Part shown: positions 1 to 64,000 of the stretch, piece after piece
How the letters are laid out: each line of letters opens with the position of its first letter
Numbering within the stretch: position 1 is the stretch's first letter
From: Lutjanus erythropterus
Taxonomy: Eukaryota; Chordata; Actinopteri; Lutjaniformes; Lutjanidae
NCBI GenBank assembly: GCA_020091685.1
Contig: CM034598.1
Coordinates: forward strand, 22,817,326-22,881,325
Reading direction: 5' to 3'
Length of the DNA stretch: 64,000 bases
Program-made: the position numbers and the translations under genes
Notes under the pieces: generated by a model
What the model was told of the DNA's origin: nothing
Databases searched by the model: none
Seen by the model: only the letters and a program-made list of their open reading frames with translations

Positions 1-88
1 ATTTTATGGACCAAACAACTAACTGATTGATCGAGAAAATGACTGACAGGCCAATCGCTAATGAAAATTATCATTAGTCGCACCTACA
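1..88. mobile_element. fragment of a hAT-type MITE
   Basis: Begins within the element (ATGGACCAAACAACTAACTG) and ends near GTCGCACCTACAG. It resembles the terminal part of the copy at 55,456-55,723, but is degraded and cut by the window edge. Confidence 0.55.
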
Positions 89-1107
89 GTTACAAAATTA
101 TTGAAGTTACTGTTTTTACAATGCAAAGTTCTTACAAAATAAATTTAGTAGTAGTCATGTAAACAGAAAAAATAAACAATAAATATCGAGTTACATTGTC
201 AAACATGTTTTGGAATAAACTCTGCTATTGTATCTCATGTTCTCACAAATTATCTTGATGACTCATAGAAATCGGCCGTTTGCCAGGAACACTGCCTGCA
301 TTGTCTGAATTTAGGAAAGAATTTCACTTGATAATTGTGACATTTTCCAAGTATAATACAAGAATTTTCACTCTTTAACCACATCCTAACCTTTATCAGC
401 TATTTTCAAAACTCTCTAAATTCCTTTGGGTTAAAAAACTCTATTGAAATATGTTCAGATAGTCCTTTGTGACTGATTAAACCTGCGTTACACAATCAAA
501 TGTGCAACTCCCACCCATCTGGCTCGAATGCCAATAACGCAAAGAGCCAAACAGTTGCACAAGGAACTCTGATATAATTTAGACAATCATTAGAGGCTGC
601 TGTGGTGTCACTTCTCTTTTAATTGTATCACAAGTTGCAGTTTTGCTCAGATCAGTGCCATGTGACTTCCCTTATCCTGCGGGAGGCATTAATCATACGC
701 ACTCTCAAATGTACACTCACAAAACGTGGGCACACACATACATTCAAACGCACACACACATTCAACTGCCCAACCCCATCTAATCCTCTGATTTTTCTCT
801 CCTTTACAGCCTGAGCTTCCCTGTTTTCATTGTAGTCATGGGCTGTGAGTCATCGTGCGTCTGAGCCAAGCTATTTGCGCTGGTTCACACTGGCTGACAC
901 ACCTAGGACCAGGAAACACACCCATTCCCACATATCCTTGTATTCAACTAGAATGACCTGCCACAGTCACAGTGGTGACAGTCAGAGAAGATTCAGTTGG
1001 TGAAAACATACTCCGAATGTGAAAAATATTCAAGATGTTTCCTCAGTGTTTGGTTTCATCCCTGTTGCACAATCCTCATTTTAGGTGTCTCAAAGCTCCA
1101 ACTCCTC
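89..1107. other. non-coding; nothing recognised
   Basis: AT-rich, with a CA-rich imperfect stretch at about 718-765. No gene, RNA or bounded repeat found. Confidence 0.5.
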
Positions 1108-1877
1108 TACACTCTTAGAAACAAGGATTCTCCCTGAGGGGTGATGTTCTACCCAGAACCATTTGCTTTTGAAGAACCACTTTGAAACTCTGAAAAAAAA
1201 AGGTTAGTCAGGGGTTCTTTGTTAGGCTAGGGGCTCCATTAAGAACCTCTGGTAGAACCTCTGGGTGAGTTCTATATAAAACCCATGGACTATAAAATAG
1301 TTCTTTGTAGAATCCCCTGGGTGGGTTAGATACATCCCTTGGAATATAAAAAGGTTCTCAGCAGAACCTTGTTAACTCCCTTAGAAGGTGGCAAGAGCCT
1401 GGACAGAAGTCCAAGAGAGGGCTCTGGGTGGAACCTTTACACCATAGAAGGGTTCTCCTTTTGAACCTGACACGGCACTTTTTTCACCAAATCACTTCTG
1501 GTTCTTGAATCTGTTCCATTCAAGATTCTTGGAACCTGGGCGCTATGTAGTGAACCAGCAGGATGTCATGAACAAAAGGTGTTGCACAGTGCACAACAAC
1601 CTGTTATTTTTTGGCTCCAGCTCAAAAAAAAAGCTTTTTAGGTTCCGAACCAACTTCTGTTTGGGTGGAAAGGCACGGAACAGATTCATTCAGCATTAGG
1701 TGCTTGAACCAGAACAGGTCTGGTTCCATGTTGGTGGAAAAGGCCTATCATTGGTGGGTCTGGGTGAAACTTTTCATAGATGGTTCTAGGTTTAACCCTT
1801 CATGTTGGGTTTATAAAAGGGCTCTGTTATGGAGACCATTTGTGGTTCTAGTTAGCACCTGTATTTCTAAGAGTGTA
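1108..1877. mobile_element. MITE with 14-bp perfect terminal inverted repeats and TA target site
   Basis: Left end TACACTCTTAGAAA (1,108-1,121) and right end TTTCTAAGAGTGTA (1,864-1,877) are exact reverse complements. The outer TA on both sides fits a TA target duplication, as in Tc1/mariner-type elements. The interior is a degenerate array of GGTTCT...AGAACC motifs spaced about 60 bp, with no transposase reading frame. Confidence 0.8.
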
Positions 1878-3320
1878 TGTTTATCTGCGTATCTTGATTT
1901 CCACCTACTGCTGTGGACTGATGTAGATTTAATACCGGCCAATCAATAAGTGATAAAGGCTTTTATCTGGATTCACCTCATCAGTGTAACAATGAGCTGT
2001 TAAGTAACAGTGAGAGTGCATAATCATGGCCTTTCAGGGTAGTAAAGAACAACTTCAGTGCAAGTGTTTCCTGTGGAACTGTTATGTGACCATAAACATT
2101 CTAAACCTGCAGAAAAGTTGTTGAACAGTCCAGACAGGCGTCCAGCTATTTACACGCACACACACATCATAGGAGTTGCCTGTCTGGAAGCAGCAATTGC
2201 TCCAAGCTGAAACTGTTCTTCAAAGGCACCAGCAGCCACACCTCAGCAGCAAAAAGACAAACATGGAGCTGAGCAAACAGGTGCAGTAGCAGCACACTTT
2301 GTGTGGAGAGGATAATGAGCCTTTTTACACATTAAGCAACACAGTTCTATCGCTAAAACTTTTAACTCTGTAGGCAAAGCGCTGCAGTTTTACTTCAAAA
2401 AGGACAATATGTTGACAATATAAATTGATCTCTGCACACAATAAAATGATGCAATACATGTTGTTCATTCACAGGATATATCTTCAAAACATTTTGAGCC
2501 CTACAATGATGTGTTTTATGTTAGGAATGTTTTTACTTTAAATGTGTTTATTTAAAACACAAAGAGTAAAGACATTGTGCAGAGATCTTTAAGATTTCTG
2601 CTTATCTTGCACATGGTTGGAATAACTCTTTCACTTTTATCTCAGCATGCACACAATTACAGATATATACATGCATGCACACACAAACACACGCACACTG
2701 GGTCTTCTTCTGTTTGTGGGTGAGTTGCACCCTGTTTTTTGAGAGAAAACAAAATCAAAGCGCTCTTGACTCATAGTGGTGTGATGTGGTAATATTAAAG
2801 TAGTAATGTGTGCACACATTACTACACGCCCTGTTCGATCCCGACATAGCCACGCAGTTTCTTCCCCTGTGTTTGCTCTGCTCCCTGCATGTTGTTTTAT
2901 ATTTCACCTCACTGACCATGGGTGTGACATGTTGGCTGTTCTGTTTCAAGGACACTGAGAGTTGAACAAGTACATACATACATTGCACATACTTGGACAT
3001 GCAAATACAATACAACACATGACCACATGACATTTTCTAATCTGGATGCACACACATATGCTAACCCATACAGAAAACATATAAATCAGATATTATCATT
3101 AATAAATTTGTGTATTATGAAACTTGTTTAATTTGGGAATATATAAGTATATATGACCATCAATCCACGTAAAAGGCCCCTAGTAGGTAATATCACACGT
3201 GTATGAGTTGGGCAACCATTAGTGAAACTGAAATCTTGCAAGTATTGTATAAAAACTTTAAGACATGAAAGATGTAACATAAATAAAACTAACAAGTCTA
3301 ATTTTTAATTAAAAACCACA
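1878..3320. other. non-coding; nothing recognised
   Basis: AT-rich with scattered short CA stretches (about 2,154-2,165 and 2,680-2,697). Short open frames here show no family features. Confidence 0.5.
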
Positions 3321-3440
3321 GACATGGAGTGTCACAGTAGTTCACCTGGTAGAGCTACCAGGCTGCATGTCGTCCTCTGTCTCTCCTCTGCTTCTCCTGT
3401 CTCTCTCCAGCTGTCACAAAAAAACAACAAAACAAAAAAA
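3321..3440 (+). mobile_element. tRNA-derived SINE fragment
   Basis: GTAGTTCACCTGGTAGAGC resembles a tRNA-type A-box region, followed by GCATGTCGTCCTCTGTCTCTC and an A-rich tail with CAGCTGTCAC. This head-to-tail order is that of a common fish SINE whose middle part, including the usual B box, is missing. Confidence 0.6.
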
Positions 3441-3779
3441 AAGAACAAAAACAAAACATGGAACATATGAAACATGTACAGAAAGCATAATTTACCATGC
3501 ACCTGTGCACTTTACTTATAAACAACATAAATAATGTTTACTTGATTCATACTTAATTCTTATAATTATGCTGTACCCTATGAGAAAAATGCAATGAGGC
3601 ATTTTTTTTTCTGATTCTTTTCAATATTATAAATTAGATATTCTCAGCCAGAGAGACTTGGAAAGACTAGAGTAGTAGTAGACTAGTTGAGAAAAAAAAG
3701 TACAACTTAGTGTTGTGATTAAGAGTGATTAAGAGTGTGTGAAAACTACTTAGCAATCAATCAGAGTAAAGATAATTGA

Positions 3780-4400
3780 TAAATGTTTAAAAAGATTAGG
3801 TGAAGTAATGAAGTAAATAGTTCAACAGATAGCTAATGTAATGGATAAATTGTTGAATTAGCTAAAATGTAACCCAATGGATAAAAGGTTGAAGATAGCT
3901 AAAGTAACTGATAAATGGTTGAAGATAACTAAAGTGATGGATAAAGGGTTGAAGATAGCTAAAGTGATGGATAAATGGTTGAAGATAACTAAAGTGATGG
4001 ATAAATGGTTGAAGATAACTAAAGTGATGGATAAATGGTTGAAATAATAGCCAAAAGAAATTGATAAATTATTGAAACATAAAATAATGGATAACTTGTT
4101 GAATTAGCTAAAAGTAATGCATAAATAGTTATAATTCATAGCAGAAAGTAAACAGTTGAAATAGCTAAAAGTGACAGATAAATGCTTAACATAGTTGAAA
4201 TAGCTCCAGCTAAAAATAATGGACATGTAGTTCCAATACCAGTCAAAATGTAATGGATAAATACTTGAAATAGTTAAAGGTAATGGGTAAATATTTGAAA
4301 TACCTAGCTAAAGGAAATGGACAAAGGGTTAAAAGAGGGTCAAAAGGTAACAATTGAAATAGCTATAACTAAAAGTAATGGATTAATAGTTGAAATGTTC
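3780..4400. repeat. 30-bp minisatellite
   Basis: Five near-identical 30-bp units at 3,901-4,050, each containing GATGGATAAATGGTTGAAGA or a close variant followed by TA(A/G)CT. Degenerate units built on ATGGATAAA...TTGAA...TAGCTAAAAGTAA extend on both sides. Confidence 0.9.
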
Positions 4401-6179
4401 AGCTTCTGTTACTCCAAATGGTCCTGGGCCTAAAAAAAAACAAAACTATAGTGTAGTGGACTCTACATGGTGTAAATAAATCACCAATCCTGTTTTATAG
4501 TGGGGGCAAAGGGACATGTTGATTTGCTCCCTTTAAGGCATCTGTGGGTAACCATAGTAACAGCATTGTCAGAGGGCGTAAAAGTTGATGCCATGTCACA
4601 GCCACGTTGCTGTTTGCTGGTAAATAAGCTGCTAAAAGAGAAGTTACCAGTCTTACTGCATATTTTCACAGTGATTTTTGCAGTTATGGAGCTGATGTGT
4701 TATCAGCCATTTTAATCTATAAGCCTGTAAGGTCTGATTCGCTGACCCAATATTATCCGTAATCCCAGGCTGAATTTGTCTGAGGCAACACCCAGTATGA
4801 CTGTGTCTCAACGGCTCGTGTAATTTCTTCTCTTCTTTTTCCACCACACTGAAACAGACGCACAAATTCAACCGCCGCCATTGTATAACTCTCAGCAATC
4901 TTTTGCAGTGCTTTGAGTCTTTTAGAACAAAAGTCAGCGTTGGAAAAAAAACAAACTATTTTTAATATTGGTTGTGAGTTTGGCCGAGCCCTGTTTGATT
5001 TGGCTGACCCTGCATTAGAGCTTGTAGAGACAAAGCCTGTGTCTCTGTGCAGACTGAAATATGCGCAGCAACAAGTACTGTGACAGAGGAGTACAGAAAC
5101 ATCATTCAGTATTTCATTATAGCTTTAATGTATTCTTGAAATACTTGAAATGACAGTATATAAGAGGTGCAGTGCCTATGGCAATAAGAGTTTCACTGAG
5201 AAATATGACACTGGCTATTACAGAATCACGCAGGGATGAGACTATGGTCTTCTTACTGACAATTACTGAGATTACTATTGTAATTGCTATTTTCTGCTTA
5301 TGAAATGGCAGACCACAATATCAAACATATTTCTTAAATACACTTTAAAATCCAATATAAAGTTACTTAAAATAAAACATACTGTACATCTCTTAGAATT
5401 CAGTGGGAATTATTCTAGGGTGGGCATTGTTAACACAAAAACTGAGTCTTGTAAATACACACTTTGCCTTTTGTATGTAAGTAAAGGACTCACTCCTGAC
5501 TCACTGAGTTAATGATAACTTTGTCGCAGTTTGTGTGCAGAAGTTTAAGAGTTGTAATAACATGTTTATGTCATTGTCATCATATGATAGCCATTTTGTG
5601 GTCTGTTGCGCTGTGTATTTCATTCTCATTCTAAAAATGTGAAGCAAGAACTGATGAAACAAATTAAAGTACTTTTATTTTGTTTGAACTGAAGGACAAG
5701 AAGTTAAGAAAAAAATACAGTGGATTCTGACTGCTGTGCTGATAACTGCATAATCATAAATGCAAGACAGTGCTTGGATGCCTGATGGGTATAGTGAGGC
5801 GGGTCATATGCCTTGAATTAGCTTAAAACAACCAAGATGTTATCTTCATTTTTATAATTATTATTTAAAGCATTTATGAAGCAAAAACACCCTGACACCA
5901 TGTTAAAATTGTCTCATTTGTAGTATTAGAGTTTTTTTTTTTCACTTGAATAATTTGTTAAGTAGCTCAAGAATCGTCTTAGTCACTGCTCGTTGCTCAC
6001 TTTGACAGTATAAGTACTTCTGATGAAAACAGTTTCAAAAGCGCTGACTGCTGGTCACATTTTGGATGATAAATGTAGGCACTTATGAACACTTAATGTA
6101 GTTATTTTATACACATGAATAAACATTTCTTTTCATTTTTTGAAAAAGGAGCAGCACTTTTCCTGTTGCAAGTCACTGG
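4401..6179. other. non-coding; nothing recognised
   Basis: AT-rich intergenic or upstream sequence without gene, RNA or bounded repeat signals. Confidence 0.45.
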
Positions 6180-6569
6180 AGCCCTGTATGTGAAACAGTG
6201 GGTGGTCCCACGGCTGCTGAGAACCACTCCCTCGCACCGGTCCCCTCCCCAGCATTCCCCTCCCTCTGCAAATCAGGAGCCCTACCCAACTCTCTGTCCA
6301 ACCACTCTGCTCAGCCCAGAGGAGCAGCCACACAGAAAAAAAGAAGTCTAAATCAACTCAGAGACGAGGAAGGAGGGAGAAAGGGGGGGAGAAAACGCCC
6401 TGGAAACTTGGTTGATCGAGTAATAGGAAAACAGTGACAGAATCCTCATAGACTGCAAAGTTGTGACTGGAAGAAGTACGTTTCTTGGGCTGGGAAGAAG
6501 GGGAGAGGGCAAGTTTTCAAGGATGCTCAAGCTGGTGTGAGGCTTCTTGGGCGCAAAGACTGCGCACAG
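6180..6569 (+). promoter_or_regulatory. candidate promoter/first exon of ahnak
   Basis: A stretch richer in C and GA than its surroundings, ending ...CTGCGCACAG|GTAAAGATG, a near-consensus donor (GT at 6,570). It has no long open frame. Mammalian AHNAK has a non-coding first exon followed by a long intron, and this is the best donor-ended, locally GC-richer segment upstream on the right strand. No clear TATA box was seen. It could equally belong to an unrelated non-coding transcript. Confidence 0.35.
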
Positions 6570-9500
6570 GTAAAGATGCACTTTACTTTCTTTTTCTGAG
6601 ATTGAAGTGAATGCTTTTTTTTGAAACTGTGTTTCTGAGCTTTGTTGCCGGCTGTGCCGAGCTGAAAAATAGTTAATCGCTTATAAAAACTTTGCCAAAG
6701 TTTAAACAACTAAGTTGCAAAAGTGTCAAAGTTATCTGTGCAACATTCCTGTAATATCCCAATGGCCACTTATAGTGAGTGTGTGTATCAGTGATAAGAG
6801 TCCAGTAACTTTGTCCTACTTTATTGCATGTTTATCTCCTATGTTTTTTTTTTTCTTCCTAAAGGGAAGTTTTGCCATTGGGAAGTTTTGTATTTAGAGA
6901 AAACCTGCGTATTATTACCTCTGTGTGTGTGGTTATTTTTGGAAAAGTGTGAATTGGCAATGATTTGGTGTGAAAATCATCGTAAGCTTTAAAACCCATT
7001 TAATATAGCACTGGGTGTGTGAAGTGGGTGTGTACCCACAGCCACCACATGAATGCAGTGGACTTGACTGGAGTTGCGCACTTCACTTTTCTTTAACTGC
7101 AAACAAAGCTTGTTATCCAAGGTGCATATAAATGCTTCAGCTGCTGTTGTATAAAGAACATAAGATGCCTTTATGTGATTTTAGTCCTTTTAGAAGGAAG
7201 AAATAACATCCCAAATCAGTGTGCAGTGATTTGACTTCTGTGCAACGTGGATGTCCTCACATAATCCCCAGTCTTTGGGATAGCAAATTTGTACACAGTA
7301 GAGGACAGATGAATGGAAGAAGTGCGGGAAGATAAAAGAGTTGTTTGCCTTGATGCTATCGTTGATGTGTTTCTCTTATCTGTCCAACGCCCTTTGCTGA
7401 GCCTTGAATGTTTCATAAGTAAAGGTACTTCCCTGTGAGAGCCCACAGTAACAAGCTTGGGTGTGGATTCCTCTCCTTCACGTCCCTCCACCCTGTCCTT
7501 TTTTCCCTCCCTCCCTTCTTGCTTCGCTGTCTCCTCACAGAGGCACACCCTTTACAGCCCGAAAAAAAAAAGAAGAAGAAAAAAAAAAAACATACATGCT
7601 GCAGACAGTTGTTGCAGTGCTTCCCTACCACCACATCCAAAACTCCTTCATGGAGTATCTAGAGGGCTCCGGCAAAATGAAAAGTATTGATTAGAACTTT
7701 TTTTTTTTTATCTGTGTATCTGTGTTGTATAATTATTAGTCCTTTGGTACACTGAAAATCTCATACAGGCCTTTTTTATGCAGTCTGCTTTTGTGGAATG
7801 TGCTGAACTCGTCTGACGGTTTTTGATATGATATGAATCAACTCTCGAACAAAGCGTGCCTCTTTTCCAGCTAGAAAGTTGAAAACTATCACTGCTGCTT
7901 TGTACTGAGGCACGTATGTTTTTTACGACTTACTTTTTAAAGTCTTGAGCAGATAGAGTTTTCTCTTTTTTTCCTTTTACCTTGGGTCTCTTAACCTGGG
8001 CTCCCAGCCAGTGTGCAGGAGGAGAGAGGAGGGGAGAGGAGGGGAGGAGAAGAGGGGGAGACGGAAAGCGAGTCGGGGAGTGAGTTAGTGAAGGGGGATG
8101 GGCGGGGCGGGGGCGAGGAGGGGAGTAATGGAATGTAGTGGTTTGGAAAGACAAGCTAATTGAAACCAGGTTTGAGGCGTAGAGGGGGAGCTTAGTCTTC
8201 GCACATTTTGGAGAAAAAGAGATGTATTTTATCTACCCAAAAAAGTTGAGAGATATTTATTTGTCTGCCCTAACTTACATCAACGTACAAACGGCATCTT
8301 TCCAAGTGTGGTTCAAACTGGAGTCATCACGTATAGTCTGGTCTGTGTCTGATATAATGTGTCTGTTGAAGATGAGGAAAAAGCAGATATGAGATCCAGA
8401 GCAGACATAATCCTTTGTTGAACATCGGTTGAAAGTCAAATTTCTGTATGTAGTTGCCTGTCGTCCGCAGCTCCCTCCTGCCACACCCAAAAATTATTTC
8501 AGCGGAGTGTCAGGGAGTGCTGCTTTTTGCTTCGTTCTGCACAATCTCTTCAACAATGTGCACATAACTTATGTTGAGTATCTCGCAGCTGTAAATGTCT
8601 GGCATTTCTCAAATTGCCCTTGTCAAGGTGATTGATTGTGACACAGACTGCTTGAAGAGGGTTAAAATGTCTTTGGGTAGTAGGTTGTCACTAAAGCTAT
8701 AATATGTTTAGTGTTCTCAGCGTTTTTTTAAACGTTTTACTTATTGACAATACAGCACAAAGGACTATATTGCATTTGTCAGGCATATTGCAGGTATAGC
8801 GTTTTGCTTCAAGCAACGATATGCACTTACACAAACATAATAAGATGGAACATATATTTCAAGTGCTGAAACAGAACTGGTTTCTGATTGCCTGCAGCTA
8901 AAACGTTTGTCAGTTACCAGGGCCCCGTGACGGCCTGAGGTGGATTCTTGCACTTTCCACCAGTGTAGCAGTACAGAGGCTACATTATGTTGCAACCTAG
9001 TAATGTGCAGCATTTTGAATTCCAAAATCCACATTGTGAAATTTTGAAAAAGTTTTGTTGATAAAAATCTTGCTCCGTGATCCTAGCTGACCTCGGTGGT
9101 GCACACTCCACAGTGCCACTCACGCCGATTTTGTTGCACTTGCCACCCATGTGACAAACAGCATCTTTCCTAGCCTAAAGAACAGGACATGCCTCATGAC
9201 TGTTTGGAGCCTTAACTTGACCGTGTTAAGATATTTATCACAGCGCTCTAACAGAACCACAATATATTACTGCCCTGTTGACTGGCAGCACGGACGAAAG
9301 GAGAGGAGTGGCGTTACTCAGCCGTGCCACTGTGAAACGGAAAGAAATTGGTCTCTAGCACACTTCCTCTGCCATTTCCTCATGGGTCTGTTGAGTGGGT
9401 GGTTGGAAGGAGGGACAGTGTGGAGAGGCGAAACGAGGGAGGTGGATGTGTAGTGAATAAGCTCAAAGAAGTGAGGGTGATTGCGATCAAACTGTAGTTT

Positions 9501-12500
9501 ATTTTTTTTCACACTTGGTATTCTTTTAGAAGCAAAGCTGGGCTCTCGGACATCCTACAGGCTCACTGAAGTCCCTCCCGAGAGATTGGTTAAATGAAAC
9601 AATAGAAAATTTGTAGATACACAACCATTCCAGTCCACCAGCTACAAATAAACATCTAACTGTAGTGTGCGATTTTAGAAAGTCTTTCTAGGCAGCCACT
9701 CCCTTCTCATCCATCCAGTGCTGGTTTGGAATGTTTCAGTATGTCCTCAGTGTGCTCTGGGAAGCACCTATCATTAGATTTTCTTGCCTTGTTGTGGAGA
9801 AATAGTGATTTGAGAACTAATTATGATGAGACAGTCACCTAAAGTCACACATAATACCCCTCTATGTCACACCCATGCACATGCATGCATTTCAGACTTG
9901 TTTACTGTAGCTTCGAGCTCAGAGGGACTTTTGCAAGCATGGAATTTAAAAAGGGTGTGAATCATTTTTCTGATAAGCCAATAATGTTCACCGCTGCTCT
10001 GCCAAAACATCTGCGTTATGAGACCAGCCAAAACCAATAAATATTCAGTAATTATTGTCATTCTTCACAGCCTACCTGCTCCCCATTAACCGTCTTACCG
10101 ACACCCCAACCCCCACAAAGTTGTTATGGTCATCTATGTGAGGAATGACACGCAGCATCTGTTACAAAAACTCTATTTGGAATGACGCAGGCAAAATGTC
10201 AGGGCAGCCGGGCTTGGAATGTAAATTTAGAAATACATTCAGCTTTGTTTAGGTTTCCTTAATCTGGCACAAGATACTCAGGGATGGCACTCATCACAGT
10301 CCAACCCTCCCTTTTCTGTCCTAAACAACTCTGCACTGCTCTGGATGCTAAGTATGAATATATATCCTAAAGCTGTGCTTATGCTTCAAGCTGTACAGCT
10401 AAGGAAGTCTTGGGTCTCTATATATATATTCTGCTGCTATGGTTGCCATCTGGGCTCCTCTTAACCATCCCGTCTCCTGCTCCGTGAATGAACTTGCATT
10501 TGTTCTTTTTTAAACAGCAGCTGTAGAAGACTGACACAAACCCTGATCAAGTCAGAATAACTTGAGTCGAAGCTGTGCAATTACATGACATCACCTACTA
10601 TATACCTTACTGTATACAGTAAGGTTGCTATCGCTGTATATATCTATGCCTATGGATGTATGTAAAGCTGTTATGATCTCATGGATCTCAGGATTTATGT
10701 ATAAACTTCACTCTATTTCTATCTCCCTGGCGTAACTAGTCGTGCCAGTTTAAAATTTGCATGTTCAACTCAGTTATTCTACAGCTGTGCTTCCCTTCAT
10801 CGTAGTTTTCACTTGCTCGTTGCTCAATATTCTTGTCACTGAAACTGCCCGTGGGCACCACCCCAGGATCACTTCTCATTTCAGAACTTTAGCTATACCA
10901 AAAATGTTTTATTTGATGTTTGCAAAAATGTCACTGTCTTGTTTTATGTTGTTTTTTTTGTATATCCCAATATTATATGCAATGTCTATTGGGATTTACG
11001 GGGCTGCAACTGCAACAGTTTGTGACACAGCCCAAGTTCCTAAGAAGATGAGGAACAACTCCCCTCAAAACCTTTGCACATAAGGAAAAAAAATGGAAGA
11101 AGCCCCAGGAGAGGAAACTCACAGTGAGATCCTCCCTCCTTGGATGTCAAGGGGTGTAATAGAGAACAATGAGTAATGACAGGAGCCATGAGTTATCTGG
11201 TTCTTACCGCCTCGTACAGCATGGACCCTTTCTTTTACTGTGCTTGTGCGAACATGAAACTTCAATATAATTTGCATGAAAATCGAGACATTGTCGAAAT
11301 GTACTCTCAGCGCAGCCCCTGCTCTTGTTTATGATCTCAAGTTTTCTTCAGTTTTTCCATTTTGTGCATGACTCCTGCCAAACTCACAATGGTTTAATCA
11401 ACAGCAGGCCAAGTTGGCGTCAGTGGGCAGGCTTTGGTCTTATGCAGGCCTTGTGGTTTGGTTTAAGGCTATGTGGACTATGGAGTGCAGAAAAGAACCA
11501 TTTATTTTGACGTGCATTCCTTTTATATGCGTCACACATGCATGTCCTATCTGCGTTTTTGAGAGGACAGCGAACCTACGCTGGGGCCTGCTGTGTCTCT
11601 TTTCCTATTTGTTCTACTCACTGTGTCAAACTACAATAGAGATAGTGGAACAGGGAGTCTATTCTGTTTTGACAACATGACTGATTTGGTCACTGCCCCT
11701 CTCTCCCTCTTTCCCTCTCTGTACTGAGGCCTCTTTATTGGTTCATAATCAAATCTTATCACTCAGCAGCACCGCTGTGCTTGATTCACTTACGATTGAG
11801 CTTTAATCATTGTCACACTGCTCCTGTTTTCTGTTCAACGAGTTGATTGGGTTTGGTAATCAAGCTTACAGATAAACCAAGGGCACTCTGATCAGTTTCC
11901 AGTATGCTTTGGCTTACTTAAGCACAAACTATGTCAAAGTGTCCAGGTATGCGCCCTTAAGGCATTTCTGTAAGAGACACCTGGGCTGGGATGAAAACGG
12001 TTTGCAAAGTGCTGTTTGCTGTGTCTGCGCCTGATGCACGGGTGGAGCCAACAAAAATGATAACAACAACGATATGGATGATGAAAATGGGATCCGTTCA
12101 GACAATCTGAGAGCGTCTCAGGGTGCACATTAACTGTCTGACTGAAGGCGGTGTTCTTGTTTATTTGAGCAAAACCTGGAGACTGGGGGTGTGTGTGGTG
12201 GACTGACTGTAGGGGGGGTGGGCACTCGGGCAGGGTGCAGGGTGGGCAGCATAGAATGGAGCAGGAGTCAGAGAGAAAGAGGACATTTCTTTGGAGTTAG
12301 TCACTGCGGGGAGAGGCCGGGCTCCCTTCCAGCTGGCCTGACGGCTCTATCAAGGAATGTGTGTGACTGGAGGCCTGGGTGGGGCTGTGCGCTGAGCTAC
12401 TCCCTTTGCAAGCACAGCACAGAGGCGAAGCGACGTGATCTGCCTCGTGGACTGTGGCGTGGTATTTCTACCCGTCCAAACAGCATGTGTTTTTATTTTC

Positions 12501-12776
12501 TTTCTGCGCTGTTGGTGACCACTCTTCACCTCACTGTGCATGCCTGTGTGTGCGTTCATAGGTGTGGTCTCAGCAAGGTACTGAGAACAGAAGATGAGGT
12601 AACTGATTTCTTATCTTTTGAGTCTGTGTACTCAGATATGGCCCCTGTGAAAAGGTCTACTTGGATGAGATTATTTTTGTTTTTTACAAAAATCACATGA
12701 TTACTTTCATAGTCAGACATCTCACATCGAACATCTCGCCCTTTACTGAATTTTGTTTTAGGCATCAGTGATCCAA
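6570..12776. other. probable ahnak intron 1 or upstream DNA
   Basis: No coding sequence supported. It contains short A and T runs (for example 7,561-7,590), the GA/GC tract at 8.0-8.1 kb, and a TA run at about 10,421. The segment 12,190-12,480 is G-rich with several short open frames, none recognisable. Confidence 0.45.
8019..8127. repeat. polypurine GA tract with GC boxes
   Basis: Almost purely G/A on the + strand, ending in GGGGCGGGGC-type boxes at about 8,100-8,117. Long polypurine tracts can form triplexes, and GC boxes bind Sp-family factors, so this may be an alternative promoter. No donor-ended exon was confidently placed. Confidence 0.5.
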
Positions 12777-12830
12777 GCAAATTTAATCTCACATTCCTGA
12801 AAAGCAAATTTAATCTCACATTCCTGAAAA
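12777..12830. repeat. perfect 27-bp tandem duplication
   Basis: Two identical copies, 12,777-12,803 and 12,804-12,830, containing AATTTAATCTCACATTCCTG. The second copy abuts the left end of the next element. Confidence 0.95.
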
Positions 12831-13775
12831 GGGACAGTTCCCCCAAAATCAAAAATATATTTTTTTCTCACCTGTAATGGCATTTATGCAGCTCAATCCT
12901 TTTTTGTGTGAGTTTCAAAGTTATGGAGATATCAGCCATAGAGATGTCTCGAATATAATGGAACTAGATTAACTAGATCAACTTGTGATTCTCAAAGTGC
13001 AAAATAATAATAAATTTTTTTTTGAAAAACTCAACATCTCTTTCCAGAAAGCACAACCAGTTACTCAAGATAACCCACAGACCTTGCTGTGAGAAGTTTT
13101 ATGTATGAACTACTTTCTTTCTAAGGTAGAATCTACCAGAACTATTTTCTTTTTACAAGAAAAAAAGTAGTTCAGACATGAAACTGCTTACAACAAAGTC
13201 TATGAATTATGTAAGGTATTCATTAGTCTCCAAAACTCTGAAACTCACACTAAAACAATCCACACTGTAAGTAAACATTGAGAAAAATCAAGATTTTGTA
13301 AACCAACTGCCTTCGCAAAAAAAGGTTTGAATCAAACTCAATCTCAAACTTTTAAATTTTGAAATAAGCCAAAGTTTTGTGGACCTATAATCTTTTGTAC
13401 AGATAGTTTATTTTTTGTCTTTACATCAATCTTTGAGTTTTAGAACCCACCAAAAATGTGTTATTCAAAAATTGTTATGTGAGTGCCTGAAAATTCAGTG
13501 TCTGCAACTGAAAATATCAAATTATCATTATTCACTTTCATTTCAGTGAGTTTCCACAACAATTTTTGAAACAAAGAAGAAAAGTAAATTATCTCAACAA
13601 AACATTATTAGTTCGTAAAACTTTGTCAAAACTTAAGAGTTGGGTCAAAACTGAAAATCTATTTTGTTTTGTGCATTTTCTCAACTTTTTTCAATTTCAC
13701 AGCGTAGATGGATTAAAAGCACTACAAACCAGAACAAAAATATATGTTTTTAATTTTGGAGTAACCTGTCCCTTT
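12828..13775. mobile_element. long-armed foldback MITE
   Basis: The left end AAAGGGACAGTT plus CCCCAAAATCAAAAATATAT is mirrored at the right by AAAAATATATG...AATTTTGGAG...CTGTCCCTTT. Inner arms also mirror each other: AGTTACTCAAGATAACCCAC, CAGACCTTGCTGTGAGAAG and ATGAACTAC on the left against GTAGTTCAGACATGAAAC and TTACAACAAAGTCT on the right. No transposase frame. Known as a common teleost repeat type; exact class not assigned. Confidence 0.75.
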
Positions 13776-15314
13776 AATACTGATACTTTGAAAAATGTAC
13801 TATTGTCATTCAGTCAGCCCTTTACCTGAATGAATCCTGACATGGCAGTCTGACTAATACGCCTCTGTAACAGGAGTGTGTGCTCTAGAGTGTACACAGC
13901 TGCTGTGGCGCAAGTCTGCCTACACAAACATAATGACAACCACGTACTGGCTGGTATTTATCTCAGCTATGTCCCATCTATTTCAGTACAGGACCTGTTC
14001 AGAAAGGCAATCAACAACAATGCATTTGACTATAAAGCAAGTTTTGCACCAATATTGCTGGTTTTACATTTCACTTTCTCTCTATTGTATTTGGTGTTTA
14101 GCATAGTCATTTACACCAAAATCACAGTGTTCAGCGAGTGTTTCAGAGTCTTACAAACATAGTCATTTGGCACACGTTTCACCAAAGTAATGAGCAATTT
14201 AGTTTATTGAACACAGAGGACTGGGGTGGGGAGGGGGAGGTTAATGATGGGGTTGGAGAGCCTGTCTCAGAAGAATTTTTCTGAGGGACATGTTCCCACC
14301 GGTAGATGCCTGTCTGTACACACATCAAGTCTGGTTCTGTTTGTACGCTGACTGACAAAGGGGAGGCTTTGTTTCACAATATGCCGGTGGGTTGAAGCAA
14401 TAATCCGAGTAAGTCCTGTAATATTTTGGGCCAGTCACAGCGGGTAAAAGTAAGATTGACTTGGAATGCAGAATGACACTCCAGTGATGAATACACTTGC
14501 AACGGCAGTATTTTATTTCAATACTGGCTTATGTGGCTGCAAATTTCTGCTGTTATACTACTGTGGTTTTATACTCCTTGGCAGTCCAGTGTTGTCTCAT
14601 TATCATCACTCTAGCAATGAAACCAGAGCAGAGGAATTCTAAAGCATATCTTAGAATACATTGGACCGGATTTGCTTCCTTTTTAACTCAGTTTAAAGCT
14701 TCTAGAACTGTACTCTGGATAGAGAGGGTGTTGGTGTGCCCATCTTATCTCCACATTTAAAGACGTGAGGGCCCCACCAAACAAGTAGCTGGATTTATTT
14801 ACTTAAAGGGAGTCTTTTGCATCATTACTCGCCAGGGTCAACACTGCTACCATTGGTTGGTTAATAATTAAAGATTCGGAAGGCTCTGATTGGTCATGCA
14901 AGGTCCATTAAGCTTGTGCATGAAAATGCCACGAGTAAATCCTGACTGTAACCACAGTGCATGTGGCTTTGTGTGTCATGTTAGGACACACCTCTTAATA
15001 CAACAGTGACTTGCTTGTGAGGAAGTTATCTGTCAGTCGTGACTGAATTAAACGCTACTGTGTGAAAAAGCAGAATGATGAATTCAGGGTAGGTTTCTTT
15101 TGTACCACCCATGATAACTTCTTGACATCATCACTAAAATAAGTAATAAGTAATTTTATTCTAACCATATTATCATTATGTTTATGTGTCAACAGAAGTC
15201 AAGAATACAAGAACCACAGCATCAGACTGTAGCCCTTGGCCTGGCTTGAGCAATCCGAGGTAAGTATCCTTAAATGTGAGACATAAGAGATCCACATCAT
15301 ACATCTGTTACTGG
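13776..15314. other. non-coding; nothing recognised
   Basis: Probable intron or intergenic sequence with no bounded repeat or coding signal. Confidence 0.45.
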
Positions 15315-15672
15315 TTAAAGCTACTACAAGGAACTTTTGTATTTTGTTGATTCTCGATGCCCCTTTGGACAAAAACAGTAGTGTTTTGCCCACCATAACC
15401 ACAAAACGTAATGCCAAAAATAAAATCGTGTAAATAAAATTCTTCTCATGCTTCCCTTTCACTGGCTAATGTTGGTAATGTTGTTTGGCTGGGAAACTGA
15501 ATAAACACAGGCTCGTATCATCTGATTTCACAGAGAGAGAGGTATTAAGTATAGGTGTATAGAAATAATCGATCTTACAGATGGTGTCGTTTGGTTATTT
15601 GGTCATATAGAGGTAACAGTATGAAGTTGGGACTGTTTTATTACCATTTAAAATACCTTGTAGTAGCTTTAA
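15315..15672. mobile_element. MITE with 17-bp perfect inverted ends beginning TTAA
   Basis: TTAAAGCTACTACAAGG (15,315-15,331) and CCTTGTAGTAGCTTTAA (15,656-15,672) are exact reverse complements 358 bp end to end. TTAA at both outer edges fits a TTAA target duplication, the signature of piggyBac-type transposition. No transposase frame. Confidence 0.8.
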
Positions 15673-16819
15673 GTAAAGGAAAGAAAATGTTTCTTATCAC
15701 CCATCACTCCACTCTAAGGCCTTCTAGTCAGTGCCACCTTAGAACAGCGTCCCATTATGTGGCCAGACGCCAAACCTCTGTTGGAATGTTTGTTGCGAAG
15801 CCTCCTTTGAACCTGGAAGGTCATGCCACCACCATTCAGCTGTGAAAGGCTGCCTTGTGGAAACCTGACACTTGGCTGCTTCTGCTCCCCGCACCTCCTC
15901 TTTGCACCCCTCCTTCCTCCCCCAGACACCACCTGTTCCGCTCGAACCCCTTTCCCCTTCTTATGAAACAACCCTGTCGAAGGCCTGCCAAGCTCGCGCT
16001 GCTTTAACTGTTTGTAGTCGGCAGCTGTGGACGATTTATATCATAGGATTTGTAGGGAAAGCTGGCCAAAGAAGCAACTCCAAACCCAAACCGTATGCAG
16101 GCCAATGACAGGCCCTCAAGAGAGGCGTATCCAGAAATGCTCTGTGGTTGCACTCTAGTTAAGAGGAGCTTTTGTCTGCCTGGCTGTCCCCATGTCCCCC
16201 CTTACTCAACACACATACCAGACCATAATAAAACGTGAGAGATAAACAAGCTCATCTGTTTCCCTTTGCTGCAATTGTCTCCATGACTCCCTTCAGCATT
16301 TCTTGTAAAAATTAAATTTTTTGTACTCTTCAAAATATGCTTTTCATGACATGACTAATTAAATTTAACATGACATCAGGAACGCTACTCTCAGGCATGT
16401 CAGAGAAATGAAAGGGAAAGAATAGAGAAATGTTTGATTGTCATGTTGCCCGATTGCTTTGAGTCACAGACTGCCTTCCTGTCTCATGATCCAAAGAACA
16501 GAGGCTTATTTATTTAGCATCTCTTTGCAACACAATCCACATCTAATCATATGATCTTGATCAAGTTAATTGTTCCTCTGTGCTCTATTTTCAAAATAGG
16601 GTACACTGTGTTAGGGCATATTCGAAGCTCGTCTGAGCAGAGGGGCATGAAGACAGAGAGTGTAATCTGGAAATAATCAGGGTGCCCTATGCACAGCATG
16701 GTGTTGTAAGCTGTTGAGGAGAGCCTTTGGTGATATAACTCTAGTGGCGAACTCAGGCTGTCTGAAGGGCAGGGGTGAAAAAATAAACAGGGCATTAGCT
16801 GTATGCGGTGGAAATTATG
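15673..16819. other. non-coding; nothing recognised
   Basis: Includes a C-rich stretch at about 15,880-15,960. No supported gene. Confidence 0.45.
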
Positions 16820-17045
16820 ATGCCATTTATCACATTTTCTACTAGAAGGGCAACCTAGAGGGCAGTGTGCCACATTTTGTCCACTGGAACAGCACCTTAA
16901 TGGCACTTCATCACATTTTGTCCACTTGAAGGGCACCCTATACTATGTTGTCTTGGACATTGATCCATGATAGAGGGCACTTTATCACATTTTGTTCACT
17001 GGATGGGCACACTGGAGAGCACTTTATCACATTGTCTTTGATGCT
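16820..17045. repeat. 41-bp minisatellite
   Basis: The motif ATCACATTTTGTCCACT-GAAGGGCA recurs with starts near 16,828, 16,869, 16,909, 16,984 and 17,025, mostly 41 bp apart with one longer gap. Copies are diverged. Confidence 0.7.
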
Positions 17046-18260
17046 AAAGACGGTATTTATCATGTTTAACTTTTGTGGCGTTATTTCAAACATGGGGGCA
17101 AAAGGGGGGCAATCGCCTCCCCTGCCTTCCCAGTCCACCAGTGTATCACTGCCTTTTCATTTCTACTTGTTTTCCTCCTCTTACTATTACCTCATAAGCT
17201 AACATAACAAGTTTCACAACCATTCCTCTCCCTTCTCAAAGACTATCTCGCTCATTTTATTTTATTTTATTTTTTTACTATTTCCTCTTCTCTCCATCTC
17301 CCTCCCTCTCTCTAAGTTCCTTCCTTCCCTCCTATATAGCTGTGAGCCACAGCTCCTCCCTGCAGCTTGCTGCCAGAAACACAGTATGTCAAAACTGTGA
17401 GAACAAGGACAGCTCAGCTAGCTCACTCTTGACTATGGAAAGCCTCAAAGCAAGGGTAAAATGTGGTGGTAATAAAACAAGTTTAAATATGAGAGGTAAT
17501 TATATATGAAAATTGATAGATGGATAGGGAGGGAAAATGAAGAAAGCAAAGAGAGATGTGTCCCGAGGTCGTCTCTTTGAGTGAGCGGTGAAGACATGAA
17601 TAAGAAAATTGTTTTCCCTCCCTTGCTCTTGGGGAATTTTTGTGAAAACATGGATGTTGCTGTCCCCTTCCCTCTGTGAGACTGTTACTTTTTCTGAAAA
17701 CTGCATCCAGCCAACAATTGTATGTGCCTTGTTTAAGCATTAAAATGCTTAATACTCCCTGTCCCTCTCAACTGCTACATAGTTGTATCCAGTGTTAATA
17801 AGCCCTGAGAGGCATGTGGAATGAAAAAAGTGAGGGAACCAAGATCATGTGAAAAGTTTGTCAGCTATTTTTGTCTGTTTTCATTGACTGAATGAAGAGA
17901 GGAGGTGGATATGTAAAATGAGCCGCATTGTGACCCATGGGGAAAAGACAAATTCTTATTTTCATTCCAAACACTCTTCGGCTGGGATCAGAGAGGTCTG
18001 GTTAAGATACTATAACTGGCAGTGTCAGTTGACCTGAGTGGTATTTGAGCTGCATGAGTTAATTGACCCTTCCTAAGTCTTGCCCATGTTTGTTTTGTGC
18101 TTCAACGACAGTTGAGCAAGCTTGGTACCTTTGTCATCTTTCTCCTTTCCTGTTTCTTGCACTTAGTTGTACTAAGTACTAGGCTTGTCTATGTTGAAAA
18201 GAAAATTGCAAATTTGAAGATAGAAGGCATTGTACAGGGACCTGTAAAAGCAGCATATAT
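17046..18260. other. non-coding; nothing recognised
   Basis: A TTTTA run near 17,253-17,275 and pyrimidine-rich stretches around 17,280-17,340. No gene. Confidence 0.45.
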
Positions 18261-18412
18261 TCACATCTTAAGTTAGCTAATGTTAGCATAATGTTAGCTA
18301 ACTAGCTTGCTTATCTACATCAATCTTTAGCTAGCTAGTAATCAAACTTTTTGCTAACATTAGATAGATGGTTAGCTTGTGAATTGCTAACCTTAACTAA
18401 CTTGAGATGTGA
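18261..18412. mobile_element. palindromic MITE-like hairpin
   Basis: The 27-nt arms at 18,261-18,287 and 18,386-18,412 are inverted repeats with three mismatches (left arm begins TCACATCTTAAGTTAGC). The spacer holds more GTTAGC/GCTAAC motifs. Fits a small foldback element; class unknown. Confidence 0.6.
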
Positions 18413-20707
18413 TCTTACATGTTGTAAGAGAAAATTGACCCACGTACCAAGTTTGCTCAAGTGTTATTGGACCACAGAGCAAAAAAGGGGCAGGATGTAG
18501 GAAGGATCATTTGGTTAAAGTGCCTTGTTTGATCCCTCCATACTCACACTTTTCAGCTGTGTTTGATGCATATAATGTTGCGGATCCTGTAAGGCTTGAG
18601 GTCTTGATAGATTCATGTTACAAGCTTCAGTCAAGTCCCACTGACAATGAGACAGAAAGAGGGAGGAGAAAAAGAGGAAAGAGATAGAGAGACGTAGGGG
18701 ATCAGGTTGTAGATGCCTGCGAGTGGTTGGCGTCATCTTTGGCATCAACACTGTCCCTATCTCTGGTATTATCACTCTCAGTGGCCCTGGCCCTTGTTAT
18801 TCAGTTGTGAGAGTCTCCAAAAGGCTATTTTAGAAAGAGGGCTTTATATTACCTCAAAGCATTGCAAGCATTTTCCAGTATTCCCAATCATGCAGGACCA
18901 GTCTATTTATTGACTTGTGTTAATTGGTGTATTGCTTGTGTTGTGCCCTTGGACAGGGTCCAGTAAACTAGGAAGACCAGTTTGCAGATCACTCTGCATT
19001 CCAGACTGTCTGTTTATTAATACTTTCTCACACACCCTTGCTTTAAGAAAAAAAAATCTGCTCTGCTAATAGTTGAGATATAGTTATTTCAAGAGAGACT
19101 TACTACTTATTGTTTGATATTTCAGGGAAGTAGCTGAGACATCAGCGTCGTCTTCTTCTAACCTTCTCATTTGACCAAAATACTGTATACTGACAGTGTA
19201 GCAAGAGTGGCAGATGGCCGTTGACACAGTGATGCCTGTTACAGACCCCTGTGCAGCAGCTGTTTCTTTATCTTTGCCTCAGGTTCCTCTTGTTCCCAGC
19301 AGCTTGTTATCTTGCAGAACAGTGTGGCAGCTTCAGTGAATGGGGAAGGGATCTGTGGCTTATTGGTGTAATGGTTTATTTAGAGCTGGAATAGTATGAA
19401 AAATGTGTCAGTGTTATTTTTAGTAATAATTTCTCATATTGACATTATGCCGTCAGATTATTTAAAAAAAAAAAAAAGAACTATGAGAATGTAAAGTTAG
19501 GATAAACATTTTTTTGAATTCTTTTCTCACTCATGGTTTTCCTAAAAAGATAAAGTCTTTACTCAGATCTTAAATTGATGTTTTACACATTTTTCTTCTT
19601 CTAATTATTATTATTATTACTGGTGCTAGTAAGATTACATCAGGCTGAAACTGAGGTGCCGTTACTGATGTTGATGCACATCCAGCCATCTGGAAAGCTT
19701 GTATATTTGCAGTTGTGTCATGTAACTTGCTGCTATTCAACTCTCAGCCTGCAGTGCTTAGCAGTAGAATTTACTAATAGATAACGTGTGGTGTTGTGTT
19801 GTATTTATGAATTGAGACCAAGTGGTGTCATGGAATTTAGATCAGAATGCAAACTGGTGATGTGAGTCTGATACCCAATAAATGCCTTACAGCAATATTG
19901 GGCTCCGATACCAATATTGGACTGGATCAGTACCATCTCGGATCCTAACAATGCATTCTTCCTCCCAACTGACTTCTAAATGCACGATCTCAGCAATCTG
20001 ACTGCATGTCATCACATTGAACAATGGTCTTGGTCTACTTATGTCAGGCTAAAGATAGTGCCAAACTCATTAAATGTAAACCCAAGCCCCCTAACTCCAC
20101 CCCATGTCATGTGTGATGTGCTTAACTGACCACAAAGAAATTATATCTGGTAATACAGGTATGGAGCAGAGTGATACCACTATTAAAAATTCTCTTTGCC
20201 CCCTTTCTAAGTGTGTCCAACGTTTCCAAGTTGGTCCACTCGATAATAATACAGACAAACAGTGGCCACTATGACTCATATCCTGTTTCTTTTGTGCCAT
20301 CCCGTGGATAAGCTTTTGCCATTTATACTGGCTGATTACAGACACATAGACAATTTGCTGAAACCTACTGAATGATTGCAGTTTGATGTGGTAAGCTGCT
20401 CCAGTCAACAGCAGATTGATGCTCTCATTGAAATGACTGTGGTCATATGCTGTCTCACAGTGCAATATCTTCAAGCAAAAAATATTTTTAGTACTTTTAG
20501 TAATATTGACTGGTTACTCATGGTATGATCAAGTAAAATGTTCAAACACTGGATGAAAATACAGGACAATTTATAAAAACAACATGGGTTGTTTTCGATA
20601 ACCAACAGCTTTTTGTAATACAATTTCACCAATAATTATCTAGATACTCTGTAGTCAGTGAGCCCTCTGTAAACTGAATTGCTGATTCATGAATTGAAGC
20701 ATTAAAT
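18413..20707. other. non-coding; nothing firm recognised
   Basis: Contains an A run at 19,464-19,477 and a small palindromic patch (CCAATATTGG-like motifs) near 19,893-19,920 that may be a decayed repeat. Confidence 0.4.
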
Positions 20708-20880
20708 GGCTGGGTGACTATAGGTCAGGTGGTAGAAAGTGCAGTCTATAAATGTCAAGATTGGTGGCTTGGTCCACATGTATGTACTATTTTTAAGCAA
20801 GGCACTGAACCCCAAACTGCTCCTGGTGTGTGTATATAGGGAAAAATGTCACTTTGGACATTGGTGTACAATGTAAAAAC
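20708..20880 (+). mobile_element. tRNA-derived SINE fragment
   Basis: GGTGGTAGAAAGTGCAGTC, then GGTGGCTTGGTCCACATG, then AAGCAAGGCACTGAACCCC followed by AAACTGCTCCTGGTG match the order of a widespread teleost SINE. It is degraded. Confidence 0.55.
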
Positions 20881-21960
20881 ATGCAAACAATTGCTGGCTA
20901 GCTAGGGACACATGGCTCAGACAGCTTTGTGTAATTGAAGGTGTGGGTTGTGGAGAGTTTGGTATTAATGAGACAATGGGTTGTCTGTTTCAAAGAGGAG
21001 AGTGGGTAGGACTAGTCAGCATATTTGAAGAGGCAGGTTTTAGAATGATGTAAACAAACCGTATTATCATTGCAATGTTGCAAAAAGTGTTTTTGCAGTG
21101 TACATAAGGATAGACAGAAAAACTAAGCATGCCTGTCAATTTGCTTGATTTAAACTGATAGAAGTGCACTGTTCCATTATTCTTTGCTTATTGAAAGTGT
21201 AAGGGTAAAGTCTGTATAATGGCTAGAACTATCTAGAAAAGTCTGATGACCACACCCAATAAGTAACATGATATGTGCTCTTGTAATGCTGAATACACCT
21301 TACAGGTGATCAACTTTGTGGAATCATGGTCATGCATAGTCATGAATATGATTACAACAAATACATGGTCAACCTAGACTGAAACTGACCTATAGCTGTT
21401 ATGAATGAACAGAATAAAAAGTCTGATGTGTGTATGAGCATATACAAACAAGTGCTTGTTCAAATCGTCTGTGAATGTTTGTGGATATGAATTTGTGTTA
21501 ATGAGAGAGGGCGTGTGCAAACATGTTGGTATATGTGTTACAATGTATTTCTGCACCTTAGTGTGTGTTTTCATAAAGCAAAGGCTTAGAAAGCTTTAAC
21601 TATCATTGTTCTCTCTATTGACATTGGAGCTGGGGTGTAGGCGTAGGATTGGGCTGCTTTCCTCAGGGCAGGGTGTGGTTTGACTTCAACCAAATTTCCA
21701 AAACACAGAGCACCCAAGAGGGAGGTGTGTTGGGTGAGGCGGGCGGGGGGATGGGGGTGTTTGCTGAAATGGTTTTAACACCATCTAGCGTCCACCAATG
21801 GGTGTTACAAGCCAGACCTCCTAACAAATGAGGGTTAGTATATATTAAATTCATGCCAATATAGGATATGTCTTCAGAGTGAAAATAGAATAATTTGTCT
21901 GAAATGAAGTGATGCATTGTTATTTATTTGTTTTAATGGTTATTCTTATACTTTATGCAG
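20881..21960. other. non-coding; nothing recognised
   Basis: Probable ahnak intron up to the acceptor at 21,960. A G-rich patch lies at about 21,720-21,760. Confidence 0.45.
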
Positions 21961-22020
21961 GAAAACAATCGATCAAGTGTCCATCACACCAGGGCTTAAA
22001 CAGAGGAAAGCATAAACAAG
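21961..22020 (+). other. ahnak: candidate non-coding leader exon of ahnak
   Basis: A 60-nt segment bounded by a T-rich tract and TTTATGCAG on the left and AACAAG|GTATTT on the right. It has no ATG, so it can serve as 5' UTR, and joining it to the exon at 22,152 gives ...AACAAG|ATGG, a strong start context. Position 130 bp before the start exon and the clean splice sites support it; no transcript evidence is visible. Confidence 0.5.
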
Positions 22021-22151
22021 GTATTTCATATAGATAAGTTTACAATAAATCCTTTGTCCTTTCTATATTTCATTTTGTATACTTTGGTGCAAATGTCTAT
22101 ACTGTAAGTTCTTGTGGTTTCAACCCATTATTTGTATGGCTATGTTTACAG

Positions 22152-22308
22152 ATGGCTGAAGAGGAGGAAACAAGGGAGGTGCTCTTTCCAGACTGGGAGG
22201 GTCCAGATAAAACTGGCCTGACCATTGAACGGACAAGTGAGGGAGAGATCTTTGTTAAGGAGGTGAGAGGAGAGTCACCTGCAGCACGGTCTGGAAGAGT
22301 GTATGAAG
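22152..22308 (+). CDS. ahnak: ahnak coding exon 1: start codon and first half of the PDZ domain
   Basis: Encodes residues 1-52 plus one base. The acceptor ...TTTACAG lies directly before the ATG, so the start codon is the first triplet of the exon. The donor is GAAG|GTACAA. The protein begins MAEEEETREVLFPDW and continues into GLTIERTSEGEIFVKEV and SPAAR, which follow the AHNAK N-terminus closely (acidic start, LT-I strand, V-EV, SPAAR loop). This is the start of a PDZ-like fold used in AHNAK for self-association and partner binding. If the candidate leader exon at 21961-22020 is joined on, the start codon gains an A at -3 and G at +4, a good initiation context. Reading past the donor meets a stop soon after, which confirms the splice. 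Confidence 0.95.
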
Positions 22309-25300
22309 GTACAAAATTTGTTTTTTTCTCAAATCGTCAACTATGAAGTAAGATTTGTCTCACCTATATGATAACTAATCTTCAGTAATCTTAACAGACT
22401 TTTTTACTGCTGTCTAATTCATAGGTGACCAGATTGTAGGCGCTACTGTCTACTTTGATAACATGAGCTCAGAAGAAACAGCTGAGCTATTGAAGACATT
22501 GAACCGCCACAAGGTTGGACTGAAACTACAAAACAAAGGAGACAAATCTCCTTACAGCTCGCCCTTGAGCACGCCATGTCGTTCTCCAATGGGCACCCTG
22601 ACATGGGAAGGGAAGCCCCGGTTCGGAGGTTCCAGCCCAGACATCATCCTTGTAAGTTCTTTTGTTTTTAATTATATGATCACTGATTTGTCTCTGAGGA
22701 AGCTACTGAGCAAAATACATGACATAATAATATTTCCATGTTGTATGCCTTCCTGCCTTTTTTCTATCAATAGAGTGGAGATGATGAGGACTATAAGAGA
22801 ATATACACAAAAAAGATCAAACCAAGGCTGAAGTCTGAAGACCTTGCAGAGGGAGTGGATGTTCGCACAGAACGGCATAGCAGCACAAGCAGTGATGGCA
22901 GCACAATAACTACCATCACTCGTCGCATCACTACCTACACTGTGGATATGCCAAGTGGCATAAGTGAGCAACTTGAACTTTCAAGCCCAGAGTTCAAGGG
23001 GCTAAGGCATGAATCTGGAGATGGCTCTGCTCATATCAGAATCTCACATGGCAGCCCTTCAGGTAAAGTGGGAGGAGAAGAGGGAGTTTTTGAGTCAAGC
23101 AATGTCTCTTACACTGTGCCACAAGGTCTCAGATTAAAAGGGCCCAATGTTGAGATCTCAAGAGGGAGTGGGGAGCAAGGAGATGGAAACATTGAGGTGT
23201 CAGGCACAAGCATGACAATAAGTGACAGCACAAACACTGGTAGTAGGCATATTACAATAGGAAGGTTGGGAGGTGCAGAAGTAATGTCAGCTGATGAGAA
23301 TGGAGGGTCAATTAGTCTGTCTTCATCAGGAAGTACCATCAGTCACGGTGGTTCCAGAGTTATTGATACTAGCAGGATAGGAGGATCAGGAATAACAGTA
23401 GGCAATGTTTCCTCAGGATATTCCTCAGCACCAGGCAAGATTTCAGTGGGAGGTATGGATATCAACCTTAAAGGTTCAAAGATGAAAGGTGAGGCTGATA
23501 TCAACCTGCCAAGCACAAAGGGAGAAATAAAAGCATCTGGAATAGACACTGCAGTTCCAGGTTATGACACAGAGGGCAATATGAGTGGGATAAAAAAGTC
23601 AGCCATCAAGATGCCTGTGATTGGAATGAAAGGAATCAAAAAAGAGGGAACTAGTGTTGAAGTTGAACTCAGTGGTGATGTAGATATGTCAGTGCCTGTG
23701 ACGCAGCAAGAGGTGCAAAAACCAGAAGCAGGGTCAGTTGTCAACATTAGGCTTCCAGAAGCTGCCACCGACTTAAAAGCACCTGAAATCAACTCTAGAA
23801 TTCAAACTAACATACCAAAGGTTGATGGAAAATACAAAATGGAGGTGTCTAATGTTAAAATGCCATCCCTAACAGGACCAGATACAGATGTAAATCTGAA
23901 GGGTTCTAAGATAGAGGGAAATCTCGATGTAACAGTCCCAACGACTGAGGGAAAAATGAAGGCACCCCAAGTAGACATTAAAGGTCCAGCTATAAAAATT
24001 GAGGGGAAGGAAGGAGATTTCAAAATGCCACAGATAACGACACCATCATTTGGGGCCAAGGGAGCAAAAGTTGATGCAAAAGGTCCTGAGGTTGGACTTG
24101 ATGTTGGAGGCTCTGATGTAAAAATTGAAGGACTGAAATTCAAGATGCCATCCATAACGGGACCCACAATGCCAGAATGTGATATCAGTGTGAAAGGAAG
24201 CAAGGTAAAAGGAGATATGGATGTGACAGTTCCAAAGATTGAGGGATACATAACAAAACCTGAAGTTGACATCAAAGGACCAGAAATTGACACTGAAAGG
24301 CATAAAGGTGGAATTGACATGCCTAAAATCAAAATGCCACCAATTGGCATCAAAGGTCCTAAGATGGATGCCACAGATGTTGATATAAAACTCACCAAAC
24401 CTGAAATTGATGTCAAGGCACCTGGGGTTGATGTTAAAACATCCACAGTTAATGTTGAAAGACCAGACGTAGACATAAAAGCTCCCAAAGTGGATATTGG
24501 CATTAAGGGAACAGAAGGTGGATTCAACCAGCCAAAATCTACAATGACATCGATTGGCCTGAAAGGACCAAAACTTGAAAGTGATGTGGCTATATCTGCA
24601 CCAAAGATAAAAGGAGACATAACAGCACCTGAAATTGACATCAAAGGTCCACAAGTTGATATTAAAGGGAGAAACGGTGGTGTTGAAATTCAAAAAATCA
24701 AAATGCCATCATCTGGTCTAAATGTCAAGGGTCCAGATGTGGACCTCAAGCTCCGCAAAAGTGAAATTAATGTAAAAACACCTGAATTTGATGTTAAAGC
24801 TCCAGTGATAGATGTTGAAGGCCCTGATGCAAAACTCAAAGGAACGGAAATTAAAATACCATCCATAAAAGGACCAAAGGTGCCAGAGGTGGATGTCAAA
24901 CTTGGAGGTCCAAGAGTTGAAGGAGAAGTAGATGTATCAGTGCCAAGGGTTGAAGGACACATAAAAGGTGCTGACATCGGAAAAAGTGGATTTAAAATGC
25001 CCAAAGTAAATATTTCAGGATTTGGAATTAAAGGTCCAAAAGTGGAAGGTCCAGAAGTTGATGCTGGCCACCCAAAGGCTGATATAAATGTGAAAGCTCC
25101 TGAAGTAGACATCAAAGGCCTAGATGCTGACATTGAGAGTAGTGGTAACATCAAAATGCCATCAGTTCCAAAAGGCCGCATTGATGTGAAAGCACCTGGT
25201 TTTGACATTAACGCTACAGAGATTGGCATTGAAGGACCAGAGGCAAAAGTCAAAGGACCCAGTATCAAGATACCAACCATAAAAGGACCAAAGATACCAG

Positions 25301-28300
25301 ATCTTGACGTCAAACTAAAAGGTCCTAAAGTCGAGGGAGATGTTGATGTTTCACTTCCAAAGACTGAAGGGGATATAAAAGTTCCAGATGTGGATATTGA
25401 AGGACCACATGTTGACAAAGGAGGATTTAAAATACCGAAATTGAAAACACCATCGTTTGGATTCAAAAGTCCAGATGTGGATATAAACCTTCCCAAAGCA
25501 AATATTGATGTGAAAGCACCTAATGTTGACATTAAAGCACCAGATGTGGACATTGAAAGTCCAAGTGGTAAAATCAAGGGACCGAAATTCAATGTGAATT
25601 TGAGAGGTCCTAAAGTCAAAGGCGACCTGGATGTGTCAGCTCCAAAGATTGAAGGGGAAATAAAAGCACCTGAAGTTGACATCAAACGTCCACAGGTTGA
25701 CAAAATGCCATCATTTGGCTTCAAAGGTCCAAAAGTGGAAGGGCCAGATGTTGACATTGACCTTCCCAAAGCAAACGTTGACGTGAAAGCACCTGATGTT
25801 GACATTAAAGGGCCAGAGGTTGACATTGAAGGACCAGATGCAAAACTCAAAGGACCCAAATTTAAGGTGCCATCCATATCAGGACCCAAAGTTCCAGCTT
25901 GGGATATTAGTCTGAAAGGGCCCAAAGTAAAGGGAGATGTGTCAGTTCCAAAGATTGAGGGAGACATAAAAGGTCCTGAGGTGGATATTGAAGGATTAGA
26001 TGTTGACATTGAGGGACACAAAGGATTTAAAATGCCGAAGTTCAAAATGCCAACCTTTGGAATAAAAGGTCCAAATGTTGAAGGGCCAGAAGTTGATGTC
26101 AGCCTCCCGAAAGCTGATGTTGATATTAAAGCCCCTGAACTGGATATCAAAGGACCAGATGTAGACATTGAGAGTGCCAGTGGTAAAATCAAAGGACCGA
26201 AAATCAGCATGCCAACCATTTCAGGACCAACACTTTCCATGCCAGATGTGGATTTCAAACTCAAAGGTCCCGAAGTCAAAGGTGACCTGGATGTGTCAGC
26301 TCCAAAGATTGAAGGGGATATAAAAGCACCTGATGTTGACATCAAAGGTCCACAGGTTGACATGGAAAGTGCAAAAGGTGGATTTGAAATGCCTAAAATC
26401 AAAATGCCATCATTTGGCTTCAAAGGTCCAAAAGTGGAAGGGCCAGATGTTGACATTAACCTTCCCAAAGCTAACATTGATGTGAAAGTACCTGATGTTG
26501 ACATTAAAGGACCAGAGGTTGACATTGAAGGACTGGATACAAAAATCAAATCACCTAAGGTCAAGATGCCAAGCATAAAAGGACCAAAGATGCCAGATAT
26601 TGATGCCAAGCTAAAAGGTCCTAAAGTTGAGGGAGATGTGGATGTTTCACTTACAAAGATTGAAGGAGATATAAAAGGTCCTGAGGTGGATGTTGAAGGA
26701 CCAGATATCAACATTGAGGGTGGCAAAGGTTTTAAAATGCCAAAAATAAAAATGCCCAAATTTGGCTTGAAAGGTGCAAAGGTGGAAGGTCCAGATGTTG
26801 ATATAAACCTCCCCAAAGCTAACATTGATGTGAAGGCACCTGACGTTGATATTAAACCTCCAGAGATTGACATTGAAGGACCAGATGCAAAAATCAAAGG
26901 ACCCGAGATCAACATACCAAGCATAAAAGGACCAAAGATACCAGATTTTGATGTCAAACTAAAAGGTCCTAAAGTTGGGGGAGATTTGGATGTTTCAATT
27001 CCAAAGATTGAAGGAGATATAAAAAGTCCTGAGATGGATATTGAAGGACCAGATGTTAACGTTGAGGGTGTAAAAGGAGGCTTCAAAATGCCAAAAATGA
27101 AAATGCCTAAATTTGGTTTCAAAGGTCCAAAAGTAGAAGGCCCGGATGTTGATGTAACCCTTCCCAAAGCTAACATTGATGTGAAAGCACCTGATGTTGA
27201 CATCAAACCTCCAGAGATTGACATTGAAGGACCAGAGGCAAAAATCAAAGCACCTAAGGTCAAGATACCAAGCATAAAAGGACCAAAGGTGCCAGATCTT
27301 GATGTCAAACTGAAAGGTCCTAAAGTTGAGGGAGATGTGGATGTTTCACTTCCAAAGATTGAGGGAGATATAAAAAGTCCTGAGATGGACATTGAAGGAC
27401 CAGACATTAACATTGAGGGTGGCAAAGGTTTTAAAATGCCAAAAATAAAAATGCCCAAATTTAGCTTGAAAGGTCCAAAGGTGGAAGGTCCAGATGTTGA
27501 TATAACCCTTCCCAAAGCTAACATTGATGTTAAAGCACCTGATATGGACATTAAAGGACCAGAGGTTGACATTGAAGGACCGGAGGCAAAACTCAAAGGA
27601 CCAAAATTCAACATGCCCACAATTTCAGGACCAAAAATCTCCATGCCAGATGTGGATTTCAATCTGAAGGGCCCCAGAGTCAAAGGTGATGTGGATGTGT
27701 CAGTTCCAAAGATAGAGGGAGACATAAAAACACCTGAAGTTGACATCAAAGGTCCACAGTTTGATATTGAAGCGCCAACGGGTGGATTTGACATGCCTAA
27801 AATCAAAATGCCATCAATATCAGGACCAAAGCTGCCAGAATGGGATATTAATCTGAAAGGGTCCAAAGTAAAGGGAGATGTTGATGTGTCAGCTCCAAAG
27901 ATTGAGGGTGACATAAAAGGTCCCAAGGTTGACATTGAAGGACCAGATGTTGACACTGAAGGCCACAAAGGTGGATTCAAAATGCCGAAATTTAAAATGC
28001 CAACCTTTGGAATTAAAGGTCCAAATGTTGAGGGCCCAGAGGTTGATGTCAACCTCCCGAAAGCTGATATTGAAATTAAAGCCCCTGAACTGGATATCAA
28101 AGGACCAGATGTGGACATTGAAAGTCCAAGTGGGAAAATCAAAGGACCGAAATTCAACATGCCAACCATTTCAGGACCGAAACTCTCCATGCCAGATGTG
28201 GATTTCAATCTCAAAGGTCCCAGAGTTAAAGGTGACCTGGATGTGTCAGTTCCAAGGATTGAAGGAGAAATAAAGGCACCTGAAGTTGACATCAAAGGTC

Positions 28301-31300
28301 CACAGGTTGATATTGAACATCCAAAAGGTGGATTTGAAATGCCTAAAATCAAAATGCCATCATTTGGCTTCAAAGGTCCAAAAGTGGAAGGGCCAGATGT
28401 TGACATAAACCTTCCCAAAGCAAACGTTGATGTGAAAGCACCTGATGTTGACATTAAAGGACCACAGGTTGACATTGAAGGACCGGATGCAAAACTCAAA
28501 GGACCCAAATTCAGCATGCCAAAGATTTCTGGACCAAAACTCTCCATGCCAGATGTGGATTTCCATCTGAAAGGCCCCAGAGTCAAAGGTGATGTGGATA
28601 TGTCAGTTCCAAAGATAGAGGGTGACATAAAAACACCTGAAGTTGACATCAAAGGTCCACAGGTTGATATTGAAGGGCCAAAGGGTGAATTTGAAATGCC
28701 TAAAATCAAAATGCCATCAATATCAGGACCCAAGTTGCCAGATTGGGACATCAACCTGAAAGGGCCCAAAGTAAAAGGAGATGTTGATGTGTCAGTTCCA
28801 AAGATTGAGGGTGACATCAAAGGTCCCAAGGTTGACATTGAAGGACCAGATGTTGATACTGAAGGCAACAAAGGTGGATTCAAAATGCCGAAACTTAAAA
28901 TGCCGTCCTTTGGGATAAAAGGTCCAAACGTTGAAGGGCCAGAAGTTGATGTCAGCCTCCCGAAAGCTGATATTGATATTAAAGCCCCTGAACTGGATAT
29001 CAAAGGACCAGATGTAGACATTGAGGGTCCAAGTGGTAAGATCAAGGGACCCAAATTCAACATGCCCACCATTTCAGGGACCAAAACTCTCCATGCCAGA
29101 TGTGGATTTCAATCTCAAAGGTCCCAGAGTTAAAGGTGACCTGGATGTGTCAACTCCAAAGATTGAAGGGGATATAAAGCACCTGAAGTTGACATCAAAG
29201 GTCCAGAATTTGATGTCAAAGGACCAAAGGTGGACTTGAAATGCCTAAAATCAAAATGCCATCATTTGGCTTTAAAGGTCCTAAGGTAGAAGGTCCTGTG
29301 TTGACATAAACCTTCCCAAAGCAAACATTGATGTGAAGGCACCTGATGTTGACATTAAAGGACCAGAGGTTGACATTGAAGGACCAGATACAAAACTCAA
29401 AGGACCCAAGTTCAGCATGCCAAAATTTCTGGACCAAACTTTCAATGCCAGATGTGACTTTAATCTGAAAGGCCCCAGAGTCAAAGGTGATGTGGATGTG
29501 TCAGTTCCAAAGATTGAGGGTGAAATAAAAGTCCTAAGGTCGACATTGAAGGGCCAGATGTTGACATTGAAGGCCAAAAAGGAGGATTTAAAATGCCTAA
29601 ATTTAAAATGCCAACCTTTGGAATAAAGGTCCAAATGTTGAGGACCAGAAGTTGATGTCAGCCTCCCAAAGCTGATGTTGATATTAAAGCCCTGGATTGG
29701 ATATCAAAGGACCAGATGTGGACATTGAAAGTCCAAGTGGTAAAATCAAGGGACCGAAATTCAACATGCCAACAATTTCAGGGCCAAAACTGTCCATGCC
29801 AGATGTGGATTTCAATCTCAAAGGTCCCAACATCAAAGGAGACGTTGATGTGTCAGTTCCAAAGATAGAGGAGACATAAAAGCACCTGAAGTTGATATTG
29901 AAGGTCCAGACGTTAATTGAAGGGCCAAAGGGTGGATTTGAATTGCCAAAAATCAAAATGCCATCAATATCAGGACCAAAGCTGCCAGACTGGGACATTA
30001 ACCTGAAAGGACCCAGAGTAAAGGGAGATGTGGATGTGTCAGTTCCAAAGATTGAGGGTGACATAAAAGGTCCCAAGGTCGACATTGAAGGACCAGACGT
30101 TGACATTGAGGGCCAAAAGGGAGGATTCAAAATGCCTAAATTTAAACTGCCATCCTTTGGAATAAAAGGTCCAAATGTTGAAGGACCAGAAGTTGATGTC
30201 AGCCTCCAAAGCTGATATTGATATTAAAGCCCCTGAACTGGATATCAAAGGACCAGATGTAGACATTGAGGGTCCCAGTGGTAAGATCAAGGGACCCAAA
30301 TTCAACATGCCCACCATTTCAGGACCAAAACTCTCCATGCCAGATGTGGATTTTAATCTCAAAGGTCCCAGAGTTAAAGGTGACCTGGATGTGTCAACTC
30401 CAAAGATTGAAGGGGATATAAAAGCACCTGAAGTTGACATCAAAGGTCCAGAATTTGATATCAAAGGACCAAAAGGTGGACTTGAAATGCCTAAAATCAA
30501 AATGCCATCATTTGGCTTTAAAGGTCCTAAGGTAGAAGGTCGATGTTGACATTGACCTTCCCAAAGCAAACATTGATGTGAAGGCACCTGATGTTGACAT
30601 TAAAGGACCAGAGTTTGACATTGAAGGACCAGATGCAAAACTCAAAGGACCCAAAATCAGCATGCCAAAGATTTCTGGGCCGAAACTTTCCATGCCAGAT
30701 GTAGACTTCAACCTGACAGGTCCAAAACTCAAAGGTGATGTGGATGTGTCAGTTCAAAGATTGAAGGTGACATAAAAGGTCCAACGGTTGACATTGAAGG
30801 GCCAGATGTTGACATTGAAGGCCACAAAGCGGATTCAAAATGCGAAATTTAAAATGCCAACCTTTGGAATAAAAGGTCCAAATGTTGAGGGCCGGAAGTT
30901 GATGTAAATCTTCCGAAAGCGGATATTGATATTAAAGCCCTGGACTGGATATCAAAGGACCAGATGTAGACATTGAGAGTCCAAGTGGTAAAATCAAAGG
31001 ACCCAAATTCAACATGCCAACCATTTCAGGGCAAAACTGTCCATGCCAGATGTGGATTTCAATCTAAAAGGTCCCAGAGTTAAAGGTGACCTGGATGTGT
31101 CATCCAAAGATTGAAGGGATTTAAAAGCACCCGATTGACATCAAAGGTCCACAGGTTGATATCAAAGGACCAAAAGGTGGACTTGAAATGCCTAAACTCA
31201 AAATGCCATCATTTGGCTTCAAAGGTCCTAAGGTAGAAGGTCCCGATGTTGACATAAACCTTCCCAAAGCAAACATTGATGTGAAAGCACCTGATGTTGA

Positions 31301-34300
31301 CATTAAAGGACCAGAGGTTGACATTGAAGGACCAGATGCAAAACTCAAAGGACCCAAATTCAGCATGCCAAAGATTTCTGGACCAAACTCTCCATGCCAG
31401 ATGTAGACTTTAATCTGAAAGGCCCCAGAGTCAAAGGGTGATGTGGATGTGTCAGTTCCAAAGATAGAGGAGACATAAAAGCACCTGAATTTGACATCAA
31501 AGGTCCACAGGTTAATTTTGAAGGTCCAAAGGAGGATTTGAAATACCTAAAATCAAAATGCCAACATTTGATATTAAAGGTCCAAAAGTGGAGGGTCCAG
31601 ATGCGGACATAAACCTTCCCAAAGCTAATATTGATGTTAAAGCTCCAGACATTGACATTAAAGTTCCTGATGTTGATATTGAAGGCCCAGACGCAAAAGT
31701 CAAAGGCACAATTCAAGTTGCCATCAATATCAGTACCAAAGTTGCCAGATTTTGATATTGATCTGAAAGGACCCAAGATAAAGGATGATGTCAGTTCCAA
31801 AGATTGAAGGAGACATAAAAACACCAAAATATCTGGACCAAAAATATCATTGCCAGATGTTGACATCAATCTTAAGGGACCCAACTTGAAAGGTGATTTG
31901 AAAGGACGTTCAACTGCCAAAAGCTGAACTTGAGGGACCAGATGTCACACTTGATGTACCTGAAATTGGCACAAAAACAAAATTCAAAATGCCAAAGTTT
32001 GGATTCAAGGCTCCAAAGATAAAGGCTCCAGAAGCTGATGTGAAGATGGTGAAAGGGGATGTCAGTATCAAAGGAAGACTGGTAGCTCTGAAGGTCTTGA
32101 TCTTGACCTGGGATTGACTGGTCCAAAGCTAAAGGATCTAAATTCAAGTTACCAAAATTTGGTTTCAAAGGCACAAAAGTTGAAATGCCAGAAGTCGATG
32201 TTAATCTTCCCAAAGCTGGCATTGAAATCAAAAGTCAGATGTTGACATTGAAGGACCAGATGTTAAAATTGAAAAAACTGACAAAATTAAAGGACCGACT
32301 TCAAAATGCCAACTATCTCAGGTCCAAAACTTTCCATGCCAGATGTGGATTTCAATCTGAAGGGTCCAACAGTCAAAGGAGATATGGATGTGTCAGCTCA
32401 AAGATTGAAGGGGATATAAAGCACCTGAAGTTGACATCAAAGGTCCAGAATTTGATATCAAAGGACCAAAAGGTGGACTTGAAATGCCTAAAATCAAAAT
32501 GCCATCATTTGGATTCAAAGGTCCTAAGGTAGAAGGTCCCGATGTTGACATAAACCTTCCCAAAGCAGAAATTGATGTGAAGGCACCTGATGTTGACATT
32601 AAAGGACCAGATGTTGATATTGAAGGACCAGATGCAAAACTCAAAGGACGAAATTCAGCATGCCAAAACTTTCTGGGCCAAAACTTTCTATGCCAGATGT
32701 GGATTTCAATCTGAAAGGTCCCAACATTAAAGGAGATGTTGATGTGTCAGTCCCAAAGATAGAGGAGACATAAAAGTACCTGAAGTTGACATTGAAGGTC
32801 CAGAGATTGATATTGAAGGGCCAAAGGGTGGATTTGAAATGCCTAAAATCAAAATGCCATCAATATCAGGACCAAAGCTGCCAGAATGGGATATTAATCT
32901 GAAAGGGCCCAGAGTAAAGGGAGATGTGGATGTGTCAGTTCCAAAGATTGAGGGAGACTTAAAAGGCCCTAAGGTTGACATTGAGGACCAGATGTTGACA
33001 TTGAAAGCCACAAAGGAGGATTTAAAATGCCGAAATTTAAAATTCCGTCCTTTGAATGAAAGGTCCAAACATTGAAGGGCCAGAAGTTGATGTCAACCTC
33101 CGAAAGCTGATGTTGACATTAAAGCCCCAGAAATGGATGTCAAAGGACCAGATCTGGACATTGAGAGTCCTAGTGGTAAGATCAAGGGACCCAAATTCAG
33201 CATGCCAAGATTTCTGGACCAAAACTCTCCATGCCAGATGTAGACTTTAATCTGAAAGGTCCCAGAGTCAAAGGTGATGTGGATATGTCAGTTCCAAAGA
33301 TAGAGGTGACATAAAAACACCTGAAGTTGACATCAAAGGTCCAAAGGTTGATATTGAAGGGCCAAAGGGTGAATTTGAAATGCCTAAAATCAAAATGCCA
33401 TCAATATCAGGACCCAAGTTTCAGATTGGGACATCAACCTGAAAGGGCCCAGAGTAAAGGAGATGTTGATGTGTCAGTTCCAAAGATTGAGGTGACATAA
33501 AAGGTCCCAAGGTTGACATTGAAGGACCAGATGTTGACATTGAAGGCCAAAAAGGAGGATTCAAAATGCCCAAATTTAAAATGCCGTCCTTTGGAATAAA
33601 AGGTCCAAATGTTGAGGGAGCAGAAGTTGATGTCAGCCTCCGAAAGCTGATGTTGATATTAAATCACCTGGACTGGATATCAAAGGACCAGATGTGGACA
33701 TTGAGAGTCCTAGTGGTAAAATCAAGGGACCCAAATTCAAGATGCCAACTATCACAGGACCAAATATTTCCATGCCAGACATTGATTTCAATCTCAAAGG
33801 TCCTAGACTCAAAGGAGATGTCGATGTGTCTGCTCCAAAGATAGAGGAGACATACAAACACCTGATGTTGACATCAAAGGTCCAGATGTTGATATTGAAT
33901 TGCCAAAAGGTGGATTTGAAATGCCGAAAATCAAAATGCCATCATTTGGCTTTAAAGGTCCTAAGGTAGAAGGTCCCGATGTTGACATAAACCTTCCCAA
34001 AGCAAACATTGATGTGAAGGCACCTGATGTTGACATTAAAGGACCAGATATTGACATTGAAGCACCAGATGCAAAACTCAAAGGGCCCAAATTCAGCATG
34101 CCAAAGATTTCTGGGCCGAAACTTTCAATGCCAGATGTGGATTTCCATCTGAAAGGTCCAAACCTCAAAGGAGATGTTAATGTGTCAGTTCCAAAGATAG
34201 AGGAGACATAGAAACACCTGAAGTTGATATCGAGCCCAGAGGTTGACATTGAAGGGCCAAAGGGTGGATTTGAATTGCAAAAATCAAAATGCCATCAATA

Positions 34301-37300
34301 TCAGGACCAAAGCTGCCAGACTGGGACATTAACCTGAAAGGGCCCAGAGTAAAGGGAGATGTGGATGTGTCAGCTCCAAAGATTGAGGGAGATATAAAGG
34401 TCCCAAGGTGACATTGAAGGACCAGATGTTGACATTGAAGGCCACAAAGGAGGATTCAAAATGCCCAAATTTAAAATGCCATCCTTTGGAATGAAAGGTC
34501 CACATGTTGAGGCCAGAAGTTGATGTCAACCTCCAAGCTGATATTGATATTAAATCACCTGGACTGGATATCAAAGGACCAGATGTGGACATTGAGAGTC
34601 CTAGTGGTAAGATCAAGGGACCCAAATTCAAGATGCCAACTATTAAGGGACCAAATATTTCCATGCCAGACATTGATTTCAATCTCAAAGGTCATAGACT
34701 CAAAGGAGATATCGATGTGTCTGCTCCAAAGATAGAGGGAGACATAAAAACACCTGAAGCTGATATTCAAGGTCCAGATGTTGATATTGAAGGGCCAAAG
34801 GTGGATTTGAAATGCCTAAAATCAAAATGCCATCAATATCAGGACCAAAGCTGCCAGACTGGGACATTAACCTGAAAGGCCCAGAATGAAGGGAGATGTG
34901 GATGTGTCTGTCCAAAAGATCGAAGGAGACATAAAGGTCCCAAGGTCGACATTGAAGGACCAGATGTTGACATTGAAGGCCACAAAGGATTCAAAATGCC
35001 GAAATTTAAAATGCCAACCTTTGGAATAAAAGGTCCAAATGTTGAAGGGCCAGAAGTTGATGTCAACCTCCCAAAAGCTGATATTGACATTAAAGGCCCT
35101 GAACTGGATATCAAAGGACCAGATGTGGACATTGAGAGTCCTAGTGGTAAGATCAAGGGACCGAAATTCAAGATGCCAACTATCACAGGACCAAATATTT
35201 CCATGCCAGACATTGATTTCCATCTGAAAAGTCCCAAACTCAAAGGAGATGTGGATGTATCTGCTCCAAAGATAGAGAGACATAAAAACACCTGAAGTTG
35301 ACATCAAAGGTCCACAGGTTGATATTGAAGCACCAACGGGTGGATTTGACATGCCTAAAATCAAAATGCCATCAATATCAGGACCAAAGCTGCCAGAATG
35401 GGATATTAATCTGAAAGGGCCCAGAGTAAAGGGAGATGTTGATGTGTCAGTTCCAAAGATTGAGGTGACATAAAAGGTCCCAAGGTTGACATTGAAGGAC
35501 CAGATGTTGACATTGAAGGCCACAGAGGAGGATTTAAAATGCCCAAATTTAAAATGCCATCCTTTGGAATGAAAGGTCCACATGTTGAAGGGCCAGAAGT
35601 CGATGTCAGCCTCCCGAAAGCTGATATTGATATTAAATCCTGGATTGGATATCAAAGGACCAGATGTGGATATTGAGAGTCCTAGTGGTAAGATCAAGGG
35701 ACCCAAATTCAAGATGCCAACTATCACAGGACCAAATATTTCCATGCCAGACATTGATTTCAATCTCAAAGGTCCTAGACTCAAAGGAGATGTCGATGTG
35801 TCTGCTCCAAAGATAGAGGGAGACATACAAACACCTGATGTTGACATCAAAGGTCCAGATGTTGATATTGAATTGCCAAAAGGTGGATTTGAAATGCCGA
35901 AAATCAAAATGCCATCATTTGGCTTCAAAGGTCCTAAGGTAGAAGGTCGATGTTGACATAAACCTTCCCAAAGCAAACATTGATGTGAAGGCACCTGATG
36001 TTGACATTAAAGGACCAGATATTGACATTGAAGCACCAGATGCAAAACTCAGAGGGCCCAAATTCAGCATGCCAAAGATTTCTGGGCAAAACTTTCAATG
36101 CCAGATGGATTTCCATCTGAAAGGTCCAAACCTCAAAGGAGATGTTAATGTGTCAGTTCCAAAGATAGAGGAGACATAGAAACACCTGAAGTTGATATCG
36201 AAGGCCCAGAGGTTGACATTGAAGGGCCAAAGGGTGGATTTGAATTGCCAAAAATCAAAATGCCATCAATATCAGGACCAAAGCTGCCAGACTGGGACAT
36301 TAACCTGAAAGGCCCCAGAGTAAAGGGAGATGTGGATGTGTCAGCTCCAAAGATTGAGGAGATATAAAAGGTCCCAAGGTCGACATTGAAGGACCAGATG
36401 TTGACATTGAAGGCCACAAAGGAGGATTCAAAATGCCCAAATTTAAAATGCCATCCTTTGGAATGAAAGGTCCACATGTTGAGGGGCCAGAAGTTGATGT
36501 CAACCTCCCAAGCTGATATTGATATTAAATCACCTGGACTGGATATCAAAGGACCAGATGTGGACATTGAGAGTCCTAGTGGTAAGATCAAGGGACCCAA
36601 ATTCAAGATGCCAACTATTAAGGGACCAAATATTTCCATGCCAGACATTGATTTCAATCTCAAAGGTCATAGACTCAAAGGAGATATCGATGTGTCTGCT
36701 CCAAAGATAGAGGGAGACATAAAAACACCTGAAGCTGATATTCAAGGTCCAGATGTTGATATTGAAGGGCCAAAGGGTGGATTTGAAATGCCTAAAATCA
36801 AAATGCCATCAATATCAGGACCAAAGCTGCCAGACTGGGACATTAACCTGAAAGGCCCCAGAGTAAAGGGAGATGTGGATGTGTGGCTCCAAAGATTGAG
36901 GGAGATATAAAGGTCCCAAGGTCGACATTGAAGGACCAGATGTTGACATTGAAGGAAACAAAGGAGGATTTAAAATGCGAAATTTAAAATGCCAACCTTC
37001 GAATGAAAGGTCCACATGTTGAAGGGCCAGAAGTTGATGTCAACCTCCAAAGCTGATGTTGATATTAAATCACCTGGACTGGATATCAAAGGACCAGATG
37101 TGGACATTGAGAGTCCTAGTGGTAAAATCAAGGGACCGAAATTCAAGATGCCAACTATCACAGGTCCAAATATTTCCATGCCAGACATTGATTTCAATCT
37201 GAAAGGTCCAAAAGTCAAAGGAGATGTGGATGTGTCAGTTCCAAAGATAGAGAGACATAAAAACACCTGATGTTGATATTCAAGGTCCAGATGTTAACAT

Positions 37301-40300
37301 TGAAGGGCCAACGGGTGGATTTGAAATGCCTAAAATCAAAATGCCATCAATATCAGGACCAAAGCTGCCAGAATGGGATATTAATCTGAAAGGGCCCAGA
37401 GTAAAGGGAGATGTTGATGTGTCAGTTCCAAAGATTGAGGTGACATAAAAGGTCCCAAGGTTGACATTGAAGGACCAGATGTTGACATTGAAGGCCACAG
37501 AGGAGGATTTAAAATGCCCAAATTTAAAATGCCATCCTTTGGAATAAAAGGTCCACATGTTGAAGGGCCAGAAGTCGATGTCAACCTCAAGCTGATATTG
37601 ATATTAAATCCCTGGATTGGATATCAAAGGACCAGATGTGGACATTGAGAGTCCAAGTGGTAAGATCAAGGGACCCAAATTCAAGATGCCAACTATTAAG
37701 GGACCAAATATTTCCATGCCCGATGTGGATTTTAATCTCAAGGTCCCAGAGTTAAAGGTGACCTGGATGTGTCAACTCCAAAGATTGAAGGGATATAAAA
37801 GCACCTGAAGTTGACATCAAAGGTCCAGAATTTGATATCAAAGGACCAAGAGGTGGACTTGAAATGCCAAAATCAAAATGCCATCATTTGGATTCAAAGG
37901 TCCGAAGAAGGTCGATGTTGACATAAACCTTCCCAAAGCAAACATTGATGTGAAGGCACCTGATGTTGACATTAAAGGACCAGATATTGACATTGAAGCA
38001 CCAGATGCAAAACTCAAAGGCCCAAATTCAGCATGCCAAAGATTTCTGGGCCGAAACTTTCAATGCCAGATGTGGATTTCCATCTGAAAGGTCCAAACCT
38101 CAAAGGAGATGTTAATGTGTCAGTCCCAAAGGTAGAGGAGACATAAAAACACCTGAAGTTGATATCGAAGGCCCAGATGTTGACATTGAAGGGCCAAAGG
38201 GTGGCTTTGAATTGCCTAAAATCAAAATGCCATCAATATCAGGACCAAAGCTGCCAGACTGGGACATTAACCTGAAAGGGCCCAGAGTAAAGGGAGATGT
38301 GGATGTGTCAGCTCAAAGATTGAGGGAGATATAAAAGGTCCCAAGTCGACATTGAAGGACCAGATGTTGACATTGAAGGAAACAAAGGAGGATTTAAAAT
38401 GCCCAAATTTAAATTGCCATCCTTTGGAATAAAAGGTCCAAATGTTGAAGGGCCAGAAGTTGATGTCAACATTCCGAAAGCTGATATTGACATTAAAGCC
38501 CCTGAAATGGATGTCAGAGGACCAGATGTAGACATTGAGAGTCCTAGTGGTAAGATCAAGGGACCGAAATTCAAGATGCCAACCATTAAGGGACCAAACA
38601 TTTCCATGCCCGATATTGATTTCCATCTGAAAAGTCCCAAAGTCAAAGGAGATGTGGATGTGTCAGTTCCAAAGATAGAGGGAGACACAAAAACACCTGA
38701 AGTTGACATCATAGGTCCAGATGTTGATATTGAAGGGCAAAAAGGTGGATTTGAAATGCCAAAAATCAAAATGCCATCATTTGGCTTCAAAGGTCCAAAG
38801 GTAGAGGGCCCTGATATTGACATACATGCTCCAAAAGGCAGTATTGATGTCAAAGCACCTGGCCTTGACATTAATGCACCAGAGATTGACATTGAAGCGC
38901 CAGATGCAAAAATCAAAGGACCCAAGGTCAAGATACCAACCATAAAAGGACCAAAGATACCAGATTTTGATGTCAAACTAAAAGGTCCAAAAGTCGAGGG
39001 AGATGCAGATGTTTCATTTCCAAAGGTTGAAGGAGACATTAAAGGTCCTGACATAGACATTGGAGGACCAGATTTTGACAATGAGGGTGGCAAAGGAGGG
39101 TTTAAAATGCCAAAAATGAAAATGCCTAAATTTGGCTTCAAAGGTCAAAAGTTGGAAGGTCCAGATCTTGATATAAACCTTCCCAAAGGAAGCATTGATG
39201 TTAAAGCACCTGATCTTGACATTAAAGGACCAGAGGTTGACATTGAAGGACCAGATGCAAAACTGAAAGGCCCAAAATTCAACATGCCGAAAATTTCTGG
39301 ACCCAAAATTTCCATGCCAGATGTGGATTTTGATCTGAGAGGTCCCAAACTCAAAGGTGATGTGGATGTGTCAGTTCCAAAGATAGAGGGAGACATAAAA
39401 ACACCTGAAGTTAACATTGAAGGTCCACAGGTTGACTTTGAAGGGCCAAAGGGTGGATTTGAAATGCCTAAAATCAAAATGCCATCATTTGGCCTCAAAG
39501 GTCCTAAGGTGGAAGGTCCTGATGTTGACATAAACCTTCCCAAAGCAAACATTGATGTGAAGGCACCTGATATTGAAATTAAAGGACCAGAGGTTGACAT
39601 TGAAGGACCGGATGCAAAACTTAAAGGACCCAAATTCAGCATGCCAAAGATTTCTGGACCGGATTGGGATATCAGCATGAAAGGGCCCAAAGTCAAGGGA
39701 GATGTGGATGTGTCAGTCCCAAAGATTGAGGGAGACATAAAAGGTCCCAAGGTTCACATCGAAGGACCAGACATTGACACTGAGGGCCACAAAGGAGGAT
39801 TTAAAATGCCTAAATTTAAAATGCCATCCTTTGGAATGAAAGGTCCAAATGTTGAGGGGCCAGAAGTTGATGTTAGTCTCCCAAAAGCTGATATTGACAT
39901 CAAAGCCCCTGAAATGGATGTTAAAGGACCAGAGTTGGATATCGAGAGCCCTAGTGGTAAGATCAAGGGACCGAAATTTAAGATGCCAACTATCACAGGA
40001 CCAAACATTTCCATGCCTGATATGGATTTCCATCTGAAAGGTCCCAAAGTCAAAGGAGATGTGGATGTGTCAGTTCCTAAGATAAAGGGAGACATGGAAA
40101 CACCTGAAGTTGACATCAAAGGTCCAGGTGTTGATATTGAAGGGCCAAAGACTGAATTTGAAATGCCAAAAATTAAAATGCCAACATTTGGCTTCAAAGG
40201 TCCAAAGGTGGAGGGCCCTGATGTTGACATACATGCTCCAAAAGGCAGTATTGATGTCAAGGCACCTGGCCTTGACATTAACGCTCCAGAGATTGACATT

Positions 40301-42361
40301 GAAGGACCAGATGCAAAAATCAAAGGACCCAAGTTCAAGATACCAAACATAAAAGGACCAAAGATGCCAGATTTTGACATGAAACTAAAAGGTCCAAACG
40401 TCGAGGGAGATGTGGATATTTCACTTCCAAAGGTTGAAGGAGACATTGGAGGACCAGAGGTTGACATTGAGGGACCAGATGCAAAATTGAAAGGACCCAA
40501 ATTCAGCATGCCAAAGATTTCTGGACCCAAAATTTCCATGCCAGATATGGATTTCCATCTGAAAGGTCCCAAACTCAAAGGAGATGTGGATATGTCAGTT
40601 CCTAAGATAAAGGGAGACATAGAAACCCCTGAAGTTGACATCAAAGGTCCACAGGTTGATATTGAAGTGCCAAAGGGTGGATTTGACATGCCTAAAATCA
40701 AAATGCCTTCGTTTGGCTTTGAGGGTCCAAAGGTGGAGGGTCCAGACATTGACCTAAACCTTCCCAAATCTAACATAGATTTTAAAGCACCTGATATCAA
40801 CATCAAGGGGCCTAAAATCAAAGGAAAGATGGATGCATCTGTGCCCAAACTGGAAGGAGATATCAAAGGTCCAAATGCTAACATTGCAGCACCCACCATC
40901 TCCATGGAAGGTGTGTCTATTGATCCTGTGAAGACAGGTGTTACCTTTCCCAGATTTAAAGGTCCTAAATTTGGTATGAAATCACCTGAAGTGGAGGGGC
41001 CTGAATCCACACTTAAGACAGAGGTTAATCTCCCAGATACTGAAGTAAGTCTTGATGCCCCTGATATTGATATACATGTAAAGGGGAAAAAGGGCAAATT
41101 TAAACTTCCAAAAGTCAAAGGAAAGGCAAAGAAACCCGATGTTGCCATAGAAACACCATCAGTGAACTTGGATGTGGACACACCCAATATCCATGTTAAA
41201 GGAGGAAAGGCAAAGAAGCCTCTTTTTGGTAAGCTTCATTTTCCTGATGTGGAATTAGATATCAAATCACCAAAACTGAAAGGAGATGGGTCTTTCTCAG
41301 AGGGACTGAAGTCATCTGATGTTGATTTGCCATCGGCTAGATTGCACACCAGCGTTGACAGTCCAAATGTTAGTTTGGAAGGGCCAGATGTAAAATTAAA
41401 GACTCCTGATATCCAAATCCCAAAGGTGAACATATCTGCTCCTAATATTGATACAAATTTAAATAGACAAGGAGAGGCAACCATGTCTGCAGGGTTTAAA
41501 GGCCAAAAAATAAAGGTGGAAGGTGGTGGAGATATTGACGCTAGTGTGTCAGGGGGCAGTGCAAGTGGTGGCCTTAATTTCCCAGAGGGTACTGTAACAT
41601 TTCCCAAAATGAAGGTGCCAAAATTTGGTATTGCTTTGCCTCAGTTGGAAGGGCAGCAAAGGGGAGGTAATGTTGAATCAGAACTTGCAGCGAGTGGAGG
41701 CATAAACATTCAGTCTCCATCTGTCAGTTGTCAAGTCAGTTCACAAGATATTGAGGTTCCCAGCCCAGAACTGAGGCACAGTGAAGGCAAAGTAAAAGTA
41801 AAGATGCCAAAATTGTTTGGAAAATCAAAAGCAAAGGGAAGTAGTGAAGGTGACCTTCGGGGACCAGAGGTAGAATTGAGTGCAAGTGGAAAAGGTGGTA
41901 AGGTCTCTAAAGACCTAAATGTACATACTGGGAAATTAGAATTAGAGGGTGAGCCTGGACTCAGTGTGTCAACTAAAGGCAAGTCAGCCTCACTGGATCT
42001 ATTTAAGAAATCAAGGCATCGGTCTTCTTCTCTGAGTGATGAGGGCGGCCTTGCAGTTAGTTCTCCTTCAGCTCACTTAGAATCTGAGGGTGGTGACATT
42101 TCATTAGACCTAGGAGGAAGCAAAGTCAAAGGAAAGAAAGGCAAGTTGAAGTTTGGTACCTTCGGAGGTTTTGGTTCAAAGTCAAAGGGCTCATATGAAG
42201 TGACACTTGGTGAGGACAGTGAAGCAGGAGTGGAGGGAAGTGCAGGTGTTTCTCTGCCTTCTAAAAAGTCAAGATTGTCTTCATCTTCTAGCAGTGACAG
42301 TGGTTCAAGAGGTGGTTTCAGGTTCCCAAGACTTGAGCTGTCTGTTTCACCTAAAAAATGA
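22152..42361 (+). CDS. ahnak: ahnak (desmoyokin), whole coding locus in three coding exons
   Basis: Giant scaffold protein, known in mammals to act at the plasma membrane, in calcium-channel regulation, and with annexin A2/S100A10 and actin. The join is 22152-22308, 22425-22651 and 22774-42361, with GT/AG boundaries at every junction and phases that match. The order is that of AHNAK: an N-terminal PDZ region, a unique Ser/Gly-rich segment, thousands of residues of repeats built from K-G-P-x-V-(D/E)-(I/V)-D and M-P-K-(I/F)-K-M-P, then a basic, Ser-rich C-terminus. Exon layout (small exons then one huge exon) also matches mammalian AHNAK. Allowing for missing bases, the product would be roughly 6,650-6,700 residues, against 5,890 in human. 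The frame is broken many times between about 29,077 and 38,346, so this sequence does not translate through as given. AHNAK2 and periaxin share repeat style, but the C-terminal motifs point to AHNAK. Confidence 0.95.
22425..22651 (+). CDS. ahnak: ahnak coding exon 2: second half of the PDZ domain and linker
   Basis: 227 nt, completing the split glycine codon of exon 1 and ending on a codon boundary (residues 53-128). Acceptor TTCATAG|GTGACC, donor CTT|GTAAGT. It encodes EGDQIVGATVYFDNMSSEE and then HKVGLKL, the second half of the AHNAK PDZ domain (D-Q-I-V-G-A-x-x-Y-F-D-N is nearly invariant in the family). A Ser/Pro-rich linker follows (SPYSSPLSTPCRSPMG), ending in SSPDIIL just before the giant exon. 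The linker between the PDZ region and SGDD seems somewhat longer than in human AHNAK, from memory of the human protein. Alternative use of exons around here yields a small PDZ-only AHNAK in mammals; nothing in this sequence decides whether fish do the same. Confidence 0.94.
22774..29076 (+). CDS. ahnak: ahnak giant exon, intact 5' part: unique segment and first repeats
   Basis: Acceptor TATCAATAG|AGTGGAG. The open frame begins SGDDEDYKRIYTKKIKPRLK, a hallmark AHNAK sequence, then TRRITTYTVD, also conserved. Residues about 129-350 form a unique Ser/Gly-rich segment (SSPEFKG is family-typical). From about 23,450 onward the central repeats begin, with recurring VDI-KGP, MPKIKMPSFGFKGPKVEGP and LKGPKVKGDVDVSVPKIEGD motifs. 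Early repeats (23.4-25.4 kb) are diverged and irregular in length; from about 25.6 kb they become regular, about 119-120 codons each, with near-identical copies by 27.6 kb. No stop or frameshift occurs in 2,101 codons. The reverse strand is also open for long stretches (for example 24,690-29,084), a by-product of the biased repeat codons and not a gene. Confidence 0.95.
25600..40870 (+). repeat. ahnak: AHNAK central tandem repeat array with nested higher-order units
   Basis: The basic unit is about 119-120 codons (about 357 bp). Units differ in type: one with FGFKGPKVEGPDVDINLPKA, one with FGIKGPNVEGPEVDVSLPKA, and a short one (about 63 codons) starting MPSISGPKLP-(D/E)-WDI. The start of the short type recurs near 27,811; 28,714; 29,961; 32,857; 33,398; 34,292; 34,830; 35,369; 36,263; 36,806; 37,344 and 38,230, giving spacings of about 540 and 900 bp. 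The series 894-538-539 occurs once in full and then repeats (894-543-538), so the top-level period is about 1.97 kb. Confidence 0.85.
29077..38346 (+). CDS. ahnak: ahnak giant exon, central repeats with about 80 frame-breaking indels
   Basis: The same repeat protein is recognisable throughout in all three + frames, but the frame changes about every 115 bp. The first break is an extra G at 29,077-29,079 (GGG where sister copies have GG); nearly all others are losses of one or two bases in runs of A, C or G, such as GATATAAAG for GATATAAAAG near 29,177 or CTCCGAAAG for CTCCCGAAAG near 33,100. Only one other extra base was noticed (near 31,438). Substitutions to stop codons are not what breaks it. 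Correct reading resumes at about 38,347 and continues to the natural stop. I read this as a real coding repeat array recorded with poor base accuracy; true decay of the gene is possible but fits poorly with the intact downstream 1,336 codons. Confidence 0.8.
38347..42361 (+). CDS. ahnak: ahnak giant exon, intact 3' part: last repeats and C-terminal domain
   Basis: Open for 1,336 codons to TGA at 42,359-42,361. Central repeats continue to about 40,870. The unique C-terminal domain follows, with basic clusters KGKKGKFKLPKVKGKAKK (about 41.08 kb) and KKSRHRSSSLSDEGG (about 42.0 kb), then KGKKGKLKFGTFGGFGSKSK and KKSRLSSSSSSDSGS, all matching the AHNAK C-terminus in sequence and order. Mammalian AHNAK uses this region for nuclear localisation signals and for binding actin, the calcium-channel beta subunit and annexin A2/S100A10. 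The protein ends LELSVSPKK, close to the human ending. This conserved tail is the strongest evidence for AHNAK rather than AHNAK2 or periaxin, and for a functional gene. Confidence 0.95.
41588..41647 (+). other. ahnak: annexin A2/S100A10-binding motif in the AHNAK C-terminus
   Basis: Encodes GTVTFPKMKVPKFGIALPQL. In human AHNAK a peptide at the corresponding place in the C-terminal domain, with core VTFPKMK-(I)-PKF, is the established binding site for the annexin A2-S100A10 heterotetramer. The core VTFPKMKxPKF is kept here, with the last residues diverged. The assignment is by similarity; the fish peptide has not been tested as far as I can tell from sequence. Confidence 0.75.
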
Positions 42362-43350
42362 TTATGAGGCAAATCAAACTCTCTCATGTACAACTAAATA
42401 CCCACTCCTAATACAGAAAATTCTTCAAACTTAAGTTCTTAAGAGGACGTATATAGTCATCTCAGTGTTGTTAACTACAAATAATTCTTTTTTTCAGTAA
42501 TTAGACAGAAGTGCATGAGATTGTTTAAAATCCCTTCAAAATGTAAATAAGATTAATTTGTATTGTAATAATAAATATTGTTTTTTTGTACATAGTCCAG
42601 ATTTATTGAACATATGCCACGTCACCAAATTTTCACCAATAGTTTATTATAGGGTTTGTCATTTTGTCCTATTTCATTTTATTAAATGAATGTTGTTAAT
42701 GAACGGGTGTGGTATATTTGTATCCAGGGGTCTATTGCACAGAACAGATAGTTACAATAGTTATTTTGAAGGAAAATGTTGTTTATACACCCAGACACAA
42801 ACATAAACAGTTACCAGTTTTTTATGTATGGAAGTATTTTATTTTCAAGCTTTGACATTATATAATCAGTGCAGAAGCATAATTACGCAACATAGAGCTG
42901 GCCCTTTATAACAATTTCTAAAGAGTGATGTGTTGTATATACCATAATTGCAAAGACAATCACTGTTTGGAAACATCAACTCTCTAAAGTGCTGTCAGTA
43001 TGTTTCTGGTCATTTTTAAGACAATTTGTTTACCCTTACATTCTGTACCATTGACCAAAATTATGCATTTGCTTCATTTGTTTTAAATAGGTGTTACGCC
43101 CTAATCCTGTGTCATGTTCATACTTACCTGTTTTATGATCCTCTGTATTTTATTTCCTTCATTTGCTGTCACTCTCTTTGTACACACATCGTTTGATTGC
43201 AAAAAAAAACTGTCAGAAATAAACAGTCACTTTTTTAATGTCATTCATTTTCAAACCAAATCTATGTTCATAGAGAGTTAATGGAGATAAAGCATGATTT
43301 TTTGGGTCTATTCTTTTGTGTGCATTCTGCCAAATAAACTAAATAAAAAG
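42362..43350 (+). other. ahnak: ahnak 3' UTR with polyadenylation signals
   Basis: AT-rich sequence after the stop codon. AATAAA hexamers occur at 42,570; 43,218; 43,333 and 43,342. The pair near 43.34 kb probably marks the main 3' end, and the one at 42,570 a shorter alternative. No coding potential. Confidence 0.55.
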
Positions 43351-43526
43351 ATTTATAGAATTTATAATGCGTCCGTATTCAATTTTTTTAATAAGTGCCT
43401 TAATCACGTGGTATAATATGATATGGCATAATATCTTATGCAATATTGGATGTTGTTTGTAAGTTGTTCCACATTACAGTAATTTTATCCAAGCTATTGT
43501 TGCTTATTTTTGATTATGATATGCTG
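43351..43526. other. intergenic, AT-rich
   Basis: Sequence beyond the last ahnak poly(A) signals; nothing recognised. Confidence 0.4.
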
Positions 43527-44311
43527 GTAACACTGTTTTATAACCATCATTAATAAATGGCAATTTGATAGCTAACTGCACTTTAGTAATAGTGCTATTT
43601 TACTGTTAACACACGTTTAAATAATGCCATCTGCCAATGTGGCAGCTTGGACAGGGGCCCGACACTATGACGCTGCAGGTACCCCTCTAGCGTCATTTTG
43701 CATGTGCAGGGCCCCATGGTCAAGTTAGCAATTAAGACAAATATGAAATGTTTGGGTATACTTTAAAATAAAGGCACAAAGACTACTTTGGTAAGTTTAG
43801 GCACCAAAACAATTCCCTTAGGTTTAAGAAACAAAAAAAAATACTTGGGTGGGTAGATTTAGGAAAATCATGATTTGGGTTAAAATAACGAATAATAGCA
43901 ATCCAAATAATATTTACAGGCAGTTTACAAGCTAATTATTAAACATTTACAAAGTGTTACAGGTATCTCGTCCATCTCTTTAAGTAATGTTTTCTTAAAG
44001 CTTTATGAATCATTTGGTAATCATTAATAAATACTTAATTAGTATAGAAAATGTTATAGTGTCTGCAACAATAAACAGTTTACTAATTTAATTTGAAAGT
44101 AATTGTGATTCTCTCTTATCAGCTATGATATAGAATTTAACTAATTAATTCATAACACAAACAATGATAAATTGAAATATAGCATTTATAATAATTAGTA
44201 AACCTAATTAATTATCATATCATTGTTTGTTAAAAGGAAAATAGCTATAATTTAAAGTTTAATTGTCTACGAATTTGCCACTTATTACTGTTAGTTATTA
44301 TAAAGTGTTAC
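43527..44311. mobile_element. AT-rich MITE with GTAACACT ends
   Basis: Left GTAACACTGTTTTATAAC (43,528 region) and right GTTATTATAAAGTGTTAC (44,294-44,311) are imperfect inverted repeats. An internal AAAGTGTTACAGG (about 43,951) and an inverted pair around AACAATGAT/ATCATTGTT (44,160 and 44,217) lie inside. The AACACTTTATAA end type is common in fish repeats. Confidence 0.45.
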
Positions 44312-44544
44312 AGATATTTTCATCCACAACAATCCATTATTTAATCCAACTTGAATTGTTATTTGTAATTTTGAGAGTCATTACTGATGATACACTGTTC
44401 ACCACTTACACAAAGACATACGGAGATACATTAAATCCAGCGAATCGTTTATTACACAAAGCACACAATACACAGTGGACTATGTCAATCCACCTAGAAC
44501 AAACATCAAGATATATTTTTACTCAGTGTATCGGCTATACAGTG

Positions 44545-44815
44545 CATTCATACAGTATGAATGTACGGTGGTGCCAGTGTGGAGGTTGCATGTTCTCCCC
44601 ATGCTTGTGTTCCATCAACATCGGCACTGAAAACCTATAGTATAGGTCAATTCTCCAGCCAATACCCCCGACCAAAGCACCGGCTTAGAGTTGGAGTTGG
44701 TCCCTCGGTGCTTCACAGTGGCTGCCCACTGCTCCTAATACTAGGATGGGTTAAATGCAGAGACTGAATCTGGTTAGCCTTTGATTAATTGTATATGTGA
44801 CAGTAAAGTTGACTT
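44545..44815 (+). mobile_element. SINE-like element
   Basis: GGAGGTTGCATGTTCTCCCC, then GTGCTTCACAGTGGCTGCCC and AGGATGGGTTAAATGCAGAG, then GTGACAGTAAAGTTGACTTT. These are landmarks of a fish SINE whose 3' end resembles a LINE tail. Confidence 0.6.
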
Positions 44816-45587
44816 TTATCTTACCTTGACACACAGCATGATTGCAGCTATTAATAAGAGAAACTGAAGATAACTATGATGAGTGAGCTCAGCAGCAGCG
44901 AGCAGTTTTTCTGATGATGACTGTGTTAGCTATTTTAAGTGCAGGTGTAAGCAGACAAACTATTAGAGTTGGAATAGCTCATGAAAAAGTTATTTGTGTA
45001 ATAAAGACTAAATTGTATTAGATATGGTTCTACATAAGCACATCTACTACATATTGGTAATTACAGGTTTGGTAAAAAAATAAATAAAAAAAACCTGAAT
45101 AAAATAAAGGGTACTGTATCTTGAAAGAACCTGGAGAATGATGACAGCATGTAACATCACACAGGGGTTTATGCTGTTACCAAAACAGAAACAAGAAGCT
45201 TGTTTTACAGTGCTGCAGGACAGCTGGGCTCTGTTAGCTACTTGCTCTACTTCCTGCACCTATAGTTCATGCATTTGGCTAATGTTGCTCTTTGTCATCT
45301 TTGTGGAGCCAGAACTTTCAAATCTGAGTAAAGCAAACCGTGGCAACCTATGACATACACATAAAACACATACCTGTGTCTAAATCACTTACCTTTTAGC
45401 ACGTTGTATCAGTATCAGACCTCCAAGTGATCTCAGTCTTCTGCCTTTAAGAATCTATGGATTTCATATTTGGTTCAGAATGAATGCTGCTTCTAGAGCT
45501 GCTTCTGCTAAGGAGAGAGAGAGACAGTGTAGGAATACATCATATGTACAACTAGCTGGCCATTCCTCCTGTACAGCAAAATCAGCA
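44816..45587. other. intergenic; nothing recognised
   Basis: No supported gene or repeat. Confidence 0.4.
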
Positions 45588-45870
45588 GTGCTAATTCAAC
45601 ACCAATCGAGTTAAATTCAACACTTTGGAAGTGTCTATAGTGGGTCACACAATAGAGTCAAAACTACACTTCTGACAGTGTTGAATATTTTCGCTATGAT
45701 AAGAGTTGCACCAGCTCTCTCAGTATTTAAAATTTACAACTCGTCAACACATCAGTGTTGAGTTTATACAACACTAGTGTGTAGTGTCAAAAGATGGCAC
45801 TGTCATTGTATTTTTTCACATTAGAGTCGTTGCCATATCAACACTATAGTGGGTGTAAAAACATTTAACG
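45588..45870. mobile_element. MITE rich in AACACT / AGTGTT motifs
   Basis: Repeated TTCAACACTTTGGAAGTGTC-like and CAACACTAGTGTGTAGTGTC motifs in both orientations, with GTGTTGAATATTTT in the middle. This resembles a common fish inverted-repeat element; ends not resolved. Confidence 0.45.
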
Positions 45871-47807
45871 AGTTCATTTATATTTTATTAAGTGTTTTAT
45901 ATTAAAGAAAACTGTAAGGAGTCAACTTATTTACCATGAATTTACCATTTACAATTAATTTACTATCAATTATCATTTCCATTCAACTAGTGCTATATTA
46001 TTACATACTGTAAAAGAAGGGGAAAAAAGACACTAATACAAAGAAGTTTGTAGTTCATATTGTAATTTCGAGCACATCGCATCTGACAAAGCGTCAGTCA
46101 GGAGAAGATCCGTCTTTGGACCAACTTGATAGGTAGTGCTTTCCCAACTGACCTGCAGTGTTAACGCTTCACGTTACAGTCTTTATCCACCATGTCAAGT
46201 AGATCCACTCTCTGCATTATAGTAGTGTTCCTATAACATCCTAAAAGAGACCGAAACCACAGGGCAAGAGCACTACAGGGACTCTGCACGATAAATTAAG
46301 AATATACACATATCTCCCTTCATAAATTATAATTTAAGCATGTACAAACTTACAGATGCACTTTCTGAGATTGTGAAATAGAGAAATGATGATTTAATTA
46401 TTTATTTACTTAATTATTTTAAATTCATTAATTGAATAAAAGTAGTGCAATTAATGTATCCAAATGTAAGAGTAAACATCATGGTTGTTCTTTTAAAAAT
46501 TACTCAAGTAAAAGTGTGCTGGATTGAAACTCTCTGACTCTTACGACTATATTTTCTCAAACAAACAACCAGAGTACATGTAACGGGGTAAATGTAAGTA
46601 CTGAGCATATACAGTATGTACAACATGTGGGGACAACAATGTCATTAAAATACATATTCACCCACCCAAAATCAGCATGCAGCCATGAACATGTGCACCT
46701 CTGTTATTGATTTAGCTCGCTAGATTTTTAAGTCTGAAACCTTCACAGAAATCATACTTTTTCTGCGTACATCTCTACAATATCCATCAGACACTAGAAA
46801 TGACAAATGTGCATACCTCCCCCAAGCAAATCATTCATATCAATATAGTTCTGTATTTATATAACATATTTACCCATCAAATACAGAATGAAGCTGTGAA
46901 CATGCAGCTCAGGTTAGGACCATCCCGTCCTCGCTCTGAAAAGACAAGTTGTACCTCTTTCTGATTTGATTTAACTTCTGACTTAACTACACACACGCTA
47001 GAGGCCTATATGTTTCAAGTAGCTAGGCAGTTGAAAATATATTAAAGCTAAGATTAGCTGGCTGTTAGCTTACCAATTAAGGTATTTAGTGTTGTATTTA
47101 GTGTACACACGAGTGCTTCTAGTAAGGCTTTGAGAAATGTCTGGTGAACACGAAGAGAGAGTCTCCTTTCTTCAGTCATACGAGTCTGTGACCACTCATT
47201 GCATTTCCGTGACATTAACACACTAACACTTATAACACAAACACTATCACTTACAACATTAACACTATCCTGTGAAGTCACTGGAGAGATGTTCACAGTA
47301 TAATATTTGGCTCCCTGTAACAACTGTTTTTGAAAAACATCTATTTTTTTTAGTTGAATTAGACTTGGAATGATTCTGTAGTTTTACTCTCAACTCTCAC
47401 ACTGAATATCTAACACTTTTGATTTCACTATGGACCGCGCACTGCAAGCGAGGTGGCAGAAGTTTCCTGTCGAGCAGCTGAGGACCAAATGGATGAAGAA
47501 CTGCTTCACTTCACTGAACCAGCTAAGTTTTCGTTACTACATGCTCCTTGTGTTAGCATGGATGTCACAAGGGGATTTTCAGTATGTAGTGCTTAGCTAT
47601 ACAACACTGAGTTTTGGCATTACTTTGCTTGTAAGAAGTGCTAGTTTCTGTGCTAATGCAGCGGTTAGCTAGCTACTGACACACAGCTAATTTTCTCCAC
47701 ATACTTTAATCAGTTTAAACTCTAGAGTAATATTACAAATCCAAGCAAGGGTTTATGAGTTTATGAGTTTGTTTTTCATCATAAACTAAACTGCTGAGGT
47801 CACGTCA
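45871..47807. other. intergenic; partial repeat remnants
   Basis: A segment at about 46,480-46,610 has ACTCAAGTAAAAGTG and GTAACGGGGTAAATGTAAG, remnants of a teleost 'TACTTAAGTA' repeat. Nothing else recognised. Confidence 0.4.
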
Positions 47808-48240
47808 AAGGTGGAAGAATTAAGATCTGGCACTTTAGTAAAAGTAGCAATGGCGATAGCTAAAAGTAAAAGTCATGCATTAAATGTTACTGGAGTACAC
47901 TTAAGTATTATTATCAAAATATACATAAAATGCTTAATTATTAAGGATGACTTATTTCAGAATAATGTATATCATATTATAGGATTAATTTAATTATCGA
48001 TACATTAATGCAGGCATCACTTTTTATTAAATTTACATTTTAACTGCTTTATCAGCTGGGCAGGGATAAATAATGTTTTATTTTAATCTAAAATGTATCA
48101 TTATTTGTTTGTCGATTATCTTTCATATTATCAGTGCAAAGTAGAGGAACTAAAGTTATCTAATAAATATTGTGGATTAGCAAGTACAATACTTGCATCT
48201 TCCATGTAGTGAAGTAGAAGAATAAAACAGCATAAAATGA
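47808..48240. mobile_element. teleost 'TACTTAAGTA'-type repeat
   Basis: AGGTGGAAGAATTAAGATC, TTTAGTAAAAGTAGCAATG, AAAAGTAAAAGTCATGCATT and ACATTTTAACTGCTTTATC, then AAGTACAATACTTGCATC, in the order of a widespread fish MITE. Right end not resolved. Confidence 0.5.
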
Positions 48241-51200
48241 AAATAAACTCAATTATACAGCAGGTAGTTCCAACCAAGCAATTTAATCGGTCAACTAGAC
48301 ATTTTAGAACATGATCAAATCAGCATGACAGCACACATCGCTCATTAAAACATTACTCAACACAGGGAGGGGATGTTTTTGAAACATTTTTATTCATGAA
48401 AATAAATCATGAACCACAGTGTGCCTATGACCTCCTGTTAGTAGGTACATAACATCTTTAGAAGAATTAAATCAACTTTCTTTCATGGGTGAAGATACAA
48501 TTAGGAAAAGATCATGGTCCCAGAAACCAGCACTGAGTGTTAGTTGCAGACTAGATGTTTACCACGGCCTCTGCTGTTGAAGTTAAAACACTTTTTGAAC
48601 CACGCCATGCCCTCCCACTATTTATATGCATGTATCACTTATAATTTGTTGACAGTGAATTTAAAACACTGGTCTTTATAACAAAAAGTCACACATCAAT
48701 AGAAGACATGTCTTAAATGTGTTTGTATAGATAGAATAGATCATTCTGGCAAAATAAAAACTCCTTAAAGCCCTTGTAACAAAACTTGTACTTACTAACA
48801 TCTGTGACAATGATACAGTTTAGTTATATGGCTGTTTAATGCGCCCCCCAGTGGTTGAAATATAATATACCACTGTTAAAACTGTTAAAGATGATGACAT
48901 CAGGCTTTAAAACACTTTCTTGTGATGAATTAACTCTGCAGTATATTTTATCAAACATATGGATTCATACAAAGCTGCATAATAATAATAATAATTTTAA
49001 AACATTTGATTGTTTATCGTGTTTAAGCTTTATTTTACATTATAAATACTTATATGTATTTGTTTAACATAGACATGGGCTTGTTTCAGTCATAACTGTT
49101 TTATCAGGCAGCATTTTGAGATCTTGATCACAGCAAAAAGCATAAGTGTTCCAGAAACATGGTTTGTGGGGCAAAGCTTTGAGAAAGCACTGTTGTGCCT
49201 CAATCACAGGATGTGATCCCACTGTTCCTGGTTGCTTGAATGCAATTGTTGTTGTACCGCAGAGGAAGGAACTTATCAGGAGTTTCCTTTGAAAGAGGAA
49301 AGTGCCACCTTCCTTTCTGGAGAGGCAAACGTTTTTGTCCTGAAAGAGGGACGCGGGAGAAGAAAAGTTGGAACAGTTCTGCACAATTGTGATGTGCAAG
49401 TAGTTGGATTACATGCAGCTCGTCTTCATGGGCCGTCCATTTTAGAAATTTCACTGTTTGAATGGTGAGGAGTGACTCTTAGAATCAATTTCTCAGGTAA
49501 GAGGAAAGGTCACCGCTTGTGGTGATCTATTTTCACGATATTTTCAAAGAGATTTATTCAGTTATTATTTATGTATTGCAGACGGGAAAAGATTTGAATT
49601 TAACCAGCAGTGGTATTCAGGTCATCTTTACTATGCATTCTGGATACAGTTTGTCCTTGGTTACATTCAGATGTGCCTAAAGCAGCGTGTGTTATTGATT
49701 CAGGAGGCACGCTACTCTCGTCTGCTGGTTCAGCCATAAATGGAACATTAAACGTAATTTTCTCATAAATTTTCAACTTGTCCCCCCTGACCTCCAGAGT
49801 GAGTGAAAGGCTGCATCTCGTTACTGAACCCTGGTCATGGACATGTCAGGTCAGGAGTGTTACATCGAGGAATTAAACATTTAAAAGTAGTATTTTATAT
49901 TGCTCTGAAATTTCAAATCAATCTTTGTGTGCATAAGTGTATGTGCTGGGCGAGTGCTGGTGAATATGTGAGTACGTGCTGGTGTGTGCGGTTGTCTTTG
50001 GCGTTGCATTTTATTTGCTGAGCTATATCATCTTGCTAGTGTCATGAATATGGGCAGTGGTCAATAACATTTGAAACATCACTGCCGAACACAGCATAAA
50101 AACTGACATACAGGGCCTTTCCTTCCTCTTTCCTTGAAGCATTTAACTGTTATTTGCCAGGATGTTATAGTTGCAGCTGGGAGTGGAGGGGGGTCCCTAG
50201 GGGGGGCTTGGCTCTCCTAAGAGACATGAGCTCCCTGGAAAGCCTGTTTTGAAAAATGTAAGGGGAGCTTAAGACTATCTTCATTTTTACTGTCACCTTT
50301 TTTTCTGTAAAAATGTATATTTATTTGTGTATTTAGCAGTCCCTTAAAGATTATGCTGGCTTTTTTGGGTGGGATTATTGCAGCCTAAATTGTCAGATTT
50401 CATCACAGCTTTTCTAAAAACAAAATGTGATGGATGCTGCGTTGTTTCAGCCTTTTCATGCCCTGGAATTGTGGAAGCAAATGAGCAGTGCACAACAACA
50501 AAGTTGAGATTTTTTTTAATTTTGTTATTTTATGTAATTCCTTAAAAATCAAAGGTGACTTGTTCCAGGGAGAATACAACCACACTCTGTTCTGAGGGTT
50601 CAAAGTAACCTCGGGATTTTAAAAGCTACAACAAAACATGCTTTTTTTGTAAAAGAAGAATTGCACAAAGAATCAAAATCATTTTGGAGCTCAAAATGGT
50701 AAGCACAAAATTATAAAATAGAAAAGTAAACAGAGCATTGATAAAGTCAATAGAGTTTGGGGTTTTGACAAAATTGCAAGGTTGTGCAGAATTCATGGGG
50801 ATTGGTTGAATTCGAGTTTATTGTTCCAATAGCAACTTCATGGAAGGACTGATTCAGATTGCTGAAATAAATAACAGACTAATAGTAAAGCACTTGTCAA
50901 CATGGATGTTTATTTGTCCATAATAAATTTGGATCATTTGTGTTCAATGAGCACAATACTGTCTACTCATGCTGTGGCCGTCTAAGCATCAGAGTGCACT
51001 CAACACACACTACGCACCTTATGTTGTCTTTCAAGTGAATGTCCTCTGACTAAGAACCCCCCACTCCACTTTGCATTGGTAATTTTATTATTTCTTTGCA
51101 GAGAGTGATGAGGAAAAAAAAATTCAAAGGTGAATCACTGTTCTGTTTCTTTGTTGTCTTAGGCTAAATATTCTGTGTGAACTGAATTATATTGTTGTAT

Positions 51201-53366
51201 TATTGTATATTATGTGTGCATAGCATCCCGCCCCTGAGAAAAAGAGCTCCCCCAAAAGCCATTGTATAATTCAGACATTGCTTGTATCCAGTATTTATTC
51301 AAAATACCCATAAACAAGTGAATACAATGTAAAATATCTGCAAGCATTTAATGCCTCTCCACACTGATCACAGGTCGCTGATCATGTTCTGAACAACTGA
51401 TAACTCCAGCAAGGAATGGACCCAGTAGCTCTTCAGTTTTTCTTACATGGTTCTTGTCTTTTCATTGATCTAATTTCCATACTATATAACACAGTCCCCT
51501 TCTCCTGATATATATCATTTATAATACTTCAAGAGACATTTCAGACATTTAACGTAAAGCTTGATTGCTAGTGCAAGCAGAGAGCATCTACCGTCTTTCA
51601 CACTCAAAGAATAGCCGTCCAGGCATGTAGGTATGTTCGTTGGGGAGGCAGATGTTGGATGATAATGTGGTTTACCACACCAGTCTGACATCTGACATCT
51701 CATGTGTCATGCAGCGTGCAGCCAGATGGTGTCCTTGACTCCTGCAAGAATAAAAGAGGTTGCCTAGTGTGATGGCCTGTTACTATACATTAGCTCATAT
51801 CTCACTCTAACGGGCTGTTATTATTATGATACACCTACACTTTGTAGATGGTGTCCTCAAAATACCCGATTTATTCTGTACAATAATAATAATTCATTCA
51901 TTTAGAATCCATTTTCACATACTGGCAAAGCTAAAAAAAGGTTAGTGTGAGCATTTTTCCACTAGTATGATAGATTTTAGGGAATTTACCATTTTTGCTC
52001 CCTTTCATTTTTCATAATGAATGTGTTTGGTTTATAAGAAAGCACATATACAGCTTTATAATTTCGTAAAACACTATTTTCATATCATGTTGAATTAAAA
52101 AAGATATGAAGTGTAAAGAATATCCAATGTCTCCTGGACAAAAATAAACACACATGGGAGACGCGAGGAGAATTTTTGTGCAATAACAAAAACAGAGGCG
52201 ATGAAACTCAATGAATGCTGTTTTCATCAGATTACACATGCGGCTAAAGCTACCCGCGGTAATAATGACATTTAGTGATTAATGACTATGCCAAGAGATT
52301 ACTACGAAACCAAGAGTTATAAATGGGCAGTAATATGAGTAATAATATTCCTTATCATCATTTAGTTCAGTTCAATAAACTTGTTACTTTCATTTTTATG
52401 CCTGTAGTAAAGAGTGTGCTATTCTGGCAGTAGAACAGCAGGTTGAGGTTAGTAACACCGCGATTTAATGTACATGTAAACATAATGTATTGCATGTTAT
52501 TATGGCACTTGATGAGGCTGGTTATAGCATCACTTTGTGCACCACTATAAAAAATGTGTGCAACATAATCAAACTTGTGATCAATAAATACTGTACATCC
52601 ACAGGTCTCGCTGCTTTTAGTTAATGGAAATCATTAATTCAGTCATGGCATTAAAGATGATCACTGTCCCGCTCGTGAAACAGTGACTGTCAAAAGGTGA
52701 AGGTCTAAGGTACAGTCTTCCTTTCCATATAAAGAAAAACCCCAGAGCAGCTGAACCTGAGCTGTGGTGGATACACAAGCTCAAATAATGTGTATAAACC
52801 CTTTCAATTATTAGAATCTCCAGTCGGGGCCAGTTACTATACGCTGGCGCTTTGGGCCTCAAAATAACATAATACAATATAAAATATTTTTATATGTAGA
52901 GAGAGCTCTTATTAATAATTCAGTGTTTTGCTTCTTGACTGTGAAAATGCTCGAAACTCATCCATTCTTATTGTATCATTAGCATAAACACTCGGATATA
53001 AACAAAGGATGATCCACACGCTTCATGCAGTTTTTCAACCTCCTCTAGTTTTTGCCGTACAGTTCATTTTGAATAATGCAATGACTTGAACATTTTATAA
53101 CACGTATCTCTTGATCTTGCAGAAGTTGTGGGAAAATCCTTGTCTCCCTTGTAATCAATATGCTCATCTTATTTTAGCAGAGGGGACTACTCACTCACAA
53201 ATCAATCGGGCACGGAGCATTTGTGAAAAGTGTCATCCTTGGCTTTAAATACGTTATTCATAATCAGATAATGGAGGCGATGTGTGTGTGAGCAGAGGAT
53301 ATTTAAACATCTTTCATAGTTCAGATCAATGCCTGTCCCCATTAAATAACATGTGCAATTATGGTT
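48241..53366. other. intergenic; nothing recognised
   Basis: AT-rich with many short ORFs of no recognisable family. No RNA gene seen. Confidence 0.4.
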
Positions 53367-53817
53367 TAGGTAGATACTAGTCTTGCATAGCCAGACCTCC
53401 CTCCACAGCGCTCAGTGCTGGACAAAGGTCTGGCTTCACATACAACACATTCTGCTATAGGGGAAAAAAGCCCTGCCTTGTTTGCATTTTTTAAAAACAA
53501 TCACGAATATCTTGGCCAGGGCTAAGCCCAGGATGTAATGATGGTGCTGCTGCAAAATAATGTTGAGCGGGACTTGTTTTGGTAGAACACTTCAAATTCT
53601 GGCATTAAAATGACTACATCACTGGTAACAGCTGTTTGCCTGTTTATATTCATACCATTAGTGTCCCAGGTGCTATTTTGCCATTTTCAGCGTGTCGGTT
53701 GCAGCTCTTGTTCTTGTTTCCTGGGTACTCTGAGAACGCAGATAGCGATACTGTGGCCTATGAAATGACTTATACCAGCAGTGTGCATCTGGTGAGTCAG
53801 ACTAGGTAGATACTAGT
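53367..53817. mobile_element. MITE with long direct-repeat flanks
   Basis: TAGGTAGATACTAGT occurs at 53,367-53,381 and again at 53,803-53,817. Inside, CTAGTCTTGCATAGCC and its rough mirror GTGAGTCAGACTAG form short inverted ends. GCCAGACC, TTGTTTGCATTTTTTAAA and ACTTGTTTTGGTAGAACA are landmarks of a common fish element. The shared flank includes the target duplication (8-9 bp core). Confidence 0.75.
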
Positions 53818-55455
53818 GGACACAATAGTTGGTAGCCTCTACTTCACCAAACCTGCAGTGGGAGGTGGTGGAGGCGGATGAGAGATTGTACAGTACTGAA
53901 ATCCAGCAGCAGTTTGAGTGCTGAGTTCTCCTCTAACCTTTTGTCATGGACGTGGAAATGAGGAACGAGTAGTGTTCATCTATTTCAGAGGAACACAAGT
54001 TAAGCTCACTGTAATTCTATGGTGTCAGTGTGTAAGCTTGTGGTGATGAAAAGCATGAAAACGCAGTGTTAATAGGGGGCTGAAGTGCAGAACATTAACA
54101 TTGATCAAATTATTCCACTGTAGAAATCCATAAATCCTGACCAGATGCTCTGCAGTATCAAGCAGGTAGGGTAAGGCTTGTTGTGGTTCACAGTCTTTCA
54201 TGGTTCACAATTCATTTCTCAATCCAGTTACCACCCACCCCACGGGCATATACAGTTGACAACCGCATCATAATGAAGTACCTGAAACACCCATATCCAG
54301 CAGTGCCGACAGAATAGCCTACAGCAGGAGTTCTCAGCTTTTTGTCGATGTGCCCCGTGAGCGCTTTTCCATCGAAAAGACGATGACGGCCACTGGTGGA
54401 AAGACATTCGGAGTTGGTGACCCAAACTGAAGACGTACATTGAACGTTCACATATTTCATCAGGTGACATTTTTCATCCTCTACAATATTTGGATAATAC
54501 TTTGGATTGAAAACAAAACAAAAAAAAAAATGTTGCGCGCAAGTCTCAAACCCCAGTGGCCTACAGCATGAAGCACAATTTCTTTATTTTTACACAAAGA
54601 AATTTCCTCATCGCAATGTTCTGGAAGCTTCACGTTGGCAGCACACAGCCTTTACAGTGTGTATACAGTACGACATTGATGCGTTGAAATTACATCTTTA
54701 TGCAGGCCACATTTCACCTACCAGAGAAATCTGTCTTCATACTAATCAATATTGTCTCTTTTTTAACCCACAACTGAACATATTATTAGAATAATTAAAC
54801 AAATTTGTGACACGTTGATGTTGTAACTGCATTTAATCCTGATTAAAAAGTTAGCCAAAAGAGGTCTTAAACGTTCAGACCAAATATCAACTATTTTTCA
54901 ACGAGCAACAACGAGCAACAGCCACCAACGTTGAATTGCAGTTTGGTTCTCACTGGATGGGGACTGGTGAGCTGGCAAAGAGCGGTCTTTTGGGGGGTGG
55001 ATTTCTGGTCATTCAGAAATCCCGAATCTATGAATATTCAAATATGCATATGTGTTTGACACGATGTGCTTTAAGTCCACTGTTACCACTTTCTACAAGA
55101 CTACCCATATAAATGATTTACAGATCATTTATAATTAGATTATTAATTAAGTTTTAAAGCCCATAATTATCTGTGGTGTTAAACCTCAGATCTCACTGTT
55201 TTCTTAGCTTACTTTGTTTTCTCCATCAGCCAGCATACCTGTCAGTCTCATCAGATATGGCATATCAAAGTAACATATCAAATTACCAAGCTCATACATT
55301 AAGGTTTTGGCAATATTGTTTGCCTTCACATTTTCAGCATGCTGTCAGCAGCATTAAGTTATAACAGGTGTTGACATGACATAAGTGATTATTTTATTTT
55401 ACATTTTGCCAGTTATAAATGTTAGTATTAGTAAGATTAATTTTAGTAAGTAGTA
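53818..55455. other. intergenic; nothing recognised
   Basis: Contains an A run at about 54,520-54,530. No supported gene. Confidence 0.4.
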
Positions 55456-55723
55456 TAGAGCTGATTAATTAATATATTGATTATTAAATTAATTGACAAC
55501 TATTCTGATAGATCGATCAGTTTTAAAAAAGTTTACTCCTCTGTGACAGTAAACTGATTATCTTTGGGTTGTGGACACAACAAGATGATTGAGGACGTCA
55601 TCTTGGGCTTTGTGAAACAGATAAAACATTTTTTCACCATTTTATAGACCAAACAACAACTAATCAATTAATTGAGAAAATAATTGACTGTGACTGTGAA
55701 AACATTAGTTAGTTGCAGCCCTA
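55456..55723. mobile_element. hAT-type MITE with 8-bp target duplication
   Basis: Starts TAGAGCTG and ends CAGCCCTA, inverted ends of a very common teleost hAT MITE. The interior AGTTTACTCCTCTGTGACAG and GTCATCTTGGGCTTTGTG are family landmarks. Flanks AAGTAGTA and AAGTAGAA form an 8-bp duplication with one mismatch. Confidence 0.8.
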
Positions 55724-57662
55724 AAGTAGAATCTGAATGTTGCCAAAATCGAGAGCCCACACTGACATATGAAAACTGCGTTTGTTTATAATTGTTTTTT
55801 TTTCACAATTTATAGTGTTTACAACGTAATTAATACTTAATTATAAACCGCCAGTAGCTCATGTATAAGGCTTTTCTTATTGTAAATTGGTACCAGTGCA
55901 CTCCCAGTGTATGTGAACTGGTGACATCAAGTTTCCAAACTATTCTAGTGTACATTACAGAGATTTAAGTTTGTTTTAAGATTTAAGGCTTCAGCAGATG
56001 GATGTGACAACAAACTCTGCACATAGCCTACATCATTCTGCACACTGACTGAGGGATGATCAGTGCTCTACAGCAGCATACCACCATAACAATATTTTCT
56101 TATGCTGGTGATGCTGTCAGCATTGATCCAATGTCCCAAAATTACCTTGTATGATATACCACTGTCTCTTTGCCTTTGACGTGTAAGTTAAGCTGTGGTA
56201 TCTCAATTACCTGCAGTGGTGCAGTCAGTACTAAGCATATGCAGAGGCAGGATCTATTTCTGAAATGTAAAAGAGTGTTTTCTGAAGCCAGGGCTGCATG
56301 GGGAAGAGGCAGCTTACTGACCTTGAAGGTTCATCAGTATGTAGTTTTTCACTTGTAATCGCAGGGGGCTTTCAAGACAGTGACTGAAGGAGAATATTTT
56401 TTCTGCATGGCTTCATACGCTGAGACATTTCCCCATGGGATTCTGTTTGATGTGAGAATAGCAGACTGTACAGATGTGTATTAGTGTGAGATAAATTTAA
56501 CTTGCCTTTAATAGTGTGTGTGGATGTCTATTGGTTATTTATGAGAGTTATTAACGTTTCCATGTTTTTCTGTTTATGAATGAGCATGCGTGCGTATCCA
56601 CATTCATTATAATGAGCTAGAAGCTCCTACTAATAATCCTGATAGTCAGGTTTGAGGAGTAACAGATTACAATTAATGGGATAACATAATTAGGGTACAA
56701 AAAGGTAGCTGTATTCCATTACAGTTACAGAAATAAAGGATCAGATTTGCAGATAGAGTTTGTAGAAATAGGGATTATGAGCAGGATTATAAAATACTTT
56801 TTTGAAATAAAGAACAACACTTAACGAGTCTCACAATGCTCCTCTGATCTGAGTGAAACCAGCTAATCTTACTGTCAAATCATTATCATGGCCTTTAGTG
56901 AAAAACATGCTACACTGGGTAGGAATTTCAACATTATTTTGTCTTTAAATCAGAAAAGAGAAACTGCCTTCAGCTCTGAAAATGCTGTCGTCACCCAAGA
57001 ACTCAACATCTAGCCTAACTAGCCTAGAGAAACATTTACAGGTAAGACCATTTGCTAATGTTAGCCACACAGACCAACCATTAGCATTAGGTACACAAAC
57101 CTATCGCCAATATTAATATGTACAGAAATCCTAGTGGGCTAACCTGTCACTATACTGAAAAATATTTTGGGACTGTAGGGACTGATGCCAGTCACCAGGA
57201 TGTTGCGTTTGTGTCGCGTTTACACTTGAAGTTTGAGTGTGAACATCTACTAAACGAAGTACATTTATACGTGCATAATTATCACAATCGATCTAAACAT
57301 GTATTCACGTATAACAAAGGAAGTAATATCTGGACAAACAACTGATAAACCTTACAACTAACATAAACCTTTTAAGGCAAAGTAATTTTACTGTATTTGG
57401 TATTAAGGTAATCCAAAGGTAACACAAGATAAGGTTACTGTCTAAATAGGTTACTGGTTGCATTTTTTAAGAGGTAATCTTTGTATCAGCATACATTTTT
57501 AAAGTAACCCTCCCAACCCTGCTGATAATGCAGTGTAGTTAGTAGTCTTCCCCTTTTCCTCCTTGAGCAAGCAGTGATTTACTTTGTTAAGGTGTGACCT
57601 CATCACTCTGCCTCCATGATACCCCACCTCCCCCTCGCAGCAAGACTAGGCAGCCCTGTTAT
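55724..57662. other. intergenic upstream of klhl4
   Basis: No supported gene. GTTAGC-type motifs near 57,050-57,090 are too few to call. Confidence 0.4.
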
Positions 57663-57678
57663 CACACACACACACACA

Positions 57679-57750
<72 letters not shown>

Positions 57751-57885
57751 GATACTCACAGAGATACTCACACAGGGACACACAGAACAGCAGCAGAGGG
57801 GACTGGGCAGGGCTTGGGAGATTTTCTCATTTTATTTCCAGTGTATACATGTCTATCTCTCAGTGTGTGTGTGTGTGTGTGTGTG
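57663..57885. repeat. compound CA / CT / CA / GT microsatellites
   Basis: CA run at about 57,663-57,679, an almost pure CT run to about 57,714, a second CA run to about 57,746, then a GT run at 57,863-57,885. They lie just upstream of the klhl4 leader and are likely length-variable. Confidence 0.95.
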
Positions 57886-58314
57886 CACAGGAGAGGCAGA
57901 GGGAGAGAAAGCGAAACAGGGGAGGCGAAGGGGAGGGAGTGTGGATCATGCATGTGCATTAACTCAGCTCCAGCGGCACAGCAGCAGCAGCAAACAGAAA
58001 CAGCAGCAGCAGCAGCAGCAGCAGCACAGGAGGGAAGGAGGGAGAGAAAGACAGAGAGGGAGAGTTGGAGGGAGGGTAGTTGTCTCAGGCACAGGAACAA
58101 AAGCTGCAGAGGACTGCTTTCCATCTCCACTAAAAGAACAACGGAGGAGTAATAGAAGGAGGAGGGGGTGGTCATGATAGTAGTGAAACAATAACGGAAG
58201 AGAAGAGGCACATTGTAGTCAGTGAGGACTGAAACCAAGGCTCTTCTCTCCTCTGCTCTCCATGTTTTTGGGGACTCAACGTACCATCGCCTTCGTCTCC
58301 AAACCCAGAGGAGG
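57880..58314 (+). promoter_or_regulatory. klhl4 5' leader/promoter-proximal region
   Basis: Purine-rich, GC-richer sequence leading into the klhl4 start codon, containing a CAG run and GGAGG-rich stretches. The transcription start is not obvious and no TATA box is clear. An out-of-frame ATG at 58,262 and others upstream could act as small upstream reading frames. Assigned by position only. Confidence 0.4.
58001..58024. repeat. CAG trinucleotide repeat in klhl4 leader
   Basis: Eight uninterrupted CAG units, preceded by a shorter CAG run at about 57,979-57,992. It is upstream of the start codon, so untranslated if the leader assignment is right. Confidence 0.9.
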
Positions 58315-58775
58315 ATGTCTGTGTCGGGGAAGAAGGAATTTGACGTGAAGCAGATCCTCAGGCTCCGCTGGCGCTGGTTCAGCCATTCATCCCAAGGTTC
58401 GGCCGGCAGTGGAGGCGGCGGCGTTGGAGGGGTGGGAGGCTACATCCAGCAGGATGGCCTGGACCACAGAGTGACGCCCGTCCAGGGCCGGCTGAAGAGT
58501 CACTCACGGGAAAGAGGCATCGGAGGACTACGCAAGACTAACAGTCCCGTCCACAGCATCTTGGCACCGACGCCGGGGCCCACACCTGTCTATGTCAGAG
58601 CGGGTCATCAATCATGGCACCATCAGCAAAACACCATCCAGGGTCTCCAGGTCAACGAGGAGTCTTCAAAGAGCAGCTCATCGCCCAGTGCCACAAGGAA
58701 AGAGGACGCCAACACCTGCCAGGATGACGTGAAGAACAGCACAGAGGAACCTGCAGAGGTGGAGGCCAGAGAGAG
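58315..58775 (+). CDS. klhl4: klhl4 first coding exon (N-terminal part; gene continues past window)
   Basis: Encodes 153 residues plus two bases, ending AGAGAG|GTATGA (donor GT at 58,776). It begins MSVSGKKEFDVKQILRLRWR, which I recognise as the KLHL4 N-terminus; KLHL5 has a related but different version (KQILKIRWRWFGH). Further KLHL4 landmarks follow in order: TPVQGRLKSHSR, then L-(R)-K-(T/S)-NSPVH, ILAP-PGP, and an acidic, Ser-rich tail. KLHL4 is a BTB-BACK-kelch protein of the actin-binding/Cul3-adaptor class; this exon holds only the N-terminal extension before the BTB domain, which must lie in later exons outside the window. Compared with human, a glycine-rich insertion (SGGGGVGGVGG) follows WFSH-SQG. 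The in-frame GTG-led extension upstream (58,222) is not a real start; ATG at 58,315 has A at -3. Confidence 0.92.
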
Positions 58776-60412
58776 GTATGACTGTTAGGGGCTGTTAGGA
58801 GTCACTTTGCATATCATATTCTCACTCAGCAGAAGCCAGATTATAGGATGCTATTTTGGGAACACATGCTTCCCTGATGTTTCATAGTGAGAGTGTCGCT
58901 GCTAAATAAAATCTGCATCTAACTGAGGAAGTCTGACGCCTGAGGCAACACTCCAGGATTAAGAAGTAAGAATGTTTTGTTGTGATTAGGGAAGATGAGC
59001 ACAACCTACAGTAAACAAACAGCAAATGTTCCCTACTTAGCACAAAACAGTAGACTTAAAATCTGTCTTCAACATTTATGAGACTAAATACTAGACTATA
59101 TCTGCAGCTTTTATAACTTCACTCAATATTTGCACTGCCATCCTGCATGTAGATTCTTTAATTAAGCCAGGATTAAATTATCTGCACAGCTATCATTTTC
59201 CAATTTACTCAAGCTCTGCAGCTGCCACCATGGCTCACCTGGGGACAGCTCACTCTCATTGTCCACAGCATGTTGGGCAGGATAAACCAATAAAGCATCG
59301 TTTTAATTATTCAGTGGACCGAAAAGCCCAGGCTTTTTCTGCTCCGCTGTCCGTGTTGTGGTCCAGATTACATGCACTGCATGACTTTGGGTGATTCCTC
59401 AGAGTATTCAGTTTTTACACATTACACTAATGCGTTCTTCCATAGAGTTAAAAGTGGATACCGGGAATGAGCCATTACATCACATAACACGTACCGGACC
59501 TATAAAAAGAGGAAGCGGTGCAATCACATGAATTATCCAGACCGGCACTACAACCACTTTATAAGCCAAAAGCTATCATAGCTAGTGGCTGGCAGAGGTT
59601 ATTTAATTTATTTTCTACCAAAATCTTTTTACATATCCTGACGCCAAACTCTCAGGGTCATAGATGTTTTTTTCCAGCTATAAATCCCTCCCCCTGCTTT
59701 TCCAGGTTGTGTTTTTTTTCCCCCCTCTGTCTTCCGTGAGATCCTACATCTTCTTCCAGGAAGTAAACAGGTTAGAGAGATGTGTGTGTGTGCGTGCTGT
59801 CTGGCAGAAAGCTAAAAGCACCTCACATGCAGGATGAAAAGACCAAGTCTCCTTTTATCTCGCCTGTGACATTCTAAGGTGATTGGTCCTCTAGCTTTGC
59901 TGATTCCTGCCTGGCTTTTGTTCCATGCACCTGGTGATGAAATGAATGATGAAAGTGAAGCTGTCCCTTTGTTTTATACTGTACAGAGCTCAGCATGATT
60001 GAGCCCATCATTCTCAATACACACACTATGTCTACAGCCCAAAATGTGCTAATATGGATGAAATGAATGCCACGGGCAGTGGACGGTCGAGTACCCTCAA
60101 CTGAACATGAATTATTCTGAGTTAAGATGCAGTTTTGACGATTCGCTCTCCGTGTTGGCATAATTGGCAGATGTTCATGTTTTGGGGTCCCTGTGTGTGA
60201 AAAGTACATGCATAAAAGATGTGCCTTACAGTAAAAATGTGTAACTCTCTGGCTCTCAGAGGGACCTTGAGTTCATGCCGGCCATGTAAAATACAGCACA
60301 GCCGTCATATTTTGACAATGATGCTGAAATATTAAAATGGTTCTGCTCTGTTGGGTCATAAAATAAATCCTTGCCTCAGCTCTGCTTGATTTTAGCGATA
60401 TCCGTTCATAGG
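58776..60412 (+). other. klhl4 intron 1, first part
   Basis: Follows the klhl4 donor site. AT-rich with no open frame resembling the BTB domain, a short TG run near 59,781, and nothing else recognised. Confidence 0.6.
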
Positions 60413-61195
60413 GGTGGAAGTAACTATTACAACTACTCAAATCACTGAAATTAAGTAAGTTTTTGAGGACTGTCTTTAATTTTACTTACACTTAAGTATG
60501 CATTACAGCATGTACTTAGGTAAAAGAACAATTTGAATTAATATCCAAGCCTTTCATTTACATTTTAGTAGCTAAAATATTACAAACTGACCATTTAAAA
60601 CCAATGACATACTGACAAAAACACCCTTCTCTGCAGCAGGTACAGGTTTGAAGAGGTGAGCGTGACCAGAGAGCAGAACGCTAGTTGGGAGGAATTTAAA
60701 AAAAATTGTGAAAAATGTTCATTGCAATTTCTCAGAGCCCAAAGCGACATCTTCAAATTGCTTCTTCTGTCCAACGAACAGTCTGAAACCTAATGACTCT
60801 TCATTCACTGTAATAAATGACAGAGAAAAACAGATATTCCTTACATTCAAAAAGATGGAACCACCTAATATTTTTGAATAAAAAATGACCAAACCAATCA
60901 ATTGATTATCAAAATGGCAACTAAATTTGCTTTGATCAACTGATCAGTAAATCAACTAATCCTTGCAGCCCTAATTTATACTTGGAGCAACAGATACCCC
61001 GTTTGATTTAATGCTTGCTGCTGATAATGAATTACACATCCACAATTAAAACATAGCTAATACTCTGAGTACTTTTTCACAAGACTACTTTGTACTTTGA
61101 GTATTTATTTAAGACCAGTAGTTACCTGTAATTGAGTAATATTTCAGTAATGTAACAGTGCAGCCTTTCAGTACTCTTTACACCACTATCCATTT
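60413..61195. mobile_element. 'TACTTAAGTA'-type repeat, interrupted by a hAT MITE
   Basis: Left part GGGGTGGAAGTAACTATTAC with TTACTTACACTTAAGTATGC; right part GAGTACTTTTTCACAAG, TTGAGTAATATTTCAGTAATG and GTACTCTTTACACCACTATC. Between them sits the element at 60,707-60,973. Confidence 0.55.
60707..60973. mobile_element. hAT-type MITE, nested copy
   Basis: Shares landmarks with the family at 55.5 kb but in the opposite internal order: TTTCTCAGAGCCCAAAG, TCTGTCCAACGAACAG, AAAAATGACCAAACCAATC, ending CTTGCAGCCCTA. The left end is truncated or decayed. Confidence 0.65.
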
Positions 61196-64000
61196 ATGAA
61201 TTTGATAATCAGTGATGGAATCTAACTTCTAAGTTTTTTTCATGGGTTTGTTCCCCTTTCACACCCACACTGCTAACAATATGCACAGAAAATAAATCTT
61301 CCTTTCTAAATAGGAGTGCATGATTAATAATATTGACAAGACAGTTCCATCACTTGCTCCTTTCATGTAATAAATGAACCATCCTGTCAGCGACTGTTTT
61401 ACATAAACATTAAACCAAAGAACATAGAAAAAAATAGTTAGCATGAAAAAACATGATTCCACTTCAAGCAAGGTTATGTTAAATAAAACCACAGCTTGAT
61501 AACTGTGAAGGACTAGTAGCTGGAAACGCTGTTTGGACAAGCGCTGCCTCTGTAGATGTACAACGTTGCACAGTGAATTAGGCCAGTGACTATATGACAC
61601 ACCATGGCTCGCATGTTCATCGGCGGCTAAGCAGATGTGTGGATGTCACTGAGATATGCACATTCATTTACTCCACCAGCTGGGTGGCCCTATTACGTCT
61701 CACATCATAAATCCTTGACACATAATTTGTCACAATCCCTCAGGCTGAATGTAGAAATGAGATCTGCCGGCTGTGAAAAATACAAAAGTTTTAGCCGTTC
61801 CTCTGTAGTTGGAAAATATGTGTCAGTCATTTTGTGGTACATGCCCCTCAGTGATTAGTTTCATTCACGCAATATCTTCAAGGAAAACAACCCGTCACTT
61901 TCTTCCATTCTTTCGTTGATTTGGGTTCTCACTTTTGTTATTAATATTTAAGCTTCTTTTCAAACTGAGCTGACAAAGTCAATGAAAACAGCTCATCCCA
62001 ACTTTTGGGTGCACCTTTTTAGAATAAACAATGTAGTATATGTGGTTATGATTCTATGATTCTGAATAATGCAACCCCTCATTCTCTTCAATCTGCGCAC
62101 AAATAATACAACTTAAAATTTTCAAATTGCATGCTGTGCGTACACCAAAGTCTAATTTTGCAATCAGGTGATGCACCAGACCTTCCCATTAACTTTGGGA
62201 GAGCAGATCCAGAGTCAATCATAATAACAAAAACACTGTAACACTGTAAAACAGTCACAGTTAAGTTACGTTTAGGCAACAAAACTACTTTGGAATAAGA
62301 TCATGGTTTGCATTGAAATGAGTATGTTAGATATGGTAAATCATGTGAGACACTTACTCGCTCTTGATACTACGTCAATAATCAGTGTATCAGCTACACA
62401 TGATGGTGGCTGGAACTCCTGTAGTTTGGACCAGCAGAGGACTACCAGCATGGAAGCTAAGTGATGAACTGCTGTGGACAGGGCCAGCAACAAAAAGTAT
62501 TTTGGTCTCTTAAAAAAGGTCAACCTTAAAAGTGTATTGCGTATATTTTAGTGTGTATTTTCACTGTTTTACTGTGCTGTCACACAGCCTTTTCCAACAG
62601 GAAACTGCCATTATATAAGCCAAATATTGCTCAAATCAACCAAACTCTATAGACAAAATCAGTCATTTTACCTTGAAGAAGGGAAAGGAGTTTCTGGTCT
62701 ACTGCTGCCTCAGTCTGTTAGTTTTTTGTGGTATTGTGTGATGTCAATGAATCTGAACTATCATTGTAAAACTGAAGTCACACAATAACACAAACAAACT
62801 AACAATCGAGGCAGCGGTAGACCAGCAGCTTCCATGTTCTGTTATGTAAAATTACGGATTGCGTTTGGATGTTTGGCTTGTTTAACAGCAGAAAAAGCTG
62901 TCCAACAACGAGGTAAAGCAGCAAAAAATATTCTAAATATAGCATACATGTAAAATGACATTATTTTTTTTAAGCTGACCTGTTTAAAGTGGCTAAAATA
63001 CTTCTGTTGCTGACCCCGTCCACAGCAGTTCATTGCTTAGCTCTCTAATAATATATCTGGACAAACACACAATACGTCACAATACTACACAGACTATGAA
63101 TAATTACCTTATAAAACCCTACATCAAATGATCTGAACTGTCCCCTGAACACTGAGCTATTGAAAGAGGTCTTTGTCTTTATACACAATGTAGCACATTA
63201 TGTATTGTAGCACATTGTTAAAAACCTGCTGTACTGAAGATGACTGAAAAAGTCAGTGGCTCATTTAAGTTGTGATCTATGCTGGTATAATTATTCTCCC
63301 TCTTAGCTTTCCCCTGAACTTAGTTAACCTTTCTCATCCAACTGACTGGTACATATCTACAGAGTTGTTAAATCAAACGTAGTGGAGTAAGTAGGATATA
63401 ACGCTTTGCTGTTTCCCACCCTCGCTCCTAATGCCCCTACATATCTGCTGTGTATGGTGTATATTTGTTCTGTCCTCATGACTCTCATCCAAATAGCCTC
63501 TCCCCGTCGTTGTCAGATAATATACGACAGAAGTTAACCTGAATGGAATGAAAACCCTGACCTCTCCCACATAAACACTAACAGAGGCTTGAGTCAGCGC
63601 AGTTTTAGTTTGAATGATATCTCAATTCCCTCTCCACCGCCTTGGAAAAGAAATACCACCGCCTCTCCCCCTGTCAACAGCAGTAATTCAGATATTTGTT
63701 GGATGCTTCATAACACCACCAGGCTTACAGGGTCTTGGTCTGTGCGTGACACATCCAGCGGAGGCGTCCTTAAGACGCTGTAAATTGCAAAATACACTAT
63801 GTCTGCTGTGATCTCATAGTGACATCCTCGGGTGTTGGGAGATTTTGTGATTGCACTTAATTGATTCTGAATGTTCTTTAACTTTGCCAGATCAGCATTC
63901 TGTATGCAGCGAGGCCGTCTCAGATGGAGGCTGAAGATCAAGACAGAGTTTTTCAATAGCACCTCTTTTTGCTTCTGCAGAAAGCTTTGAGCAGCAGTGA
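61196..64000. other. klhl4 intron 1, remaining part
   Basis: No BTB-encoding exon found. A short dispersed-repeat remnant (GTTTAGGCAACAAAACTAC, about 62,270) resembles one near 43,795. The acceptor-like TTGCTTCTGCAG ending at 63,980 is discussed among the rejected items. Confidence 0.5.

Follow-up and report, generated by a model that had tools for sequence, protein, structure and literature searches.

The closest described counterparts of the locus analyzed here are the unpolished long-read consensus and the filled assembly gap. CLR assemblies are described as having a quality of Q30–35 before polishing, with short frameshift-causing indels as their commonest errors, and the same source illustrates frameshifts in TLK1 at an unpolished locus (PMC8081667). 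Short-read polishers are said to leave errors in repeats (PMC8812927), and a paper on a fish assembly in which PBJelly gap filling was followed by polishing mentions that omitting multimapping reads could raise indel errors in duplicated regions (PMC9291852). The present locus shares with an unpolished PacBio CLR or nanopore consensus a predominance of one-base losses, a bias to short runs, and a reading frame that is broken while the coding signal is kept, but differs in that its apparent errors stop at the edges of a single 9.27-kb piece, flanked left and right by clean parts of the same exon. With PBJelly-type gap filling it would share a bounded piece at a place that short reads cannot span. 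A literature search, judged by titles and the starts of abstracts, found no description of an artefact such as the one proposed below.

The gene, which we take to be AHNAK-like and to resemble fish AHNAK, lies on the + strand of the window (the 64,000-nucleotide stretch of Lutjanus erythropterus DNA that was analyzed, in whose numbering all positions are given). Its layout resembles that of the AHNAK/desmoyokin giant exon, with short N-terminal exons, a single giant exon of GPKVEGDVDVSLPKIEGDIKGPEVDIEGP repeats and a unique C-terminus; unlike AHNAK/desmoyokin, the present gene has a frame that is broken in mid-exon, a break that we judge to be artefactual. Probable coding exon 1 (22152..22310, end approximate, +; from the translation of the open reading frame 22038–22346) reads MAEEEETREVLFPDWEG...RVYEG and presumably encodes the PDZ-like start of the AHNAK-like protein, and probable coding exon 2 (22424..22660, end approximate, +; from the open reading frame 22418–22831) reads GDQIVGATVYFDNMSSEET.... 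The giant exon runs from ~22774 to a stop at 42361, as judged from the open frames on either side of the broken middle (22774–29133 and 38324–42361, both +), and it encodes a long array of GPKVEGDVDVSLPKIEGDIKGPEVDIEGP-type repeats followed by a non-repetitive end. It comprises a clean left part (22774..29076, +; an open frame of 2,101 codons of AHNAK-like repeats), the block with frame changes (29077..38346, +; read below as a probable low-accuracy gap fill) and a clean right part (38347..42361, +; an open frame with further repeats, the non-repetitive C-terminus and the stop). Three higher-order repeat copies of ~1.97 kb each lie at 32357–34333, 34334–36304, and 36305–38279 (+).

A Pfam search of both open parts returned no AHNAK model. 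Four of its five rows exceeded the cutoff (DUF945 at 42.8 and 23.3 bits, cutoff 26.8; PF21930 “xxxxx_C” at 33 and 41.2 bits, cutoff 27; DUF211 at 22.5 bits, cutoff 22.1), none of them with any single stretch passing alone, and we judged the matches to all three families to be spurious, an effect of the repeats. Ten short open reading frames, including fragments covering exons 1 and 2, gave no Pfam match; a PDB search with the right part of the giant exon returned no chain; and among viral contigs searched for relatives of the C-terminal piece, 0 of 30 pattern matches were confirmed.

We read the block with a frameshift-aware mosaic decoder, which compares it, one codon at a time, with the exon's own clean flanks and permits jumps from one repeat unit to another as well as frame changes of one or two bases. 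This returned 86 frame changes, the first at 29077 and the last at 38343 (68 one-base losses, 12 two-base losses, and 6 one-base gains; losses to gains 80:6), equivalent to 9.28 events per kb at a mean spacing of 109 b, and the total ranged from 85 to 91 across three decoder penalties. Control decoding of the flanks with the local copy excluded (left 24974–29068, 4,095 b; right 38354–40753, 2,400 b) gave 0 events in 6,495 b at penalties of 6.5 and 8, and 1 in all at a penalty of 5. Taken whole, with their outer parts seen to be open rather than decoded, the flanks hold 0 stops in 2,098 codons on the left and 0 in 1,335 on the right. The original prediction had described a sharp-edged block in an otherwise open giant exon, with ~80 indels at about one per 115 bp, and both the outline and the count agree with the decoded events inside and the empty controls outside; its tally of only two gains was too low, the decoder and its single-flank variants giving 4 to 6.

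The count proved robust to the choice of reference. With the left flank alone or the right flank alone, 86 events were again obtained in each case and 86 of the 86 main sites were matched within 12 b, while the split by kind shifted slightly (4 one-base gains with either flank, the right-only reference adding 1 two-base gain). Six gains is an upper figure, 4 of the 6 adjoining a reference jump, and one of these jump-adjacent gains falls at a shortened GAGGG site where it is better read as a two-base loss. When random one-base deletions spaced >15 b apart were planted in copies of the flanks, 314 of 314 were recovered within 15 b with 0 extra calls, 7 of the 314 being typed differently. Two other approaches were dropped: a frame model built on codon usage only, which found 48 to 61 block events over four penalties together with false flank events (3 at penalties 6 and 7, 1 at 8 and 10), and gap voting from BLAST self-alignments, which was noisy and made non-triplet calls in the clean flanks too.

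The edges of the block are abrupt and its interior is even. With 9.28 events per kb, the probability of an event-free stretch would be 4e-26 for the left 6,303 b and 7e-17 for the right 4,012 b, and event positions within the block are compatible with a uniform distribution (KS p = 0.28, chi-square p = 0.36). Sharp edges and an even density irrespective of local uniqueness, which would mark a gap filled in one piece, were thus both found, the exception being sequence with matches longer than 200 b, in which the density is lower (5.67 per kb).

Simple alignment placed 59 of the 68 one-base losses and 76 of the 86 events overall, the other 10 being set aside as multiple or complex. Among the placed one-base losses, 45 of 59 fall in runs of at least two bases (57.6% expected) and 33 of 59 in runs of at least three (27.7% expected, p = 6e-6), and 14 are at single bases; the lost base is G or C in 39 (42% expected, p = 3e-4). 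If the 11 losses in a GAGGG context are removed, runs of at least three are still enriched (22/48, p = 0.009) and the G/C bias is weaker (28/48, p = 0.03). The proposal that almost all losses come from short homopolymers holds only in part, given the 14 at single bases; by their local context, 1 of the 12 two-base losses removes a homopolymer pair. Taken together, losses dominate (80 of 86) and prefer homopolymer runs, the spectrum that characterizes long-read consensus error.

One context recurs. The motif GAGGG(A/T)GACAT has 17 sites in the block, of which 13 are shortened, vs 0 of 7 clean sites (Fisher p = 0.001), with a decoded event at each of the 13 shortened sites and none at the 4 complete ones, a pattern that, from the sequence, looks like a systematic base-calling error. 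Frame changes also coincide between the higher-order copies (4, 6, and 5 times in the three pairs, vs ~1 expected per pair), and each of the three positions at which every copy is affected has the GAGGG context. Recurrence at the same place could also come from inheritance, which would speak against an artefact; a sequence-determined systematic error would explain the triple coincidences at least as well, and we prefer it because the absence of decay, set out below, decides between the two.

If the indels were real, the middle of the exon could have become non-coding, for example by being spliced out as a new intron, and have gathered indels from then on. We regard this as highly improbable, although some indels do recur between copies, a GTAAGA resembling a splice donor occurs near 29036 and AG dinucleotides at 38345 and beyond would keep the frame; in our splice-site search, confined to 29031–29090 and 38331–38400, the 7 AG sites examined have only 20–45% pyrimidine upstream. 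Against decay, the decoded block contains 0 stops in 3,048 codons, and removal of the stop penalty from the decoder left the same 86 block events and 0 stops (0 events and 0 stops in the controls). A random substitution in these codons has a chance of ~2.05% of creating a stop, so that several stops would be left by a few hundred neutral ones; with none seen, more than ~150 neutral substitutions are unlikely; 86 neutral indels are normally accompanied by several hundred. The substitutions that are present have the codon-position pattern of selected coding sequence. Measured against the nearest clean unit, with codons up to three away from an event or jump left out, mismatch at the three codon positions is 0.063/0.039/0.154 in the block (2,227 codons), 0.071/0.039/0.136 in the left flank (1,190 codons), and 0.073/0.053/0.155 in the right (737 codons), and substitutions between the three higher-order copies in the decoded frame (20, 33, and 26 frame-discordant columns set aside) fall mainly at third positions and are fewest at second ones (e.g., 0.075/0.038/0.182). 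Given this third-position bias between copies and the flank-like mismatch pattern, the block has evolved as coding sequence since the higher-order duplications, the indels having come afterwards. Indels thus far exceed in-frame nonsense and neutral-type substitutions, as they would in a block of long-read error, and the nonsense and position-independent substitutions that accompany indels in a pseudogene or under neutral decay were not found. Decay as an explanation of the block is practically excluded, and the original prediction, which had denied evolutionary decay, is upheld by the lack of stops, the flank-like codon positions and the sharp edges alike. Real indels could instead be corrected at expression, through programmed ribosomal frameshifting or RNA editing, and the recurrence of GAGGG(A/T)GACAT among the shortened sites has the regularity expected of a site-specific process; but all 7 clean sites in the same exon have the motif intact, the remaining frame changes occur in many contexts and the events start and stop sharply, so that we find such recoding barely conceivable. 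We know of no vertebrate precedent for such correction at the level of expression. Indels that are real and very young, whether from a burst of mostly one-base deletions that was limited to the expanded repeat array of a single giant exon, recurred at the GAGGG context and preceded any build-up of substitutions, or else tolerated through recoding, seem to us exceedingly improbable.

A more serious contender, though still an unlikely one, is that the whole region derives from long reads and that short-read polishing failed within the block, where reads would map to several near-identical copies. Long substitution-free repeats are indeed concentrated there: with gaps allowed, the longest such match in the block measures 549 b, compared with 110 b for the left flank and 99 b for the right, and 81-mers that recur account for 37.9% of the block, as against 6.3% of the left flank (from 25.0 kb) and none of the right flank (to 40.7 kb). 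Precedents, as the sources describe them, also lend it some support, in that polishers leave errors in repeats (PMC8812927), excluded multimapping reads could leave indels (PMC9291852), and an unpolished, frameshifted gene locus exists, albeit with another cause, read competition between haplotypes (PMC8081667). What stands against it is that parts of the block without a match of at least 40 b are equally dense in errors (22 events in 2,193 b). By length of the best match, block density is 10.0 events per kb below 40 b, 10.6 at 40–60 b, 12.6 at 60–100 b, 10.3 at 100–200 b, and 5.7 above 200 b (16 in 2,820 b), the measure being imperfect in that a match may be cut short by the very event it contains, which is perhaps why density is lower in the longest repeats. 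The flanks, with 3,476, 1,628, 1,216, and 110 b in the four lower classes and none above 200 b, carry no event, including those 1,216 bases with matches of 60–100 b; where the best match is <60 b, there are 40 events in 3,892 block bases and 0 in 5,104 flank bases.

Several further observations concern the repeats themselves. The higher-order copies differ from one another by 4.9 to 12.2% substitutions, and reads of 100–150 b are too short for the longest substitution-free stretches. One such stretch ends at 38345, 2 bases past the last event, and others extend beyond, so that the coincidence is suggestive only. The assembled count of 1.97-kb copies is probably unreliable as well.

Weighing these lines of evidence, we consider it almost certain that the frame changes of the block are a sequencing or assembly artefact, a confidence that covers a filled gap and failed polishing together. 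Between these two, the insertion of one piece is preferred because mappability alone would spare the unique parts of the block. Most likely, long near-identical repeats of 2 kb would have left a gap in the rest of the assembly, and a low-accuracy long-read piece of 9.27 kb would have been inserted whole to close it, with a consensus that dropped single bases, most often G or C and most often from runs of at least three, repeatedly at one context. The pattern of indels, the lack of decay and the repeat architecture are shown by the sequence; that the block is such a gap fill, read with a nanopore-type or PacBio CLR-type chemistry, we infer. The original prediction, a low-accuracy long-read gap fill in a repeat that is hard to polish, thus survives in its main part (sharp edges, even density, loss bias, repeats concentrated in the block and 0 stops all fit a gap fill), whereas “hard to polish” is weakened, the unique sub-stretches of the block being as error-rich as most of its repeats.

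The indel rate of the block (~0.9%, one per 109 b) corresponds to near Q20 from indels alone and, together with the context-bound losses, hints at a nanopore-type or low-depth consensus. Set against the Q30–35 described for CLR contigs before polishing (PMC8081667), near Q20 is worse, and this counts to some degree against the artefact as proposed.

The gene itself is probably intact, with an AHNAK-like giant exon that would be open in the real sequence, and the indels would hold no biology of their own, the finding being ordinary in biological terms. Tests that require no reads (a reference made of the gene's own flanks, stops per indel, the codon-position pattern and the density of events in unique vs repeated sequence) favor artefact over decay here. 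The practical consequence lies in how the locus would be read by others: an annotation pipeline would report the gene as broken, divide it or introduce spurious introns, and comparative work on the loss or the repeat number of this giant-exon gene would go astray.

Opposite the giant exon (the AHNAK-like repeat exon on the + strand), the - strand carries two long open frames, one of 1,472 aa (24690-29108) and another of 493 aa (39754-41235), both of which are most likely not genes and a by-product of the exon's repeated codon make-up. Elsewhere in the window, a minisatellite at 3876-4130 (unit 30 b, 5.7 copies) sits inside a 90-b period. Simple repeats of (CT)n, (CA)n and (CAG)n occupy 57679-58026 and adjoin a G+C-richer stretch at 58-60 kb, perhaps marking the start of a neighbouring gene; a search of two ORFs near these features returned no Pfam matches.

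Within the frame-disrupted block of the giant exon lie three higher-order copies of ~1.97 kb (32357-38279), and comparison among them revealed that two of the three differ by 4.9%, with 269 b identical. The number of copies at this position may be misassembled; the three copies are an expansion of the repeat array.
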